Source: Tissierellales bacterium
GTDB lineage: Bacteria > Bacillota > Clostridia > Tissierellales > Sedimentibacteraceae
Length of the DNA: 64,000 nucleotides
Assembly (NCBI GenBank): GCA_018433765.1
Contig: JAHDQO010000013.1
Span: 248,001 to 312,000 of the forward strand
Direction of reading: 5' to 3'
In this document: positions 1-64,000 of the stretch, in pieces
Layout: each line of letters begins with the position of its first letter
Position numbering within the stretch: position 1 is the first letter of the stretch
Notes under the pieces: model-generated
Database searches by the model: none
The model's input: only the letters and a program-made list of their open reading frames with translations
What the model was told of the DNA's origin: nothing
Position numbers and translations under genes: made by a program

Positions 1-1907
1 AACTGCTGTTCTAATTCATCGATAAATGTTATATATCCAATGTCTCCATTGTATATACCTTCTCCATCTTCTTTTGTATTGTCAGAATGAGTTATAGTCC
101 ATTTAGCTTGATAGTTGTTTTTTATCTGCATAATTTTATCACCTGTTCTAAAAACATATCCTCCTGCTTTCTTTTCTTTTTTGTGTTTAGCTGGCGGGTT
201 AAGAACAGCTTGCAGTTTATTATTTAATTCAATTACACCTATTGTTCCTTTTTTCATAGGTGATAGAACTTGTATATCTTTTAATGGGTCTAGATTATAA
301 TGAGAAGGAAGTCTATTGGTACATAAACCAACTATTGTTTCCAATACTTTTTCATTTGTCTTTTCTCTCATAAAATAAAAATCATTATCTTTTATATTAA
401 AAATTGGGTGCTCACCTTTATTTATCTTGTGAGCATTTACTACAATCATACTTTCTTGTGCTTGTCTAAATATTTTATTAAGTTCAACAACTTTTATTAT
501 ATTGCTATCTATTATATCTTTAAGTACATTTCCCGCACCTACTGAAGGAAGCTGGTCAGTATCTCCAACAAGTATAAGTCTTGTTCCTTTGACTATAGCT
601 TTAAGTAGACTATTCATAAGAAGTATGTCAACCATAGACATTTCATCAATTATTATAACATCGTAATCTAAAGGTGTTTCTTCATTCTTACTAAAAGATA
701 AAGAGTTTTCTTCTTCTCCATAAGAATATTCCAAAAGACGATGTATAGTTTTTGCCTCTTTGCCTGATGTTTCTGTAATTCTTTTAGCTGCTCTTCCTGT
801 CGGTGCACATAAACCAATTTTTTTCTTTAGTATTTCATATATTTTAATTATTGCATTTATTGTAGTAGTTTTACCTGTACCGGGGCCACCTGTAATAACA
901 GTTACTCCGTTTGAGATTGCTTGATAAACTGCTTCTTTTTGATTATCAGCCAAGATTAACTGTGTTTCTTTTTCTATAGTTGATATTTTGTTTTTTATAT
1001 CTTCTTTGTCTATATCAAAATCTACGCACGCTAATTCAATTAATTTTTTACATACATTTGTTTCAGCATAAAAGTAAGGTAAATAATATACACAGCTTTC
1101 ATTATTTATAATATCTATATATAGTTTTTCTTGAAAAGCCATATTTGATATCTCAGATTGTATAATATTTTCTTGAAGATGCAGAAGGCTGCATGCATTA
1201 TTAATTAATGAGTGTTTTGGTACGTACGAATGACCTTTGGAAGCATATTCCATCAATATAAATTTTATTCCTGCTGATATTCTGAATGGTGACTGCTGTT
1301 CTATACCCATAGTTTCAGCTATTTTATCAGCAAGCTTAAAACCGATACCATAAATATCTTCTGTTAATTGATATGGATTACTTCTAACTTTATTTATTGT
1401 ATCTTTACCGTAGCTTTTATATATCTTTACGCCATAAGATGGACTTATACCATATTTCTGTAGGAATAACATTATTTCTTTAAGATCTATTTGTTCTAAA
1501 AAACTTTCTGCTATTACAGCAGCTTTTTTCTTACCTATTCCTTCTATTTTACAAAGTTTTTCAGGTTCGTATTGGATTGTTTTAAATGTATCTTCTTTAA
1601 ATTTTTCGACAATTTTTTGGGCTGTAGCTTTACCAATTCCTTTTATTAATCCAGATGCTAAGTATTTCTCTATACCTTCAGAAGTTGATGGTAAAACCAG
1701 CTCATAAACTTCAACTTTAAATTGTTCGCCATAACGAGGATGATTTGTCATATTGCCATGTACTTCTATTGCTTCTCCTTGAATAATGGAAGAGAAAACT
1801 CCTGTTATAGTAAGCATATTATCTTCTGTTTCTAACAAAGCTACAGTATAGCCATTATCTTCATTTCTAAAAATTATTTCAAATACTGTTCCGCGAATTA
1901 TTTCCAT
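1..1907 (-). CDS. recD2: RecD2-type ATP-dependent DNA helicase, C-terminus beyond window
   Basis: Superfamily 1 helicase acting in DNA repair outside RecBCD, 5'-3' on single-stranded DNA. The reading frame runs on the minus strand from the ATG at 1905-1907 to the left window edge without a stop (about 635 codons), so the last part is missing. Seen in the translation: an N-terminal OB-like part (MEIIRGTVFEIIF), helix-hairpin-helix stretches (GLIKGIGKATAQKI, KIEGIGKKKAAVIAES) in residues about 80-200 that mark RecD2 rather than RecD, Walker A GGPGTGKTTT near residue 338, GRAAKRI, and motif II DEMSMVD. A GGGAG ribosome site sits just upstream of the ATG and a TATAAT lies about 30 bases further up. 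The gene is separated from the dehydrogenase upstream by a terminator, so it is probably transcribed alone. Identity is secure; only the C-terminus is unknown. Confidence 0.93.
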   Translation of the reverse strand, partial: MEIIRGTVFEIIFRNEDNGYTVALLETEDNMLTITGVFSSIIQGEAIEVHGNMTNHPRYGEQFKVEVYELVLPSTSEGIEKYLASGLIKGIGKATAQKIVEKFKEDTFKTIQYEPEKLCKIEGIGKKKAAVIAESFLEQIDLKEIMLFLQKYGISPSYGVKIYKSYGKDTINKVRSNPYQLTEDIYGIGFKLADKIAETMGIEQQSPFRISAGIKFILMEYASKGHSYVPKHSLINNACSLLHLQENIIQSEISNMAFQEKLYIDIINNESCVYYLPYFYAETNVCKKLIELACVDFDIDKEDIKNKISTIEKETQLILADNQKEAVYQAISNGVTVITGGPGTGKTTTINAIIKIYEILKKKIGLCAPTGRAAKRITETSGKEAKTIHRLLEYSYGEEENSLSFSKNEETPLDYDVIIIDEMSMVDILLMNSLLKAIVKGTRLILVGDTDQLPSVGAGNVLKDIIDSNIIKVVELNKIFRQAQESMIVVNAHKINKGEHPIFNIKDNDFYFMREKTNEKVLETIVGLCTNRLPSHYNLDPLKDIQVLSPMKKGTIGVIELNNKLQAVLNPPAKHKKEKKAGGYVFRTGDKIMQIKNNYQAKWTITHSDNTKEDGEGIYNGDIGYITFIDELEQQ

Positions 1908-1986
1908 AATTAATCTCCCAAAAGTGGTAAAACTATTATAACATAAGTTGATAAAGATAAGAAGATTCTTAAGCGAAAAGCTAAAG

Positions 1987-2018
1987 TAAAAAAAGCAGTA
2001 GTTAGATCATTACTGCTT
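1987..2018 (-). terminator. Rho-independent terminator of the dehydrogenase gene
   Basis: Stem AAGCAGTA (1993-2000) pairs with TACTGCTT (2011-2018); on the minus strand the stem is followed by a run of T. It lies 30 bases past the stop of the minus-strand dehydrogenase and before recD2. Confidence 0.8.
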
Positions 2019-2049
2019 ATATATATATCCCTATTAAATATTTAAACTT

Positions 2050-3123
2050 CTATAATAAAGACTTATCAGGAGTTACAAGTATTTTTACATGTTTCTTCTT
2101 GTCAGGTCCTGTTAACGTATCAAATCCTTCAGTGTTTATATCATCAAGATGAATTTTTTTAGTAATATATCCTTCTGCTTTAATTCTATTATCACTCATT
2201 TGTGCAATAGCAGCTGGAAATTCATGTCTGTAAGCAAGAGTTCCAACTAACTTCTTTTCTGTAAAAACAACTACGTTTGGATTAAAATTTATTTCATGTT
2301 CCCAAATACTGGTTATTACCATAGTTCCATCATATTTTATGCTATTGACACCTATGTCAAATCCTACTTGGGCTCCTGTTGTTTCAAAAGAAATATCTAC
2401 TCCAACTCCATTAGTAAGTTTTTTGATTTCACTTACTACATCAATTTCATTTGGATCTAGAACTATATCTGCTCCAGATCTTTTGGCATACTCTTGCCTA
2501 ATAGATTTTCTTTGCATTACTATTACAAGACTAGCTCCTGCTGCTTTTAATGATTCTATAGTTGCAAGACCTATAGGACCAGCTCCAAGAACTAATGCAG
2601 TTTGACCTGTTAAAAAACTGCCAACTCTTAATGAATGAATTGCTACAGTAATTGGTTCTATTAATGCTGCTTTTTCGTAAGATAAGCTATCTGGAATTTT
2701 GTGAACAAATTCTTGAGGAAAAACAGTATATTCTGCTAATCCACCACCACTTCCACATAATCCATGAAAGCCTAAATTCTCACATAAATTATATTTTCCT
2801 TCTTTACAAGCAGGACAAGTTCCACAAGCTACAATAGGTTCTACAGTAACTCTATCTCCAATTTTAAAATTATTTACTCCTTCTCCAAGCTCAACAACTT
2901 CTCCTGAAAATTCATGTCCTAAAACTACAGGTGCTTTATTTTTACTTAGAGGATGAGGATTTTCAACGGGTATGAAAATAGGTCCTCCTAAATATTCATG
3001 TAAATCTGATCCACAAATACCACACCATTTAACTTTTATTTTAACTGTTCCCTTTTCAACTTTAGGTTCTTTTATCTCTTCAACTCTAACATCATTTTTT
3101 CCATACCATAGTGCTGCTTTCAT
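2050..3123 (-). CDS. Zinc-dependent 2,3-butanediol/sorbitol-type dehydrogenase
   Basis: Medium-chain zinc alcohol dehydrogenase of 357 residues, cytoplasmic, NAD(P)-dependent. Seen: catalytic-zinc region CGICGSDLHEY and GHEFSGEV, the structural-zinc cysteines CGTCPACKEGKYNLC (about residues 96-110), and the Rossmann glycines VLGAGPIGL. The long stretch GGPIFIPVENPHPLS between the first cysteine and GHE is typical of (R,R)-butanediol dehydrogenases, so acetoin/butanediol interconversion is the best guess; other secondary alcohols remain possible. The start is backed by AGGAG 11 bases upstream. A consensus promoter with a Rex-type palindrome on the transcription start (see 3150-3212) suggests expression when NADH is high, fitting a role in re-oxidising NADH during fermentation. 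Single-gene unit closed by the terminator at 1987-2018. Confidence 0.88.
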   Translation of the reverse strand: MKAALWYGKNDVRVEEIKEPKVEKGTVKIKVKWCGICGSDLHEYLGGPIFIPVENPHPLSKNKAPVVLGHEFSGEVVELGEGVNNFKIGDRVTVEPIVACGTCPACKEGKYNLCENLGFHGLCGSGGGLAEYTVFPQEFVHKIPDSLSYEKAALIEPITVAIHSLRVGSFLTGQTALVLGAGPIGLATIESLKAAGASLVIVMQRKSIRQEYAKRSGADIVLDPNEIDVVSEIKKLTNGVGVDISFETTGAQVGFDIGVNSIKYDGTMVITSIWEHEINFNPNVVVFTEKKLVGTLAYRHEFPAAIAQMSDNRIKAEGYITKKIHLDDINTEGFDTLTGPDKKKHVKILVTPDKSLL

Positions 3124-3149
3124 TTTTATGTTCTCCTGTCTTTTAGATT

Positions 3150-3212
3150 AAACTATGTTAAATATTTAACATAGTTTTTAATTAGTATAAAGAATCTGTA
3201 CTAAAATGTCAA
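3150..3212 (-). promoter_or_regulatory. Promoter with Rex-like 28-bp palindromic operator
   Basis: On the minus strand, -35 TTGACA (3207-3212), 17-bp spacer, -10 TATACT (3184-3189). Just downstream, covering the expected start of transcription, lies a perfect 28-bp palindrome at 3150-3177 whose core is TGTTAAATATTTAACA (3156-3171). This matches the known Rex pattern TGTTAA-N4-TTAACA; Rex represses fermentation and dehydrogenase genes until NADH rises. The palindrome is seen directly; the Rex assignment is inferred, as no rex gene is in the window. Confidence 0.75.
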
Positions 3213-3544
3213 CATGTTTTTTGTGGTGAAATCAATGTATTTTGTTCTAAATAAGAACTTAACAAATAATAGTTGTTAGATTTCATAAAACATTTAATGC
3301 ATCAAACTGTTAATTAATTATCAAAAACTCTAATTTTATAGTTTAAACATATTGAAAATAAGATTAAAATTTTCTTAAACTTTTAAATATTGACAAATTA
3401 AATGTTTTATCATTTAAATGTTTCTGATATAATGATTTAGAGATTAGTAATTCATTATTATCAGAAGTTTAAATATGATTTTAAATCATACAATTTTCAA
3501 TAGTATGTTTTATCTATATGCGTTATATTTTTTAGGAGGTTTTT
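3213..3544. other. AT-rich intergenic region between divergent genes
   Basis: About 330 bases without a gene. It holds several copies of AAATGTTT or its complement AAACATTT (near 3287, 3399 and 3416) and a TATAAT at 3428-3433 that may serve the flippase gene, but no convincing -35 was found for it. Nothing else recognised. Confidence 0.4.
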
Positions 3545-5146
3545 ATGTCAAGACAGAACTTTATAAAGGGGGCAGCTGTTCTTGGAGCTGCGGGATTAAT
3601 AGTAAAGATAATAGGAGCTATATATAGAATACCTTTAACTAATTTAATAGGGACTGAAGGTATGGGTTTATATCAGCCTGCTTATAATGTTTATAATTTA
3701 TTATTAACCGTTTCTCTTGCTGGTTTTCCAACTGCAATAGCGAGATTAGTATCTGAAAAAAGAGCAATTAATAACTATCAAGGTGCTTATCAAGTATTTA
3801 AAATATCAATGGTAGGCATGTTTTTAGGAGGCTTGTTAACAGCAATAATTGTTTACATAAATGCACAGCATATTGTTGATTCTTTAGGTTACTCAGGATC
3901 TTATTATTCAATGATAGCATTAACACCAGCGTTATTCTTTGTGCCTATAATGTCTACTTTTAGAGGGTATTTTCAAGGCTCACAAGATATGGTTCCAACT
4001 GCTTTCTCACAAGTTATAGAGCAGCTATTTAGAGTTAGTGTAGGATTGTTTCTAGCGTATAAATTAGTATCTGTTGGACTTGAGCAGGCAGCAGGTGGAG
4101 CAATTTTTGGAGCTTCAGCAGGAAGTATAGCAGGAACTATTTTAATAATGATAATATTTTTTGGAAGAACTAAAACAATAAAAGGTGAAATAAAAAAATC
4201 AAATAATAACAGTTTAGATAGAACTAAAACAGTAGTTAAGAGATTACTTGCAATAGCTATACCTATTACAATAGGTGCTTCTATAGTTCCAGTTATGTCA
4301 CTTATAGATTCCTATTTCGTTTCAAGTAGGCTGCAAGCTATTGGATATACAGAAGCACAGGCGACTGATATGTTTGGGCAGTTAAGTGGTACCGCACAAA
4401 CTCTTATAAATTTTCCGCAGGTTTTTTCTATTGCAGTTGCTATGAGTTTAGTACCAACAATAACAGAAGCTTATACAAAGAAAAATAAAAGCCGACTTAA
4501 TAAAACTGCAAATCTAGGAGCAAGGACATCGTTACTTATAGGGTTACCTTCAGCTGTTGGCTTATTTATATTAGCAGAGCCTATAATAGCTCTTTTATAT
4601 CCAGCTATAGGTCCTGCAAAACATGCTAGTGTAGGTTCACTTTTACAGATATTAGCTATAAGCGTAATTTTCTTAACTTTGGTGCAGGCTTTTACAGCAA
4701 TTCTTCAAGCAGTAGAGAAACAAACTGTTCCTGTTAAGAATTTAGCAATAGGTGCTGTTGTAAAAATAATATTGTCATATGTATTAATAGGTAATCCTGC
4801 ATTAAATGTAAAGGGTGCAGCTTTGAGTACAGTTGCTGCTTATTTAATTGCTTCTGCTTTAAATTATATTGATATTAGGAGGTATACAAATATAGATATT
4901 AATATATTTAAAATATCGATTAAGCCTTTAATATCAACATTAATTATGGGAATTATTGTATTTGTATGCTACTATGGAACTATGGGAAGAATAGGTAGTA
5001 AATTAGCCGCTGTTATAGCAATAGCAATAGGTATTGTAGTATATGTAGTTGCATTATTTGCTACAGGAGCAATTACAGAAGAAGATTTAAAAGCACTGCC
5101 AAAAGGAGAAAAATTGATTAAATTACTTAAATTAAGAAGAAAATAA
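3545..5146 (+). CDS. MATE/MVF-like polysaccharide or lipid-II flippase (YabM/SpoVB family)
   Basis: Integral membrane protein of 533 residues with about 14 hydrophobic segments; family members flip lipid-linked cell-wall or polysaccharide precursors across the membrane. Seen: the N-terminal signature FIKGAAVLGAAGLIVKIIGAIYRIPLTNLIG and a glycine-rich first helix typical of YabM, SpoVB and related oligosaccharide flippases. ATG preceded by AGGAGG. It stands directly before mazG (yabN), the same order as yabM-yabN in Bacillus, which favours YabM over sporulation-specific SpoVB. Start and family are clear; the lipid substrate is not. Confidence 0.85.
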   Translation: MSRQNFIKGAAVLGAAGLIVKIIGAIYRIPLTNLIGTEGMGLYQPAYNVYNLLLTVSLAGFPTAIARLVSEKRAINNYQGAYQVFKISMVGMFLGGLLTAIIVYINAQHIVDSLGYSGSYYSMIALTPALFFVPIMSTFRGYFQGSQDMVPTAFSQVIEQLFRVSVGLFLAYKLVSVGLEQAAGGAIFGASAGSIAGTILIMIIFFGRTKTIKGEIKKSNNNSLDRTKTVVKRLLAIAIPITIGASIVPVMSLIDSYFVSSRLQAIGYTEAQATDMFGQLSGTAQTLINFPQVFSIAVAMSLVPTITEAYTKKNKSRLNKTANLGARTSLLIGLPSAVGLFILAEPIIALLYPAIGPAKHASVGSLLQILAISVIFLTLVQAFTAILQAVEKQTVPVKNLAIGAVVKIILSYVLIGNPALNVKGAALSTVAAYLIASALNYIDIRRYTNIDINIFKISIKPLISTLIMGIIVFVCYYGTMGRIGSKLAAVIAIAIGIVVYVVALFATGAITEEDLKALPKGEKLIKLLKLRRK

Positions 5147-5149
5147 TAA

Positions 5150-5288
5150 TAGATAAAAGTGAAAAGATAAAAGATAAAAGTTATAGAAGCTTTACTAGCG
5201 TAAAGCAAAATAAGATAAAAGTATAAAATTTTTTATAAAAAAATTTAATCTATTAATTTTTAACTCTTAGTTTTTAACTTTTATCTTA
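5150..5288. repeat. Heptamer-arm hairpin element (AAAAGTT type)
   Basis: Intergenic element with a 5' arm of degenerate GATAAAA/AAAAGTG units (5150-5184), a hairpin GCTTTACTAGCGTAAAGC (5189-5206), a second AT hairpin of AAATTTTTT facing AAAAAATTT (5226-5246), and a 3' arm of TTTTTAACT units (5254-5287) complementary to the 5' arm. The whole unit is an imperfect palindrome placed between yabM and mazG, ending just before the mazG ribosome site. Same design as elements near 10.97, 12.7 and 62.7 kb. Confidence 0.7.
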
Positions 5289-5304
5289 ATAATGGAGGTT
5301 TTTT

Positions 5305-6744
5305 ATGGATAAAATTAGGATTATTGGTTTGGGGACAGGAGGTATTGATGAATTAACCGTTAAAGCTTACAATACACTTTTGGATGGTTCTCCTGTTTTT
5401 CTTAGAACTGATAGGCATCCTGTAGTAGATGAATTACGAAACAAAGGGATAGATTTTGTAACTTTTGATAAATTTTATGAGAATATTGACGACTTTGAAG
5501 AATTATATAATAAAATAATAGCTGAAACCCTTGAAAATTCAAAAAAATATGGTACAATAAATTATTGCACCGCAGGTAGTCCATATTTTGGGGACACAAT
5601 AACAGAAAAATTGCTTCAAAATAAATATGAAAATATTCAAATTGAAGTTATAGATGGTATTAGTTTTTTTGATAAAGGAATTAAATTATCTGGATTTGGT
5701 AATAATGAGAGTATTAAGATATTAGACTGTGCAGGTATAGATGAATTTTCATTTGATGTTAATTCAGTAAATATTATAAAACAAGTATACAATAAAAAAA
5801 TAGCATCAGAATTAAAATTAAGTTTGTTAGAAATATATCCTGATGATTTATTAATAAAAAGTGTAGATGTTTTACATAGAGTTTTACATGAATTTCCATT
5901 GTTTGAACTGGATAGACAAAAAAAATATGATTTTTCAATATATATTTGCGTTCCAACCCTTGAAAAAGAAAATAAAAAGTTGTATAATACTAGTAATTTA
6001 TGTAGAATAATGAAAGTATTAAGAGGGTTTGAAGGATGTCCTTGGGATAGAAAGCAAACACATGAGTCTTTGAGAGAATGTGTAATAGAAGAAGCTTACG
6101 AAGTAGTAGATGCTATCGAAAGTGGAAATTTCGAAAATCTTGAGGAAGAATTAGGTGATTTACTGTTACAAGTTGTATTTCACAGCCAAATAGCAAGTGA
6201 GGAAGGTTACTTCAATATAAATGATGTACTAAACCGTATTTGCAGTAAACTTTATTTTAGACACCCACATGTATTTGGCGAAAATAAAGCATCAAATGCA
6301 TATGAAGCAAGGAATAGTTGGGAAGAGGCGAAATCAAAAGAGAAAAACGTTTCCAGTTATACAGAAAGATTGGAAAATGTTCCAAAATCCCTTTCTCCCT
6401 TATCTAGAAGTTACAAAATACAAAAAAGAGCAGCAGATGTTGGGTTTGATTGGCCTAACATAGAAGGTGCAGTTGAGAAAGTAAAAGAAGAACTTAGAGA
6501 GCTATTAGTTGAGTATAAAAAAATGGACATCGATAAAATAGAGGACGAGTTTGGAGATTTACTGTTTGCTCTTGTTAATTTTGTAAGATTCCTAGATATT
6601 AATCCAGATGTTGCTTTAAATAAAACTATTAAAAAATTCATTACTAGATTTAAATATATTGAAAACAATGCACCTAAAGACTTAATGTCAATGACTTTAG
6701 ATGAGATGGATGCATTATGGGAAAAGTCAAAATTCCTTTTATAG
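5305..6744 (+). CDS. mazG: Nucleoside triphosphate pyrophosphohydrolase with N-terminal methylase-like domain
   Basis: Hydrolyses NTPs and dNTPs, including aberrant ones, to the monophosphate and pyrophosphate. The 479-residue protein has the YabN layout: a tetrapyrrole-methylase-like domain at residues about 1-220 (MDKIRIIGLGTGGIDELT; GSPYFGD) followed by two MazG all-alpha domains. Metal-binding acidic motifs are visible: IEEAYEVVDAIE and EEELGDLLLQ in the first MazG domain and KEELRELL with EDEFGDLLFAL in the second. ATG with GGAGG spacing. It follows the flippase and precedes HU, a conserved neighbourhood in Firmicutes. Confidence 0.93.
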   Translation: MDKIRIIGLGTGGIDELTVKAYNTLLDGSPVFLRTDRHPVVDELRNKGIDFVTFDKFYENIDDFEELYNKIIAETLENSKKYGTINYCTAGSPYFGDTITEKLLQNKYENIQIEVIDGISFFDKGIKLSGFGNNESIKILDCAGIDEFSFDVNSVNIIKQVYNKKIASELKLSLLEIYPDDLLIKSVDVLHRVLHEFPLFELDRQKKYDFSIYICVPTLEKENKKLYNTSNLCRIMKVLRGFEGCPWDRKQTHESLRECVIEEAYEVVDAIESGNFENLEEELGDLLLQVVFHSQIASEEGYFNINDVLNRICSKLYFRHPHVFGENKASNAYEARNSWEEAKSKEKNVSSYTERLENVPKSLSPLSRSYKIQKRAADVGFDWPNIEGAVEKVKEELRELLVEYKKMDIDKIEDEFGDLLFALVNFVRFLDINPDVALNKTIKKFITRFKYIENNAPKDLMSMTLDEMDALWEKSKFLL

Positions 6745-6788
6745 GGAATTTGATATAATAATTATTTTAATTTAAGGAGGGTTTTTTT

Positions 6789-7067
6789 GTGAACAAAGCT
6801 GAATTAGTTGCTAGCATCGCTGAAAAAACTGGTTTTACTAAAAAAGATGCAGAGAAAGCATTAAACGCATTAATGGAGTCAGTAAAAGCTGAATTAATTG
6901 AAGGTGGAAAAGTTCAGTTAGTAGGCTTCGGAACATTTGAAGTAAGAGATAGAAAAGCAAGAAAAGGAAGAAATCCTAGAGATCCAGAGCAAACTATCGA
7001 CATTCCTGCTTCAAAAGCACCTGTATTCAAAGCAGGAAAATCTCTAAAAGAAGCAGTTAACAAGTAA
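6789..7067 (+). CDS. hup: HU-family DNA-binding protein
   Basis: Small basic nucleoid protein of 92 residues that bends and compacts DNA as a dimer. Seen: MNKAELVASIAEKTGFTKKDAEKALNA, the core GFGTFEVRDRKARKGRNPRDP with the DNA-embracing beta arm, and the end FKAGKSLKEAV. The start is GTG at 6789 with AAGGAGG seven bases before it. A TATAAT at 6754-6759 may give it its own promoter. A strong terminator follows at 7072-7099. Codon use is less AT-biased than in the neighbours, as expected for an abundant protein. Confidence 0.96.
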   Translation: MNKAELVASIAEKTGFTKKDAEKALNALMESVKAELIEGGKVQLVGFGTFEVRDRKARKGRNPRDPEQTIDIPASKAPVFKAGKSLKEAVNK

Positions 7068-7071
7068 ATAT

Positions 7072-7099
7072 AAAAAGACCGGTTAAGCCGGTTTTTTTA
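7072..7099 (+). terminator. Rho-independent terminator after hup
   Basis: ACCGG (7078-7082) pairs with CCGGT (7088-7092) around a TTAAG loop. The stem can extend with A-T pairs and one G-U into the following T run. Confidence 0.9.
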
Positions 7100-7294
7100 T
7101 TTATAGTAATATTTTTAAAAGTTCAACAAATATTTCAATAAAAATTGTTGAATCTTTTAAATTATAGGAGTAAAATGGTTAAGTTGAAAAATTAAGTTAA
7201 AAATAAACTTGAACACGAGAATGTCTTAGCTAAATTCTATAGAGTTTATAATAAACTTAATTAATTCATAACTGATTATAAGAAGGTGGACAGA

Positions 7295-8449
7295 ATGGAA
7301 AATGGAGCAACTTTTTTATTTGATGTATCATTAATATTAATATTTGCTAATTTGGGAGGATTGTTAGCAAAAAAGTTAAAACAGCCTGGGGTGTTAGGAC
7401 AGATACTAGCAGGATTATTAATAGGACCAGCTATTTTAAATATAGTTGAGCCTGGTGAATTTATAGCTAATATGGCTGAAATTGGTGTAATACTATTAAT
7501 GTTTATAGCAGGTATGGAAACTGATTTAGAAGAATTAAGAAAATCAGCAGGAAGTTCTTTAGCTGTGGCTATGGGAGGTATTATATTACCTTTTATATTA
7601 GGATTTATAGCTATTAAGTTACTCTTTCCAATTGGCGGTAATAAAGAAGCTGTTTATACTGGAGTAATATTAACGGCTACAAGTATAAGTATTACAGTTC
7701 AAGCATTAAGAGAATTTGGTAAAATAAGAGAAAAAGTAGGAGTTACAACTTTAGGTGCAGCTATTATGGACGATGTATTGGGCATAGTTTTATTAACAAT
7801 AGTTGTCGGGATAACGTCACCAGAGCAAGGAGAAAATCCAATGATAGTAATAGCTAAAATAGTTTTATTTTTTGTTTTAGCAATAATATTAGGAAGAATT
7901 TTTGTGACATTTATGAATAAGCACTCATCAAAAATGCTTAGAAATAGAAATGTAGCAGCACTTGCTATTATTATATGCTTTATACTTGCTTTTGCAGCTC
8001 AAGAATTTGGAGTAGCAGCAATTATAGGTGCATATTTTTCAGGGATAGTTTTTTCACTAACACCTTATAGGAATAGGATTTCCCATGATGTGCACAACAT
8101 TGCTTATACTTTATTTACACCTGTATTTTTTGTAAATATTGGTTTGAGTGTAGAATTTCAAGGAAGTGTAGAAATAATTTTACCAGTAATATTTATAGTT
8201 TTAGCAGCTGTTATGGGAAAAATTTTAGGAAGTGGTATTGGTGCTAGACTTACTGGATTTAAAACTAGGGAGGCTTTACAAATTGGTATAGGAATGATTC
8301 CTAGAGCTGAAGTTGCACTTATAGTTGCAAACTTAGGTAAAAATTCAGGTATGATTAACAATACTATATTTACTAGTACAATTTTAATGGTTATTATAAC
8401 TACTATAATAACACCTCCTCTTTTAAAATTAGCTTTTAAAGCCGACTAA
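7295..8449 (+). CDS. CPA2-family sodium (or potassium)/proton antiporter
   Basis: Membrane protein of about 384 residues with some 12 hydrophobic segments, related to NapA/KefB-type exchangers. Seen: QPGVLGQILAGLLIGPAIL near the N-terminus, EIGVILLMFIAGMETDL, ATSISITVQALREFGK and the ion-site segment AIMDDVLGIVLL carrying the adjacent aspartates. No RCK/TrkA domain follows, so this is the bare exchanger. A GTG at 7286 is in frame but lies inside the ribosome site (AAGGTGG at 7283-7289), so ATG 7295 is the better start. The 3' end overlaps the convergent ZIP gene by 4 bases. It may link sodium and proton gradients; the ion is inferred. Confidence 0.88.
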   Translation: MENGATFLFDVSLILIFANLGGLLAKKLKQPGVLGQILAGLLIGPAILNIVEPGEFIANMAEIGVILLMFIAGMETDLEELRKSAGSSLAVAMGGIILPFILGFIAIKLLFPIGGNKEAVYTGVILTATSISITVQALREFGKIREKVGVTTLGAAIMDDVLGIVLLTIVVGITSPEQGENPMIVIAKIVLFFVLAIILGRIFVTFMNKHSSKMLRNRNVAALAIIICFILAFAAQEFGVAAIIGAYFSGIVFSLTPYRNRISHDVHNIAYTLFTPVFFVNIGLSVEFQGSVEIILPVIFIVLAAVMGKILGSGIGARLTGFKTREALQIGIGMIPRAEVALIVANLGKNSGMINNTIFTSTILMVIITTIITPPLLKLAFKAD

Positions 8450-9186
8450 AATTGAAAAGACAAAAAACAACCAAATATAAAACCAATTAAAAGGGAGACA
8501 GAAGTTGTTCTCCCTTTATATGTTGTTATTGCTTCAGGTATCATTTCACTACATGTAACATACAGCATTGTACTTGCAGCAGTAGAAATACAAAAACCTA
8601 TGAAATAATTTGATAAATTTGCTAAGATTGAACCTAAAAAAGAACCAAAAGCAGTTGGTAAACCTGCTAAAAGAGTTAAAAAAATGATTTTATAGTTAGA
8701 AGACCCTGCCAATTTTAAAGGTATGCCAATAGATATACCTTCTGGAATATTATGCAGAGCAATTAAAAAAGCAATTTTAAATCCTATATTGTTAGAATAT
8801 GCATAACTAGATCCCAATGCTAATCCTTCAGGCAAATTATGAATAGCCATACTTACAAAAATTATAACTCCCATTCTAAAATAGTTAAAATTTGTATACT
8901 TATATTTTTTAAACTTTCTTAATGGCACAATTTCTTCTACAAGAAATATAAGTATTAAACCATTTATTAGTCCTAAAACTACAACAAAAATTCCACCTAT
9001 TTCATATGATTCAGGAAGTAAGTCAAAGGAAACTATAGCAAGCATTAGACCAGAAGTCAGCATGAATAATGAAGATGTTACTCTTTTACTTGGATTTTTT
9101 ATTATTGAGGATATTATCCCGCCTAAACAAGTTCCAAATGAACCTATAAAAAGACCTTTTAAAAAACAATTTACAGCAAAATTCAC
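8446..9186 (-). CDS. ZIP-family divalent metal transporter
   Basis: Transporter of zinc or related divalent metals, 246 residues, about eight membrane segments. Seen: the two metal-site motifs of ZIP helices 4 and 5, HNLPEGLALG and HNIPEGISIGIPL, in the right order and spacing. The N-terminal segment LKGLFIGSFGTCLGG is also typical. It converges on the antiporter with a 4-base overlap and has no operon partner. Metal specificity cannot be read from the sequence. Confidence 0.9.
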   Translation of the reverse strand: MNFAVNCFLKGLFIGSFGTCLGGIISSIIKNPSKRVTSSLFMLTSGLMLAIVSFDLLPESYEIGGIFVVVLGLINGLILIFLVEEIVPLRKFKKYKYTNFNYFRMGVIIFVSMAIHNLPEGLALGSSYAYSNNIGFKIAFLIALHNIPEGISIGIPLKLAGSSNYKIIFLTLLAGLPTAFGSFLGSILANLSNYFIGFCISTAASTMLYVTCSEMIPEAITTYKGRTTSVSLLIGFIFGCFLSFQF

Positions 9187-9376
9187 TCTATATTATACTC
9201 TCCTATATGAATTATATATTTAATTATATTATTTAGATTTAAATAAAATTCAAGATTATAACTTTATAAAACAGTAGTGAAACTTATTTAACGCAAATTA
9301 TCAATTCTTTTAGAACTTGAATAACATTATTTTGTAGTATATAATTAACTTAAATATAAATTATCTACTATAACGT

Positions 9377-9399
9377 AAGGAGAAGACAATGTAATAATG
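9377..9399 (+). promoter_or_regulatory. Start-stop mini-ORF (ATG-TAA) at the ribosome site of the t6A synthase gene
   Basis: AAGGAG (9377-9382) stands 6 bases before ATGTAA (9389-9394) but 14 bases before the annotated ATG at 9397. The favoured spacing therefore points to a start codon followed at once by a stop, with the true start 2 bases after that stop. Ribosomes could stall on or re-initiate from this start-stop. Confidence 0.5.
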
Positions 9400-10446
9400 G
9401 ACACTAAAATTGTAAAAGTTGACCCTAATAATATAGATATGAATATAATAAAAGAAGCGGCTAAAATAATAAATAATGGAGGAACCGTTGCTTTTCCTAC
9501 AGAAACTGTTTATGGAATAGGAGCAGATGCTCTTAATGTAAATGCTGTAAGAAAGATATTTGAAGCTAAAGGAAGACCTCAGGATAATCCATTAATAGTT
9601 CATATAGCTGAAATAAAACAACTTGAAAATCTAGTTGAAGATATACCAAAAGAAGCAGAGAATTTAGCAAGAAGATATTGGCCTGGGCCTCTTACGATAA
9701 TATTTAATAAAAAGGAAATAATACCTAATAAAATAACTGCCGGACTTGAAACTGTTGGAATTAGATTTCCTAAAAATAGTATAGCATTGGCACTGATTAA
9801 AGAAAGCGGTAAGCCAATAGCAGCTCCAAGTGCAAATTTATCAGGTAAACCAAGTACAACTCATGCATCTCATGTTATTGAGGATTTAATGGGTAAAGTA
9901 GATATGATTATAGATGGAGGTTCTTCAGCAATAGGTGTTGAATCAACTGTAGTTGATGTGATTAGTAAACCACCTATGATTTTAAGACCGGGAGGACTAA
10001 CAATTGAAGAATTGTTAAAAGTTTTTGATTCAGTAGTTTATGATCCAGCAATAGAATCAAGAGACAAAAACTTAATACCAAAGTCACCCGGACAAAAATA
10101 TAGACATTATTCTCCAAAAGCAGAAGTGGAGGTTTATAAAGGCGAAATAAATAATATTGTTAATAATATTAAGAAGAAATGTAAAGATTATATTGCTTTA
10201 AATAGAAAAGTTGGTATAATAGCCACAGAACAAACAAAACATTTATATGGAGAAGGAATTATAATAAATGCGGGTGATAGAACAAATTTATTGTCAATTT
10301 CGTCTAATTTATTTAGTGTATTAAGACAGTTTGATAAAATAGGAGTAGACATAATACTAGCAGAATCAGTAGAAGAACAAGGAATTGGAAAAGCAATTAT
10401 GAACAGACTTGAAAAAGCAGCAAGCAGAATCATAGAAAACAATTGA
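9397..10446 (+). CDS. tsaC: L-threonylcarbamoyladenylate synthase (Sua5/YwlC)
   Basis: Makes threonylcarbamoyl-AMP from threonine, bicarbonate and ATP for the t6A37 modification of ANN-decoding tRNAs. At 349 residues this is the long Sua5 form: the TsaC/YrdC domain at residues about 10-200 (AFPTETVYGIGADALN, KGRPQDNPLIVHI, GPLTIIF, SANLSGKPSTTHASHV) and a C-terminal Sua5 domain. It precedes the arginine phosphatase and rpiB, the conserved ywlC-ywlE-ywlF order of Bacillus. The ribosome site is oddly distant because of a start-stop codon pair between them. Confidence 0.94.
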   Translation: MDTKIVKVDPNNIDMNIIKEAAKIINNGGTVAFPTETVYGIGADALNVNAVRKIFEAKGRPQDNPLIVHIAEIKQLENLVEDIPKEAENLARRYWPGPLTIIFNKKEIIPNKITAGLETVGIRFPKNSIALALIKESGKPIAAPSANLSGKPSTTHASHVIEDLMGKVDMIIDGGSSAIGVESTVVDVISKPPMILRPGGLTIEELLKVFDSVVYDPAIESRDKNLIPKSPGQKYRHYSPKAEVEVYKGEINNIVNNIKKKCKDYIALNRKVGIIATEQTKHLYGEGIIINAGDRTNLLSISSNLFSVLRQFDKIGVDIILAESVEEQGIGKAIMNRLEKAASRIIENN

Positions 10447-10482
10447 TAATTAACTATCAACTATATAAGCGGGGTGGATTTA

Positions 10483-10956
10483 GTGAAGATACTTTTTGTA
10501 TGCACGGGTAATACTTGCAGAAGCAGTATGGCTGAAGGAATATTTAAGAAGATGTTAAAAGAAATGGGAAGTAAATATGAGGACATACAAGTGATATCGG
10601 CAGGTATTAGTGCAGTAAATGGTTCTCCTTCATCTGAATTTGCACTTAAAGCACTCTTGGAACAAGATGTGGATATTTCTGAACACAGTGCAACACAGTT
10701 ATCTGCTAAAATGGTTGATGAAGCTGATTTGATACTTACTATGACTGTTGCTCATAAAAACATGATTCTATCTATTATTCCTGAAGCTAAAGAAAAAACA
10801 TATACTTTAAAGGAGTATTCGGTAGGCGATGTAAATTTACAAGATAATCTTAATATATCTGATCCTTATGGAATGCCGTACAGCAGATATAAAGAATGTG
10901 CAAAAGAAATATCTGATTCTCTGGAAAAAATAGTAAATAAAATTCAAAACGACTAA
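10483..10956 (+). CDS. Protein arginine phosphatase (YwlE-like low-molecular-weight phosphatase)
   Basis: Small cytoplasmic phosphatase of about 157 residues. The P-loop reads CTGNTCRSS, fitting CX5R with threonine before the second cysteine; in Bacillus YwlE this threonine gives specificity for phosphoarginine, where tyrosine phosphatases usually carry isoleucine. The general-acid aspartate is in ISDPYGMPY near the C-terminus. It should reverse McsB-type arginine phosphorylation, though no mcsB is in the window. An in-frame GTG at 10474 overlaps the ribosome site GGGGTGG; GTG 10483 gives normal spacing. Placed between the t6A synthase and rpiB as in Bacillus. Confidence 0.88.
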   Translation: MKILFVCTGNTCRSSMAEGIFKKMLKEMGSKYEDIQVISAGISAVNGSPSSEFALKALLEQDVDISEHSATQLSAKMVDEADLILTMTVAHKNMILSIIPEAKEKTYTLKEYSVGDVNLQDNLNISDPYGMPYSRYKECAKEISDSLEKIVNKIQND

Positions 10957-10969
10957 GACTTAATAAATT

Positions 10970-11113
10970 TAAAATTAGAAATGCAAAATGCAAAATTAAT
11001 GGATGTTTTACTACGTAAAACAATATTAAATAAATTAAAAATTTTCATAAGAAAATTTATACCATGTTATTAGTTATTCGTTACTCATTACTCGTTTAAA
11101 AAGTGCTAAGCAC
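10970..11113. repeat. Heptamer-arm hairpin element (AACGAGT type) before rpiB
   Basis: A 5' arm with AAATGCA units (10975-10996) is followed by hairpin GTTTTACTACGTAAAAC (11005-11021) and hairpin AAATTTTCATAAGAAAATTT (11039-11058). The 3' arm of TTACTCGTT-like heptamers spans 11062-11098, then the small hairpin GTGCTAAGCAC (11103-11113) and the tag AATTCA. Unlike the other copies its two arms use different heptamers, so they no longer pair. Confidence 0.65.
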
Positions 11114-11136
11114 AATTCAATATTTGGAGGATTTTT

Positions 11137-11577
11137 ATGAAAATAGTAATTGCATCAGATCACGGTGGATTTGATTTGAAAGAAATAATTAAGGATAGTT
11201 TAATAAAAAAGGGTTATAATGTAGTAGATTTGGGAACTAATAGTATTGAATCTGTTGATTATCCTGATTATGGATGCAAGGCAGCTCAAATGGTTGCGAG
11301 CAAAGAAGCCGATAAAGGTATTGTTGTATGTGGAACAGGTATAGGAATATCTATATCAGCTAATAAAGTTAAAGGAATAAGATGTGCTCTTTGTTCAGAT
11401 GTATACTCTGCAAAAATGGCTAGAGCTCATAATGATTCTAATATGCTTGCGCTTGGAGGTAGAGTTGTTGGAAGAGATTTAGCCTTAGAAATAGTTAATG
11501 CTTGGTTAACTGGAGAATTTGAAGGCGGCAGACATGAAAGAAGAGTAAATAAAATGATGAAAATAGAAGAACTGTAG
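11137..11577 (+). CDS. rpiB: Ribose-5-phosphate isomerase B
   Basis: Interconverts ribose-5-phosphate and ribulose-5-phosphate in the pentose phosphate pathway. The protein has 146 residues, the usual RpiB length. Seen: MKIVIASDHGGFDLKE with the catalytic-site DHGG, VVCGTGIGISISANK with the active cysteine, and the ARAHNDSNMLALGGR phosphate-binding segment. ATG preceded by TTGGAGG. It lies in the ywlC-ywlE-ywlF neighbourhood, separated from the phosphatase by a repeat element. Confidence 0.96.
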   Translation: MKIVIASDHGGFDLKEIIKDSLIKKGYNVVDLGTNSIESVDYPDYGCKAAQMVASKEADKGIVVCGTGIGISISANKVKGIRCALCSDVYSAKMARAHNDSNMLALGGRVVGRDLALEIVNAWLTGEFEGGRHERRVNKMMKIEEL

Positions 11578-11645
11578 TTTGAATGAACATGTTACGAATT
11601 ATTCGTTAATAGAAAAATAGATATAGAAAAGAGTGAGAAAACGAA

Positions 11646-12671
11646 ATGAATAGTTATTATGTAGCATTTTTTTCAGCATTGGTTATTTCGTTTATATTAA
11701 CACCAATAGTTAGAAAACTTGCTATCAGAGTAGGTGCATATGATATACCTAAAGATGAGAGAAGAGTACATAGTAAGCCCATGCCGTATTTAGGCGGGTT
11801 AGCTATCTATATATCAACAATAGCATGCTTGACAGTATTTATGCCTTTAACTAAGACTAATATTTGTATAATCATAGGTAGTACAATCATAGTCTTAATG
11901 GGATTATTAGATGATATGAAAGATATATCACCAAAATTGAAACTTGCTGCACAAATAATTGCTGCATCTATAGCTGTATATGGTGGTGTAAGAATACATT
12001 TTATTACTAACCCATTAACAGCTTCTGGTATAAGTTATTTGCAAAATTTAGCAATACCAATAACAATATTTTGGATAGTTGGTATAACTAATACAATAAA
12101 TCTTATAGATGGACTTGATGGACTTGCTTCAGGTGTTGCAACAATTGCTGCTGCTACACTTTTGTTTGCTTCTGCACTTAAGGGTTATACATTTATAATA
12201 CCGCAATATGCTATAATTGCAGGTGCATCTTTAGGTTTTTTACCATTTAATTTTAATCCTGCAAAGATATTTATGGGTGATACTGGAGCTTTATTTTTAG
12301 GTTATATGCTTGCTGTTACATCTGTTTTAGGAATGATGAAAAGTGTTGCAGTTGTTGCTTTAGCTATACCTATACTAGCATTAGGACTGCCAATATTTGA
12401 TACAGCATTTGCAATATTTAGAAGGTTAATAAATAAGAAGCCTATTATGCAAGCAGATAAAGGACATTTGCATCATAGACTTTTGGAAAAAGGTTTAAGC
12501 CAAAAACAAACCGTCCTTGTACTATACTTTATTAGTATGATGTTAGGAATAACAGCAGTGTTTATAGCTGATTCAGAACCAAATACAGGTACAGTTGTAA
12601 TTGGAATAGTAACAGTAGCAGTTTTATATTCAGCAAGTAAAATTGGTCTTTTAGGTAAAAAACAAAACTAA
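11646..12671 (+). CDS. tagO: Undecaprenyl-phosphate GlcNAc-1-phosphate transferase (TagO/WecA family)
   Basis: Starts assembly of teichoic acid or other surface glycan by moving GlcNAc-1-phosphate from UDP-GlcNAc onto undecaprenyl phosphate. Seen: 341 residues with about ten membrane segments, the magnesium-site motifs LGLLDDMKD-like (MGLLDDMKDISPK) and NLIDGLDGLASG, the FMGDTGALFLGY loop, and the histidine-rich DKGHLHHRLLEKG loop that separates this family from MraY. Start ATG at 11646; the upstream GAGTGAGAAAACG is a modest ribosome site. The UDP-GlcNAc 2-epimerase gene follows after a repeat block, which supports a role in surface polymer synthesis. Confidence 0.9.
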   Translation: MNSYYVAFFSALVISFILTPIVRKLAIRVGAYDIPKDERRVHSKPMPYLGGLAIYISTIACLTVFMPLTKTNICIIIGSTIIVLMGLLDDMKDISPKLKLAAQIIAASIAVYGGVRIHFITNPLTASGISYLQNLAIPITIFWIVGITNTINLIDGLDGLASGVATIAAATLLFASALKGYTFIIPQYAIIAGASLGFLPFNFNPAKIFMGDTGALFLGYMLAVTSVLGMMKSVAVVALAIPILALGLPIFDTAFAIFRRLINKKPIMQADKGHLHHRLLEKGLSQKQTVLVLYFISMMLGITAVFIADSEPNTGTVVIGIVTVAVLYSASKIGLLGKKQN

Positions 12672-12681
12672 CAAAAAAAGA

Positions 12682-12965
12682 GAAACTAGTAACTTGGTGG
12701 TTTTACTACGTAAAACAATTTAAACGAGTAACGAAAAATGAGTAACGAGTAACATGGTAGCTTTACTACCGTAAAACTTAAAACTAAAATAATTAAATAA
12801 ATTTTTAGAAAAATTTAAACCTTGTTCCTAGTTATTCGTTTCTCATTACTCATTTAAAAGATTTACGAAGTATGAGTAAATTAACCATAACTCTTAGTTC
12901 TTAACTTTTAACTTAAAAAAAGTGTGAAGCACAATTCAGTGTTATTCCGTGTGTTTCGGTGGTTA
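12682..12965. repeat. Composite heptamer-arm element between tagO and the epimerase gene
   Basis: This 280-base gene-free stretch is filled by the repeat family. In order: a short arm with hairpin GTTTTACTACGTAAAAC (12700-12716); a 5' arm of AACGAGT/AATGAGT heptamers (12721-12755); hairpin GCTTTACTACCGTAAAAC (12760-12777); hairpin AAATTTTTAGAAAAATTT (12799-12816); and a complementary 3' arm of GTTATTC/CATTACTC units (12820-12856). Then comes the tail module: TTTACGAAGTATGAGTAAA hairpin, AACTTTT arm, GTGTGAAGCAC hairpin with CAATTCAGTGT, and a CCGTGTGTTTC arm ending in GGTGGTTAAT. Confidence 0.75.
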
Positions 12966-12998
12966 ATTATCAACTAATAAAGAGATTGGAGTAAAAAG

Positions 12999-14111
12999 AT
13001 GAAAAAGACTAAGGTGCTTTCAGTTTTTGGAACGAGACCTGAAGCTGTAAAGATGGCCCCTATTGTAAAAGAGATGGAAAAACATGAAGATATATGTCAT
13101 AAAGTTTGTGTTACTGCACAGCATAGAGATATGTTAGATCAAGTATTAAATTTATTTGATATAACACCAGACTTTGATTTGAATATTTTTCAACATGGTC
13201 AAACTCTTACTCAAATAACTAATAGATCTATATCAGGATTAGAAAATATCATAAAAGAATTCAAGCCGGATGTCGTATTAGTTCAGGGGGACACTACTAC
13301 AGTTTTCTCAGCGGCTCTTGCGGGCTTTTATCATAAAGTAAAGATAGGACATGTTGAAGCAGGGCTAAGGAGTGGAAATCTATATTCGCCTTATCCTGAG
13401 GAAGCAAATAGAAAATTAACAGGAGTCTTAGCTGATTATCATTTTGCACCTACAGAAAAAGCAAGACAAAATTTGTTAAAAGAAGGTTATGACGATAACA
13501 AAATATACGTAACAGGCAATACTGTAATAGATGCTTTACTTACAGTAGTTGATAATAATTATAAATTTGAAAATTACGAACTTAATAAAATTGATTTTAA
13601 GAAAAAAGTTATACTTCTAACATCTCATAGAAGAGAAAACATAGGAAATCCAATGGAAAATATATTTAGTGCTGTTAAAAAGATAGTGCAAGATAATAAA
13701 GATGTAGAAGTAGTTTATCCTATGCATTTAAATCCTAAAGTTAGAGAAATAGCTAATAAGATACTAGGCAATATGGATAGGGTTTATCTAATAGAACCTT
13801 TGGACTATCTACCAATTGTTAACTTAATGTCAAAATGCTATTTAGTAGTAACTGATTCAGGAGGCATACAAGAGGAAGCACCATCTTTAGGGAAGCCTGT
13901 AATTGTTGTTAGAAAAGAAACAGAAAGACCTGAGGGAATTGAGGCGGGTACAGCTATGCTAGGTGGTATAGATGAAAATAAAATATATGATTATTTAAAT
14001 ATTCTTATTAATGACGAAGAACAGTACAAGAAGATGTCAAATGCTGTAAATCCTTATGGAGATGGTAAAGCAGCAGAGAAAATAGTCAATATAATAAGAG
14101 AGGATAATTGA
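12999..14111 (+). CDS. wecB: UDP-N-acetylglucosamine 2-epimerase (non-hydrolysing)
   Basis: Interconverts UDP-GlcNAc and UDP-ManNAc for surface polymer or teichoic-acid linkage synthesis (MnaA in Bacillus). The 370-residue protein shows FGTRPEAVKMAPIV at the N-terminus, TAQHRDMLDQVL, VQGDTTTVFSAALAGFYHKVKIGHVEAGLRSGN, TSHRRENIG and VTDSGGIQEEAPSLGKPVIVVR, all hallmarks of the GT-B epimerase fold. No signal or membrane segment. ATG preceded by TTGGAG. Functionally paired with the transferase upstream. Confidence 0.95.
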   Translation: MKKTKVLSVFGTRPEAVKMAPIVKEMEKHEDICHKVCVTAQHRDMLDQVLNLFDITPDFDLNIFQHGQTLTQITNRSISGLENIIKEFKPDVVLVQGDTTTVFSAALAGFYHKVKIGHVEAGLRSGNLYSPYPEEANRKLTGVLADYHFAPTEKARQNLLKEGYDDNKIYVTGNTVIDALLTVVDNNYKFENYELNKIDFKKKVILLTSHRRENIGNPMENIFSAVKKIVQDNKDVEVVYPMHLNPKVREIANKILGNMDRVYLIEPLDYLPIVNLMSKCYLVVTDSGGIQEEAPSLGKPVIVVRKETERPEGIEAGTAMLGGIDENKIYDYLNILINDEEQYKKMSNAVNPYGDGKAAEKIVNIIREDN

Positions 14112-14580
14112 TTAACAGAAACAAAAAATTATTGAAATATAACTTAATATGTGATATTATGAATAATACATTTTCTTTAATATAATAATGACAATATTGA
14201 AAAGTGCAGTTCATGATAAAATTTTTGAGCTATTAGCAAGTTTTTGTTATTGGCTCTTTTTATAATAAAAATTTAAATAATTATTTTTTTATATAGAATA
14301 TGTTAAAAAAATAACAACCATTATTTATCTTTAATATCTAATTATAATCACAAATAAAATAAAATTCTATTAATGTATATATAAAAATTTTTAAGTGTAT
14401 GAATAATAGTCACAAATATATATTAAGCTTTTTAATAATCAAACATGCAACGTTTTCAATATTATACACAATAAATTATTAAACATAAAATTGTTGTAAT
14501 AGAAATTAATATAATATATAATTATGGCGTATGTAATAATTACAAAAAAAATAGATTTATAATTAATGGAATGATTAGAT
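14112..14580. other. Long AT-rich region before the atp operon, with a weak terminator
   Basis: About 470 bases without a gene. Near 14228-14264 GAGCTATTAGC faces GTTATTGGCTC and is followed by TTTTT, a plausible imperfect terminator for the epimerase gene. The last 100 bases are rich in TATAAT-like words (around 14505-14520) and must hold the atp promoter, but no single -35/-10 pair is convincing. No ORF of note. Confidence 0.45.
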
Positions 14581-14805
14581 TTGTCTAATAAAAAAATTAA
14601 TATATTGGAAAATTTAGCATTAATAACTCAAATAGGCTTAATAATGATAATACCAATTATACTATCATTACATATAGGAAAGTTTCTTGATGATAGACTT
14701 GGAACAGGGAATATTTTTCTTTTTATATTCATTATAATTGGAGTTTGTGCATCGTTTATTAATTTGTATAAGGTAGCTATTAGAGGTTATAATAAAAGGA
14801 AGTGA
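14581..14805 (+). CDS. AtpZ-like ATP synthase accessory membrane protein
   Basis: First gene of the atp operon: a 74-residue protein with two hydrophobic segments (LITQIGLIMIIPIILSLHIG and IFLFIFIIIGVCASFINLY) separated by GKFLDDRLGTGN, the typical AtpZ/AtpI-like hairpin layout. Family members help FO assembly and have been linked to magnesium or calcium uptake. The start is TTG at 14581 with only a weak ribosome site. Its stop overlaps an in-frame GTG of the next gene. Confidence 0.75.
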   Translation: MSNKKINILENLALITQIGLIMIIPIILSLHIGKFLDDRLGTGNIFLFIFIIIGVCASFINLYKVAIRGYNKRK

Positions 14806-14810
14806 AATAT

Positions 14811-15218
14811 TTGAAAGAAACTGCCAAACTTCAAATTAAGATTATTAAAATTGACTTAATAATACTTAGTGTTTTAATAATTATTTCATTTGTCTTTTTA
14901 GAAAATCCTTTGATTTGGGCAAAGGGATATATTTTTGGAGGATTAATAGGTATATTAAATTTTATGCTACTTGCTAAAACTATGGAAAAATCGGTAACTA
15001 TGCATCCAGCAAAAGCTAGATCGTATGCATCAGTTCATTACTTTATTAGATATGCAATAGTTGGAGTAGTTATTATCATTGCTTTAAAAGCTGATTATCT
15101 TAATGCATTAGCAGTTATAATCGGGCTTTTATTAATAAAATTTATTATTCTCTTCACAAACTTATTTAACAATAAGGAGTATTACAAAAGAATTTTCAAA
15201 AGAAAGGGGGAGAGATAA
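14811..15218 (+). CDS. atpI: ATP synthase subunit I
   Basis: Small membrane protein with four hydrophobic segments; subunit I acts as a chaperone for c-ring assembly and has been studied for sodium-type F-ATPases. TTG 14811 is preferred because AAAGGA (14795-14800) then has usable spacing, whereas GTG 14802, which overlaps the previous stop, sits almost on top of it. The 3' end overlaps the start of the subunit a gene by 1 base. Assignment rests on size, topology and position. Confidence 0.72.
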   Translation: MKETAKLQIKIIKIDLIILSVLIIISFVFLENPLIWAKGYIFGGLIGILNFMLLAKTMEKSVTMHPAKARSYASVHYFIRYAIVGVVIIIALKADYLNALAVIIGLLLIKFIILFTNLFNNKEYYKRIFKRKGER

Positions 15219-15937
15219 TGGATGGTGGATTTGGTCCTAGAATAGTTTTTGAAATTGGTAAAGGAGTACTTGAAAATCCTATACAAATTACTGAAACTAT
15301 TACTGTTACGTGGTTTATAATGGCAGTGCTTGTAATTTTATCTATAATTTTTACAAGAAATTTAGAGAAAATCCCCAATAAGATTCAAAATGTTATTGAG
15401 TTAATAGTAGATACTATTAATGGATTAACAAAGCAAACTATGGGTGAAGACAAGTTAAGTTTTGCACCTTATATAGGTACACTAATGATTTTTCTTGCCA
15501 TAGCTAATCTTATAGGCTTACTCGGCTTACGACCACCAACAGCAGATGTAAATACTACAATGGCTTTAGCCATGATAACATTTACTTTAATTCATGTAAA
15601 TGGTACAAGAAGGAAAGGTATAGGTAAATACCTTAAAGGTTTTACTGAACCAATGATATTAATGACACCTATAAATCTTATTGGAGAGATTGCAACGCCA
15701 ATATCATTAGGTTTCCGTCTTTTTGGTAATATTGTAGGCGGTATGATCATTATGAATCTTGTATATTCTGCACTTGCAGGGTTAAGCACAATGATTTTAG
15801 GTGCATCGGCTCCACCAATATTCCAAACATTTATCCCATCGCTATTACATGGATATTTTGATGTATTTGCCGGAGTGCTTCAGTCATTTATATTTGCAAT
15901 GTTAACGATGGTAAATGTATCAATGGCAATGGATTAA
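15218..15937 (+). CDS. atpB: ATP synthase FO subunit a
   Basis: Stator half-channel subunit, 239 residues. Seen: the conserved helix-5 region ANLIGLLGLRPPTADVNTTMALA and GEIATPISLGFRLFGNIVGGMII with the essential arginine (FRLFGN), and the C-terminal helix ending SFIFAMLTMVNVSMAMD. The ATG overlaps the stop of atpI by one base, indicating translational coupling. The partner rotor subunits downstream carry sodium ligands, so this channel probably conducts sodium. Confidence 0.93.
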   Translation: MDGGFGPRIVFEIGKGVLENPIQITETITVTWFIMAVLVILSIIFTRNLEKIPNKIQNVIELIVDTINGLTKQTMGEDKLSFAPYIGTLMIFLAIANLIGLLGLRPPTADVNTTMALAMITFTLIHVNGTRRKGIGKYLKGFTEPMILMTPINLIGEIATPISLGFRLFGNIVGGMIIMNLVYSALAGLSTMILGASAPPIFQTFIPSLLHGYFDVFAGVLQSFIFAMLTMVNVSMAMD

Positions 15938-16917
<980 letters not shown>

Positions 16918-16989
16918 GAATAAAGCTATTAGTAGTTAATACTAACTAGTCTGTATAATAAATAGAAACCAAAAGAAGGAGGCAGTTAG

Positions 16990-17499
16990 ATGCTCAGAGC
17001 CGGATTGGTACAGCTTGACTGGACTTTTGTATTTCAGATAATAAATACAATTATTTTATATCTTTTATTAAGACATTTTTTATTTGTACCTGTTACGAAA
17101 TTTATGGCAAATAGAAAAAAAGGTATAGAAGACTCTTTAAAATTAGCTGAGAGAAAGAATTCAGAAGCTGATGGATATAAAAATGAATATTTTGCAAAAC
17201 TGCAAACTGCCGAAAATGAAGGAAACAATATTATAAAGCAAGCTACTAAAAACGCAGATGCAAAAGCTGATATTCTAATCAAAGAGGCTAAAGAAGAGGT
17301 TTCACAACTCAAAGAGAAAGCTTTAAAAGATATAGAATCAGAAAGAAAAAAGGCAGTAAACGAAATAAAGGACGAAATTTCATCAATTGCTATTCTGGCA
17401 GCTTCTAAAGTACTTGAAACAGAAATTGACAAGAGCAAAAACAAACAAATAGTTGATAAATTTATTAAAGAGGTAGGGGAAGAGAAATGGCAGAATTAG
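16990..17499 (+). CDS. atpF: ATP synthase FO subunit b
   Basis: Peripheral stalk subunit, 169 residues: a single N-terminal membrane helix (WTFVFQIINTIILYLLLRHFLF) followed by a long charged coiled coil. The segment PVTKFMANRKKGIEDSL is typical. ATG with GAAGGAGG. Overlaps the delta gene by 13 bases, so the two are translationally coupled. Confidence 0.92.
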   Translation: MLRAGLVQLDWTFVFQIINTIILYLLLRHFLFVPVTKFMANRKKGIEDSLKLAERKNSEADGYKNEYFAKLQTAENEGNNIIKQATKNADAKADILIKEAKEEVSQLKEKALKDIESERKKAVNEIKDEISSIAILAASKVLETEIDKSKNKQIVDKFIKEVGEEKWQN

Positions 17500-18029
17500 T
17501 TTCTAGGACTTATTCCCAAGCCTTATTTGAAGTTGCATTAGAAAACAATAAATTTGATGAATATAACGAAGAATTAAAATTTATAGTATCTATATGTAAA
17601 GAGCAGCCTGAATTTTACGAGATACTTAAAACACCCAAAATTAATATTTCTGAGAAGAAAAAAATAATAGATGAAATATTTAAAGAAAAAATTAGTCAAG
17701 AGTTAATTAATTTTATAAAGATTATTCTTGATAAAAGAAGAGTTAAAAACCTATTTTCAATATCTAAAGAATTTGAAGAAATGGTATATGAGCACAAAGG
17801 AATAGTTAAAGCAAAAGCTATTACAACTATACCTTTAGGCAAAAGAGAAATCGAAAAACTCCAAAAAAAATTAAGCGAAATTACTAATAAAACTGTCATT
17901 TTAGAAAATGAAATAGATAAGAGCTTAATCGGTGGAGTTATGATTAAACTTGGCGATAAAGTAATTGATGGAACAATAAAAGGAAAACTAGAACAGCTAG
18001 AAAATAGTTTAACTCAAATAATAGTGTAG
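17487..18029 (+). CDS. atpH: ATP synthase F1 subunit delta
   Basis: Links the F1 head to the b stalk. The 180-residue protein shows the N-terminal [18 protein letters not shown], the middle [20 protein letters not shown] and the conserved end [26 protein letters not shown]. Starts within the end of atpF, using GGGGAAGAG as ribosome site; followed 19 bases later by atpA. Confidence 0.93.
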
Positions 18030-18048
18030 GTATAGAGGTGAAAAAGCT

Positions 18049-19554
18049 ATGAATCTAAGACCAGAAGAAATAAGTTCAATAATTAAAGAACAGATAAAAA
18101 AATATGAAACAAAGTTAGATACTGTAGATATCGGAACAGTAATTCAGGTTGGAGACGGTATTGCCAGAATTCATGGTCTTGAAAGTTGTATGGCTGGGGA
18201 ACTTCTTGATTTTGGAAACAATACATATGGTATGGCGCTTAACCTTGAAGAAGATAATGTTGGTTGTGTTTTACTTGGTAACGATGAAGGAATTAAAGAG
18301 GGTGACACAGTTAAAAGGACTAAGAGAATAGTTGAAGTTCCTGTTGGAGATGCTATGATAGGTAGAGTTGTAAACTCTCTTGGGCAGCCAATAGATGGGA
18401 AAGGACCTATTAACTCTGAAAAATTTAGACCAATAGAACAAAAGGCATCTGGTGTTATTGCAAGAAAATCTGTAACTGTACCTTTACAAACAGGTATAAA
18501 AGCTATAGATTCTATGATTCCTATAGGTAGAGGTCAAAGAGAACTTATAATCGGAGACAGAGAAACAGGAAAAACAGCTATAGCAACAGACACAATACTA
18601 AATCAAAAAGGAAAAGATGTAATTTGTATATATGTAGCAATAGGACAGAAGAAATCAACTGTTGCAAAAATTGTTGAAACATTTGAGCAAAATGGAGCAA
18701 TGGACTATACAATAATTGTATCAGCTTCAGCAAGTGAATCAGCTCCTTTACAATATATCGCTCCATATGCTGGTGCAGCAATTGGTGAAGAATATATGTA
18801 TAATGGAAAAGATGTACTCATTATATATGATGACTTGTCTAAACATGCTGTTGCATATCGTGCTATGTCACTATTACTTCGTAGACCACCTGGACGTGAA
18901 GCATATCCTGGAGACGTATTTTATTTGCATTCAAGATTACTTGAACGTGCAGCTAGACTAGATGAAGCATATGGTGGAGGCTCTATGACAGCACTTCCAA
19001 TTATAGAAACTCAAGCAGGCGATATTTCTGCATATATACCAACTAATGTTATATCAATAACAGATGGTCAGATATTCCTTGAGACAGAATTATTCAATGC
19101 AGGACAAAGACCAGCAATCAATGCTGGACTATCAGTTTCTCGTGTTGGTGGTTCTGCACAAATAAAAGCTATGAAAAAACAAGCAGGTATGCTTAAACTA
19201 GAATTAGCACAATATAGAGAACTTGCTGCTTTTGCACAATTTGGTTCAGAACTTGATCAGGAAACAAGAAATACATTATCACATGGTGAAAAATTGATGG
19301 AAATAACTAAACAACCACAATATAAGCCAATGAAAGTTGAAAATCAGGTAATGATTATATATGCAGCAAATAATAAATATCTTTCAGATGTACCAGTTGA
19401 AAAGGTTAAGCAGTTTGAAAGTGAATTCTTGAATTTTATGGAAATAAACTATCCTGAAATAGGATATACTATTAAACAAAGCGGTCAGTTATCAGACGAA
19501 ACTAAAGAAAAATTAAACAAAGCATTAGAAGAGTTTAAAAAGAACTTCAAGTAA
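18049..19554 (+). CDS. atpA: ATP synthase F1 subunit alpha
   Basis: Non-catalytic nucleotide-binding subunit of the F1 hexamer, 501 residues. Seen: [20 protein letters not shown] in the crown, Walker [38 protein letters not shown] and the tail [11 protein letters not shown] with GAGGTG upstream. A 213-base gap containing a repeat element follows before atpG, the only sizeable gap within the F1 genes. Confidence 0.97.
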
Positions 19555-19740
19555 GATAAAAGATAAAAGGTGAAAAGTTAATCACTCTGTGTAAGCGATA
19601 AACACCAAATTAAAATTTGGTTTTTCTGCTTAAATTATGGTTTATTTACTCATAAAATTCGTAAATATTTTCGTTAGAAAACTATCCATAACTATTAACT
19701 TTCAACTTTAAACTATTAACTTGACAGAATGAGCTAGACA
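19555..19740. repeat. Heptamer-arm element inside the atp operon
   Basis: Between atpA and atpG: a 5' arm GATAAAAGATAAAAGGTG (19556-19573), a core with hairpin CCAAATTAAAATTTGG (19605-19620), the inverted tag TTTACTCATAAAATTCGTAAA (written here in reverse orientation to the 37.8-kb copies), and a 3' arm of AACTATTAACTTTCAACT units (19690-19722). It is co-transcribed with the operon and could set stability or relative expression of the two mRNA halves. Confidence 0.6.
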
Positions 19741-19767
19741 GTATAAGAGATTGTAGGAGGTGATAAC

Positions 19768-20634
19768 TTGCCGCAAGGAATGAACGATATAAAAAGACGA
19801 ATGAAAAGTGTTACAAGTACCAAACAAATTACTAAAGCTATGGAGCTTGTAGCAACTGCTAAGCTTAAAAGAGCGAGAGAGAGATTAGATAAATCAAAGC
19901 CTTATTTTGATACAATATTAAGAAGTATAAATGAAGTACTTGAGAATTCAAAAGATATTAGACACACTTTTCTAGAGAAAAGAGAAGTAAAAAAATCGTT
20001 ATATATTGTAATTAGTGGAGATAGAGGACTTGCAGGAGGATATAACATAAATGTTTGTAAACTTTTGCAAAATTCTATTGAAAGCAAAGAAAAAACTAAA
20101 CTTATAACTATAGGTTCAAAGGGTAGAGAGTATTTTAGTAGGAGAGGCTATGATATAGCTTATCAGATTTCAGGAGTATCAGAAAAACCTGATTCTAGTA
20201 GTGCTAGAAAAGTAGGAGAAAAAGCTGTTCAAATGTATAAAGATGGTGAAATAGATGAGATAAAACTTATTTATACACATTTTAAGAGTACAATAACTTA
20301 TGAGCCAAAATTGTTGCAGCTTCTTCCTGCAAAATTTGATAAACCAATAAAATCTGAAACAGAAGAAGATTTTCCTATAATAGTTAGATTTGAACCGTCA
20401 CCGGGTGAAGTTCTTGATTATTTGATACCAAAATATATTAATAATGTTATATATGGTGCCATGATTGAATCTTCAGCAAGTGATAACGGTTCAAGAAGAG
20501 TAGCGATGGAAAATGCAACAGATAATGCAGAAGAGATTATAGAAAACCTACAATTGATGTACAATAGAGCACGTCAGGCATCTATTACTCAAGAAATATC
20601 AGAGATAGTAAGTGGAGCAGAAGCACTCAAGTAA
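19768..20634 (+). CDS. atpG: ATP synthase F1 subunit gamma
   Basis: Central rotor shaft, 288 residues. Seen: the N-terminal helix MNDIKRRMKSVTSTKQITKAMELVATAKLKRA, the core SGDRGLAGGYNINVCK and the C-terminal helix ESSASDNGSRRVAMENATDNAEEII with NRARQASITQEISEIVSGAEAL. TTG start at 19768 with a perfect AGGAGGTGAT site. Followed closely by atpD. Confidence 0.96.
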   Translation: MPQGMNDIKRRMKSVTSTKQITKAMELVATAKLKRARERLDKSKPYFDTILRSINEVLENSKDIRHTFLEKREVKKSLYIVISGDRGLAGGYNINVCKLLQNSIESKEKTKLITIGSKGREYFSRRGYDIAYQISGVSEKPDSSSARKVGEKAVQMYKDGEIDEIKLIYTHFKSTITYEPKLLQLLPAKFDKPIKSETEEDFPIIVRFEPSPGEVLDYLIPKYINNVIYGAMIESSASDNGSRRVAMENATDNAEEIIENLQLMYNRARQASITQEISEIVSGAEALK

Positions 20635-20641
20635 ATGATGA

Positions 20642-22063
<1,422 letters not shown>

Positions 22064-22118
22064 AAAACTATAGTCAGCACATATATAAGCAGGCTAATAG
22101 TGAAAGAGGTGTGAGTAA

Positions 22119-22520
22119 ATGTCTGAGTTTTTACTTGAAATAGTTACACCAGAGAGTAAATTTTTTGAAGAAAATGTAGAGATGATAGTTGTGAAGGGAC
22201 TAAATGGTGATATAGGTATATTGAAAGATCATGAACCATATATTACACCGCTTGCAATCGGAAGAATTAAAATAAAACAAAATGGTAAATTTAAAATTGC
22301 TGCTCTTTCACAAGGATATATTGAAGTGACTGAAGAAAAAGCAACTATTTTGGCAGATACAGCTGAATGGCCTGAAGAAATAGATGTAAAAAGAGCAGAA
22401 GCTGCTAAAGAAAGAGCCGAAAAAAGATTGGAAGAGAAATCTGAAAATCTTGATATATTGAGGGCTGAAATTGCTTTGAAGAAAGCATTATTAAGGCTTA
22501 ATTTAGCAAACTTAAAATAG
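22119..22520 (+). CDS. atpC: ATP synthase F1 subunit epsilon
   Basis: Regulatory shaft subunit, 133 residues: N-terminal beta sandwich (LLEIVTPESKFFEENVEMIVVKGLNGDIGILKDHEPYITPLAIG) and the two-helix C-terminal domain (KRAEAAKERAEKRLEEK...ALLRLNLANLK) that can block rotation. ATG preceded by AAAGAGGTG. Last gene of the operon. Confidence 0.95.
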   Translation: MSEFLLEIVTPESKFFEENVEMIVVKGLNGDIGILKDHEPYITPLAIGRIKIKQNGKFKIAALSQGYIEVTEEKATILADTAEWPEEIDVKRAEAAKERAEKRLEEKSENLDILRAEIALKKALLRLNLANLK

Positions 22521-22579
22521 AAATATAAAAAATTTAAAAAAAATTTTTGAATAAAAAAAATAAAATCGGAAATAATAAT

Positions 22580-22648
22580 AAAAAAGGAGAAGCAATTGGC
22601 AATAAAGTTTAACGTCCCCCTTTACTTTTGTCAAGCTTTTCCTTTTTT
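22580..22648 (+). terminator. Probable terminator of the atp operon
   Basis: AAAAAAGGAGAAGC (22580-22593) pairs with GCTTTTCCTTTTTT (22635-22648), 14 positions with one G-T pair, ending in a T run. The 41-base loop is unusually long for a terminator and contains the only C-rich word nearby (CGTCCCCC). Confidence 0.6.
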
Positions 22649-22721
22649 GTGTAGATTTAAACAAAAATAGATCAAATAAAATAGTAGTTTTTAATGCAAA
22701 CTAAATGTATAATATAATTAA

Positions 22722-22872
22722 ACGAAAAATGAGTAAATAAATTAGTAACATGGTAGCTTTACTAGCGTAAAACAATATTAACCACGGAAAGACACGGAAA
22801 AACACTGAATTATTTTTTTCCTGGTGTTCTTCCGTGTAATTCTGTGGTTAATTATTATAAACTACAAATTAT
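22722..22872. repeat. Heptamer-arm element (AACGAGT and ACACGGAA types) before murA
   Basis: Starts with AAACGAAAAATGAGTAAAT (22720-22738) and AGTAACATGG, then hairpin word GCTTTACTAGCGTAAAAC (22756-22773). Next comes an inverted repeat: the arm TTAACCACGGAAAGACACGG (22779-22798) faces CTTCCGTGTAATTCTGTGG (22829-22847) followed by TTAA. It lies in the murA 5' untranslated region downstream of a TATAAT at 22709-22714. Confidence 0.65.
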
Positions 22873-22889
22873 AAAATAGGGAGAGTGGA

Positions 22890-24146
22890 ATGTCAAAAAT
22901 AATAGTTAAAAAAAGTCCTCCATTGAAGGGAACCATCAGAGTAAATGGATCAAAAAATTCTATATTACCAATACTTGCAGCATCATTATTATCCAAAGAA
23001 AAATGCATATTAAATGAAATACCAGATTTAAAAGACGTAGAAGTTATGTGCGAAGTATTAACATCATTAGGAGCTGATGTTAAAAGGAAAAAAAGAGGAA
23101 TTATAGAAATAAATTCTTACAATATTGATAATTATGAAGCACCTTATGAATTGATAAGAAAAATGAGAGCATCTTTTTTAGTTTTAGGTCCTCTTTTAGC
23201 AAGACTAGGAAGAGCACGTGTATCTATGCCTGGTGGATGTGCAATAGGATCAAGACCAATAGATCTTCACTTAAAAGGATTTAAAGCGTTAGGTGCACAA
23301 ATAGATGCTACAGGAGGATATGTAAATGCCTACACAGAAAAGCTTACAGGAAACACAATTTATTTAGATTTTCCTAGTGTAGGAGCAACAGAAAATATAA
23401 TAATGGCGGCATCATTAGCAGAAGGAGAAGCAGTTATAGAAAATGCAGCTGAAGAACCAGAAATAGTAGATCTCGCAAACTTCATAAATAACATGGGTGG
23501 AAACATAATAGGAGCAGGAACAAAAACCATTAGAATAAAAGGTGTTAAAGAATTACATGGAGCGGAACATACTGTAATTCCTGATAGAATAGAAGCAGGG
23601 ACATATATGATAGCAGCTGCAATAACGAATGGTGATCTAAGAATAGAAAATGTACTAACCAGCCATATTCAACCTGTTATAGCGAAACTTAGAGAAGCTG
23701 GTGTTTATATTCATGAAAATGGTGATCATGTAAGAGTTAATGCAAATCATATTCTTAAAGCTGTAGATATAAAGACACTTCCATATCCTGGATTTCCAAC
23801 AGATATGCAAGCTCAATTTATGGCATTGTTAAGCGTATCAAAAGGAACAAGTTTGATAAATGAAACAATTTTTGAAAATAGATTCATGCATGCAGATGAA
23901 TTAAAAAGAATGGGTGCAGATATAAAAATAGAAGGTAATAGCGCAATAATAAAAGGTAAAAATAAATTAGCTGGAGCTCCGGTAAGTGCTACTGATTTAA
24001 GAGCAGGTGCAGCTCTTATACTTGCTGGACTTATAGCTGATGGAGAAACTGAAATTACAAATATACACCATATACAGCGAGGCTATGCAGGTATAATAAA
24101 TAAATTAAAGAATGTAGGAGCTAAAATTGATTTAATTGAAGCTTAA
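22890..24146 (+). CDS. murA: UDP-N-acetylglucosamine 1-carboxyvinyltransferase
   Basis: First committed step of peptidoglycan synthesis: adds enolpyruvyl from PEP to UDP-GlcNAc. The 418-residue protein shows [18 protein letters not shown], the catalytic loop [20 protein letters not shown] with the PEP-reactive, fosfomycin-sensitive cysteine, and [17 protein letters not shown] preceded by GGGAGAG. It follows the atp operon with its own leader and ends at a good terminator. Confidence 0.96.
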
Positions 24147-24170
24147 ATAAATCTCAAATAGATATAAAAG

Positions 24171-24207
24171 GAAACTAAAAATATAATAAAATTTAGTTTC
24201 TTTTTTT
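24171..24207 (+). terminator. Rho-independent terminator after murA
   Basis: GAAACTAAA (24171-24179) pairs with TTTAGTTTC (24192-24200), followed by seven T. Confidence 0.88.
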
Positions 24208-24310
24208 ATTAAAAAAATCATTTAACATTTTGCAAAATATGTAATAATTTGTTATTATAATATAATAAAGGAAAAATAAAAAAAGGGGGGTATAAAAAAT
24301 TAGAAAATAC

Positions 24311-24355
24311 AATCAGCCAAATAATAAAGAGTAAATTTTATTTGACTGATTTTTA
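24311..24355 (+). promoter_or_regulatory. Terminator-like hairpin in the leader of the agr regulator genes
   Basis: AATCAGCCAAATAA (24311-24324) faces TTATTTGACTGATT (24338-24351) with a central CC/GA mismatch, then TTT. It sits only about 18 bases before the first regulator's ATG, so it may attenuate transcription of the operon. Upstream is an odd GGGGGG run near 24285 and two overlapping TATAAT words (24256-24266). Confidence 0.45.
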
Positions 24356-24372
24356 ATTTATAGGAGGTTGAT

Positions 24373-25065
24373 ATGAATATTTTGATAGTTGAATACGATG
24401 CAATGACAGGTGAATTTCTAAGAAAATTCATAGAAAAAATAAATAAAAATATAAAAGTAATAATAACTGATAATGAGAATGAAGCATTAACCATTTTAAT
24501 GTGCAGAAAGATTAATGTTTTTATATTAGATATAAAAATACAATCAGGGTCAGTTTATAGTCTTGCAAAAAAAATAAGAAACTTTAAAAAATATGAAATA
24601 ACGCCTATAGTTTTTACAGTTATAAATCATGAAGAACTTGAAATATACCGAAATATACCTTTTTTTAGTTATATATTTAAACCATTTATAAAAGAAAAAG
24701 TCATTGAGGTATTAGCACCTATAATTAAAGATAATAATTTTTTTAATAATACAATTAAAATTAAATTTAACAAATGTACTTTATTATTAGATACTGATGA
24801 AATAATTTATATAGAGTCAAAATACAATGACTTGATAATAAAGAAATTCAATATAGAAAATCAAAAAATAAAAAATTATTCTTTAAAAAAAATAGAAGAG
24901 TACATACTTAAGAAGGGTTTTTTAAAATGTCATAGAAAATATATTATAAACAAGAAATATATTAAGCATATTTCCTTAGAACACAACAAGATAATATTAT
25001 ACAAGAGTGATAAAGAAATACCTATAGGGATAACATACAGAAAAAGGTTAAAAGATGGAGCGTGA
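24373..25065 (+). CDS. LytTR response regulator (AgrA-like), diverged copy
   Basis: Receiver domain (residues about 1-120) plus LytTR DNA-binding domain (about 130-230, IYIESKYNDLIIKK...GFLKCHRKYIINKKYI). It is a tandem paralogue of the next gene but its phosphorylation pocket is altered: the acidic pair reads E-Y-D (residues 7-9) instead of E-D-D, and the conserved hydroxyl position is shifted because VFTVINH is one residue shorter than VFITAVDH in the neighbour. Asp53 and the KPF lysine remain. It may act without normal phosphorylation or as a modulator of its partner. ATG with AGGAGG. Confidence 0.85.
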   Translation: MNILIVEYDAMTGEFLRKFIEKINKNIKVIITDNENEALTILMCRKINVFILDIKIQSGSVYSLAKKIRNFKKYEITPIVFTVINHEELEIYRNIPFFSYIFKPFIKEKVIEVLAPIIKDNNFFNNTIKIKFNKCTLLLDTDEIIYIESKYNDLIIKKFNIENQKIKNYSLKKIEEYILKKGFLKCHRKYIINKKYIKHISLEHNKIILYKSDKEIPIGITYRKRLKDGA

Positions 25066-25106
25066 CTTAAACCTAAAAAGGGGTAAGGTTTTTTAGGAGG
25101 TGAATT

Positions 25107-25787
25107 ATGAATATTTTGGTAGTTGAAGATGATGTAATCACAAGAAAATTACTTCATAAAATAATAGAGACTATAGATGAAAATGTTCATATAATAGCAT
25201 CAGATAACGAGCATAATGCAGTAGAGTTATTAATGAAACAAGAAGTAGATTTGTTCATGCTAGATATAAAGATAAAAGAGGGCTCAGGATATAGCCTTGC
25301 ACAGAAAATAAGGAATATTGAGAAATACAAGCTTACACCTATAGTTTTTATAACAGCGGTAGATCATAAAGAATTAGAAGCATATAGAAATATTCACTGC
25401 TACAGTTATATTGTTAAACCTTTTAATGAAAAGAAGGTAAAAGAAGTATTAAGCTGTATTATTAAAGGAAATAAGAAGGAAGACAATATTATAAAAATTG
25501 ATAAAAGGAGTTATACATATTTAATATCTATAGATGATGTGCTATATATAGAAGCTCAGTCCAAGGATATTGTTATAAAAAAAATAAATGATAAAGAAAC
25601 AATAAAAAATTATCCATTAAAAAAAATTTATATGCAGCTAGAAGATAAAGGGTTTATCAAATGCCACAGAAGCTTTATAGTAAATAAAAAATATATTAAA
25701 GAAATACTATTGAACCAAAATGAAATAGTTATGTATCAATGTAAAAATACTATACCATTAGGAAGAAAATTCAAGGATAATTTTTAA
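25107..25787 (+). CDS. LytTR response regulator (AgrA-like)
   Basis: Complete AgrA-type regulator of 226 residues: receiver with E7-D8-D9, phospho-acceptor Asp53 in MLDIKIKEGSG, threonine in FITAVD and lysine in VKPF; LytTR domain from about residue 130 (DVLYIEAQSKDIVIKK, KGFIKCHRSFIVNKKYI). AGGAGGTG ribosome site. It precedes the AgrC-like kinase by 15 bases and is likely its cognate partner. Expected target: the agrB promoter at 27.8 kb. Confidence 0.9.
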   Translation: MNILVVEDDVITRKLLHKIIETIDENVHIIASDNEHNAVELLMKQEVDLFMLDIKIKEGSGYSLAQKIRNIEKYKLTPIVFITAVDHKELEAYRNIHCYSYIVKPFNEKKVKEVLSCIIKGNKKEDNIIKIDKRSYTYLISIDDVLYIEAQSKDIVIKKINDKETIKNYPLKKIYMQLEDKGFIKCHRSFIVNKKYIKEILLNQNEIVMYQCKNTIPLGRKFKDNF

Positions 25788-25802
25788 AAGAGGGAATGTT
25801 AT

Positions 25803-27098
25803 ATGATACAATTAATTGATGGAATATCTACAACTATTACTGAAATTGTTTGTGTTCTTTTAATTAGAAATAAATTAGTAAAAAGAAGCTTAAAAAATAT
25901 TACTAAAGCAGATATATTGTTTATTATATTTATAAGTATTTTAACTTATATTACAGATTATTATTTACATAATTTTGAATTCATTTTAGATACTTTACTA
26001 TTAACTGTTTCTATATGGATAGTTTATAAAATTAAGTTGTACAATAGTATTATTCAAATAGTAACTGCTACAATTATATTTACAGTAATAGAGTTTATTT
26101 CAGTGGTACCTTTTATTTTTGTTTATCAATTGCAAGATTCTATATTTGTTAAATACTGTTCATTACTATTAAGCATAACAATGAGTATAATATGTTATTA
26201 CAAGTTTGATATTGATAAAGTATATGAATATGTCAACAGCAGCAATAATAATATTTTAAGGATTATTTTAGTAAACAGTTTTGTAGCTATTTTTTCAGTT
26301 TGGATTTATTGGAATAATAATTTTAGCAATAAGATGTCTGGTTTAATCTATTTTTTATTAATAATATTGTTAATACTGGTAATAAATGTACTTATAATAT
26401 TTTATATAGATAAGTCAAGTAAGCAGCTTAAAATAATAGAATCGTATAACAAATATAATCCTTTTATTGATGAATTAATTAATGAAATTAGAAGAAAGCA
26501 GCATGAGTATGAAAATAGACTACAGGCATTTAGTGCGTTACCTGAAGTATGTGTTACATATGATGAGTTAGTAGAAAACATTAATAAACATGCTAGTGAA
26601 TGGAATCAGCAGTTAAACTCTATTAATGCTAATATATTAAAACTTAAATATAAAATTTTAGCAGCATTAATATACTCTAAAATGAAAATAGCAGAGAAGA
26701 AAGATATCGAGTTTTTATGTAATATAGATAATATAAACGTAGAATATCCTATGGAAGAGTATGAATTAATAGACATTATAGGAATTCTTATAGATAATGC
26801 AATAGAGGCAGTTGAATCATATGAAAAGTCTAAAAAAATAATAATACTTTTTTTTGAAACAAATTATGAAAAACATATTGTTGTTAAAAACACATATGAA
26901 AAAGTTAAAGAAGAATGTTTCAATAAATTTTTTACAAAATCATTTAGCACAAAAGGTAGTCAAAGAGGATTTGGACTATATAACTTGAACAAAATATTGA
27001 GCAATAATAAAAATGTTAAAATCAAAGTGGCAAATGAAAAACTAGACAATCAAAATTATGTAGTTTTTGATTTAGTTTTTAGCCCTTCAAGCATTTAG
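25803..27098 (+). CDS. AgrC-like membrane sensor histidine kinase
   Basis: Quorum-sensing receptor kinase of 431 residues. Residues 1-205 contain about six membrane segments, the usual AgrC sensor. The phospho-acceptor region is EIRRKQHEYENRLQAF with His234 (HPK10 subtype, more often RHDY), and the GHKL ATPase has the N box DIIGILIDNAIEAVE and the G box TKGSQRGFGLYNL. It is third in the operon after two LytTR regulators. Its last 20 bases overlap the end of the convergent agrD gene, so the two transcripts are antisense to each other there. Confidence 0.9.
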   Translation: MIQLIDGISTTITEIVCVLLIRNKLVKRSLKNITKADILFIIFISILTYITDYYLHNFEFILDTLLLTVSIWIVYKIKLYNSIIQIVTATIIFTVIEFISVVPFIFVYQLQDSIFVKYCSLLLSITMSIICYYKFDIDKVYEYVNSSNNNILRIILVNSFVAIFSVWIYWNNNFSNKMSGLIYFLLIILLILVINVLIIFYIDKSSKQLKIIESYNKYNPFIDELINEIRRKQHEYENRLQAFSALPEVCVTYDELVENINKHASEWNQQLNSINANILKLKYKILAALIYSKMKIAEKKDIEFLCNIDNINVEYPMEEYELIDIIGILIDNAIEAVESYEKSKKIIILFFETNYEKHIVVKNTYEKVKEECFNKFFTKSFSTKGSQRGFGLYNLNKILSNNKNVKIKVANEKLDNQNYVVFDLVFSPSSI

Positions 27099-27213
27099 GG
27101 CATTTTGGCTCTCCCCATAGTGCATAGCAAGCTGATTTAGTAGCTATTGAAGGTGCCATTGTTACTAAAATATTAGCAGTTTGTTGTAAAAGTTTGTTTT
27201 TTATATTTTTCAT
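27079..27213 (-). CDS. agrD: AgrD-type cyclic thiolactone autoinducer precursor
   Basis: Precursor peptide of 44 residues: amphipathic leader MKNIKNKLLQQTANILVTMA, core region SIATKSACYALW and acidic/charged tail GEPKCPKCLKG. Cys29 followed by four residues (YALW) then the tail mirrors S. aureus AgrD, where the ring cysteine stands five positions before the cleavage site, and P-K-x-L of the tail matches the conserved PKEL. Predicted product: a CYALW thiolactone macrocycle with a short N-terminal extension of unknown length. ATG at 27211-27213 has a GGGAGG site; a longer in-frame ORF upstream has no reason to be used. Start overlaps agrB by 41 bases. Two extra cysteines in the tail are unusual. 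Confidence 0.88.
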   Translation of the reverse strand: MKNIKNKLLQQTANILVTMAPSIATKSACYALWGEPKCPKCLKG

Positions 27214-27772
27214 ATACAATCCTCCCTTCAGCATAGAATAATTGTAAATTCTGTAAAAGTAGAGTCCAAATCCCACTTTTGAAATAAAAAGTATTGTAAA
27301 AAAAAGCTATCAAAACAATAAAACATACATTAGTTAATATGAAAGAAATTAATTTAAATTTTAATTTTTTCTTTTTTAAAAACTGTCTGTATTTTGAAAA
27401 AATTGGAGAACAAGTTAAAACAATAATATTACATAAAATCCAAATGCTAATAAATGTATAGTAGTTTAAAGTTATTTTAGGTAATATAATTATTGAACAA
27501 ATAAAAAATAATATGCTGAATAAAAAACATTGAAATTTTTTATAAAAATGTATTCCTCCTGAAAAAGTTCGTGTTAAAATTACTAAAACGTAAGAGAAAA
27601 CAAAATATTTATATAATCTAAACCCTAAAAACAATAAACTTAATCCTATAAACTTCAATGATTCAGAGCTAATAACAGACAAAGAATATTTAATTTTTTC
27701 ACATTCATCTTCTGAATTAATAACATTGTTATTTTTAAGATAATTGACAAAATTATCAACATAATTATACAT
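27173..27772 (-). CDS. agrB: AgrB-type membrane peptidase that processes the autoinducer
   Basis: Cysteine endopeptidase embedded in the membrane; removes the AgrD tail and forms the thiolactone. The 199-residue protein has about five hydrophobic segments and the family signature LTRTFSGGIHFYKKFQC with catalytic His75 and Cys82, seven residues apart as in S. aureus AgrB (His77/Cys84). It runs on the minus strand and overlaps agrD. Its promoter region carries a 44-bp palindrome. Convergent with the receptor operon, rather than the common B-D-C-A single operon. Confidence 0.93.
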   Translation of the reverse strand: MYNYVDNFVNYLKNNNVINSEDECEKIKYSLSVISSESLKFIGLSLLFLGFRLYKYFVFSYVLVILTRTFSGGIHFYKKFQCFLFSILFFICSIIILPKITLNYYTFISIWILCNIIVLTCSPIFSKYRQFLKKKKLKFKLISFILTNVCFIVLIAFFYNTFYFKSGIWTLLLQNLQLFYAEGRIVYEKYKKQTFTTNC

Positions 27773-27803
27773 TACATAACAATCCTCAACATATATTTAC
27801 TAA

Positions 27804-27897
27804 ATAATACCACACCTTAAAAAAAAATCAATAGTTTTGGAACGAACAACGCTGAAACGGTATGAACAACATTTACAAATGTTATTCATACCGTTTC
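27804..27897 (-). promoter_or_regulatory. agrB promoter with 44-bp upstream palindrome
   Basis: Minus strand: -35 TTGATT (27826-27831), 16-bp spacer, -10 TATTAT (27804-27809) with an extended TGG. Upstream at 27854-27897 is a nearly perfect 44-bp palindrome whose arms are GAAACGGTATGAA and TTCATACCGTTTC. Position just upstream of -35 suits an activator, presumably the LytTR regulator. LytTR sites are usually direct repeats, so the palindrome is atypical; a partial third copy ATACCATTTG lies at 27909-27918. Confidence 0.65.
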
Positions 27898-27936
27898 ACT
27901 GTCGTTTATACCATTTGATAACAAAATTATGAGATG

Positions 27937-28148
27937 GTACTTTTTTGATTATTATATAATCAAAAAGTACGTCCTTGGTTTCATACGCTTGAAAAAAACT
28001 AGTTACAAATATAGAATAATAATATATTTTAATATTGCAATAATAATGAATTAAATATATACTTTATTCCATAAGTTGGTTTAAAATGGTAAATAAGAGG
28101 TAATAATTACATAAACTTTAACTAATAAAAGAATTTGAAGTATGCAAT
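27937..28148. other. Palindrome and otherwise empty AT-rich spacer
   Basis: A 34-base hairpin at 27937-27970 (arms GTACTTTTTTGATTAT and ATAATCAAAAAGTAC, with one bulge) could be a site or a bidirectional terminator. The remaining bases up to 28148 show nothing recognisable. Confidence 0.4.
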
Positions 28149-28590
28149 TTAATTAAAATAACTTGGTAATATATTTAGGTCAAATCCAATGAAACAATCG
28201 ACTATGTAATCTGTAATTTTTTCATTAGTTACATATATAGTAACTGCATTAGTACCTTTATTATATTCACAAGAATCAGGTCTAAATATTAATATTTCTT
28301 CATTCTTTTCATTTATTATGGTTTTGCTTTTTTTCTGTACAACTGTATTAGGGTTACCTAAAATATCTATAATTTGTTCTTTGTTGTAATTTAAAATATT
28401 TAAAGATGCGTTAGTGTTATATTTAGGTATATAATTTTCCCAATCTGTATTTATTGGATGTTTAGTAACAGTAAAAGGTACTAACAAAGGTAATACGTTA
28501 AATGGTAGTATGGGAAACAATAAAAATAATAATAATATAACAATTAATACAGTATCAGGAGATATTAAATTGGATAAAGAATGAGAATTT
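28149..28590 (-). pseudogene. Unrecognised small protein with N-terminal membrane segment, 5' end apparently lost
   Basis: Open frame on the minus strand ending at 28149. The part from a TTG at 28518-28520 gives 123 residues; the frame stays open further upstream to the REP-like palindrome and encodes a hydrophobic segment (TVLIVILLLFLLFPILPF) without any good start or ribosome site. The C-terminal part contains IIDILGNPN, reminiscent of BamE/SmpA-type lipoproteins, but this is weak. The lack of a start next to a repeat suggests truncation by the repeat; a TTG-started intact small membrane protein is the alternative. No function assigned. Confidence 0.45.
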
Positions 28591-28644
28591 GGGACGGAGT
28601 TTTTTCGCTAACAGTCGAAGCATGAGCAAAAAAGAACCGTCCCC
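28591..28644. repeat. REP-like palindrome with GGGACGG/CCGTCCC arms
   Basis: GGGACGGAGTTTTTTCGCT (28591-28609) faces AGCAAAAAAGAACCGTCCCC (28625-28644). This is far more GC-rich than its surroundings and of a type common as extragenic palindromes in Clostridia. It separates the degraded gene from the S41 lipoprotein gene. Confidence 0.7.
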
Positions 28645-28671
28645 GGCTACTCTAAGGAGGAAAATAAAAAC

Positions 28672-29916
28672 ATGAAGAGAAGAATAGTAATTATAATAAT
28701 CCTTACACTTTTATTAATACTCAGCGGATGTAGTGATAGTGATACAGTAGATAATTCAGTATTAAAAGAAGACGGACAATTAACAGAGCAGGAAAAATTA
28801 GATGATTTCGAATACATGTATAAAATACTAAAAGAAAATTATCCATTTTTCGAAGTCAATAAGAGATTAAGTGGAGTAGATTGGCTGAATGATAAAGATA
28901 AATATATTAAAATGGTAAAAGCATCAAAAAATGATGAAGAATTTTATAATGCACTTAATAATATTTTAATATGCCTTAATAACAATCATACAAATATGAT
29001 GAGTATGGATAACTATAGGTATTTACAAAAAGTATATACGAAAGAGCAAATGGAACCTTGGGCAGAACAATTGAATAATCCTAAAGCAATAGAAAGATAC
29101 TTATACCAAGAAGAAAGTTCTAACATTTCATCAAATAATTTAGAACAATACAGAACATATAATAATGTGACTGCTGAAATATTCGAAGAAGAAAAAATAG
29201 CATATCTTAGGATAAAGGGATTTGGTACAGAGAATATAACTGAAGATTTGAAGATTATTAAACCATTTTTAGATGATATTAAAAACATTAATGCATTAGT
29301 AATTGATATAAGAGGTAATGGAGGAGGAGATTCTAGATACTGGACGGATCATTTAGTTCCTATGCTGATTAGCAAACCATTGAAAAATACTTTTTATTAT
29401 GTATATAGTGGTGGAGATTTTAGTGAAGAATTTGTAAAATCTAAATTAGGAATTGGATATGATGGACTTGAAGAAATAGAAAATATATATAAAGAGAAAT
29501 TAATAAATTCTCCTTCAGAACTTGAAGTTATTTTTGAGTATTATCATAAAGAGAATAGGTGCATAAAACCTAATGAGTCTGTTGGGTTTATGGGTAAAAT
29601 ATATTTATTAGTAGATAGAGGGGTATATTCTTCAGCAGAAATGTTTGCAGAATTTGCTAAAAGTACAGGTTTTGCTACTCTTATCGGTGAAAGAACTGGA
29701 GGAGATGGAATAGGGACAGATCCTTTGTTATGTGCACTGCCTAATAGTGGTTATATATTTAGATTTTCTGGTGAAATGGGATTAACTTCTGATGGAACTT
29801 GTAATGAAGAATTTAAAACTGAACCTGATATTAAGGTGTATGCTGGGAGAGATTCAACATTAAAAAATGATCAGGCTATGCAGAAAGTGATTGAACTTGA
29901 GAAATTAACTTATTAG
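28672..29916 (+). CDS. S41-family peptidase, lipoprotein
   Basis: Predicted extracellular, membrane-anchored protease of 414 residues. Residues 1-20 form a lipoprotein signal with lipobox LSGC. The S41 core begins near residue 160 (IAYLRIKGFG, ALVIDIRGNGGGDSRYW) and contains the nucleophile region VDRGVYSSAEMFAEFA and then GERTGGDGIG. The lysine of the CtpA type (TxGKG) is replaced by Asp, as in the tricorn-like subgroup of S41. No PDZ domain is evident. ATG with AAGGAGG. No clear partner nearby; substrate unknown. Confidence 0.82.
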   Translation: MKRRIVIIIILTLLLILSGCSDSDTVDNSVLKEDGQLTEQEKLDDFEYMYKILKENYPFFEVNKRLSGVDWLNDKDKYIKMVKASKNDEEFYNALNNILICLNNNHTNMMSMDNYRYLQKVYTKEQMEPWAEQLNNPKAIERYLYQEESSNISSNNLEQYRTYNNVTAEIFEEEKIAYLRIKGFGTENITEDLKIIKPFLDDIKNINALVIDIRGNGGGDSRYWTDHLVPMLISKPLKNTFYYVYSGGDFSEEFVKSKLGIGYDGLEEIENIYKEKLINSPSELEVIFEYYHKENRCIKPNESVGFMGKIYLLVDRGVYSSAEMFAEFAKSTGFATLIGERTGGDGIGTDPLLCALPNSGYIFRFSGEMGLTSDGTCNEEFKTEPDIKVYAGRDSTLKNDQAMQKVIELEKLTY

Positions 29917-30023
29917 TGAATAAATGTTTAACAGCAGTTTTAATATTAAAATGGATATTGAATATTGTTATACAGTGGAATATAATGGTACATAAAATAA
30001 AACAATAAACGAGGCGAGAAAAT

Positions 30024-30644
30024 ATGGACTATAAAACTAAAGTTATTAAAAAAGAACAGTTAAAGGTTGATAAATGGTCAGGGGGTACTACTACTCAGCT
30101 TGCTATTTATCCAGAGGATTCAGAGTATAGTAATAGAAATTTTATGTGGAGGATAAGCTCTGCAAAGGTAGAACTAGAGGAATCAAAATTCACTTCATTA
30201 CCTGGAATAGACAGAATTATTATGATAATAAAAGGTGAATTAAAGCTTGAACACGAAGGCCATTATAAAAAAAGACTTATGCCATTCCAACAAGACACTT
30301 TTAAAGGTGATTGGAAAACTAGAAGTTATGGAAAAGTTACTGATTTCAATTTAATGACATCTAAAAATTGTTACGGTGATGTAGAAGCGTTATTTTTCAA
30401 TAGTGAAGAAAAGAAAGATATTGTGTTTAGTAATAATGATAATAAGCATACAAAGATAACTCTAGCTGTTTATAATGTAGATGGTGTTTTTGAAATAAAT
30501 ATAAGTAATGAGGAAAATATCAATATAGAAGCAGGAGACGTTGTTTTGATCTCAGTTAATAATTTTAAGATTCCAAATATAGTAATAAGTAATAAAGATA
30601 ATAAGGAGTCTATAATAATAAGTTCGTGCATATATCATGATTAA
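30024..30644 (+). CDS. HutD/Ves-family cupin protein
   Basis: Cytoplasmic protein of 206 residues. Seen: the family pattern KVDKWSGGTTTQLAIYPED and FMWRISSAKVE followed by FTSLPGIDRIIMIIKGELKL, a double-cupin fold as in HutD (histidine-degradation linked) and E. coli Ves (cold-induced). No hut genes are in the window, so a link to histidine use is open. ATG with GAGGCG upstream; closed by a strong terminator. Confidence 0.85.
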   Translation: MDYKTKVIKKEQLKVDKWSGGTTTQLAIYPEDSEYSNRNFMWRISSAKVELEESKFTSLPGIDRIIMIIKGELKLEHEGHYKKRLMPFQQDTFKGDWKTRSYGKVTDFNLMTSKNCYGDVEALFFNSEEKKDIVFSNNDNKHTKITLAVYNVDGVFEINISNEENINIEAGDVVLISVNNFKIPNIVISNKDNKESIIISSCIYHD

Positions 30645-30655
30645 TATAAAAGTAA

Positions 30656-30687
30656 AAATATCTCGATTTAGATCGAGATATTTTTTT
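30656..30687 (+). terminator. Rho-independent terminator after the HutD/Ves gene
   Basis: Perfect 12-bp stem AAATATCTCGAT (30656-30667) with ATCGAGATATTT (30672-30683), 4-base loop, T run. Confidence 0.93.
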
Positions 30688-30691
30688 ATAG

Positions 30692-30933
30692 TTATAAATT
30701 TTTACAAGCTTTTTCGAGGTTATGCAAAATTTTTTCTATATGAGACCTTTGTTTTGCTAAATTAAAATGCATAAATCCTTTACCAGATTCACCGAATATA
30801 TCTCCGCTGTCTAAAACGACTTTAACAACTTGTATGAAAAAATCTTTTAGTTCATCAACGCTCATACCTAATTTACGACAATCGAGCCATAGTAAATATG
30901 TTCCTTCTAGCTTTAGTTGCTTTTACTATCTTC
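30692..30933 (-). pseudogene. C-terminal fragment of a MalY/PatB-type aminotransferase
   Basis: Minus-strand translation gives LEGTYLLWLDCRKLGMSVDE...FIQVVKVVLDSGDIFGESGKGFMHFNLAKQRSHIEKIL, ending with a stop at 30692-30694. This lines up with the last quarter of the intact enzyme at 42170-43348 (ATYLMWLDCSGLGLES...LDCGRWFGKSGDKFMRINFASPRSMLE). The frame meets a TAA just upstream (near 30930) and nothing homologous precedes it, so about three quarters of the gene are gone. A remnant of a second PLP enzyme gene. Confidence 0.85.
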
Positions 30934-31035
30934 ATAAACCTGTTAAAACAAATAAACTTAAATAATAATAATATAGTATATTAACTATACTGTTGTTAAG
31001 CATATTTTCTACTGTTATATATAGTATTTTATATC

Positions 31036-31070
31036 AAAAATCCCACGTAATATTTAAATTACAAGGGATT
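31036..31070 (-). terminator. Terminator of the MarR gene
   Basis: On the minus strand AATCCC..GTAAT pairs with ATTAC..GGGATT (31039-31070), followed by TTTTT. It lies 23 bases past the MarR stop. Confidence 0.75.
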
Positions 31071-31092
31071 ATGTGGTTTATTCGTTATTCTT

Positions 31093-31560
31093 TTACATAT
31101 AATCAATAGTTTTTGCGATAGCGTTCCTAATATCATTGTTCATGGTTATAAATGTTTGTAAATCATCCTCATTATATTGGCTTAGTATATTCAATATACT
31201 TGTATATTCTGCAGTATCAAGTTTTTCGTGAAATTCATATACAATTTTACCAGCTTCAGTTAATCGAAGTAATTTTCTACGGCTATCTTTAGGATCGGTA
31301 ATTCTATATATTAAACCCTTTAATTCAAGTTTTTCGAGCATTTGAGAAACTGCAGCTTTAGTCCTGTTTGTTTTATCAGAGATTATTTTTGCTGTGACAT
31401 TGTCAGATTTACCAATTCTGTTAATTATATGGGCTTCAGCAACTCTTATTTTATGTTGAGTTCCGTATTGTCTGGGTGTTGAATAATAGTTAGATAGTAG
31501 CTTAACTGTCGAATATAACGAGTCTATTAATTCTTCAAATATTACATATCTTTTCTTCAT
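31093..31560 (-). CDS. MarR-family transcriptional regulator
   Basis: Winged-helix regulator of 155 residues. Seen: AEAHIINRIGKSDNVTAKIISDKTNRTKAAVSQMLEKLELKGLIYRITDPKDSRRKLLRLTEAG, the MarR recognition helix and wing. Divergent from blaI across 200 bases. Its promoter is TAGACA (31636-31641), 17 bp, TATAAT (31613-31618) on the minus strand, and the inverted words TAGACAA/TTGTCTA at 31591-31597 and 31635-31641 could be its own operator. No obvious target besides itself. Confidence 0.88.
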   Translation of the reverse strand: MKKRYVIFEELIDSLYSTVKLLSNYYSTPRQYGTQHKIRVAEAHIINRIGKSDNVTAKIISDKTNRTKAAVSQMLEKLELKGLIYRITDPKDSRRKLLRLTEAGKIVYEFHEKLDTAEYTSILNILSQYNEDDLQTFITMNNDIRNAIAKTIDYM

Positions 31561-31684
31561 CTACGTATTGACTCCTCCATATAAAATAATAGACAATTTT
31601 TATATATATTACATTATAGAGTAAAATTATTACCTTGTCTACTAAATAGATTGTAAAATTTTTGAACTAAAAAGCAATAATCTA

Positions 31685-31733
31685 TTGACAAATGTAATTG
31701 AATATTATATTATTACAATAACAATTGTCATTG
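31685..31733 (+). promoter_or_regulatory. Promoter and probable BlaI operator
   Basis: -35 TTGACA (31685-31690), 17-bp spacer, -10 TATTAT (31708-31713). Three bases downstream is an 18-bp imperfect palindrome CAATAACAATTGTCATTG (31716-31733) that would place a repressor on the transcription start. TGTAAT/ATTACA words flank the -10 (31693-31716), resembling the TACA/TGTA halves of BlaI sites. Confidence 0.65.
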
Positions 31734-31760
31734 AATATAGTACTTTAAAAGGAGTTGATG

Positions 31761-32162
31761 ATGTTCGTGAATAAAAATAATAGGATACAAAGACTGCCAG
31801 ATAGTGAACTTGATATAATGCTTGTGCTGTGGGATGCAGAAGAACCCTTAAGTAAAAGGGAAATTACTAAACTATTGAAAGAAAAAAAGAATTGGAGTAT
31901 ATCAACAGTTCAGGTTCTTCTAACTCGTCTTGTAGAAAGGGGGTATGTAGAAATAGTAAAACAAAAGCGGTTCAATTTTTATAAAGCAATTATACGTGAA
32001 GATATATATAGAAAAAATGAAACACAGTCTTTTATTGAACGTATACACGGTAATTCTTATAAAAAACTAATTGCAACTTTAGTTGAAAGTAAAACAATAG
32101 ATGGAAATGATATAGATGAAATAGTAGATATTATAAAAAAAGCTAGTGTAAAGGAAAAATGA
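31761..32162 (+). CDS. BlaI/MecI-family repressor
   Basis: Penicillinase-repressor family protein of about 133 residues: winged helix with ELDIMLVLWDAEEPLSKREITKLLKEKKNWSISTVQVLLTRLVERGYV. Family members dimerise on TACA/TGTA-type palindromes and are cleaved after activation of the neighbouring M56 protease. In-frame TTG 31755 and ATG 31758 lie within or too near AAGGAG, so ATG 31761 is preferred. One base separates it from the M56 gene. No beta-lactamase or mecA lies next to it, so the regulon is likely different (cell-wall stress or protein quality). Confidence 0.9.
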   Translation: MFVNKNNRIQRLPDSELDIMLVLWDAEEPLSKREITKLLKEKKNWSISTVQVLLTRLVERGYVEIVKQKRFNFYKAIIREDIYRKNETQSFIERIHGNSYKKLIATLVESKTIDGNDIDEIVDIIKKASVKEK

Positions 32163-32163
32163 A

Positions 32164-33783
32164 ATGGAAATAATAAATGATATTTTCTTGAATTTTGTAA
32201 ATATATCTATAAAAATATCAGTTATTTTATTAGTACTGTTAATATTTTTAAAAACATTTGATAAAAAATATACTTCTAAATTTAAGTATGTAATGTGGTT
32301 AATTATATCAATAAGACTTGCTTTACCCTTTAATATCACTATACAATCACCTATTGCAAACTTAGCTTTGCCACAGCAAAGTTTGCAAAATTCTATCAAC
32401 ACTAATCAGGCAATTGTTAATTCAGAAGAAATCCTTCAAACTACTATACAAATGGGTAAAACTATTAATATGATAAATATCATATCTCTAGTATGGCTTA
32501 TAGTAGTAGTTTTATTTATAGGAGTTTACATAAGTTCATATTTAATTAAAAAGAAAAAACTTAAACGCTGGTACAGACCGATATTATCAAAAAATATAAG
32601 GCAGATTCTTGATGACCTGTGCTGTGAGCTTAATATTAGGAGAAAAATAAAGATTTTCAAATGTGCAGAAGTAAAGAGTCCTATGCTTATTGGATTCATT
32701 AAGCCTAAGATTCTACTACCTGCTAGTGATTTTAGCGATAATGAGCTTGAATTAATTATTCATCATGAGCTAATTCACTATAAAAAGCATGATATTTGGT
32801 TTAAACTTTTACTTTTAATAGTAAATGCACTTCATTGGTTTAATCCAATTGTGTATATTATGGTTAAGCAAGCTAACTTTGATATTGAATTAGCTTGTGA
32901 CGAAAAACTACTACAGAATAGCAGTATAAGAGAAAAGCAAAATTACAGCAAGATAATTTTAAAACTAGTAAGTCAAAAACCAGATATAGGTATTGTATTT
33001 TATACAAATTTTTATGGGGGTGTTAAAGGAATGAAAAAGAGATTTGAAAGAATAATGGATACAAAAAAGAAAAGTAGAGGTATACTGATTTTATCCTTTA
33101 TATTGGTAATGTCTGCTTTTTCAAGTGTTATATTTGCATATAATAATCAAGGAGTAATTGAAGAAAATTTTGTAAAAGTTGATGAAGGCAAACAAAACCA
33201 AACAAATGAAGAATATAAAATTTATGAGGAGTATGGGTTGACTTATGATAAAGAGAAAGATGCATACTTTTATAAGGAAGTTAAAGTTAGAAATTTTTAT
33301 GATTATTTAAGTGATGGTACTTTTGAAAATAGCTTTCGCTATTACGATGGTAAAGTAGATTTATATGCAACACGAAATAATAAAGATGAACTAACAGGAA
33401 TAAGAACTGCAACAGAAGAAGAATCTAAAAGGATAACAGAAAAAATAGAACAGAATGTCTTATCTGGTATATCTGGTATAGTTGAAAATTGCAACGACAA
33501 ACAAGATTTTAGTGGAGAAACAGTAGAAAAATTTTCTGGTGAAGATACATCATTAAAAGATTATATTGGAAAGGGTAACATTACTTTTAACAAAATAGAA
33601 AATAAGTACTATTTTGGAGATAAAAGAATAGCTTGCTTTTATGATGAGGGATACAAAACATTAATTTCAACAGATATTAGAAAAGGAGATGTAATTTTAA
33701 AAGTTATAAGAAATTCTAAAGATGAAATTGATAGCATTGTAGAAATTAATAAAGAAGAGTTCAAGAAATTAATCAAAAACTGA
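32164..33783 (+). CDS. BlaR1/MecR1-like M56 metallopeptidase with non-penicillin-binding sensor domain
   Basis: Membrane antirepressor protease of 539 residues. N-terminal membrane segments (residues about 10-60 and 105-128), zinc-site HELIH at 201-205 with the third ligand in ELACDEKLL, and a last membrane helix near 308-330 (RGILILSFILVMSAFSSVIFAY). After it come about 205 extracellular residues that are not the penicillin-binding domain of BlaR1: no SxxK-KTG set is present. Instead two related units are seen, YDKEKDAYFYKEVKVRNFYD and IENKYYFGDKRIACFYD, each followed by a strand ending in RNNKDELTGI or RNSKDEIDSI. It probably senses a different signal. Confidence 0.87.
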   Translation: MEIINDIFLNFVNISIKISVILLVLLIFLKTFDKKYTSKFKYVMWLIISIRLALPFNITIQSPIANLALPQQSLQNSINTNQAIVNSEEILQTTIQMGKTINMINIISLVWLIVVVLFIGVYISSYLIKKKKLKRWYRPILSKNIRQILDDLCCELNIRRKIKIFKCAEVKSPMLIGFIKPKILLPASDFSDNELELIIHHELIHYKKHDIWFKLLLLIVNALHWFNPIVYIMVKQANFDIELACDEKLLQNSSIREKQNYSKIILKLVSQKPDIGIVFYTNFYGGVKGMKKRFERIMDTKKKSRGILILSFILVMSAFSSVIFAYNNQGVIEENFVKVDEGKQNQTNEEYKIYEEYGLTYDKEKDAYFYKEVKVRNFYDYLSDGTFENSFRYYDGKVDLYATRNNKDELTGIRTATEEESKRITEKIEQNVLSGISGIVENCNDKQDFSGETVEKFSGEDTSLKDYIGKGNITFNKIENKYYFGDKRIACFYDEGYKTLISTDIRKGDVILKVIRNSKDEIDSIVEINKEEFKKLIKN

Positions 33784-33807
33784 AAATATTTTTAATTATA
33801 ATTCGTA

Positions 33808-33942
33808 TTTACTATTTTCTGCATTTAATGTATAATATAGTTAAGATGAATAGAATAATTGATTTAAATTACGGATAGAGAGATGGAGAGCCGTATTAAT
33901 TATTCATATTGTATTATATGACTAGTTAATTACGGTTTTTTA
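33808..33942 (+). promoter_or_regulatory. Promoter and GlpP-type antitermination leader before glpP
   Basis: -35 TTTACT (33808-33813), 17 bp, -10 TATAAT (33831-33836). The leader holds an upstream hairpin ACGG (33871-33874) with CCGT (33891-33894) around a purine-rich loop TAGAGAGATGGAGAG, and a terminator whose 5' side CCGTATTAA reuses the same CCGT and pairs with TTAATTACGG (33926-33935) before TTTTTT. The two hairpins exclude each other. A copy of the motif stands before the G3P dehydrogenase gene. GlpP plus glycerol-3-phosphate is expected to favour read-through. Confidence 0.75.
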
Positions 33943-34072
33943 TATTTTTAGGAAGTTATCTTCCTAGTATATAAAAAATGAGGACTGCAATAGTCAGAAG
34001 GTCAATATTATTTAAAAAATTAAGAAATATTTTGATATAATATTAATATAAGATTAAATGAGGTGATGAGAA

Positions 34073-34639
34073 TTGAAAGATAAATTTTTAGAAAAAGTAT
34101 ATCTAAATCCAATAATAGCAGCGGTTAATGACATTAGTATGCTAGATAAGGCATTGAAATCACCATGTGAAGTTATTTTTTTATTAACAGGGAGTATTTT
34201 TAATTTACAAGATATAGTTGAAAAAGTTAGATTAAAGGATAAAAATGTATATATACATATAGATTTACTTGACGGTTTTTCAAGAGATGTTACAGCTTTA
34301 AGATATATATGTGAAAACGTTAAACCTGACGGAATAATTACTACAAAATCAAATTTAATTAAACACGCAAAAGAATTGAATATGTTTACTATACAAAGAC
34401 TTTTTATGCTTGATTCATTATCACTACAGTCAGGAGTAAAATCTATAAGAGTTACTAGACCAGATGCTGTTGAAATCTTACCAGGTATAATGGGAAAAGT
34501 AATAAAGTTTATCCATGAAGAAACAAAAAAACCTATTATAGCAGGAGGGTTAATAGAAGACAAGGAAGATGTTATCAGTAGCCTTAAATCAGGTGCTGTT
34601 GGTATTTCAACTAGCAATGCAGAAATTTGGTATATGTAA
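34073..34639 (+). CDS. glpP: Glycerol-3-phosphate-responsive antiterminator
   Basis: RNA-binding antiterminator of 188 residues with a TIM-barrel-like fold. Seen: NPIIAAVNDISMLDKALKSPCEVIFLLTGSI, HIDLLDGFSRD, the IITTKSNLIKHAKEL and IIAGGLIEDKEDVISSLKSGAVGISTS segments, all typical of GlpP. TTG start at 34073 with GAGGTGAT. First gene of the glp cluster and itself behind a GlpP-type leader, so it should be autoregulated. Confidence 0.93.
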   Translation: MKDKFLEKVYLNPIIAAVNDISMLDKALKSPCEVIFLLTGSIFNLQDIVEKVRLKDKNVYIHIDLLDGFSRDVTALRYICENVKPDGIITTKSNLIKHAKELNMFTIQRLFMLDSLSLQSGVKSIRVTRPDAVEILPGIMGKVIKFIHEETKKPIIAGGLIEDKEDVISSLKSGAVGISTSNAEIWYM

Positions 34640-36166
<1,527 letters not shown>

Positions 36167-36173
36167 AAAATAC

Positions 36174-36286
36174 TTTAAATAATTCCAAAATGATGATATA
36201 ATGTAAATAACTTAATATTTGGCTGAGAATTAGAGAGCCGCACATTTTACCTATGTAATGATGGGTAGATTTGTGTGGTTTTTTTA
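36174..36286 (+). promoter_or_regulatory. Promoter and second GlpP-type antitermination leader, before the G3P dehydrogenase gene
   Basis: -35 TTTAAA (36174-36179), 17 bp, -10 TATAAT (36197-36202). Hairpin GGCT (36221-36224) with AGCC (36236-36239) encloses GAGAATTAGAG, closely matching the purine-rich loop before glpP. The terminator CCGCACA (36238-36244) with TGTGTGG (36272-36278) plus T run begins within the first hairpin, so the two compete. Confidence 0.78.
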
Positions 36287-36307
36287 TTTGAAAGGAAGGT
36301 TGTAAAA

Positions 36308-37735
36308 ATGTATGATATAGCAATTATAGGAGCAGGAGTTATTGGAACTTTTATTGCTAGAGAATTGTCAAGATATAAATTAAACATTGTTTTAATAGAA
36401 AAAGATAATGATGTTTCAAATGGCACAACAAAAGCAAACAGCGGGATTATACATGCTGGATACGATGCGGTGCCTGGAACATTAAAGGCAAAATTAAATG
36501 CTTTAGGTAATCCTATGTTTGATAAAGTGTGTGAGGAACTAGATGTCCCATTAGAAAGGATTGGTTCTTTGGTTATTGCTTCAAATAAAGAAGAAATGAA
36601 AGCTATTAAAAAACTTTATCAAAGGGGTATAGTTAATGGAGTGCCTGATATAAAAATTATAGATAAGAATGAAGTTAGAGAGTTAGAATCAAATATAAAT
36701 AATAATGTAGTTGGTGCATTATACTCAAAAACTTGCAAAATTATAGGACCATTCGAACTAGCAATAGCTTTAGCTGAAAATGCAGTTGAAAATGGAGCAG
36801 AATTATTTCTAAACAGTAAGGTAAAGTCAATTGATAAAATAGATAAAGGTTATAGGATTAATATGAGTGATAAATCTTTAGTTACAAAATGTGTAATTAA
36901 TTGTGCAGGTGTATATGCAGATGAAATAAATAATATGGTAGCTTCACCAAGTTTTAAAATCAATCCAAGACGAGGTCAGTATTTTATACTTGATAAAAGT
37001 GCAGGAACACTAATTAATTCAGTAGTATTTCAGTGTCCGACTAAGCTTGGCAAAGGAGTTCTTGTAACAAAAACTGTACATGGAAATTTGCTTATAGGAC
37101 CAGATGCAGAAGATGTAGAGGATAAAGAAAATAACCAAACTACTGCTGAAAGATTAGAGTTAATAAAAAAGGAATCAAAGAAGACTTCAGAAATGATTCC
37201 ATTTAACAAAGTTATAACTTCGTTTTCAGGACTGAGGGCTTGTGGAGATACAGGAGATTTTATTATAGAAGAGTCAAAGGAAGCAGAGAAATTTATAAAT
37301 GTAGCAGCAATAGAGTCCCCCGGACTATCAGCATCACCTGCTATTGCTGAATATGTTGTTCAGAAAGTAAAAAATATTTTTGCTGAACTTCAAAATAAAG
37401 AAGACTTTAATCCTAGAAGAAAAAAAGTTATAAGGTTTATGGAATTAAGCGATGAAGAAAAAACAAAACTTATAAAAGAAGATTCGACATATGGAAGGAT
37501 AATCTGTAGATGTGAAAATATTACTGAAGGTGAGATTATAGATTGTATTCATAGGAAAGCAGGAGCATCTACAGTTGATGGTGTCAAGAGAAGATGCAGA
37601 CCCGGTATGGGAAGGTGTCAAGGTGGATTTTGCGGATCTAAAGTAGTAGAAATTTTAGCTAGAGAGCTAAAAAAGAAACCACAAGATATAGTAAAAGAAA
37701 GCAAAAAATCCTATATATTAACTGGAACAAATTAA
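36308..37735 (+). CDS. glpA: FAD-dependent glycerol-3-phosphate dehydrogenase with C-terminal BFD-like [2Fe-2S] domain
   Basis: Oxidises glycerol-3-phosphate to dihydroxyacetone phosphate. About 475 residues: FAD-binding MYDIAIIGAGVIGTFIARELS, DAO-type core with TKANSGIIHAGYDA, NPRRGQYFILDK and GLRACGDTGDFIIEES, and a C-terminal cysteine domain GRIICRCENITEGEI...KRRCRPGMGRCQGGFC that should hold an iron-sulfur cluster. A longer frame from 36275 would start inside the terminator; ATG 36308 follows AAAGGAAGG with good spacing. With the next two genes it matches the three-gene arrangement found in Thermotoga and many clostridia. Confidence 0.9.
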   Translation: MYDIAIIGAGVIGTFIARELSRYKLNIVLIEKDNDVSNGTTKANSGIIHAGYDAVPGTLKAKLNALGNPMFDKVCEELDVPLERIGSLVIASNKEEMKAIKKLYQRGIVNGVPDIKIIDKNEVRELESNINNNVVGALYSKTCKIIGPFELAIALAENAVENGAELFLNSKVKSIDKIDKGYRINMSDKSLVTKCVINCAGVYADEINNMVASPSFKINPRRGQYFILDKSAGTLINSVVFQCPTKLGKGVLVTKTVHGNLLIGPDAEDVEDKENNQTTAERLELIKKESKKTSEMIPFNKVITSFSGLRACGDTGDFIIEESKEAEKFINVAAIESPGLSASPAIAEYVVQKVKNIFAELQNKEDFNPRRKKVIRFMELSDEEKTKLIKEDSTYGRIICRCENITEGEIIDCIHRKAGASTVDGVKRRCRPGMGRCQGGFCGSKVVEILARELKKKPQDIVKESKKSYILTGTN

Positions 37736-38176
37736 GATAATAGTTAAAAGTGAAAAGATAAAAGTTATGGAAGTTTTATTAACATAAAACAAAATATATT
37801 TAATCTAAAAAATAAATTTACGAATTATTATGAGTAAATTAACCATTAATTATAAACTATCAATTGTCAACTATCAACTATAAAAAAAGGTGTGAAGCAC
37901 AATCAGTGTCATTCCGTGTATTTCCGTGTATTTCCGTGGCTAAAAAAAAATTTATGAAGTATGAGTAAATTAACCATTAATTATTAATTATACACTATCA
38001 ACTATCAACTATAAAAGTGCGAAGCACAATTCAGTGTCATTTCGTGTATTTCCGTGGTAAGAAAAAAGATTTACGAAGTATGAGTAAATTGACCATGTTA
38101 CTCGTTATTCATTACTAGTTTTTCGTTTTAGAGTATGCGAAGCACAATTCAGTATTTTTCCGTGGTTAATATTTTA
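37736..38176. repeat. Long repeat block with three tandem tail modules
   Basis: Fills the 457-base gap inside the glp cluster. It begins with an AAAAGTG/GATAAAA arm and hairpin GTTTTATTAACATAAAAC (37773-37790). Then three modules follow, starting near 37817, 37949 and 38069. Each has TTTAYGAAGTATGAGTAAA (a TTTAC/GTAAA hairpin; the first copy reads ATTATTATG), an arm (AACTATC heptamers in modules 1 and 2; TTACTCGTTATTC in module 3), then GTGYGAAGCAC with CAATTCAGTGTC, then a CCGTGTATTTCCGTG arm. The dinucleotide content differs sharply from the coding neighbours. No ORF. Confidence 0.8.
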
Positions 38177-38192
38177 TGAAAGGGTTGTTATT

Positions 38193-39458
38193 ATGATACA
38201 GTATGAAATTGTTGTTATAGGTGGAGGGCCGGCAGGATTGGCTGCTGCGGTGGAAGCAAAGAAAAATGGTATTAATAATATATTAGTAATAGAAAGAGAT
38301 AAAGAATTAGGAGGTATACTCAATCAGTGTATACACAATGGGTTTGGTCTACATGTTTTTAAGGAAGAACTTACAGGACCAGAATATGCTGAAAGGTTTA
38401 TTGATGAGTTAAAAAACATGGGCATAGAATATAAAACTGATACAATGGTTCTTAATATAGATGATGAAAAAAATATAAAAGTACTTAATTCAACTGAGGG
38501 GCTATTGGAAATTAAGGCAAAAGCAGTGGTTTTATCTATGGGTTGTAGAGAAAGAACTAGAGGAGCAATAAGTATACCTGGATATAGACCAGCTGGAGTA
38601 TTTACTGCAGGAGCGGCACAAAGATATATCAATATAGAAGGATATATGGTTGGTAAAAGGGTAATAATACTTGGCTCTGGAGACATAGGACTTATTATGG
38701 CAAGGAGATTGACGTTGGAAGGTGCAGAGGTACTTGCAGTTGTTGAGGTGCTTCCTTTTTCGGGCGGACTTACAAGAAATATAGTACAATGTCTAGATGA
38801 TTTTAATATACCTCTTTTATTAAGTCATACAGTTACAAAGATTGAAGGCAAGGACAGAGTTAAAGGAGTAGTAATATCTAAAGTAGATGATAATAGGAGA
38901 CCTATACCTGAAACTGAGAAACATTTTAATTGCGATACATTGCTTTTGTCGGTAGGATTGATTCCTGAAAATGAACTTTCAGAAAAGGCAGGTATTGAAA
39001 TTGACCCTATAACTAATGGACCTATAGTAAATGAATCAATGGAAACAAATATTAGGGGTGTATTTGCTTGTGGAAATGTTGTTCATGTTCACGATCTTGT
39101 TGATTATGTAACAGAAGAGAGCAGCACAGCAGGAAAAAATGCAGCAAGGTATGTAAAAAACGAATTAATAAAAGATGCAGAACCAATTAAAACAAAACCG
39201 CTAAATGGTATAAGGTATATAGTACCTCATACAGTTAGAGTAGAAAATCTAGAAGACAGCCTAGACATGTTGATGAGAGTAGACAATGTATACAAAAATG
39301 CTAAATTAATTATTAAAGCTGATAAAAATATAATAAAGAAAGTTAATAAAAATCATTTAGCACCCGGTGAAATGGAGAGGATTAAAATTAAATTAAGTGA
39401 ATTGAAGAACAAAAAAATATTTGATATTTCAGTAGAAGTTGAAAGAGAGGACGCATAA
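38193..39458 (+). CDS. NAD(P)/FAD-dependent oxidoreductase partner of G3P dehydrogenase
   Basis: Pyridine nucleotide-disulfide-type flavoprotein of 421 residues. Seen: VVIGGGPAGLAAAVEAKKNG for FAD, LGGILNQCIHNGFGL, GCRERTRGAISIPGYRPAGVFTAGAAQ, the second Rossmann VIILGSGDIGLIMARR for NAD, and FACGNVVHVHDLVDYVTEES. The order glpA-oxidoreductase-DUF1667 suggests electrons pass from glycerol-3-phosphate through this protein to NAD or a carrier. ATG with AAAGGG. The 3' end lies 2 bases from the next gene. Confidence 0.87.
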   Translation: MIQYEIVVIGGGPAGLAAAVEAKKNGINNILVIERDKELGGILNQCIHNGFGLHVFKEELTGPEYAERFIDELKNMGIEYKTDTMVLNIDDEKNIKVLNSTEGLLEIKAKAVVLSMGCRERTRGAISIPGYRPAGVFTAGAAQRYINIEGYMVGKRVIILGSGDIGLIMARRLTLEGAEVLAVVEVLPFSGGLTRNIVQCLDDFNIPLLLSHTVTKIEGKDRVKGVVISKVDDNRRPIPETEKHFNCDTLLLSVGLIPENELSEKAGIEIDPITNGPIVNESMETNIRGVFACGNVVHVHDLVDYVTEESSTAGKNAARYVKNELIKDAEPIKTKPLNGIRYIVPHTVRVENLEDSLDMLMRVDNVYKNAKLIIKADKNIIKKVNKNHLAPGEMERIKIKLSELKNKKIFDISVEVEREDA

Positions 39459-39460
39459 CA

Positions 39461-39826
39461 ATGGATAAAAAAGAACTAGTTTGTATTGTTTGCCCTAAAG
39501 GATGTAGATTAACTGTAATAGAAGATAAAGGATCAGAGTCAGGATATAGAGTTGAAGGAAACACTTGTCCAAGAGGAGAAAAATATGGTATAAAAGAGTT
39601 CGTTAATCCAACTAGGATAGTGACTTCAACTGTTAAATTAAAAAATAAGTATCACAAAAGGCTTCCTGTTAGGACTAATGGAGGTATACCAAAAGAAAGG
39701 ATTTTTGACTGTATGAGTATAATAAAATCTATAGAGATAGAGCATAAAGTTGAGGTTGGTCAAATTATAGTTAAAAATATTTTAGGAGTTGGAGTAGATT
39801 TAATAGCTACAAGAAGTATAGAATAA
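39461..39826 (+). CDS. DUF1667 iron-sulfur protein of the glp cluster
   Basis: Small protein of 121 residues with CIVCPKGCRLTV (CxxCxxxC) near the N-terminus and a further NTCPRGEKYG cysteine, a ferredoxin-like cluster site. The C-terminal half holds PTRIVTSTVKLKN and RLPVRTNGGIPKE, hallmarks of DUF1667. Two bases downstream of the oxidoreductase, so certainly co-transcribed. Its likely role is electron transfer; the acceptor is unknown. Confidence 0.88.
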   Translation: MDKKELVCIVCPKGCRLTVIEDKGSESGYRVEGNTCPRGEKYGIKEFVNPTRIVTSTVKLKNKYHKRLPVRTNGGIPKERIFDCMSIIKSIEIEHKVEVGQIIVKNILGVGVDLIATRSIE

Positions 39827-39913
39827 TGATTATAGTATAATAAGTTTTTATTGTTTGATTTATTATTTGAGTTATAATAAAAGAACTAATAAATATAAAT
39901 CGAGGAAGTCATT

Positions 39914-41953
39914 ATGAAAAAGAAATTAGGAATTGTTACTTATAGTGAAAATGCTGGTTTAGGTTATAAGAAAGAACTTTCAAAAGTTTTTGATGATGAA
40001 GTAGAAATAATAAATTATTCTTTTGAGCTTAATAATATTAAGAATATTGGAAAATTAGATGTATTGTTAGTAAGCACATATTCTCAATATGAGATTATAA
40101 AAAAGCAAATTGATAAAGATGTTAATATAGTAATTATTAAGCTTACATTATCCAAAAAAGGTTATGAAAAAATGAAAGAACTTTCTAATATTAAAACAGC
40201 TATGTTAGTAAATTTGAGCTTAGAAATGGCAATTGAAACAATAGCACTTTTAAACCAATTAGGTTTTGGTAATACAGAATTCATACCTGTATATCCTAAT
40301 AGTAAAGAAATTAAAGGTGTTGATGTTGCAATTACTACAGGAGAAATGGGATATGTACCTAAAGATGTAGCACAAGTTTATGATATTGGTGATAGAGTAA
40401 TAGATAAGAATACTATAGTTGAAACTGCTGTAAATCTAAACAATGAACATATTCTGAAAACTGAAAAGGTACGCAAATATTTTGATTCTTTAGTAAGCTA
40501 TGATTTAGGTATTGATTTTTTATTAAACCGATCTAATATACTAAGAAATCAGTTTGATACATTGCTTAATATAATAGAAAAAGGTATTATTGGTGTTGAT
40601 TATAATGGCATAATACAGTCATGTAATGGAAATGCTAAAAAAATCATTAATTTCAGAGATAAAAAATTATTAGGTGAAAATTCCAAATTAATTATGCCTC
40701 AAATAGATTTTGAATCTGTTATAAAAACAGGGTTACCTATCAATAATAAGCTTGTTATTTTAAATGATAAACGTATTAGTTTGTCCATATATCCAATTTT
40801 TGAAGAACATGAGAAATGCAGTGGAGCATATGCTGTAATAGAAAATTTTGATGTTAAAGAAAACATTCAAAATAAATTGAGATTACAATTAGAGAAAAAA
40901 GGACATATTGCAAAGTATAATATAGATGATATTATAGGTGATTCTCCTCAAATTACACAAGTTAAAAATTTAATAAGAAGAATGGCACCTTCAAAATCTA
41001 CTGTCTTAATTACTGGAGAAAGTGGAACAGGAAAAGAACTAGTTGCACAAGCAATACATAATTTATCAAGTAACAAGAATAGACATTTTGTTGCAATTAA
41101 TTGTGCAGCTTTCAATGCAAATCTGTTAGAAAGTGAACTCTTTGGATATGTTGAAGGTGCTTTTACAGGTGCATCAAAGGGTGGTAAAATAGGTATATTT
41201 GAAATGGCTAATAATGGAACTCTTTTTTTGGATGAAATAGGAGAAATACCTATTGAGTTGCAGTCAAGACTTTTAAGAGTCATTCAAGAGAGAGAAGTTA
41301 TGCGTATTGGTGGCGATGAAATTATAAAAATTAATATTAGATTAATTACAGCTACTAATAAAGATTTGAAAGAACAAGTTGAAAAAGGCTTATTTAGAAA
41401 AGATTTATATTATAGACTTAATGTATTACCAATTAATGTACCACCATTAAGTGAGAGAAAAGAAGATATTCCACTTCTCTTAAATACTTTTAAAGTTAAA
41501 AACAATTCTAGTTTTGCTTTTAATGATAAAACAATTAATTTTTTGAAGAATTATATTTGGGATGGAAATATAAGAGAACTAATAAATTGTATGGAATATT
41601 TAGATAATCTCAATAAAGATGTTATTGATGTAGAAGATTTACCTTATTGTATGATTAATAAAAAAGATACTATTAAAGATACGAGAAATGATAATTCAAA
41701 TGTAAATCTCAACGCAAAAGATAATACTGAATTTGTTTTAAGAGTGCTGTATAATGCTTTTAAGAATAAAAAAAGAGTAGGAAGACGTACTATAAGTAAG
41801 ATTGCTTTTAAAGAAAATATATATCTATCAGAAAATGATATAAGGAAGATTCAGAATAATTTAGAAAGTTTGGGGTTTATAAATATATCTATAGGTAGAG
41901 GCGGAAGTACAATTAGTAAAAAAGGAATAGAATATATAGAAAAGAGTATTTAA
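39914..41953 (+). CDS. Sigma-54-dependent activator with PrpR-like sensor and non-Fis C-terminus
   Basis: Enhancer-binding protein of 679 residues. Residues 1-180 resemble PrpR_N sensor domains, 212-320 are PAS-like (IIEKGIIGVDYNGIIQSCNGNA), and 338-560 form the AAA+ domain with Walker A GESGTGKE (368-375) and the sigma-54 loop GAFTGA (415-420). The usual Fis-type helix-turn-helix is absent; instead a winged-helix-like end is seen (RRTISKIAFKENIYLSENDIRKIQNNLESLGFINI...GGSTISKKG). It directly precedes a textbook -24/-12 promoter driving the MalY-type gene and symporter, its probable target. ATG with GAGGAAG. Confidence 0.9.
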   Translation: MKKKLGIVTYSENAGLGYKKELSKVFDDEVEIINYSFELNNIKNIGKLDVLLVSTYSQYEIIKKQIDKDVNIVIIKLTLSKKGYEKMKELSNIKTAMLVNLSLEMAIETIALLNQLGFGNTEFIPVYPNSKEIKGVDVAITTGEMGYVPKDVAQVYDIGDRVIDKNTIVETAVNLNNEHILKTEKVRKYFDSLVSYDLGIDFLLNRSNILRNQFDTLLNIIEKGIIGVDYNGIIQSCNGNAKKIINFRDKKLLGENSKLIMPQIDFESVIKTGLPINNKLVILNDKRISLSIYPIFEEHEKCSGAYAVIENFDVKENIQNKLRLQLEKKGHIAKYNIDDIIGDSPQITQVKNLIRRMAPSKSTVLITGESGTGKELVAQAIHNLSSNKNRHFVAINCAAFNANLLESELFGYVEGAFTGASKGGKIGIFEMANNGTLFLDEIGEIPIELQSRLLRVIQEREVMRIGGDEIIKINIRLITATNKDLKEQVEKGLFRKDLYYRLNVLPINVPPLSERKEDIPLLLNTFKVKNNSSFAFNDKTINFLKNYIWDGNIRELINCMEYLDNLNKDVIDVEDLPYCMINKKDTIKDTRNDNSNVNLNAKDNTEFVLRVLYNAFKNKKRVGRRTISKIAFKENIYLSENDIRKIQNNLESLGFINISIGRGGSTISKKGIEYIEKSI

Positions 41954-41969
41954 TACAATCAATGGGTTT

Positions 41970-42013
41970 AATGGGTTAATTGTGAAGTGCAGTCAACAAT
42001 TAACCCATTTTTT
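41970..42013 (+). terminator. Rho-independent terminator after the sigma-54 activator
   Basis: Perfect 14-bp stem AATGGGTTAATTGT (41970-41983) with ACAATTAACCCATT (41996-42009), then TTTT. Confidence 0.9.
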
Positions 42014-42104
42014 AATTCTTTATTTTTAATTTATAAAAACTAAATAATATAAAAAACGTTAAAATATTAATAATATTGACTAATATATAAATTTATCTGT
42101 ACTT

Positions 42105-42120
42105 TGGCACAAGAATTGCT
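42105..42120 (+). promoter_or_regulatory. Sigma-54 (-24/-12) promoter
   Basis: TGGCAC (42105-42110), 5 bases, TTGCT (42116-42120): an excellent match to TGGCAC-N5-TTGCW. Transcription should begin near 42132, about 38 bases before the MalY-type start codon. Confidence 0.93.
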
Positions 42121-42169
42121 TGTATATAAACACTAAATAAAACAATTAAAAATGGAGGTTTAAAATAAA

Positions 42170-43348
42170 ATGTATGATTTTGATAAATTAGTAGACAGAA
42201 GTAATTCTAGTTCTGTAAAGTATGAAGAAACAGGATTAAAATTTGGACGTAACGATATCATGCCATTTTGGGTAGCTGATATGGATTTTAAAGCACCAGA
42301 TTTTATGATAGAAACTTTAGTTAAAAGAGCAGAACATGGAATCTTTGGTTATACAAAAAGAATGCCAGATTTTTATGATTCTATTGTTAGCTGGCTAAAA
42401 ACAAGACATGATTTAGAAGTTAAAAGAGAGAATATAGAATATGGACCAGGTGTAGTATTTCTGCTAAATATGATGGTAAGATTGTTTACTGAACCTAATG
42501 ACAAAATAATTATTCAAACACCGGTATATTATCCATTCTTTTCAGTTGTAGAAGGAAATAACAGACGAATAATGGAAAATACATTGGTATTTAAAGATGG
42601 AAAATATACAATGGATTTTGAAGATTTGGAAGCAAAAGCAAGTGACCCAGAATGTACTATGATGATTCTTTGTTCTCCCCATAATCCAGTTGGTAGAGTT
42701 TGGACAAAAGAAGAATTAACAAAGGTATCAGAAATTTGTAATAGGAATAATGTTTTGGTTTTAGCTGATGAGATACATTTTGACCTAGTATATAGTGAAA
42801 GCAAACATATTTCTTATGCTTCAATTTCTGAAGAAGCTAAAGCTAATTCTATTACCTGCACAGCACCAAGTAAAACTTTCAATATTGCTGGACTTCATAC
42901 AGCATATTGTATTATGTATAACGAAGAAAGACTTACAAAATATAGAAATGCATTAGGTCAATTAGATCTTAACCGCTCAAATTCATTTAGTAGAGAAATA
43001 ACTCAATCAGTTTATGAAAACGGTTCTCAATGGGTAGATGAATTGGTTGATTATTTGGAAGGTAACAGAAATTACATATGTGATTTTATAACTAAAAACA
43101 TTAAGGGTATTACTCCTCATAAGATTGAAGCTACATATCTAATGTGGTTAGACTGCAGTGGATTAGGTTTAGAAAGTGAAGAAATAGAAGATTTATTTGT
43201 AAATAAAGCTAAACTTGCTCTTGATTGTGGACGTTGGTTTGGAAAATCTGGAGATAAATTTATGAGAATAAACTTTGCTAGTCCTAGGAGCATGCTTGAA
43301 ACTGCTATGAAAAATCTAGAAAGAGCAGTTAAAGAATTAAAGAAATAG
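42170..43348 (+). CDS. MalY/PatB-family PLP enzyme (cystathionine beta-lyase/aminotransferase)
   Basis: Fold-type I pyridoxal-phosphate enzyme of 392 residues. Seen: MPFWVADMDFKAPDFMIETL, GYTKRMPDFYDSIVSWLKTRH, LCSPHNPVGRVWTKEEL, LADEIHFDLVY and the PLP lysine in TCTAPSKTFNIAGLHTAY. MalY/PatB enzymes cleave C-S bonds of cystathionine or cysteine, or transaminate. Driven by a sigma-54 promoter and followed by a dicarboxylate/amino-acid symporter, it probably degrades an imported amino acid. A decayed relative lies at 30692-30933. Confidence 0.9.
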   Translation: MYDFDKLVDRSNSSSVKYEETGLKFGRNDIMPFWVADMDFKAPDFMIETLVKRAEHGIFGYTKRMPDFYDSIVSWLKTRHDLEVKRENIEYGPGVVFLLNMMVRLFTEPNDKIIIQTPVYYPFFSVVEGNNRRIMENTLVFKDGKYTMDFEDLEAKASDPECTMMILCSPHNPVGRVWTKEELTKVSEICNRNNVLVLADEIHFDLVYSESKHISYASISEEAKANSITCTAPSKTFNIAGLHTAYCIMYNEERLTKYRNALGQLDLNRSNSFSREITQSVYENGSQWVDELVDYLEGNRNYICDFITKNIKGITPHKIEATYLMWLDCSGLGLESEEIEDLFVNKAKLALDCGRWFGKSGDKFMRINFASPRSMLETAMKNLERAVKELKK

Positions 43349-43401
43349 TTCTTTTAATTATGAAAACGTAATGACTATATTGAAGAAAGAAAGGGAAAAC
43401 T

Positions 43402-44640
43402 ATGAAACAATTTTTGAAGACGTATCAATTTTCGTTAATATTATTAGGAAGTATGATCCTCGGAGGTATAATTGGTGCAGTATGGGGTGAAGGCGCATTG
43501 GTTCTAAAACCTGTAGCAGATACATTCATTAATTTACTGTATTGCAGCGTAGTACCATTAATATTTGTATCATTAGTGTCATCTATCTCTAGTACTAAAA
43601 ACGTTAAGAAACTTGGTAAAATACTTATTGTAATGTTAATAATTTATCTTTTATCAGGTGCATTTGCAAGTATTTTTATGATAGGAGTATCAGCAATATT
43701 TGATCCTGCACAAGGTGCTGATATAGTGATGAATAAAACTGTAGATGATCTTGCAGTTAATGCTAACATACTTGAAATGTTTACAGTAAGTGACTTTACA
43801 TTATTGTGGTCTAGAAATAATTTAATGGCATTAATCATAGCGGCAATATTATTTGGTATATCTCTAATATCAATAGGAGAAAAAGGAAAGCCAGTTGTAA
43901 CATTTTTCAAAGCACTTTCAGAAGTAATACTGAAATTAATTAGTATAGTAATGTATGCTGCACCTATTGGATTAGGATGTTTCTTTGCTATGCTTATAGG
44001 TGAACATGGAAAAGCGATTGCAGGACCTTTATCTAGAGCATTAATAGTTTTCCTATTTGCTTCAATAGTTTATTTTGTACTATCAAATACGCTATTTGCT
44101 TTTATTGGAGGCGGAAGACTTGGAATAAGAAAATTCTGGAGAACATCAGTTACACCAGCCTTATCCGCTTTGGGTACTTGCTCAAGTGCAGCATGTATTC
44201 CTGCTAATCTTATAGCAGCTAAGGATATTGGAATATCTGATGAAGTTGCTGATATTACTATACCTATGGGTGCAAACTTGCATAAAGATGGTGCGTGCCT
44301 TATAACAATATTAAAAATAGCGTTTATGTGTTCTGTTTTCAATATAAATCTATTTACTCCATCAAATATGATAACAGCAGTTGTTATATCAGTAGTTGCT
44401 TCTACTGTAATGGGAGCTATACCGTCAGGTGGTTTCGTTGGAGAAATATTCATATTATCCGCATTTGGGTTCCCAAGCATTTCAGTACCAATTATGGTAC
44501 TTATCGGTACTATAACAGATGCACCTGCAACAGCAATTAATGTAACTGGTGATACAGGAGCGGCAATGATTGTTGAAAGATTTATTGAAGGTAAAGAATG
44601 GATTAAAAATAAGAAAGAATCTAGTGTAGAAAATATTTAG
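43402..44640 (+). CDS. Dicarboxylate/amino acid:cation symporter (DAACS, SLC1-like)
   Basis: Membrane carrier of 412 residues. Seen: N-terminal LILLGSMILGGIIGAVWGEG, the hairpin-1 serine-rich ALSALGTCSSAACIPANLIAAKDIGIS, and the substrate/cation region PMGANLHKDGACLITILKIAF and DAPATAINVTGDTGAAMIVERF. The usual NMDGT motif is NLHKDG here, a variant that implies a different substrate or cation site from GltP. 53 bases after the MalY-type gene, in the sigma-54 unit. A second, canonical family member is at 46139-47365. Confidence 0.87.
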   Translation: MKQFLKTYQFSLILLGSMILGGIIGAVWGEGALVLKPVADTFINLLYCSVVPLIFVSLVSSISSTKNVKKLGKILIVMLIIYLLSGAFASIFMIGVSAIFDPAQGADIVMNKTVDDLAVNANILEMFTVSDFTLLWSRNNLMALIIAAILFGISLISIGEKGKPVVTFFKALSEVILKLISIVMYAAPIGLGCFFAMLIGEHGKAIAGPLSRALIVFLFASIVYFVLSNTLFAFIGGGRLGIRKFWRTSVTPALSALGTCSSAACIPANLIAAKDIGISDEVADITIPMGANLHKDGACLITILKIAFMCSVFNINLFTPSNMITAVVISVVASTVMGAIPSGGFVGEIFILSAFGFPSISVPIMVLIGTITDAPATAINVTGDTGAAMIVERFIEGKEWIKNKKESSVENI

Positions 44641-44653
44641 TTTACTAGAAAAT

Positions 44654-44757
44654 TTGACGAATTGTGAATTAAATGGTATAATATTGAAAAATAAATATAA
44701 AATATACAATGCACATGTGTCTTACTGAAAGGTAGGTTTATAATGTGCATTTTTTTC
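44654..44757 (+). promoter_or_regulatory. Consensus promoter followed at once by a terminator hairpin
   Basis: -35 TTGACG (44654-44659), 17 bp, -10 TATAAT (44677-44682). About 20 bases after the expected start, AATGCACAT (44708-44716) pairs with ATGTGCATT (44743-44751), followed by TTTTTTT; an inner CTTAC/GTAGG hairpin is possible. Transcripts would be about 65 bases unless the hairpin is bypassed. Either an attenuator of the hydrolase gene at 44833 or a small RNA gene. Confidence 0.6.
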
Positions 44758-44832
44758 TTTTATGTAAGCAATATCAATAACTACATATTTAACAACCATC
44801 TAAATTTTATTATTTAAAGGAGGTTTTAATAC

Positions 44833-45780
44833 ATGAAATCTAAAGAGTTAAGCTTTAAAACCATAGATTTCAATTTTAAAGCAAAAGACGGAACAAAGAT
44901 TTTTGCTAATAAGTGGACTAAAGAAGATGCTAAACCAAAAGCTGTAATTCAAATAGCACATGGTATGGCTGAACATGTACTGAGATATGAGGAATTTGCA
45001 AAAGTATTAGTTGAAGAAGATTTTATAGTGTACGGCAATGATCATAGAGGTCATGGAAGAACTGCGGGATCATTAGACAATATAGGGTATTTTGCAGATG
45101 AATATGGTTGGGATTTAGTTACAGAAGACATGAAAGAACTTACAAATATAATAAGAGATGAAAATCATGATATACCGATCTTTCTTTTAGGACACAGCAT
45201 GGGTTCTTTTTTATCAAGAACATATATACAGAGATATGGAGAAGAAATAAATGGAGTTATATTGAGCGGTACAGGTGGCAGTTCTGGTATATTAGGAGAT
45301 GTAGGAATTTTTATTGCAAAAAGAGAAATTAAAAAGAATAGTAAAAGAGCGAAAAGCGAGAAATTAAACAAGCTTTCCTTTGGTGGTTTTAATAAGGCTT
45401 TTGCTCCAAATAGAACAGAGTTTGATTGGTTAAGTAGAGATTACATTTCAGTTGATAAATATATAGAAGACCCATTATGTGGAGATGTTTTTACAGCAGG
45501 TTTCTTCTATGATATGTTAATAGGTCTTAAAGATTTAAATAATAAACAAAATATAAATAGAACGCCTAAAAACTTACCTATATTGTTAATATCAGGTGAA
45601 AAAGACCCAGTAGGTAAAAATACTAAAGGAGTTTTACAAGTTTACAAATCATATGAAAAAGCTGGTATAAAAGATATTACATATAAATTTTACAAAGATG
45701 CAAGACATGAAATATTAAATGAAATAAATAAAGAAGAAATATATACAGATATAATAAATTGGTTAAATGAACATATATAA
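44833..45780 (+). CDS. Alpha/beta hydrolase, monoacylglycerol-lipase type
   Basis: Cytoplasmic serine hydrolase of 315 residues without signal peptide. Seen: IQIAHGMAEHVLRYEEFAKVL with the oxyanion HGM, YGNDHRGHGRTAG, nucleophile elbow LLGHSMGSF, acid ISGEKDPVG and histidine DARHEILNE, the typical layout of the Hydrolase_4/lysophospholipase group. ATG with AAAGGAGG. Lies alone between two symporter genes; substrate probably a lipid ester. Confidence 0.9.
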   Translation: MKSKELSFKTIDFNFKAKDGTKIFANKWTKEDAKPKAVIQIAHGMAEHVLRYEEFAKVLVEEDFIVYGNDHRGHGRTAGSLDNIGYFADEYGWDLVTEDMKELTNIIRDENHDIPIFLLGHSMGSFLSRTYIQRYGEEINGVILSGTGGSSGILGDVGIFIAKREIKKNSKRAKSEKLNKLSFGGFNKAFAPNRTEFDWLSRDYISVDKYIEDPLCGDVFTAGFFYDMLIGLKDLNNKQNINRTPKNLPILLISGEKDPVGKNTKGVLQVYKSYEKAGIKDITYKFYKDARHEILNEINKEEIYTDIINWLNEHI

Positions 45781-45827
45781 ATATTATTTGAATTAATATA
45801 GTAGTTTAAAAATCTTATGTACCATGA

Positions 45828-45975
45828 TATAATGTGTAAAAAAATTATATGTAAATAAAAACTAGTGTCATGTAATGGATTACTTTTAAAATTAGACATA
45901 ATAAATAAGCATCATAATCCTGTAGTATCTACTTGAGGATTTTCTAAATTTCATTTATTTATTATGTCTTATTTT
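45828..45975 (+). ncRNA. Candidate structured RNA or attenuator upstream of the second symporter gene
   Basis: A TATAAT (45828-45833) with a TTTAAA 17 bases upstream could start a transcript near 45840. It would contain a perfect 15-bp stem AGACATAATAAATAA (45894-45908) with TTATTTATTATGTCT (45955-45969). Inside the 46-base loop is AATCC...GGATT enclosing GTAG..CTAC. A weak T-rich end (TATTTTGTATT) follows. The remaining bases up to 46138 show only a ribosome site AAAGGAGG. Seen structure only; no known RNA family recognised. Confidence 0.4.
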
Positions 45976-46138
45976 GTATTATTATGTAGTATGTGTGTTA
46001 ATACCTTATGAGACAGGCTAGAGATTAATATAAGCAAGAAAGTCAAAAAACAATGGTTATAATAGATAAATATCTATAAAAAATTTGGCGGTTGTGTAAA
46101 ATTAACAATCGTCTATAAAAAATTAAAGGAGGTTAATT

Positions 46139-47365
46139 TTGAAAAAAATGAAATTAACAACTAAAATACTTCTTGCATTATTAGCCGGTATCATAGTGGG
46201 TTTATTATCAACAAGCAATCCATACATAGTAAATACATTTATTAAACCTTTTGGTACATTATTCTTAAATCTTATCAAGATGATTATTGTTCCTCTTGTG
46301 TTTTCATCATTGATAGTTGGAGCAGCAAGTGTAGGAGATGTCAAAACTCTTGGAAGAATAGGCGGGAAAACGATTGTGTATTATCTGATAACTACAGCCT
46401 TTGCAGTAACTATAGGATTAGTTTTAGGCAAGTTAATAACTCCCGGTTATGGAATTGTATTATCATTTAACTCTGAGACTGCAGTCCAAGAAACACCTGC
46501 ATTAATAGATACTTTACTAAATATTATACCTAAAAATCCTTTAAAAGGACTCATCGAAGGAACAATGCTGCAAATCATTGTTTTTGCTCTTTTTCTTGGA
46601 GTAAGTGCTTCAACTCTACCTGATGACAAAGGTAAACCATTTATAAGTTTCTTTGAAAGCTTAGCAGAAATAATGTACAAAATTACAGCAGGTGTAATGA
46701 AATTTGCACCTATTGGAGTGTTTGGGCTGATTGCTCCAGTAGTAGCAACTAATGGTCCAGATGTTTTATTGCCTTTGTTTAAAGTTATTGCAGCTGTATA
46801 CATAGGATGTATATTGCATGCAGGTATAGTATATTCTGCTGCTGTAAAACTATTTACTAAAATCAATCCAATGAAATTCTTTAAGAGTATAATGCCAGCT
46901 GCTGTGACAGCATTCAGTACAACGAGCAGTTCAGGTACGCTTCCAGTAACTATTAAATCAGTTAAAGAGCTAGGTGTATCAGATAAAATAGCAAGCTTTG
47001 TGCTTCCATTAGGTGCTACTATTAATATGGACGGTACCGCTTTATATCAAGGGGTATGCGCATTATTTGTTGCTCAAGCATTTGGAATTGATTTAACAAT
47101 AGCCCAGATGGGTACAATTATACTTACAGCAACATTAGGGTCTATAGGTACAGCTGGAGTACCTGGTGCTGGGCTTATAATGCTTTCTATGGTTTTAACT
47201 TCAGTTGGACTACCACTTGAAGGTTTAGCTTTAGTAGCAGGTATAGACAGAATATTAGATATGGCAAGAACATCAATAAATGTCGTAGGAGATGCATCAT
47301 GTGCTACTGTAGTGGCTGCTACAGAAAATGAACTAGATATTGAAGTACAAAAAGAAGCATCATAA
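46139..47365 (+). CDS. Dicarboxylate/amino acid:cation symporter (DAACS, GltP/DctA-like)
   Basis: Membrane carrier of 408 residues with the canonical family motifs: AFSTTSSSGTLPVTIK (serine-rich hairpin), LPLGATINMDGTALYQGVCALFVAQ (NMDGT) and MARTSINVVGDASCATVVA with the substrate-binding aspartate and downstream asparagine replaced region. Likely imports glutamate, aspartate or a C4-dicarboxylate with sodium or protons. TTG start at 46139 with AAAGGAGG six bases upstream. Followed by a sensor kinase and regulator pair of the GlnK/GlnL type, which may control it. Confidence 0.92.
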   Translation: MKKMKLTTKILLALLAGIIVGLLSTSNPYIVNTFIKPFGTLFLNLIKMIIVPLVFSSLIVGAASVGDVKTLGRIGGKTIVYYLITTAFAVTIGLVLGKLITPGYGIVLSFNSETAVQETPALIDTLLNIIPKNPLKGLIEGTMLQIIVFALFLGVSASTLPDDKGKPFISFFESLAEIMYKITAGVMKFAPIGVFGLIAPVVATNGPDVLLPLFKVIAAVYIGCILHAGIVYSAAVKLFTKINPMKFFKSIMPAAVTAFSTTSSSGTLPVTIKSVKELGVSDKIASFVLPLGATINMDGTALYQGVCALFVAQAFGIDLTIAQMGTIILTATLGSIGTAGVPGAGLIMLSMVLTSVGLPLEGLALVAGIDRILDMARTSINVVGDASCATVVAATENELDIEVQKEAS

Positions 47366-47376
47366 ATATATTTGAA

Positions 47377-47396
47377 GGACGGTATTAATACCGTCC
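47377..47396. promoter_or_regulatory. Perfect 20-bp palindrome GGACGG...CCGTCC
   Basis: GGACGGTATTAATACCGTCC lies between the symporter and kinase genes. It is not followed by a T run, so it is more likely an operator or an mRNA stem than a terminator. Confidence 0.55.
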
Positions 47397-47425
47397 TCAG
47401 ATTATCAGAAAGGCGAAAATTAGCA

Positions 47426-48715
47426 ATGTTTAATATAAGAATAAATGATAAAATAAAGCATACAATAATTACTGTTTTTTTAACAGTAATTCTAGGTCAG
47501 TTTTATTTTAATCCCTTTTACACAGAATTTAGAATTACATTAGGTGTTATAGCATTAACATTCTTATTGATATATTTCAATGATATTTCAATTTTAAAGA
47601 CTTCTTTTATTGTTGGATTATCTGTTTTTTTGTTTAGAGGAATGGTATATTACAGTATGCATGGAGGAACAGTAAATGATATAATAGCAAATTATTTACC
47701 TGCTTTGTTTTATTATTATACTTTTGGCATAGTGTTGCATAATTTTAATATAAGAAAAAAAATGATCTATCCTCTTAACGTTTTTTTTATTTTAAGTTTT
47801 TCCGATATTGTTTCAAATATAGTAGAAATTTCAATAAGAAATGAACTATTTATTTTGAGTTTTAGTAAAATAATTTCAAATATTTTTATTACAGGAGTTA
47901 TAAGAGCAGTTGCGTCTCTTATATTATATAGGACTTTTTATAGTTTAAAAGATTTAGCACTTAAAGAAGAAAAAAGGATAGAGCGTGAAAATTTGTTTGT
48001 ACTTTCTTCTAAAATAGTATGTGAAAAATTTTATCTAGAAAAATCTATGCAGGATATAGAAACTGCAATGGAAACAAGTTATTCAGTTTATATGAAAGTT
48101 AAGAACAGCAAATTTGGAGAAGAAAATCCAAACATATCAAAAAAACTAATCAATTTATCTCACAAAATACATGAAATAAAAAAAGATTATAGGCGAATAT
48201 TATTAGGTATTGGTGGAATAGTTCCTGATTTAAAAGTTAAAAACATTATGACTGTAGAAAATATCTTTAATATTATTATAGAAAGCAATCTTAGATATAA
48301 TAAATTAATTGAAAAAAAAATCAATTTAATTGGTTCGTGCAACACCAACCTTAAAACAAAGGATTATTTATCATTAACTAGTATAATAAATAATCTAATA
48401 AATAATTCAGTAGATGCGATAAATAAAAAGGGAAAAATAATATTAGATATATGGGAAAATTCAAATTATTTATACATTAGAATTAAAGATAATGGTGAAG
48501 GAATAAAGAAAGAAGATATAGGATTAATATTTAATCCGGGATTTTCAACTAAGTATGATAAAAGTACTGGTAAAATGTCTACAGGTGTAGGGTTAAGTCA
48601 TGTAAACAATATTACAAAGGATGTTTTTAACGGTAAAGTATCAGTAGAATCTGAATATAATAGAGGAGCTGTGTTTACTATATCTATACCTATAAGCAGC
48701 ATGATTGGAGGGTAG
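47426..48715 (+). CDS. GHKL sensor histidine kinase (GlnK/YcbA-like)
   Basis: Membrane kinase of about 430 residues with six or more N-terminal hydrophobic segments (to about residue 180), then a cytosolic kinase. The ATPase shows the N box IINNLINNSVDAI, G1 IKDNGEGI, F box FNPGFSTK and G2 TGVGLSHV. A longer frame from a TTG at 47372 would begin inside the palindrome; ATG 47426 with GAAAGG upstream is preferred. The partner regulator follows with no gap, and its YcbB-type output domain indicates a GlnK-GlnL-like system sensing glutamine or a related amino acid. Confidence 0.82.
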   Translation: MFNIRINDKIKHTIITVFLTVILGQFYFNPFYTEFRITLGVIALTFLLIYFNDISILKTSFIVGLSVFLFRGMVYYSMHGGTVNDIIANYLPALFYYYTFGIVLHNFNIRKKMIYPLNVFFILSFSDIVSNIVEISIRNELFILSFSKIISNIFITGVIRAVASLILYRTFYSLKDLALKEEKRIERENLFVLSSKIVCEKFYLEKSMQDIETAMETSYSVYMKVKNSKFGEENPNISKKLINLSHKIHEIKKDYRRILLGIGGIVPDLKVKNIMTVENIFNIIIESNLRYNKLIEKKINLIGSCNTNLKTKDYLSLTSIINNLINNSVDAINKKGKIILDIWENSNYLYIRIKDNGEGIKKEDIGLIFNPGFSTKYDKSTGKMSTGVGLSHVNNITKDVFNGKVSVESEYNRGAVFTISIPISSMIGG

Positions 48716-48719
48716 AAAA

Positions 48720-49583
48720 ATGAAACTTGATTTTTATATTATTGAAGATGATATTAGCATAATAAGAATACTAGAGAATATTATTAGTGAATATAATTTA
48801 GGATATGTAGTTGGAAATTCATGCAATTCAGATAAAATAATAAATGATATATATAATTTAAAACCTGATATAGCTTTAGTTGATTTCCTTCTGCCCTATG
48901 ATGATGGACTTCAAATAATTAGAAGAATAAAAGAGACAAATTTTAAAGGTAAATTTGTAATGATTTCTGAAGTTACTACTAAAAATGTAATTAGCGAAGC
49001 TTACAAATTAGGTATAGAAAATTATATCAACAAGCCAATTAATGTAATAGAAGTAGTTAAAGTAATAGAAAAAATAATGACTAATTTAAAAAACGAGAGA
49101 ATCATTAATTTATTAGGAATAGACATGAAAAACGAAAAGAACATATTAATTAACTATACATATAAAATGAATCAAATCTATAAAGACTTAGGAATCATAG
49201 GACAATCAGGAATAAAAAATTTAAATGCAATATTAAAAAAAATAATCAAAGAAAAACAAAATAATAAATATTACTCATATAATATGTACGAATTATATCA
49301 ATATATTGTTGAAGAAAATATAGATCAAGGAATAGCTATTAATGTCAAGACTGTGGAGCAGAGGTTAAGAAGATTAGCAATTACATCTATAGAAAACATA
49401 GCTTCTATAGGAATTGAAGATTTTAGCAATTATAAATTTGAAAAATATTCTACTTCTCTGTTTAATTATAAAGATGTTAAAAAAGAAATGGACTATTTAA
49501 GAGGAAAAAGTAAATATAAAGGTAAAATTAATATAAAGAAGTTTATTGAAGGGATATGCATGTTTGTTTTGAATGAAAATTAA
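48720..49583 (+). CDS. Response regulator with YcbB-type output domain (GlnL-like)
   Basis: Receiver (residues 1-120; IIEDD, phospho-acceptor in IALVDFLLPYDDG, KPIN) followed by a YcbB-type DNA-binding domain (VKTVEQRLRRLAITSIENIASIGIEDFSN). In Bacillus GlnL activates the glsA-glnT glutaminase/transport operon. A frame from TTG 48705 overlaps the kinase stop; ATG 48720 follows GGAGGG with 7-base spacing and is the better start. Likely targets are the flanking symporter and TRAP genes. Confidence 0.85.
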   Translation: MKLDFYIIEDDISIIRILENIISEYNLGYVVGNSCNSDKIINDIYNLKPDIALVDFLLPYDDGLQIIRRIKETNFKGKFVMISEVTTKNVISEAYKLGIENYINKPINVIEVVKVIEKIMTNLKNERIINLLGIDMKNEKNILINYTYKMNQIYKDLGIIGQSGIKNLNAILKKIIKEKQNNKYYSYNMYELYQYIVEENIDQGIAINVKTVEQRLRRLAITSIENIASIGIEDFSNYKFEKYSTSLFNYKDVKKEMDYLRGKSKYKGKINIKKFIEGICMFVLNEN

Positions 49584-49654
49584 ATAATTTGAATATACAT
49601 AAAATTTAAATAAAAACCGAAATTATTACCTACAGACCTGTTTATAACAATCTT

Positions 49655-49682
49655 GAGCTGATATATTCAGTTCTTTTTTTTT
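49655..49682 (+). terminator. Terminator after the two-component pair
   Basis: GAGCTGA (49655-49661) pairs with TCAGTTC (49667-49673, one G-T), followed by nine T. Confidence 0.75.
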
Positions 49683-49774
49683 GAAGAAATTTATATATTT
49701 TATGTAGTATTACGTAGTTTATAGTAGATTAATTGTAAAATAATAATATATAAATAAAATTAAAGGAGGATGAA

Positions 49775-50740
49775 ATGAAAAGAAAAATATCATTAATTAT
49801 TGTACTTTCATTAATAGTACTTGCATTTGCAGGCTGTTCAGATTCAGATAAACAGGGTACATCATTTGTGAATATAGGTACTGGAGGAACAGCAGGGACT
49901 TACTTTCCTTTAGGTGGAGCTTTTGCTGAAATTTGGAATAATAATATTGAAGGAGTAAATGCAACAGCTCAAAGTACAGGAGCATCTGTAGCTAATATTA
50001 ATCTTTTACTGGACGAAAAAGTTGAGGTTGTTATAGTGCAAAACGATATAGTATGGTATGCACATAATGGTGTTAATATGTTTGATGGACAGAAATTTGA
50101 AGACTTGAGAGGATTATGTACTTTATATAGTGAACCTCTTCAAATAGTAACAACAGATCCAAATATTAAAACTTTAAGTGATTTAAAAGGTAAAAAAATA
50201 GCTGTTGGAGCAATTGGTAGTGGTGTTGAAGCTAATGCTAGACAAATAATTGCAGCAGCAGGTTTAGATTTTGATAAAGACATAGAGGCTAAATTTCTTT
50301 CTTTTTCAGAAGCTTCTTCAGGGTTGAAGGATAAGCAGGTAGATGTAGCTTTTTTAACAGCAGGAATACCTACAGCTGCTATACAAGATTTATCTGCTCA
50401 ACATGATGTTTATGTAGTTCCTATAACAGGAGATTTAGCTGATGGTTTAATAGAAGAATATGATTTCTTTACTCAATTTACTATTCCAGCAGGTACATAT
50501 AAAGGGCAGAAAGAAGATGTAACTACACTTACAGTAAAATCTATGCTTGCAGTATCATCAAATTTAGATGAAGAGTTAGCTTATCAATTGACAAAACAGA
50601 TATATACAAATCATGAAAGAATAGAAGCAGCACATAATGTTGGTAAATATATAACAAAAGAAACAGCTGCCGAAGGTATGTCTGTACCATTACATAAAGG
50701 TTCTGAAAAATACTTTAAAGAAGAAGGAATCATAAAATAA
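49775..50740 (+). CDS. TAXI-family TRAP transporter solute-binding lipoprotein
   Basis: Extracytoplasmic receptor of 321 residues. Residues 1-20 are a lipoprotein signal with lipobox AFAGC. The core shows FVNIGTGGTAGTYFPLGGAFAEIW, QSTGASVANINLLLDEKVEVVIVQND and GKKIAVGAIGSGVEANARQI, typical of TAXI receptors that bind glutamate-like acids. ATG with AAAGGAGG. Followed by a DUF1850 protein and the fused permease in one operon. Confidence 0.93.
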   Translation: MKRKISLIIVLSLIVLAFAGCSDSDKQGTSFVNIGTGGTAGTYFPLGGAFAEIWNNNIEGVNATAQSTGASVANINLLLDEKVEVVIVQNDIVWYAHNGVNMFDGQKFEDLRGLCTLYSEPLQIVTTDPNIKTLSDLKGKKIAVGAIGSGVEANARQIIAAAGLDFDKDIEAKFLSFSEASSGLKDKQVDVAFLTAGIPTAAIQDLSAQHDVYVVPITGDLADGLIEEYDFFTQFTIPAGTYKGQKEDVTTLTVKSMLAVSSNLDEELAYQLTKQIYTNHERIEAAHNVGKYITKETAAEGMSVPLHKGSEKYFKEEGIIK

Positions 50741-50755
50741 TAAAGGTTGATAACT

Positions 50756-51277
50756 TTGAAATTAAGCTTTGTTAAGTCAAAAACAATTTATATATCAATA
50801 CTAATACTTATTACTTTAATAATAATAAATCTTACCATTATACACACTGCTAATATCTTGATAATCGAAGATGAAAAAAGTGAAATATATAAAGAATTCA
50901 TATGTAATAACAATGAATTTATTTTATCATATACTCATTCTGTTTTACTGACACCTGTTGAAGAGTATTTTATCATAGGAGAAAATAATAAACTTATGCT
51001 TCGAAAGACTATATATGAGTCTTTCGGAGTTGGACTTCCTTATGAACAGCAAAAAGATGAGGATTTTGAAATTATAGGTGAAAAATTTATGCTTACCTGT
51101 AGTGAAGAATTTAGTGAGATAAATATGATAATATCGCCAATACCAAATCATGAAATTATAATTAATGGAAATGTTTACAATTTATTTGAAATGATAAACG
51201 AAGAAATAAAATCTATTAAAATATATTCAAAACAAAAGAAAATTTTAAAAATCTGGAATAAAACAATAATATTATAG
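50756..51277 (+). CDS. DUF1850 protein of the TAXI-TRAP operon
   Basis: Protein of about 173 residues with one N-terminal membrane segment (TIYISILILITLIIINLTII) and the domain hallmark FILSYTHSVLLTPVEEYF, then YESFGVGLPYEQ. DUF1850 proteins are regularly found between the receptor and permease of TAXI transporters; role unknown. The in-frame TTG at 50747 abuts AAAGG, so TTG 50756 is preferred. Confidence 0.85.
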   Translation: MKLSFVKSKTIYISILILITLIIINLTIIHTANILIIEDEKSEIYKEFICNNNEFILSYTHSVLLTPVEEYFIIGENNKLMLRKTIYESFGVGLPYEQQKDEDFEIIGEKFMLTCSEEFSEINMIISPIPNHEIIINGNVYNLFEMINEEIKSIKIYSKQKKILKIWNKTIIL

Positions 51278-51290
51278 AAAGGAATATATA

Positions 51291-53246
51291 ATGAGTGAGG
51301 ATTCTAATAAAACCATTGAAAACATTGACACACAAGGATCAAATTCGGACAAATTACTAAGAAAATTTGATAAAGGTTCGGATTATAGAGTTTTAAGTGG
51401 AGTTCAAAATATAATTGTTATATGTTTATTAGCTGCATTCTCAATATTTCAATTATACACTGGAATTTTTGGAGTAATGGATGCAATGCTTCAAAGATCA
51501 ATACACTTAGCATTTGGATTAACACTTGTATATTTATTATATCCGTCAAGCAAGAAATTTTCTAGAACATCTCTTCATCCACTAGATATTATTTTAGCTG
51601 TTTTAGCCGCAGCAGTAACTTTATATGTATTTATTAATTACGAAGACTTAGTTTTTAGAGCAGGTAGAGTTACAACTATTGATATGATAGTTGGAGTAAT
51701 TGCAATCATATTAGTATTAGAAGCTGCAAGACGTGTGATAGGCTGGCCAATGGTAATAATAGCTTTAGCATTTATTGCATATGCTTTACTTGGACCAATG
51801 ATACCAGGTGAACTTGCACACAGAGGTGTAAAAATAGAAGATTTAGTACAGCACTTATTCTATACAACTGAAGGAATATTTGGGATACCGATTGGTGTAT
51901 CTTCAACCTTTATATTTATGTTTTTGCTGTTTGGAGCATATTTAGAAAAAACAGGTATGGGAGAATTCTTCATAGATTTAGCTAACTCAATAGCAGGTGG
52001 TTCAGCAGGAGGACCTGCCAAAGTTGCTGTAATATCAAGCGGATGTATGGGAACTTTAACAGGGAGTTCAGTAGCCAATGTTGTTGGAACGGGTTCATTT
52101 ACTATACCTATGATGAAAAAATTAGGCTACAAACCTGAATTCGCAGGAGCTGTTGAGGCAACTGCATCTACAGGAGGACAGTTAATGCCTCCTATCATGG
52201 GAGCAGCTGCATTCTTAATGGCTGAATTTACTAATACTCCATATGTAAATGTAATAGCTGCTGCAGTAATTCCAGCATTACTTTATTATTTAGGAGTTTG
52301 GTCTGGAGTTCATTTTGAGGCTAAAAAGTTAGGATTAGAAGGAATGACGAAAGATAAATTGCCTAAAGTAAGTAAGGTAATGAAAGAACGAGGTCACCTA
52401 TTAGTCCCAATATTAATAGTTCTATATTTATTAATTGCAGGTTATACTCCTATTAGGGCAGCTCTTGGAGCTATAGCTTCATCAATTATAGTATCAGCAA
52501 TAAAAAAAGACACAAGATTATCATTAAAAGATGTATTTGAAGGATTAGTAAATGGAGCAAGAAGTGCATTAACTGTTATTGCAGCATGTGCAACAGCAGG
52601 TATTATTATTGGAGTAGTAACACAAACAGGGTTAGGATTAAAAATGGGTTCAGTTCTTGTTAGTGTAGCTAACGGTAAACTTATATTAACATTGTTCTTT
52701 ACTATGCTGACTTCATTAATATTAGGAATTGGTGTACCGACAACTGCAAATTATGTAATTACATCAACAATTGCTGCTCCAGCATTAGTACTACTTGGTG
52801 TTCCTGTAATGGCAGCTCACATGTTTGCATTTTACTTTGGAATAGTAGCGGACGTTACTCCTCCAGTATGCTTAGCAGCTGTTGCAGCATCAGGAGTAGC
52901 AAAATCTGAGCCTATGCGAACTGGCGTGCAAGCTGCTAGGCTGGCTATTGCAGCATTTTTAATACCATATATATTTGTCTATAGTCCACAGCTTCTTCTT
53001 ATTGATGTTAATGCAATGCAGATTATTATTATAATTATAACATCAATCGTAGGTATAATATCGGTTGCTTCTGCACTTACAGGTTATTTTATAACTAATA
53101 TGACAACTATTGAAAGATTAATTTTTCTAGTAGGTGGAGTAATGCTTGTCACAACAAACATAGCTGTTAATGGAGTGGCTATTATATTTCTAGCTGTAGG
53201 ATATTTAATGCAGAAAAAGAATAAAAAAAGACTTGCTGTTCAGTAG
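51291..53246 (+). CDS. TAXI-type TRAP transporter fused permease (DctQM-like)
   Basis: Large membrane protein of 651 residues with about 17 hydrophobic segments, fusing the small and large TRAP permease subunits. Seen: GIPIGVSSTFIFMFLLFGAYLEKTGMGEFFIDLA, GPAKVAVISSGCMGTLTGSSVANVVGTGSFTIPMMKK and MPPIMGAAAFLMAEF, all DctM signatures. TRAP systems use the sodium gradient, consistent with the sodium ATP synthase. Ends at a bidirectional terminator. Confidence 0.94.
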   Translation: MSEDSNKTIENIDTQGSNSDKLLRKFDKGSDYRVLSGVQNIIVICLLAAFSIFQLYTGIFGVMDAMLQRSIHLAFGLTLVYLLYPSSKKFSRTSLHPLDIILAVLAAAVTLYVFINYEDLVFRAGRVTTIDMIVGVIAIILVLEAARRVIGWPMVIIALAFIAYALLGPMIPGELAHRGVKIEDLVQHLFYTTEGIFGIPIGVSSTFIFMFLLFGAYLEKTGMGEFFIDLANSIAGGSAGGPAKVAVISSGCMGTLTGSSVANVVGTGSFTIPMMKKLGYKPEFAGAVEATASTGGQLMPPIMGAAAFLMAEFTNTPYVNVIAAAVIPALLYYLGVWSGVHFEAKKLGLEGMTKDKLPKVSKVMKERGHLLVPILIVLYLLIAGYTPIRAALGAIASSIIVSAIKKDTRLSLKDVFEGLVNGARSALTVIAACATAGIIIGVVTQTGLGLKMGSVLVSVANGKLILTLFFTMLTSLILGIGVPTTANYVITSTIAAPALVLLGVPVMAAHMFAFYFGIVADVTPPVCLAAVAASGVAKSEPMRTGVQAARLAIAAFLIPYIFVYSPQLLLIDVNAMQIIIIIITSIVGIISVASALTGYFITNMTTIERLIFLVGGVMLVTTNIAVNGVAIIFLAVGYLMQKKNKKRLAVQ

Positions 53247-53254
53247 GCAAGAAA

Positions 53255-53287
53255 AAATAGACTCGTTATGATTGACGAGTCTATTTT
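53255..53287. terminator. Bidirectional terminator between TRAP permease and M20 genes
   Basis: AATAGACTCGT (53257-53267) pairs with ACGAGTCTATT (53275-53285), flanked by A run on the left and TTTT on the right, so it can serve both convergent transcripts. Confidence 0.85.
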
Positions 53288-53291
53288 GATA

Positions 53292-53322
53292 TCAAATCGT
53301 AATTTGACAAATCGTGATTTGA
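53292..53322. repeat. Two tandem near-palindromes CAAATCGTRATTTG
   Basis: CAAATCGTAATTTG (53293-53306) and CAAATCGTGATTTG (53308-53321) repeat every 15 bases, each nearly self-complementary. Located in a convergent gap, not at a promoter. Confidence 0.6.
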
Positions 53323-53350
53323 ATTGTATAAGTGTTTATTTATCTTATCT

Positions 53351-54520
53351 CTACATATTTAATATAAAACTTCCCAAAAGATTTAACGCTACTTTAATAG
53401 TTTCTTCTTTAGGATAAAATTTATCACTGTGTAAAGGATAGTTTGAATCACAGCCTAAATGAAAATATAGTGAAGGGATGTATTTGCAAAACGAAGAAAA
53501 ATCTTCACCAATTAGCGAGGCTGTAATATTTGTCATAACATTATCTTCTCCTAAAAGATTAACTGCATGTCTTACAAAATTTTGAGTTAGTTCTTTATCG
53601 TTAATAACAGAATCATATCCTCTACATATTATAATTTCACTATCTCCACCGTAGGACTTGATAATACCATCTGCAATTTGATGAATCCTCTTGTGAATTC
53701 TATTTCGTGTTTCTTCACATAAAGTTCTCAAAGTTCCTTCTATTTCTACATAATCGCAAATTATATTATATCTTCCTGTTGAGTGAAATTTACCTATAGA
53801 AATAACTGCTGGTTCAAATGGATTCATTTCTCTTTTAAGTTTAAATTCTAAAGCGTTAATAACATCTACTCCTATAGATATTGCATCAACTCCCTTATGA
53901 GGCTGAGCAGCATGAGTTTTTTTACCTTTAATGATAATTTTAAATTTATCTGAAGCAGCCATAATGGGACCATCTTTTACTGCTATTTTTCCTACCTTGT
54001 AATCTGGCCAAACATGAAATCCATAAATTTCAGATACATCAGGATTCTTTAATACACCTTTTTCAATTAGAGACTTAGCTCCTCCTTGTGGATTGCATTC
54101 TTCAGCAGGTTGAAATATCACTTTCACATTTACATTTAATTTTTCTTTTAAACAATTTAGTATAATACACATGCCTGCACCTATAGAAGTATGCACGTCA
54201 TGTCCACAGGCATGCATTTTTCCTTCATTCTTAGACATGAAATCTAATCCTGTATTTTCAGTTATAGGGAGAGCGTCTATGTCTACTCTCAACCCTATAG
54301 TTTTTTCACAGCCATTGTCAATATTTACTACAGCTCCGGTTAAGTCTGAAAAGGTTTCTGCGGTCACTCCATTTTTTTTAAGAAAAGAAATAATCCTCTT
54401 AGTAGTTTCTACTTCTTCATATCCTAGTTCAGGATGCCTGTGGATATCTTTCCTAAATTCAATAACATCTGTTAATATGTTAGAAATTTTTTTGTCTAAA
54501 TCATATTTATACATTATCAT
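53351..54520 (-). CDS. M20-family metallopeptidase/amidohydrolase
   Basis: Zinc hydrolase of about 389 residues of the aminoacylase/IAA-amino-acid hydrolase group, cytoplasmic. Seen: FRKDIHRHPELGYEE, GRVDIDALP-like GLRVDIDALPITENTG, MHACGHDVHTSIGAGM (metal ligands), FQPAEECNPQGGAKSLIEKGVL and the end GEDFSSF. The frame can extend to 54562 but that part overlaps the end of the previous gene without a site; ATG near 54520 is preferred. Last gene of the minus-strand catabolic cluster; likely deacylates or hydrolyses N-acyl amino acids or dipeptides. Confidence 0.9.
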   Translation of the reverse strand: MIMYKYDLDKKISNILTDVIEFRKDIHRHPELGYEEVETTKRIISFLKKNGVTAETFSDLTGAVVNIDNGCEKTIGLRVDIDALPITENTGLDFMSKNEGKMHACGHDVHTSIGAGMCIILNCLKEKLNVNVKVIFQPAEECNPQGGAKSLIEKGVLKNPDVSEIYGFHVWPDYKVGKIAVKDGPIMAASDKFKIIIKGKKTHAAQPHKGVDAISIGVDVINALEFKLKREMNPFEPAVISIGKFHSTGRYNIICDYVEIEGTLRTLCEETRNRIHKRIHQIADGIIKSYGGDSEIIICRGYDSVINDKELTQNFVRHAVNLLGEDNVMTNITASLIGEDFSSFCKYIPSLYFHLGCDSNYPLHSDKFYPKEETIKVALNLLGSFILNM

Positions 54521-54533
54521 ATTCTCGCTCTTT

Positions 54534-55631
54534 CTATTTAAAAATTGATTCATCAACATCAATTCCTAATCCCGGATTTTCTGGACAAATTACTTTGCCA
54601 TCTACCATATCTAGTCCACCTTTAATAATATCATATTCATGTAGAGGACCGCCTAGCAGTAGATCATTAGGTAGATTTACATTTTTACTGCTTATAACAA
54701 AATGTACACTGGCAGCAGAACCGATTCCTACTTCTAAATTACTACCAGCAGTTGCAGTCATTCCTGCTGATTCTAATATAGTTGCTATTTTCTTTGCAAT
54801 TGATAATCCGCCAACTTTTCCAACTTTTATATTTACAATATCTGCGGCTCTTTCATTAATAATTCTATTAACATCATGAAGTGAAGATACTGATTCATCA
54901 GCCATTATAGGTGTTTTAAGTCTATTCTTTACAAATTTTAATCCTTCAATATCCCATCTTTCTACGGGCTGTTCTATACTTTCTAGTCCAAATTCTTCAA
55001 TTTTGCTGAATACTTCTACAGCTGTTTTATAATCATAACCTTGATTTGCATCTAGTCTTATTGGAACATCTTGTCCTACAGCTTCTCTAATAGTTTTTAC
55101 AAGATTATAATCAATTTCAGGAGTATTTCCAACTTTTACTTTAAGAGCTTTATATCCAAGCTTTATTTTTTCTTTTGCTTCTTCAATAGCACCTTCTAAA
55201 TCCTGCATACCTACAACCCAGCTCAGTTCAACATCTTGTCTGCATTTTCCACCTAACAGTTTATACACTGGTACTCCGAGGGTTTTACCCATTGCGTCAT
55301 AAAGTGCAATGTCTACTGTTGATTTGGCAGCGTAGTTCCCATAAATAGAGAAGTTCATTCTTTCATGAAGTTTATCAACGCTAAATATGTCTTGTCCAAT
55401 CAACACAGGTTTTAAATATTTATCAATTACAAGCTTAATAGTGTATCCTGTTTCACCCATAAAGGCAGGCGAAGGAGAAGCTTCTCCATATCCTACTATT
55501 CCATCTTCTGTTGTAATTTTTAGAACTGCATGAGCTCTTGTTTTTGCAGCGTATAATGATATTTTCCACTGCTTTTTTAACGGTAATTCTAGTACTTTTA
55601 CCTCAATATCTTTAATTATGCTTTTATTCAT
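54534..55631 (-). CDS. Enolase-superfamily epimerase (dipeptide-epimerase-like)
   Basis: Muconate-lactonising-subgroup enzyme of about 365 residues. Seen: catalytic K-x-K in YKALKVKVGN, metal ligands in IRLDANQGYD and ESIEQPVE, MADESVSS, and the second lysine in NIKVGKVGG. Close relatives epimerise L-Ala-D/L-Glu dipeptides, but the C-terminal DxD motif of those enzymes reads D-L-L here (residues about 327-329), so the substrate may differ. Start ATG at 55629-55631 suits AAGGATGGTGA better than the ATG at 55643. Between the M20 gene and the serine hydrolase gene, with a few bases on each side. Confidence 0.87.
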   Translation of the reverse strand: MNKSIIKDIEVKVLELPLKKQWKISLYAAKTRAHAVLKITTEDGIVGYGEASPSPAFMGETGYTIKLVIDKYLKPVLIGQDIFSVDKLHERMNFSIYGNYAAKSTVDIALYDAMGKTLGVPVYKLLGGKCRQDVELSWVVGMQDLEGAIEEAKEKIKLGYKALKVKVGNTPEIDYNLVKTIREAVGQDVPIRLDANQGYDYKTAVEVFSKIEEFGLESIEQPVERWDIEGLKFVKNRLKTPIMADESVSSLHDVNRIINERAADIVNIKVGKVGGLSIAKKIATILESAGMTATAGSNLEVGIGSAASVHFVISSKNVNLPNDLLLGGPLHEYDIIKGGLDMVDGKVICPENPGLGIDVDESIFK

Positions 55632-55649
55632 TTCTGTCACCATCCTTAT

Positions 55650-56420
55650 TTATTTAAAATAATCATATACAATCTTTCCAATATTATTGTTAAATTTTAT
55701 ACCTTCTGTATTATCTTTTAAATTTTTTGTTAGAACTACAACAATAATTTCTGTATTATTTAAAAATAAAATACCAGCATCATGTTCTACTCCCGGTAAA
55801 TCTCCTGTTTTATGAGCAAAAGCTATATCTTTGTCTATTAATACAGGAAGCTTGTTATTACACTGTTGTCTTTTAAGAATATCAATTATTTTGTTTCTGC
55901 TAACATTTGATAACTCATATGAAGTTAAGAATTTTTCAAGAATGTTTGATACATCTATAGGAGATGTAAAATTATCAAGTCCTTTTTTCTTAGCTTCTCC
56001 ATCCATCATTTTTCGCTGTAAAATTGTATTTTTCGTACCTATATCTTTACTAGATTGATTTATATTTTCCATTCCTAACAAATCTATCAATACATTTGTA
56101 GCAACATTATCACTTAATATAATCATTAGTGTTGCAAGGTCTTTTATAGATAAATTTAATCCATTGTGTAGTTCTTTTAATATTCCAAATCCTCCAACTT
56201 TACTGCATTCTTGTAAAGCAACTTCATTATCTAAAGATATATCTTTAGATTCTATTTTTCTAAATAGTTCCCATATTATTGGTAGTTTAATTATGCTTGC
56301 TGAAGGGAATACCATATCTTCATTGAACATAATTATTTCACCAGTTTTAACATTTTTAACAACTACTCCAGCTTCTCCGTTAAGCTTACTAATTAAACCT
56401 TCTATTTTCACTTTTAACAT
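55650..56420 (-). CDS. Cytosolic class-A beta-lactamase-like serine hydrolase
   Basis: Protein of 256 residues with all class-A landmarks: SASIIK (SxxK), ILSDNVATNVLIDLLG (SDN) and AFAHKTGDLPGVEHDAGIL (KTG). The omega-loop position expected to hold the ExxLN glutamate reads MMDGEAKKKGLDNF. There is no signal peptide or membrane anchor, so it should stay in the cytoplasm, unlike resistance beta-lactamases. Lying between an amidase and an epimerase in a catabolic operon, it more likely hydrolyses an amide or cyclic amide metabolite. ATG with GGGAG, 2 bases after the nitrilase stop. Confidence 0.85.
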   Translation of the reverse strand: MLKVKIEGLISKLNGEAGVVVKNVKTGEIIMFNEDMVFPSASIIKLPIIWELFRKIESKDISLDNEVALQECSKVGGFGILKELHNGLNLSIKDLATLMIILSDNVATNVLIDLLGMENINQSSKDIGTKNTILQRKMMDGEAKKKGLDNFTSPIDVSNILEKFLTSYELSNVSRNKIIDILKRQQCNNKLPVLIDKDIAFAHKTGDLPGVEHDAGILFLNNTEIIVVVLTKNLKDNTEGIKFNNNIGKIVYDYFK

Positions 56421-56422
56421 AA

Positions 56423-57253
56423 TTATTCTCCCTTTTTATTCATTTGCAAGATATCATCTGGATAGCTTTGAGGTTGGCGGTCATAATACATTGGAATAAT
56501 AGAACGCACCTCTTTTACTTTGTTAAAATCTACTTCTCCAGATATAATAGTTTCTTCATCATTTCCTTCATTTATAATCTCTCCCCAAGGGTCTATAATT
56601 AAAGAATGCCCGAAATAAGTACTTTTATCTGCACTTCCAACTCTATTGCAGGCAATAATATACAATTGATTTTCAATAGCTCTTGCTTGAAGCAGTATTC
56701 TCCAATGATTAACTTTTGGATTTGGGAAATTTGATACAATAATTATTGCATCAGCACCTTTTACAGCATATGTTCTTGATAATTCTACAAATCTAATATC
56801 ATAACAAGTCATAAGTGCTAGCTTGCCGAATTCAGTATCAAATACAGGCATATCTACTCCGTTTTTAAATGCTACATCTTCATCCATAGCACTGTATAAA
56901 TGCATCTTTCTATATTTTCCAACAATATTACCTTTTCTATCAATTAAAAATATAGTATTGTAAGTTCCTTTATCATCTTTCTCTACAATAGAACCTGATA
57001 CTAACCATACATTAAATTTTTTTGCTAATCTTCTAAGCACTGTAACGGTTTCTCCATCTTCGGTTTCTGCATATTTATCTATATTGTGAAAAATTCCTTC
57101 TGAATATCCTGTTGTAAAGGTTTCAGGGAAAACTATGATATCTGGATTATCTTCTTTAACTGCTTTCTGTATCAATTGTGCTACTTTTTCTACATTTTCT
57201 TTAGGATTTCTATAAACAATATCAAGTTGAATTTGTGATACTTTAAATGACAT
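56423..57253 (-). CDS. Nitrilase-superfamily amidase (carbon-nitrogen hydrolase)
   Basis: Cytoplasmic amidase of about 276 residues with the catalytic triad Glu (VFPETFTTGY), Lys (GKYRKMHLYS) and Cys (LMTCYDIRFVELSR), as in omega-amidase/YafV-type enzymes. Substrate probably an omega-amide such as a-ketoglutaramate or an N-carbamoyl or glutaminyl compound. The first ATG at 57268 overlaps GGAGG; the ATG at 57251-57253 has proper spacing. Part of the minus-strand cluster, after the permease gene and a MITE-like insertion. Confidence 0.9.
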   Translation of the reverse strand: MSFKVSQIQLDIVYRNPKENVEKVAQLIQKAVKEDNPDIIVFPETFTTGYSEGIFHNIDKYAETEDGETVTVLRRLAKKFNVWLVSGSIVEKDDKGTYNTIFLIDRKGNIVGKYRKMHLYSAMDEDVAFKNGVDMPVFDTEFGKLALMTCYDIRFVELSRTYAVKGADAIIIVSNFPNPKVNHWRILLQARAIENQLYIIACNRVGSADKSTYFGHSLIIDPWGEIINEGNDEETIISGEVDFNKVKEVRSIIPMYYDRQPQSYPDDILQMNKKGE

Positions 57254-57319
57254 TTTTAATTCCTCCATGCAAAATATATTTTAAAGATGTATCTCTATTT
57301 TAATTTTATAAGAAGAATT

Positions 57320-57436
57320 CAGGCTGTTGATAAACCCAATTTTTATCGTTGCTGCTCCAATACTTTAGGTGCTGTTCGAACTTATTCAGCGACTTAAAGG
57401 AGTCGAGTTACCACGTAAGAGTTTCTCAAAAGCCTG
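57320..57436. mobile_element. MITE-like 117-bp element with terminal inverted repeats
   Basis: CAGGCTGTTGATAAACCC (57320-57337) faces GAGTTTCTCAAAAGCCTG (57419-57436): 14 of 18 end positions match as inverted repeats. The interior contains hairpin CGACTTAAAGGAGTCG (57391-57406) and no ORF. The base composition is less AT-rich than the flanks. It lies between permease and nitrilase genes. No clear target duplication was seen. Such ends resemble those of transposase-mobilised miniature elements; no transposase is in the window. Confidence 0.6.
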
Positions 57437-57447
57437 TCATCTTTTAA

Positions 57448-58752
57448 TTAGAATTTATAGGTTACAGCTCTTATTACTACAAATAAACAAGTTAATGCTG
57501 TAATTAGCAGTCCATTCTTTATCATACTTTTCAAATCATTAGATCTAGCCAATCCCATCTGTCCAAGCATGTCACCAGTAGGATAAGCGAAGAAAGTAAT
57601 TTGAGAACCTACTAACAATACCAATGCCCATAAATGCATAGGAATACTTAAATCTTGTACAATTGGTAAGAATAAATCGTATAAAACTTTTTCTTGTGCT
57701 ACTGCTGCACCAGATACGCCAAATACACCAACAAGAGTACTTATAATCATAAATCCTGCTTCTCCACCTGCATCAATTAAAGGTTTTAAATATCCTGCAA
57801 GTGCGTCAAAAGCTCCAGATTGAGTAACAAATTTCAAGAAAGGATCATATAAAACGAATAATAAGAATAACCAATACATTCTTGCACTACCCTTAATCAA
57901 AACTTTTAGAACATCAGCAGCACTTAATCCTGATGTCCAACCAGTTACAAAAGCGACAATAAACATTACAGTTAGAGCATATGAAGCACCAGCTTTTGCA
58001 ATAATTCCATAGGCTATTAAAGCTGCCATAGATAAGGCAAATGCAACAGTTGCTTTTTTAATTTTAGGTGTTACAACAAATTCTTTATTATCTACCATAT
58101 CTTCCTTAGAATATGAGACTACACCTTCATATTTTTTTTGAGTTCTTTGAGCAATGAAGTAAGTAGAAATCCAGATCAATACTGAAACTGGTAAACCAAC
58201 ATGTAATAAATAAGTACCATAACTTATATTGGTAAGACCCATAGTAGTAACAACAGGTGGAACAAAAGGCCCAAGGAACAACCCTGTAGCGCCAGCACCA
58301 TGCAACAATACGCCTAGTGCATTAGGAGTAATACCAAAACTAGCAACTATAGGAATAATTATTGGAGCTAAAATAGCATTAGAACCTGCCATAGAACCTA
58401 ACAAGCCAACAAGTATTACTGATGATGCCATTGTTGCTATCATAGCTTGTCTTTTTGTTTTTACACCTGTTTTGGTAACAACAATGTGAACAATATTTTG
58501 TGCAACCTTAGTTTCACTAAGAACTTCACCAAGTCCTGCACCCATTAAAATAATAAAACCAATTAGGCCTAGAAAAGAGCCTAGAGCTTCCTGAAGAGCT
58601 ACTCCAAAAGTAATAGGAGTTTGCCCAGTTAAAATAGCTCCTATAACAACACATAACATAACTACGGTTAGCATATCTTTACCTTTGAATGATAAAATAA
58701 TATAGACAAGTAAAGGTAAGAAGCCAAGTATTGCGGGTAAACCAAAAATCAT
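57448..58752 (-). CDS. Ion-transporter-superfamily permease of the catabolic cluster
   Basis: Membrane protein of 434 residues with about 12 hydrophobic segments. Seen: IVASFGITPNALGVLLHGAGATGLFLGPFVPPVVTTMG and LVGVFGVSGAAVAQEKVLYDLFLPI with FFAYPTGDMLGQMGLARS, a pattern of GntP/NhaC/citrate-type carriers of the IT superfamily. Probably imports the substrate degraded by the downstream enzymes; sodium/proton antiport is the alternative. ATG with AGGAGG. First gene of the cluster, with an operator-like palindrome upstream. Confidence 0.75.
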   Translation of the reverse strand: MIFGLPAILGFLPLLVYIILSFKGKDMLTVVMLCVVIGAILTGQTPITFGVALQEALGSFLGLIGFIILMGAGLGEVLSETKVAQNIVHIVVTKTGVKTKRQAMIATMASSVILVGLLGSMAGSNAILAPIIIPIVASFGITPNALGVLLHGAGATGLFLGPFVPPVVTTMGLTNISYGTYLLHVGLPVSVLIWISTYFIAQRTQKKYEGVVSYSKEDMVDNKEFVVTPKIKKATVAFALSMAALIAYGIIAKAGASYALTVMFIVAFVTGWTSGLSAADVLKVLIKGSARMYWLFLLFVLYDPFLKFVTQSGAFDALAGYLKPLIDAGGEAGFMIISTLVGVFGVSGAAVAQEKVLYDLFLPIVQDLSIPMHLWALVLLVGSQITFFAYPTGDMLGQMGLARSNDLKSMIKNGLLITALTCLFVVIRAVTYKF

Positions 58753-59091
58753 AAGCGTAATCCTCCTAGATTTTATTTATTTATAATAACCCGTTATGTT
58801 TATGAATATTGCAAAAATATAATATTTTTAATAACGTTCAATCATTAGTTTTAATGATTGTTCCATAAATTTCTTTTAATTAATTTAATTATTTGATAAA
58901 ATATATTTGGAAGGCTCCAGCAAGTTAAATTTACAATCATTAGTGTGTGTGTTAAATGATAGTTAATATATTTGCTGGGGTTTTTGCAAATTCAATTATC
59001 ATAACGTGCTAAAATAACGTAAGATAATTAATTCATTAATAGGTCATTATTTTTATCTAGTCTTATCTCGGATTATAATTTATTTTTTACT
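58753..59091. other. Control region between the permease and RpiR genes
   Basis: About 340 bases. A 22-base palindrome CAATCATTAG-TT-TTAATGATTG is at 58839-58860, and the same CAATCATTAG recurs at 58934-58943; both are candidate operators for the RpiR-type regulator. A hairpin CCAGCAA (58917-58923) with TTGCTGG (58972-58978) followed by TTTTT reads as a plus-strand terminator whose loop contains ATCATT/AATGAT. No ORF. Confidence 0.55.
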
Positions 59092-59937
59092 TTAGATGTA
59101 AATTCCTGTTTCAAAAGCAATTTTTTCTTGTTCTTTTAATTTTTTTAGTGTTTCATCTTTATTAACTTTACCTAACTTGACAACTAAAGCATTAAGTATT
59201 GTCATTGCTGAAACAAAAGAATAAGTATCGGTACTATTTTTAGCTATCAATGTAGTATCTGCTTTTATTGCAACAGGTGAAGAGTAACTATCTGTTATAG
59301 CAATTATTTTGCTTTGGCTATTTTTAAAATATTCTGTTATTTTAGATGTGAATTTCGTATAATGGGAAAAGCTGATTGTTATTAAAACATCCTCTTTCTT
59401 TATATAAGATAATTTTGTTGATATATCTTCTGTTCCTGCACTAAGTAGTTCAACATTTTCCATAAAACCTCTTAACATAAAATTTAAATAGTATGCAACA
59501 GTAAAAGAAGATCGTGAACCAATAATGTAAACTCTTCTACTCTTTGTTATTATGTCTATTGCTTTTTGAAACGATTCATATAATTCATCTGAATAGGTAG
59601 TTTTTAATGTGTTAATATTTAAGTCAATTGTTTTTTGTAAAACGTTATCATAGTCATTAGAACTAGATAAAAAATGCTTGAATTCTCTCATGGGTACTAT
59701 TTCTTTTTTTACAACTTTTTGAATTTCTTTTTGAAAAGCAGGGTAGCCGCTAAACCCAATCTCTTGAGCAAATCTAGTGATACTTGCAGCACTTACTCCA
59801 GTTTTTTCAGTTAACTCTTTTACTGAAAGAAAAGATAGTACAGTATAATTTTCTTTAACGAAATCTGCTATAATTTTAAAAGTTTTAGATAATGAGTCAT
59901 ATTTTGTATCAATCTTATAAAAAATATTATTTTCCAT
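59092..59937 (-). CDS. RpiR/MurR-family transcriptional regulator
   Basis: Regulator of 281 residues: N-terminal helix-turn-helix (FLSVKELTEKTGVSAASITRFAQEIGFSGYPAFQKEI) and C-terminal SIS sugar-phosphate-binding domain (SRRVYIIGSRSSFTVAYYLNFML, EDVLITISFSHYT, KIIAITDSYSSPVA). The neighbouring cluster contains an L-Ala-Glu-epimerase-like enzyme and other amide hydrolases; since MurR-type members respond to MurNAc-6-phosphate, a link to cell-wall peptide use is possible. A TTGACA about 75 bases upstream gives it its own promoter. Confidence 0.9.
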   Translation of the reverse strand: MENNIFYKIDTKYDSLSKTFKIIADFVKENYTVLSFLSVKELTEKTGVSAASITRFAQEIGFSGYPAFQKEIQKVVKKEIVPMREFKHFLSSSNDYDNVLQKTIDLNINTLKTTYSDELYESFQKAIDIITKSRRVYIIGSRSSFTVAYYLNFMLRGFMENVELLSAGTEDISTKLSYIKKEDVLITISFSHYTKFTSKITEYFKNSQSKIIAITDSYSSPVAIKADTTLIAKNSTDTYSFVSAMTILNALVVKLGKVNKDETLKKLKEQEKIAFETGIYI

Positions 59938-60096
59938 TAAACCACCCTTGATTGTAATAATGTTTTCATGAAATGCAATTTATGTAACATTATTTTCATT
60001 ATTTATATATAGCTTAATTCATAATATTAAATTTGTCAACAGTTTTTGAAAGTAATTTTACAAATTTTTAAATTTATGCAAAATTGGTTACATAAT

Positions 60097-60135
60097 AAAA
60101 AGAATCTATTATAAATAACATAATAGATTCTTTTT
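60097..60135 (-). terminator. Terminator of the T-box-controlled mini-ORF transcript
   Basis: Perfect 15-bp stem AAAAAGAATCTATTA (60097-60111) with TAATAGATTCTTTTT (60121-60135). On the minus strand it ends in TTTTTATT and its first base overlaps the stop codon of the 10-codon ORF. Confidence 0.9.
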
Positions 60136-60167
60136 CAAGTTATAATGTGAATAATTTCATCTTCCAT
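60135..60167 (-). CDS. Ten-residue isoleucine-rich mini-ORF
   Basis: MEDEIIHIIT, ATG at 60165-60167 preceded by AAGGAG with ideal spacing (8 bases), TGA at 60135-60137 at the foot of the terminator hairpin. Four of ten codons are isoleucine (three ATT, one ATA). It begins 11 bases after the stop of the 38-codon ORF. Either a leader peptide whose translation tunes the terminator, or a second tiny product of the T-box transcript. Confidence 0.5.
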   Translation of the reverse strand: MEDEIIHIIT

Positions 60168-60178
60168 TACAATACTCC

Positions 60179-60295
60179 TTAATTTTCGAAGTTATCTTTA
60201 AACATGCCATTTCCAAAGAAGTTTAAGTTTTGTTCGTATTGCTTAGATGATTCTTTTTTTAGCTCTTCATTTAAAGTTTTTTCTTTCTCATTCAT
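60179..60295 (-). CDS. 38-residue small protein under T-box control
   Basis: MNEKEKTLNEELKKESSKQY followed by EQNLNFFGNGMFKDNFEN. ATG at 60293-60295 with AAAGGAG seven bases before it, directly after the T-box terminator. Charged, helical N-terminal half, then an aromatic FFGNGMF patch; no signal peptide, no cysteine and no isoleucine codon. Not recognised. It is the first gene behind an isoleucine-type T-box and the transcript ends after the 10-codon ORF. Too short for most gene callers. Confidence 0.65.
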   Translation of the reverse strand: MNEKEKTLNEELKKESSKQYEQNLNFFGNGMFKDNFEN

Positions 60296-60323
60296 TTTAA
60301 AGCTCCTTTCTTTTTTTATAAAT

Positions 60324-60613
60324 AAAAAAACGTCCTTGAAAATATAATTCAAGGACGAGAATTAACCCGCGGTACCACCTTATTTACACAATAGTGTCAC
60401 TTATTTTAAGTTCTAACAAACCTAGACCAATAACGAGGTCAACCGTTATCAATTACTATTTTCACTGATACAGCTCTAGAGTGATTTCCACTTTTTAAAT
60501 ATTATCGTATCTCACCATCACGACTCTCTTAAAATATTTATATAAAAAGCTTCGTCTCTTTCATCGCCTTACAAAATTTTAATTATTATAATAAATAATA
60601 ATGTTGATGTCAA
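60324..60613 (-). promoter_or_regulatory. T-box leader, probably isoleucine-specific, with promoter
   Basis: Minus strand: -35 TTGACA (60608-60613), 17 bp, -10 TATAAT (60585-60590). The leader has stem I with the AG-rich GAGAGTCG/GATACGAT bulge, a specifier strand GGAA-ATC-ACTCT (around 60474-60491) reading ATC (Ile), the T-box core AAGGTGGTACCGCGGG (60367-60382), and the terminator CGTCCTTGAA (60331-60340) with TTCAAGGACG (60348-60357) plus T run. Uncharged tRNA-Ile should promote read-through. The specifier is inferred from position within the loop. Confidence 0.93.
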
Positions 60614-60856
60614 TAATATTTGCAAAATAAAATCTGTTAATTTAAACCAGTATTTTATTTATATTATGATATAGAGTTATGTTAGTGTATATAATATATG
60701 TTGAATAAATAGAAATATTGAGTAAAATCAAACATTAATTATAGACTGCTGTTTGTTAATAAATAAATACAGTATTTAAATGTTTTTGCTTTGTTTCTTA
60801 TAGATTTATTACTTGAAACATGTATAATAATGTGTTAACATATGGTTGAATTTAAT

Positions 60857-60986
60857 AGTAGGGGTGCTGATGTTAGTCGGCTGAGATTAAGAACTGAATT
60901 CTTTGACCCTTGAACCTGAACTGGGTAATTCCAGCGTAGGGATAGGTAATAGCATATTTACCTATGTGTAATATGCTTTTTTATTT
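60857..60986 (+). promoter_or_regulatory. TPP riboswitch (THI element) with terminator
   Basis: Conserved words in order: GGGGTGC (60860-60866), GGCTGAGATTA, ACCCTTGAACCTGAACTGG, GGTAATTCCAGCGTAGGGA (to 60942). The expression platform shows two exclusive hairpins: ATAGGTAA (60942-60949) with TTTACCTAT, and the terminator AGCATATT (60951-60958) with AATATGCT followed by TTTTTT. Should switch off thiW and the following salvage genes when thiamine pyrophosphate is high. Confidence 0.97.
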
Positions 60987-61033
60987 AGAAGTTCAAGGTT
61001 AGCCTCCTATTATTAATAAAGGAGGTTTTTTTA

Positions 61034-61531
61034 TTGAAAAAAAATATAATTGCTTCACTATTAGCTGCTATAGGTATTTTGACATCTAGTGTAATATGCA
61101 TACCAGTTGGTGTTGCTAAGTGCTATCCTATCCAGCATACAATAAATATAATATCAGCAGTTCTTTTAGGTCCTGTATATAGTGTGATAACAGCATTTTT
61201 AATATCACTTATTAGATTGCTATCAGGAACTGGTACCATTCTTGCTTTTCCCGGAAGTATGATAGGGGCTTTATTAGCAGGACTGCTTTACCAGAAGTTT
61301 GAGAAAGATTCTAGTGCAGTTATTGGAGAGGTAATAGGTACAGGAATAATAGGTGCAATGGTAGCAGTGCCGATATCTAACTTATTTCTAGGAACTAGTA
61401 AGGCGGCCTTTGCCTTGATAATTCCTTTTATAGTAAGCAGTTTAGGTGGAGCTGTGATATCTATAGCTTTACTGAAATCTGTATCATTGAAGAAACATTT
61501 AGATAAATTCAAGATTCAAAATGCAGAATAA
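61034..61531 (+). CDS. thiW: ThiW, energy-coupling S component for thiazole uptake
   Basis: Membrane protein of 165 residues with about five hydrophobic segments. Seen: VGVAKCYPIQHTINIISAVLLGPVYS, FLISLIRLLSGTGTILAFPGSMIGALLAGLLYQKF, the ThiW signature. It uses the shared ECF module encoded elsewhere to import hydroxyethylthiazole. TTG start at 61034 with AAAGGAGG upstream. First gene behind the TPP riboswitch, consistent with the downstream salvage kinases. Confidence 0.93.
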   Translation: MKKNIIASLLAAIGILTSSVICIPVGVAKCYPIQHTINIISAVLLGPVYSVITAFLISLIRLLSGTGTILAFPGSMIGALLAGLLYQKFEKDSSAVIGEVIGTGIIGAMVAVPISNLFLGTSKAAFALIIPFIVSSLGGAVISIALLKSVSLKKHLDKFKIQNAE

Positions 61532-61535
61532 GAAA

Positions 61536-61900
61536 TTTAAATTAACCACGGAAGAACACGGAAAGACACGGAGTTTATTTTTTGCTTACGCAAAGTTTAT
61601 AAAACGAGGGATGAGTAACTAATTAATAAACGAGGGATGAGTAACTAGAAACTAGTAACATGGAGGTTTTACTTTCGTAAAACATTGTCTATTTAAAATC
61701 TAAAGCTAATTAACCACGGAAGAACACGGAAAGACACGGAATTTATTCTTTACGTACGTAAAGGATATAAAACGAGGAATGAGTAATAACTAATAAACGA
61801 AGGATGAGTAACTAGAAACTAGTAACATGGAAGCTTTACGACAGTAAAGCAACCTAAATTTTTAACTTTTAATTTTTAACTTTTATCTTTGACAAGTATA
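61536..61900. repeat. Heptamer-arm elements, two tandem 168-bp copies
   Basis: Fills the gap thiW-thiD. Copies start at 61541 and 61709. Each has an ATTAACCACGGAAGAACACGG arm, a hairpin (TTTGCTTACGCAAA at 61582-61595; CTTTACGTACGTAAAG at 61748-61763), arms of AACGAGGGATGAGT units, the word ACTAGTAACATGG, and a closing hairpin (GTTTTACTTTCGTAAAAC ending 61683; GCTTTACGACAGTAAAGC ending 61850). Both hairpins differ between copies by changes on both strands that keep pairing. After copy 2 comes an AACTTTT arm to about 61890. Confidence 0.8.
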
Positions 61901-61938
61901 ACTGTCAGTATTAGGAAAAAAGGGGGCTGTTATAAATT

Positions 61939-62712
61939 ATGAAGAAGGTATTAACAATAGCGGGTTCAGATAGCAGTGGTGGAGCAGGCATACAAGCAGA
62001 CTTAAAAACATTTGCAGCAAATGGAGTATATGGTGCGAGTGTCATTACTGCGGTTACAGCACAAAATACCCAAGGAGTTTATGATATACAGAGTATTAAA
62101 CCTGAAATTGTACAAAAGCAAATTGAAGCTGTTTTAGATGATATAGAAATAGAAGCTGTAAAAATAGGTATGGTTTTTAATGATAAAATAATACATGCTA
62201 TAAATAATACTCTGACTAAATATAACATACAAAAAATAGTATTAGATCCTGTTATGATATCAACTAGTGGAAAAAGACTTATAGATAAAAAAGCAGAAAA
62301 ATCACTTATAGATCTTTTTAAAATATCTTATGTTATTACTCCTAATATTCCAGAAGCTGAAGCTTTAACAAACAAGAATATAACAAATATAGAAGACATG
62401 AAAGAAGCATGTATTAATATAAGAAAATTAGGTGCTAGATCAGTACTTTTAAAAGGTGGACATTTAGATAGAAAAGCAGTAGATGTGCTGCTGCATAACG
62501 AAAAGTTTTATTATTTCGAAAAAGAAAAAATAAATACAAAAAATACACATGGTACAGGATGTACTTTATCATCAGCTATAGCATCAAACTTAGCTAAAGG
62601 ATATGAATTACCAAATGCAGTTGAAAAAGCAAAAGAATATTTAACAAACGCAATCAGCAAGTCTTATAGTGTTGGAAAAGGCAACGGTCCTGTAAATCAT
62701 TTTTATAAATAA
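61939..62712 (+). CDS. thiD: Hydroxymethylpyrimidine/phosphomethylpyrimidine kinase
   Basis: Phosphorylates HMP and HMP-P for thiamine synthesis. 257 residues of the ribokinase family: [52 protein letters not shown] and the anion hole [22 protein letters not shown] preceded by a purine-rich GGGGG site. Flanked by repeat blocks on both sides. Confidence 0.96.
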
Positions 62713-62718
62713 AATTTA

Positions 62719-63012
62719 TAAAAAAACGAGAAACGAGAAATTAGGAAACGAGAAACAAGGATAGTTTTTATAAATAAAAACTTTTTAAAATAATAATAAT
62801 AATAAATTTTCTAAAAGAAAATTTAAACCATGTTCCTCGTTCCTCGTTATTAGTTACTCGTTTATAGAATAACGAGAAACGAGAAATTAGGAAACGAGAA
62901 ACAAGGATAGTTTTTATAAATAAAAACTTTTTAAAATAATAATAATAAAAATAAATTTTCTAAAAGAGAATTTAAACCATATTACTCGTTACTAGTTCCT
63001 CGTTACTCGTTC
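62719..63012. repeat. Two tandem 146-bp heptamer-arm palindromes
   Basis: Fills the gap thiD-thiM. The first ~100 bases of both copies are almost identical: 5' arm of AACGAGA/AAACGAG heptamers (from 62725 and 62871), hairpin AGTTTTTATAAATAAAAACT, (AAT)n linker and hairpin AAATTTTCTAAAAGAAAATTT (the second copy has GAATTT). The 3' arms (62828-62864; 62977-63012), complementary to the 5' arm, use the same heptamers TTCCTCG, TTACTCG and TTACTAG in different order. Best-preserved examples of the family. Confidence 0.85.
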
Positions 63013-63035
63013 AATAATGAAAGGAAGGTGTTTAT

Positions 63036-63836
63036 ATGAAACAAAATAATATAATTAAAAAAGTGAGAGAAGAGTCTCCATTAATACATCATATTACAAA
63101 TTATGTTACAGTGAATGATTGTGCAAATATTACATTAGCGTTTGGGGCAAGTCCTGTTATGGCTCACTGCATTGATGAAGTAGAAGAAATGGTTAGTATT
63201 TCTTCAGCTTTAGTGTTAAACATAGGTACTATCCAATCTTCTAGTATAGAAGCATTTATTAAAGCTGGAAAGAAAGCTATTAGTTTAGGTAAACCTGTTA
63301 TCTTTGACCCAGTTGGATGTGGAGCTTCTAAACTTCGTAGTGATGTATCTAAAGCAATAATAAATGAAGTTAAACCAAGTGTTATAAAAGGAAACATGGC
63401 TGAAATAAAACATTTACTTTTCAATAAAAGTAATATGAAAGGAGTAGATTCAGAAGAAAGCATGAAAGATGCAGAGAAAATTTCTGTTGAATTAGCTTTA
63501 AAGACTAATGCGGTAGTTGTTACTACAGGAAAAGTTGATTATATTACAGATGGTAAACGTATAGCAGCTGTAAGCAATGGAACAAGTATGTTATCAAAAA
63601 TTACTGGAACAGGTTGTATGTTAAATTCAATTATAGCAAGCTGCTGTAGTGTTAATAATGATTATTTAGTAAGTTCAGCAGTAGCTACATCAGCAATGGG
63701 AATTTGCGGTGAAACAGCGGAAAAAAATCTAAACATCAATGAAGGTTCAGGAACTTTTAGATATAGATTAATAGATGCATTTTATTTCATAGATGATGAA
63801 AAAATTAATAAAAGTGGGAGAATAAAAATTGTATAA
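63036..63836 (+). CDS. thiM: Hydroxyethylthiazole kinase
   Basis: Phosphorylates hydroxyethylthiazole in thiamine salvage. 266 residues: [59 protein letters not shown] and the active-site [14 protein letters not shown] with GAAAGGAAGG. Overlaps the start of thiE by 8 bases. Confidence 0.96.
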
Positions 63837-64000
63837 AATAGATTATAGTATTTATTTGGTAACAGATAGAAATTTAATCAAAGATAAGACATTAACTGAA
63901 GCAGTTGAAGAAGCAATAAAAGGTGGAGCTACAATAGTTCAACTAAGAGAAAAAGAAGCAACTTCAAGAGAATTTTATGAAGTTGCATTAAAAGTAAAAG
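63829..64000 (+). CDS. thiE: Thiamine-phosphate synthase, cut by window end
   Basis: Joins HMP-pyrophosphate and thiazole phosphate to thiamine phosphate. The N-terminal 57 residues are present: [26 protein letters not shown] followed by [18 protein letters not shown], unmistakable ThiE. TTG start at 63829 with GTGGGAG 8 bases upstream; overlaps thiM by 8 bases. Completes the salvage set W-D-M-E; no de novo genes (thiC, thiG) are visible. Confidence 0.93.

Follow-up and report, generated by a model that had tools for sequence, protein, structure and literature searches.

A T-box leader with two very small ORFs recurs in Clostridia and looks like a starvation-response unit

On the minus strand of the analysed window, a stretch of 64,000 nucleotides from a Tissierellales bacterium, a compact unit spans positions 60613-60097 and lies between a thiamine locus with a TPP riboswitch and an rpiR gene. 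It consists of a promoter, a T-box leader with its terminator, two very small ORFs and a final intrinsic terminator (Table 1). The original prediction had placed these features correctly, and its consensus promoter, its full T-box with an ATC specifier followed by a terminator, its two tiny ORFs with strong AGGAG-type Shine-Dalgarno sites and its isoleucine counts for the two products were all borne out. The final terminator was confirmed as well, but its stem is 17 bp long and not 15 bp as first noted. The adjacent thiamine locus (window 61034-63836) is an ordinary one, in which the riboswitch (window 60850-60959) precedes a thiW-like gene and thiD- and thiM-like genes follow. Amid the thiamine genes, at window 61540-61850, an interspersed repeat (TTAACCACGGAAGAACACGGAAAGACACGGA and the bases that follow) is present in two copies.

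Table 1. Features of the small-ORF unit, with positions in the window
Feature	Position	Strand	Evidence
Sigma-70 promoter, TTGACA-17-TATAAT	60585..60613	-	12/12 match
Complete T-box leader, isoleucine type, RF00230	60348..60573	-	116.8 bits, E 3.6e-25
Specifier triplet AUC (Ile), followed by A	60483..60485	-	Stem I alignment to RF00230 and nine other T-boxes of the unit
Intrinsic terminator of the T-box, CGTCCTTGAA-loop-TTCAAGGACG-TTTTTTT	60331..60357	-	Competing fold, U-run after the T-box sequence
ORF1, 38 aa, no isoleucine, motif NLNFFGNG, MNEKEKTLNEELKKESSKQYEQNLNFFGNGMFKDNFEN	60179..60295	-	16-protein family and purifying selection
ORF2, 10 aa, MEDEIIHIIT, 4 Ile	60135..60167	-	Ile-rich ~10-aa counterpart in relatives
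Final intrinsic terminator, 17-bp stem	60097..60135	-	Fold z -5.2; abuts the ORF2 stop codon

The T-box leader of the window scores above the RF00230 gathering cut-off of 93 bits. Stem I is full, the bulge reads UGGU, antiterminator and terminator are both present, and the AUC specifier occupies the same position as in the Ile T-boxes of ilvA and ilvN in the same genome. Downstream of the leader, the Shine-Dalgarno sequence of ORF2 overlaps the stop codon of ORF1, which couples ORF2 to the end of ORF1.

The genes that T-boxes regulate are generally taken to be those for synthetases, biosynthesis and uptake. We compared the unit with other T-boxes, naming the genes behind them by reading translated sequences. 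The window genome contains 22 T-boxes, and the other 21, including the Ile-type ones before ilvA and ilvN, precede genes for aminoacyl-tRNA synthetases or for the biosynthesis of branched-chain or other amino acids. In G066, a genome of the window's order that also carries the unit, 23 of the 24 T-boxes stand before ordinary synthetase, biosynthesis or transport genes and the 24th belongs to the small-ORF unit; all 30 T-boxes surveyed in two members of the window's family likewise precede ordinary genes of these three kinds. One of the 23 in G066 is a Cys T-box (L077) followed by about four tandem ~80-bp repeats and then by cysE- and cysS-like genes. With the Ile/Leu T-boxes (RF00230) of Clostridia the unit shares the full Stem I, the AUC specifier, the antiterminator/terminator and the UGGU bulge, but here no synthetase, biosynthesis or uptake gene follows. 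This agrees with the earlier claim that no such gene is attached, and neither a synthetase nor a transporter is conserved downstream in relatives.

Beyond the final terminator, the window carries on its minus strand (53351-59937) the rpiR gene followed by genes for a GntP/DcuC-like permease, a CN-hydrolase, a beta-lactamase-like protein, an enolase-superfamily protein and an M20 peptidase, all in one direction; the set has the look of an operon for the catabolism of peptides or amides. Between the final terminator and rpiR we detected no promoter-like site above the 9/12 background, which leaves the predicted separate promoter of rpiR unsupported.

Iterated profile searches placed ORF1 in a family of 16 proteins from 12 genomes, representing five families and two orders; the searched genomes are a sample, and counts inside one lineage are not independent. 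The first profile search found three species of a single genus in the window's order (g17: G040, G054 and G066); in all three, a tandem pair of ORF1 homologues of 36-38 aa stands behind a T-box. Improved profiles added G1100 and then, in the order of G1100, G1211, G1220, G1215, G1169 (which carries a tandem ORF1 pair), G1212, G1178 and G1200. The weakest first-pass matches (E about 5e-4 to 1e-3) were kept because ORF2 and the terminator were found at the expected place. Distribution is patchy: in family f240, for example, 4 of the 16 genomes have ORF1, and in f98 3 of 41. Across the family ORF1 measures 32-43 aa, and conservation is concentrated towards the C-terminus around the invariant core N[VL]N[YFH]FG, mostly followed by xG; the N-terminus is variable and differs between tandem copies. 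Between close species, ORF1 changes mainly at synonymous sites and third positions (pooled pS 0.52, pN 0.12, P about 1e-19). As judged from these alignments, ORF1 is a real protein family under strong purifying selection, which answers the question of synonymous against non-synonymous change raised by the original prediction. A chance pair of open frames is unlikely, since in 11 other genomes the two ORFs reappear in the same order and with a matching composition; most of these genomes also carry the T-box.

ORF1 gave no match in scans of Pfam and NCBIfam and nothing significant in plasmid, phage and PDB searches, the best solved chain (E 0.47) being unrelated. No cysteine is conserved in the family, and no related loci were found on viral contigs. 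A single-sequence AlphaFold model predicts a pair of helices hinged at FGNG (pLDDT 88.9, pTM 0.52) and is too simple for a fold search. Several candidates were discarded along the way. A DNA pattern scan of genome and viral contigs with our first motif guess returned chance matches only; that pattern demanded a Lys before Asp/Glu, and the other lineages do without this Lys. Weak matches that the profiles gave across the class and the phylum were judged on inspection to be due to chance, and a viral contig that fitted the ORF2-terminator pattern matched inside a phage gene.

An Ile-rich ORF of about 10 aa resembling ORF2 occupies the same place in all 12 genomes, starting within about 4-15 bases of ORF1 or of its second copy. 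Besides the peptide of the window, the set includes MEEIDIIIKV, MEDIDIILKT, MEEIYIMLKT, MEEDIDIIIKA, MEDDSDIIVLV, MESDIGLINL, MESDISLINL, MKDDLSDIIG(NLQKNKNR) and similar peptides; the equivalent frame in G1212 seems to start with ATC. Among the 1165 ATG-led 10-mers of the window, ORF2 is the best match to the G054 peptide, and 0.1-1.2% of these 10-mers equal its match to the three g17 peptides. For ORF2, the signal of purifying selection reaches weak significance (P 0.026). Over seven lineages, isoleucine accounts for 1 of 250 residues in ORF1 versus 22 of 75 in ORF2 (Fisher P 1e-14, an indicative value as the lineages share ancestry). By composition, the contrast between an Ile-free ORF1 and an Ile-rich ORF2 is conserved. 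Conservation extends to the arrangement of Shine-Dalgarno sequences and starts and to the 3′ end, where the terminator stem has the ORF2 stop codon at its base or inside it. In the alignment the 5′ arm of the window's final terminator, AAAAGAATCTATT, is similar to the arms in distant relatives, and the arm AAAAGAATCTATTG is recognisably common to several families.

The order of promoter and T-box seen in the window is repeated in relatives. In nine of the 12 genomes the T-box scores above the Rfam cut-off, one has a shortened leader, and two (G1178 and G1200) gave no match. A full T-box with an AUC (Ile) specifier is present at six loci (window, G1100, G1211, G1220, G1215 and G1169). The three g17 loci have CUC (Leu) in this position, and the leuA T-box of G066 likewise reads CUC followed by C. 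In a tree of T-boxes, which with about 220 RNA columns is indicative, the Ile T-boxes of the unit form one clade (support 0.997), and the g17 T-box joins the leuA T-box of G066 (0.949). Because the window T-box groups with f240, a family of another order, the tree suggests that the unit has moved by horizontal transfer. The placement of the g17 Leu T-box with that of leuA is an indication that the ORFs were paired with branched-chain T-boxes on at least two separate occasions.

Two variants of the leader deserve description. In G1212 (L139, about 1290-1400) the leader resembles a T-box whose Stem I is drastically reduced; it lies below the Rfam threshold and was read by eye. It displays AUC in a ~6-nt hairpin loop (AAGGG-CAAUCA-CUCUU), with Stem III and a terminator after it. 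T-boxes with an ultrashort Stem I are known mainly as translational T-boxes (PMC7583486); the G1212 leader resembles them in its short Stem I but is apparently transcriptional. In G1178 and G1200, the ORF1 promoter is immediately preceded by a CodY-box-like site that has 3 mismatches against the CodY consensus (L140 1378-1392 and L141 1683-1697). A match of this quality is expected by chance in 5-9% of cases per locus. The site is a hint that CodY may replace the T-box there as a branched-chain sensor.

The surroundings of the unit vary. In g17 a metallo-beta-lactamase-fold gene lies downstream of it; G054 keeps this gene but lacks the ABC-transporter operon that its sisters have upstream. The downstream neighbours in G1100 are a Zn-ribbon-like gene and 16S rRNA, and an IS200-type transposase gene (PF01797) sits between T-box terminator and ORF1 (L132 867-1322). 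In G1169 the downstream neighbour is a SAM riboswitch. No partner gene near the unit is conserved across lineages, and since the downstream genes differ between lineages, some being antisense or separately promoted, the unit stands alone.

Based on its anatomy, with an Ile T-box driving small ORFs only, the unit looks like a real starvation-response unit, and the original idea of a starvation-responsive small protein thus gains support. We propose an operon for branched-chain-amino-acid starvation that would encode a small trans-acting ORF1 protein, while the translation of ORF2 would serve as an isoleucine sensor or timer; we consider the chances of this reading evenly balanced. By analogy with known T-boxes, uncharged tRNA-Ile would antiterminate the leader, and the mRNA would be made only when isoleucine is short. 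Lacking Ile codons, ORF1 could be fully translated during the shortage, and its product may act in trans as a small regulatory protein through the N[VL]N[YFH]FGxG motif. ORF2 could be finished only once some Ile-tRNA is present, so that the 3′ end of the mRNA would carry a second, translational sensor or timer. Ribosomes might, for example, reach and melt the 3′ hairpin and so clear the message; alternatively, the short peptide might tune ORF1. A strict logic of one amino acid is weakened by g17, where the T-box reads Leu and ORF2 keeps its Ile codons. An anti-CodY role of ORF1 was considered, and CodY was rejected as a common target: CodY (PF06018) was not found in the window genome, despite its 22 T-boxes, and is present in the three g17 genomes. 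In a further reading, which we regard as tentative and somewhat less probable, the unit would be a horizontally moving two-peptide module with an Ile-free effector made in starvation and an Ile-rich companion completed when isoleucine returns, behind a T-box that reads the same shortage, so that codon content itself would be the logic.

Four other explanations were weighed against this starvation operon. The two ORFs could form an Ile-gated antagonist pair, in which ORF1 slows growth or translation in starvation and ORF2 is the antidote made once Ile-tRNA returns. The coupled pair of Ile-free and Ile-rich ORFs in fixed order in every lineage, the patchy distribution and the signs of horizontal transfer would fit such a pair, but an antidote of 10 aa would be unusually short, toxin-like features are absent, g17 joins a Leu T-box with Ile codons in ORF2, and ORF1 was copied in tandem without extra copies of ORF2. 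We consider this explanation unlikely, though the best of the four.

Less probable still is a role of ORF2 as a classical leader peptide. Translation of ORF2 would then govern whether transcription passes the final terminator and enters the next operon, in the window the one with rpiR, permease and CN-hydrolase. A ribosome at the ORF2 stop codon should disturb the hairpin, and rpiR follows in the same direction without a clear promoter of its own. However, the varying downstream genes of other lineages and the selection that acts on ORF1 itself speak against it. The second attenuation layer of the original prediction is unsupported as control of a downstream gene: nothing downstream is conserved, and ORF2 of g17 retains its Ile pair despite the Leu T-box.

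A similarly low probability applies to the idea that ORF1 is a precursor from which starvation releases a signalling peptide, exported or modified, with the conserved C-terminal part as the active one. The pattern of conservation and the differing N-termini of tandem copies would suit a precursor, but ORF1 has no signal-like N-terminus and no conserved modification, protease or transporter gene beside it. Least probable of all is that the transcript is itself the product, as a starvation-induced small RNA or a tRNA-Ile sponge with secondary ORFs, since the similarity of the terminator arm across families is outweighed by the third-position bias of ORF1 and the conserved translation starts.

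The proposed starvation operon can be compared with amino-acid leader-peptide attenuators of the ilv, leu and his type, in which a tiny ORF with many codons for one amino acid likewise adjoins an intrinsic terminator; here, in contrast, nothing behind the terminator is conserved and the peptide comes after the conserved ORF1. The closest precedent and nearest working analogue appears to be the anti-TRAP operon, to our knowledge the sole well-studied exception to the rule of T-box targets. There, a short codon-rich leader peptide before the small protein forms a second sensor. In both systems a T-box for one amino acid drives a small protein in place of an enzyme or a transporter, and a codon-rich short peptide goes with it, but in our unit the order is reversed, with the peptide after the small protein and directly against the terminator. 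In Bacillus subtilis, the T-box of this operon drives the small regulatory protein AT (rtpA/yczA) (PMC4027176, PMC11255114). AT responds to Trp and is a zinc-binding, cysteine-rich trimer that acts on TRAP; ORF1, without conserved cysteines or a significant match to solved chains, is unrelated to it by these tests.

As originally supposed, the system seems to be undescribed: no small-ORF T-box unit appears in Table 2 of either T-box survey (PMC2494555, PMC11477304), with prior notice elsewhere possible. It would represent a second family of small proteins under T-box control. At least five families of Clostridia carry it, and the extreme shortness of both products hides it from annotation. The unit would also offer a testable case of two-level starvation sensing on one tiny mRNA, with tRNA charging read in the leader and Ile-tRNA supply in the last ORF, and ORF1 may have as its target a new regulator, either of the use of branched-chain amino acids or of translation in starvation.
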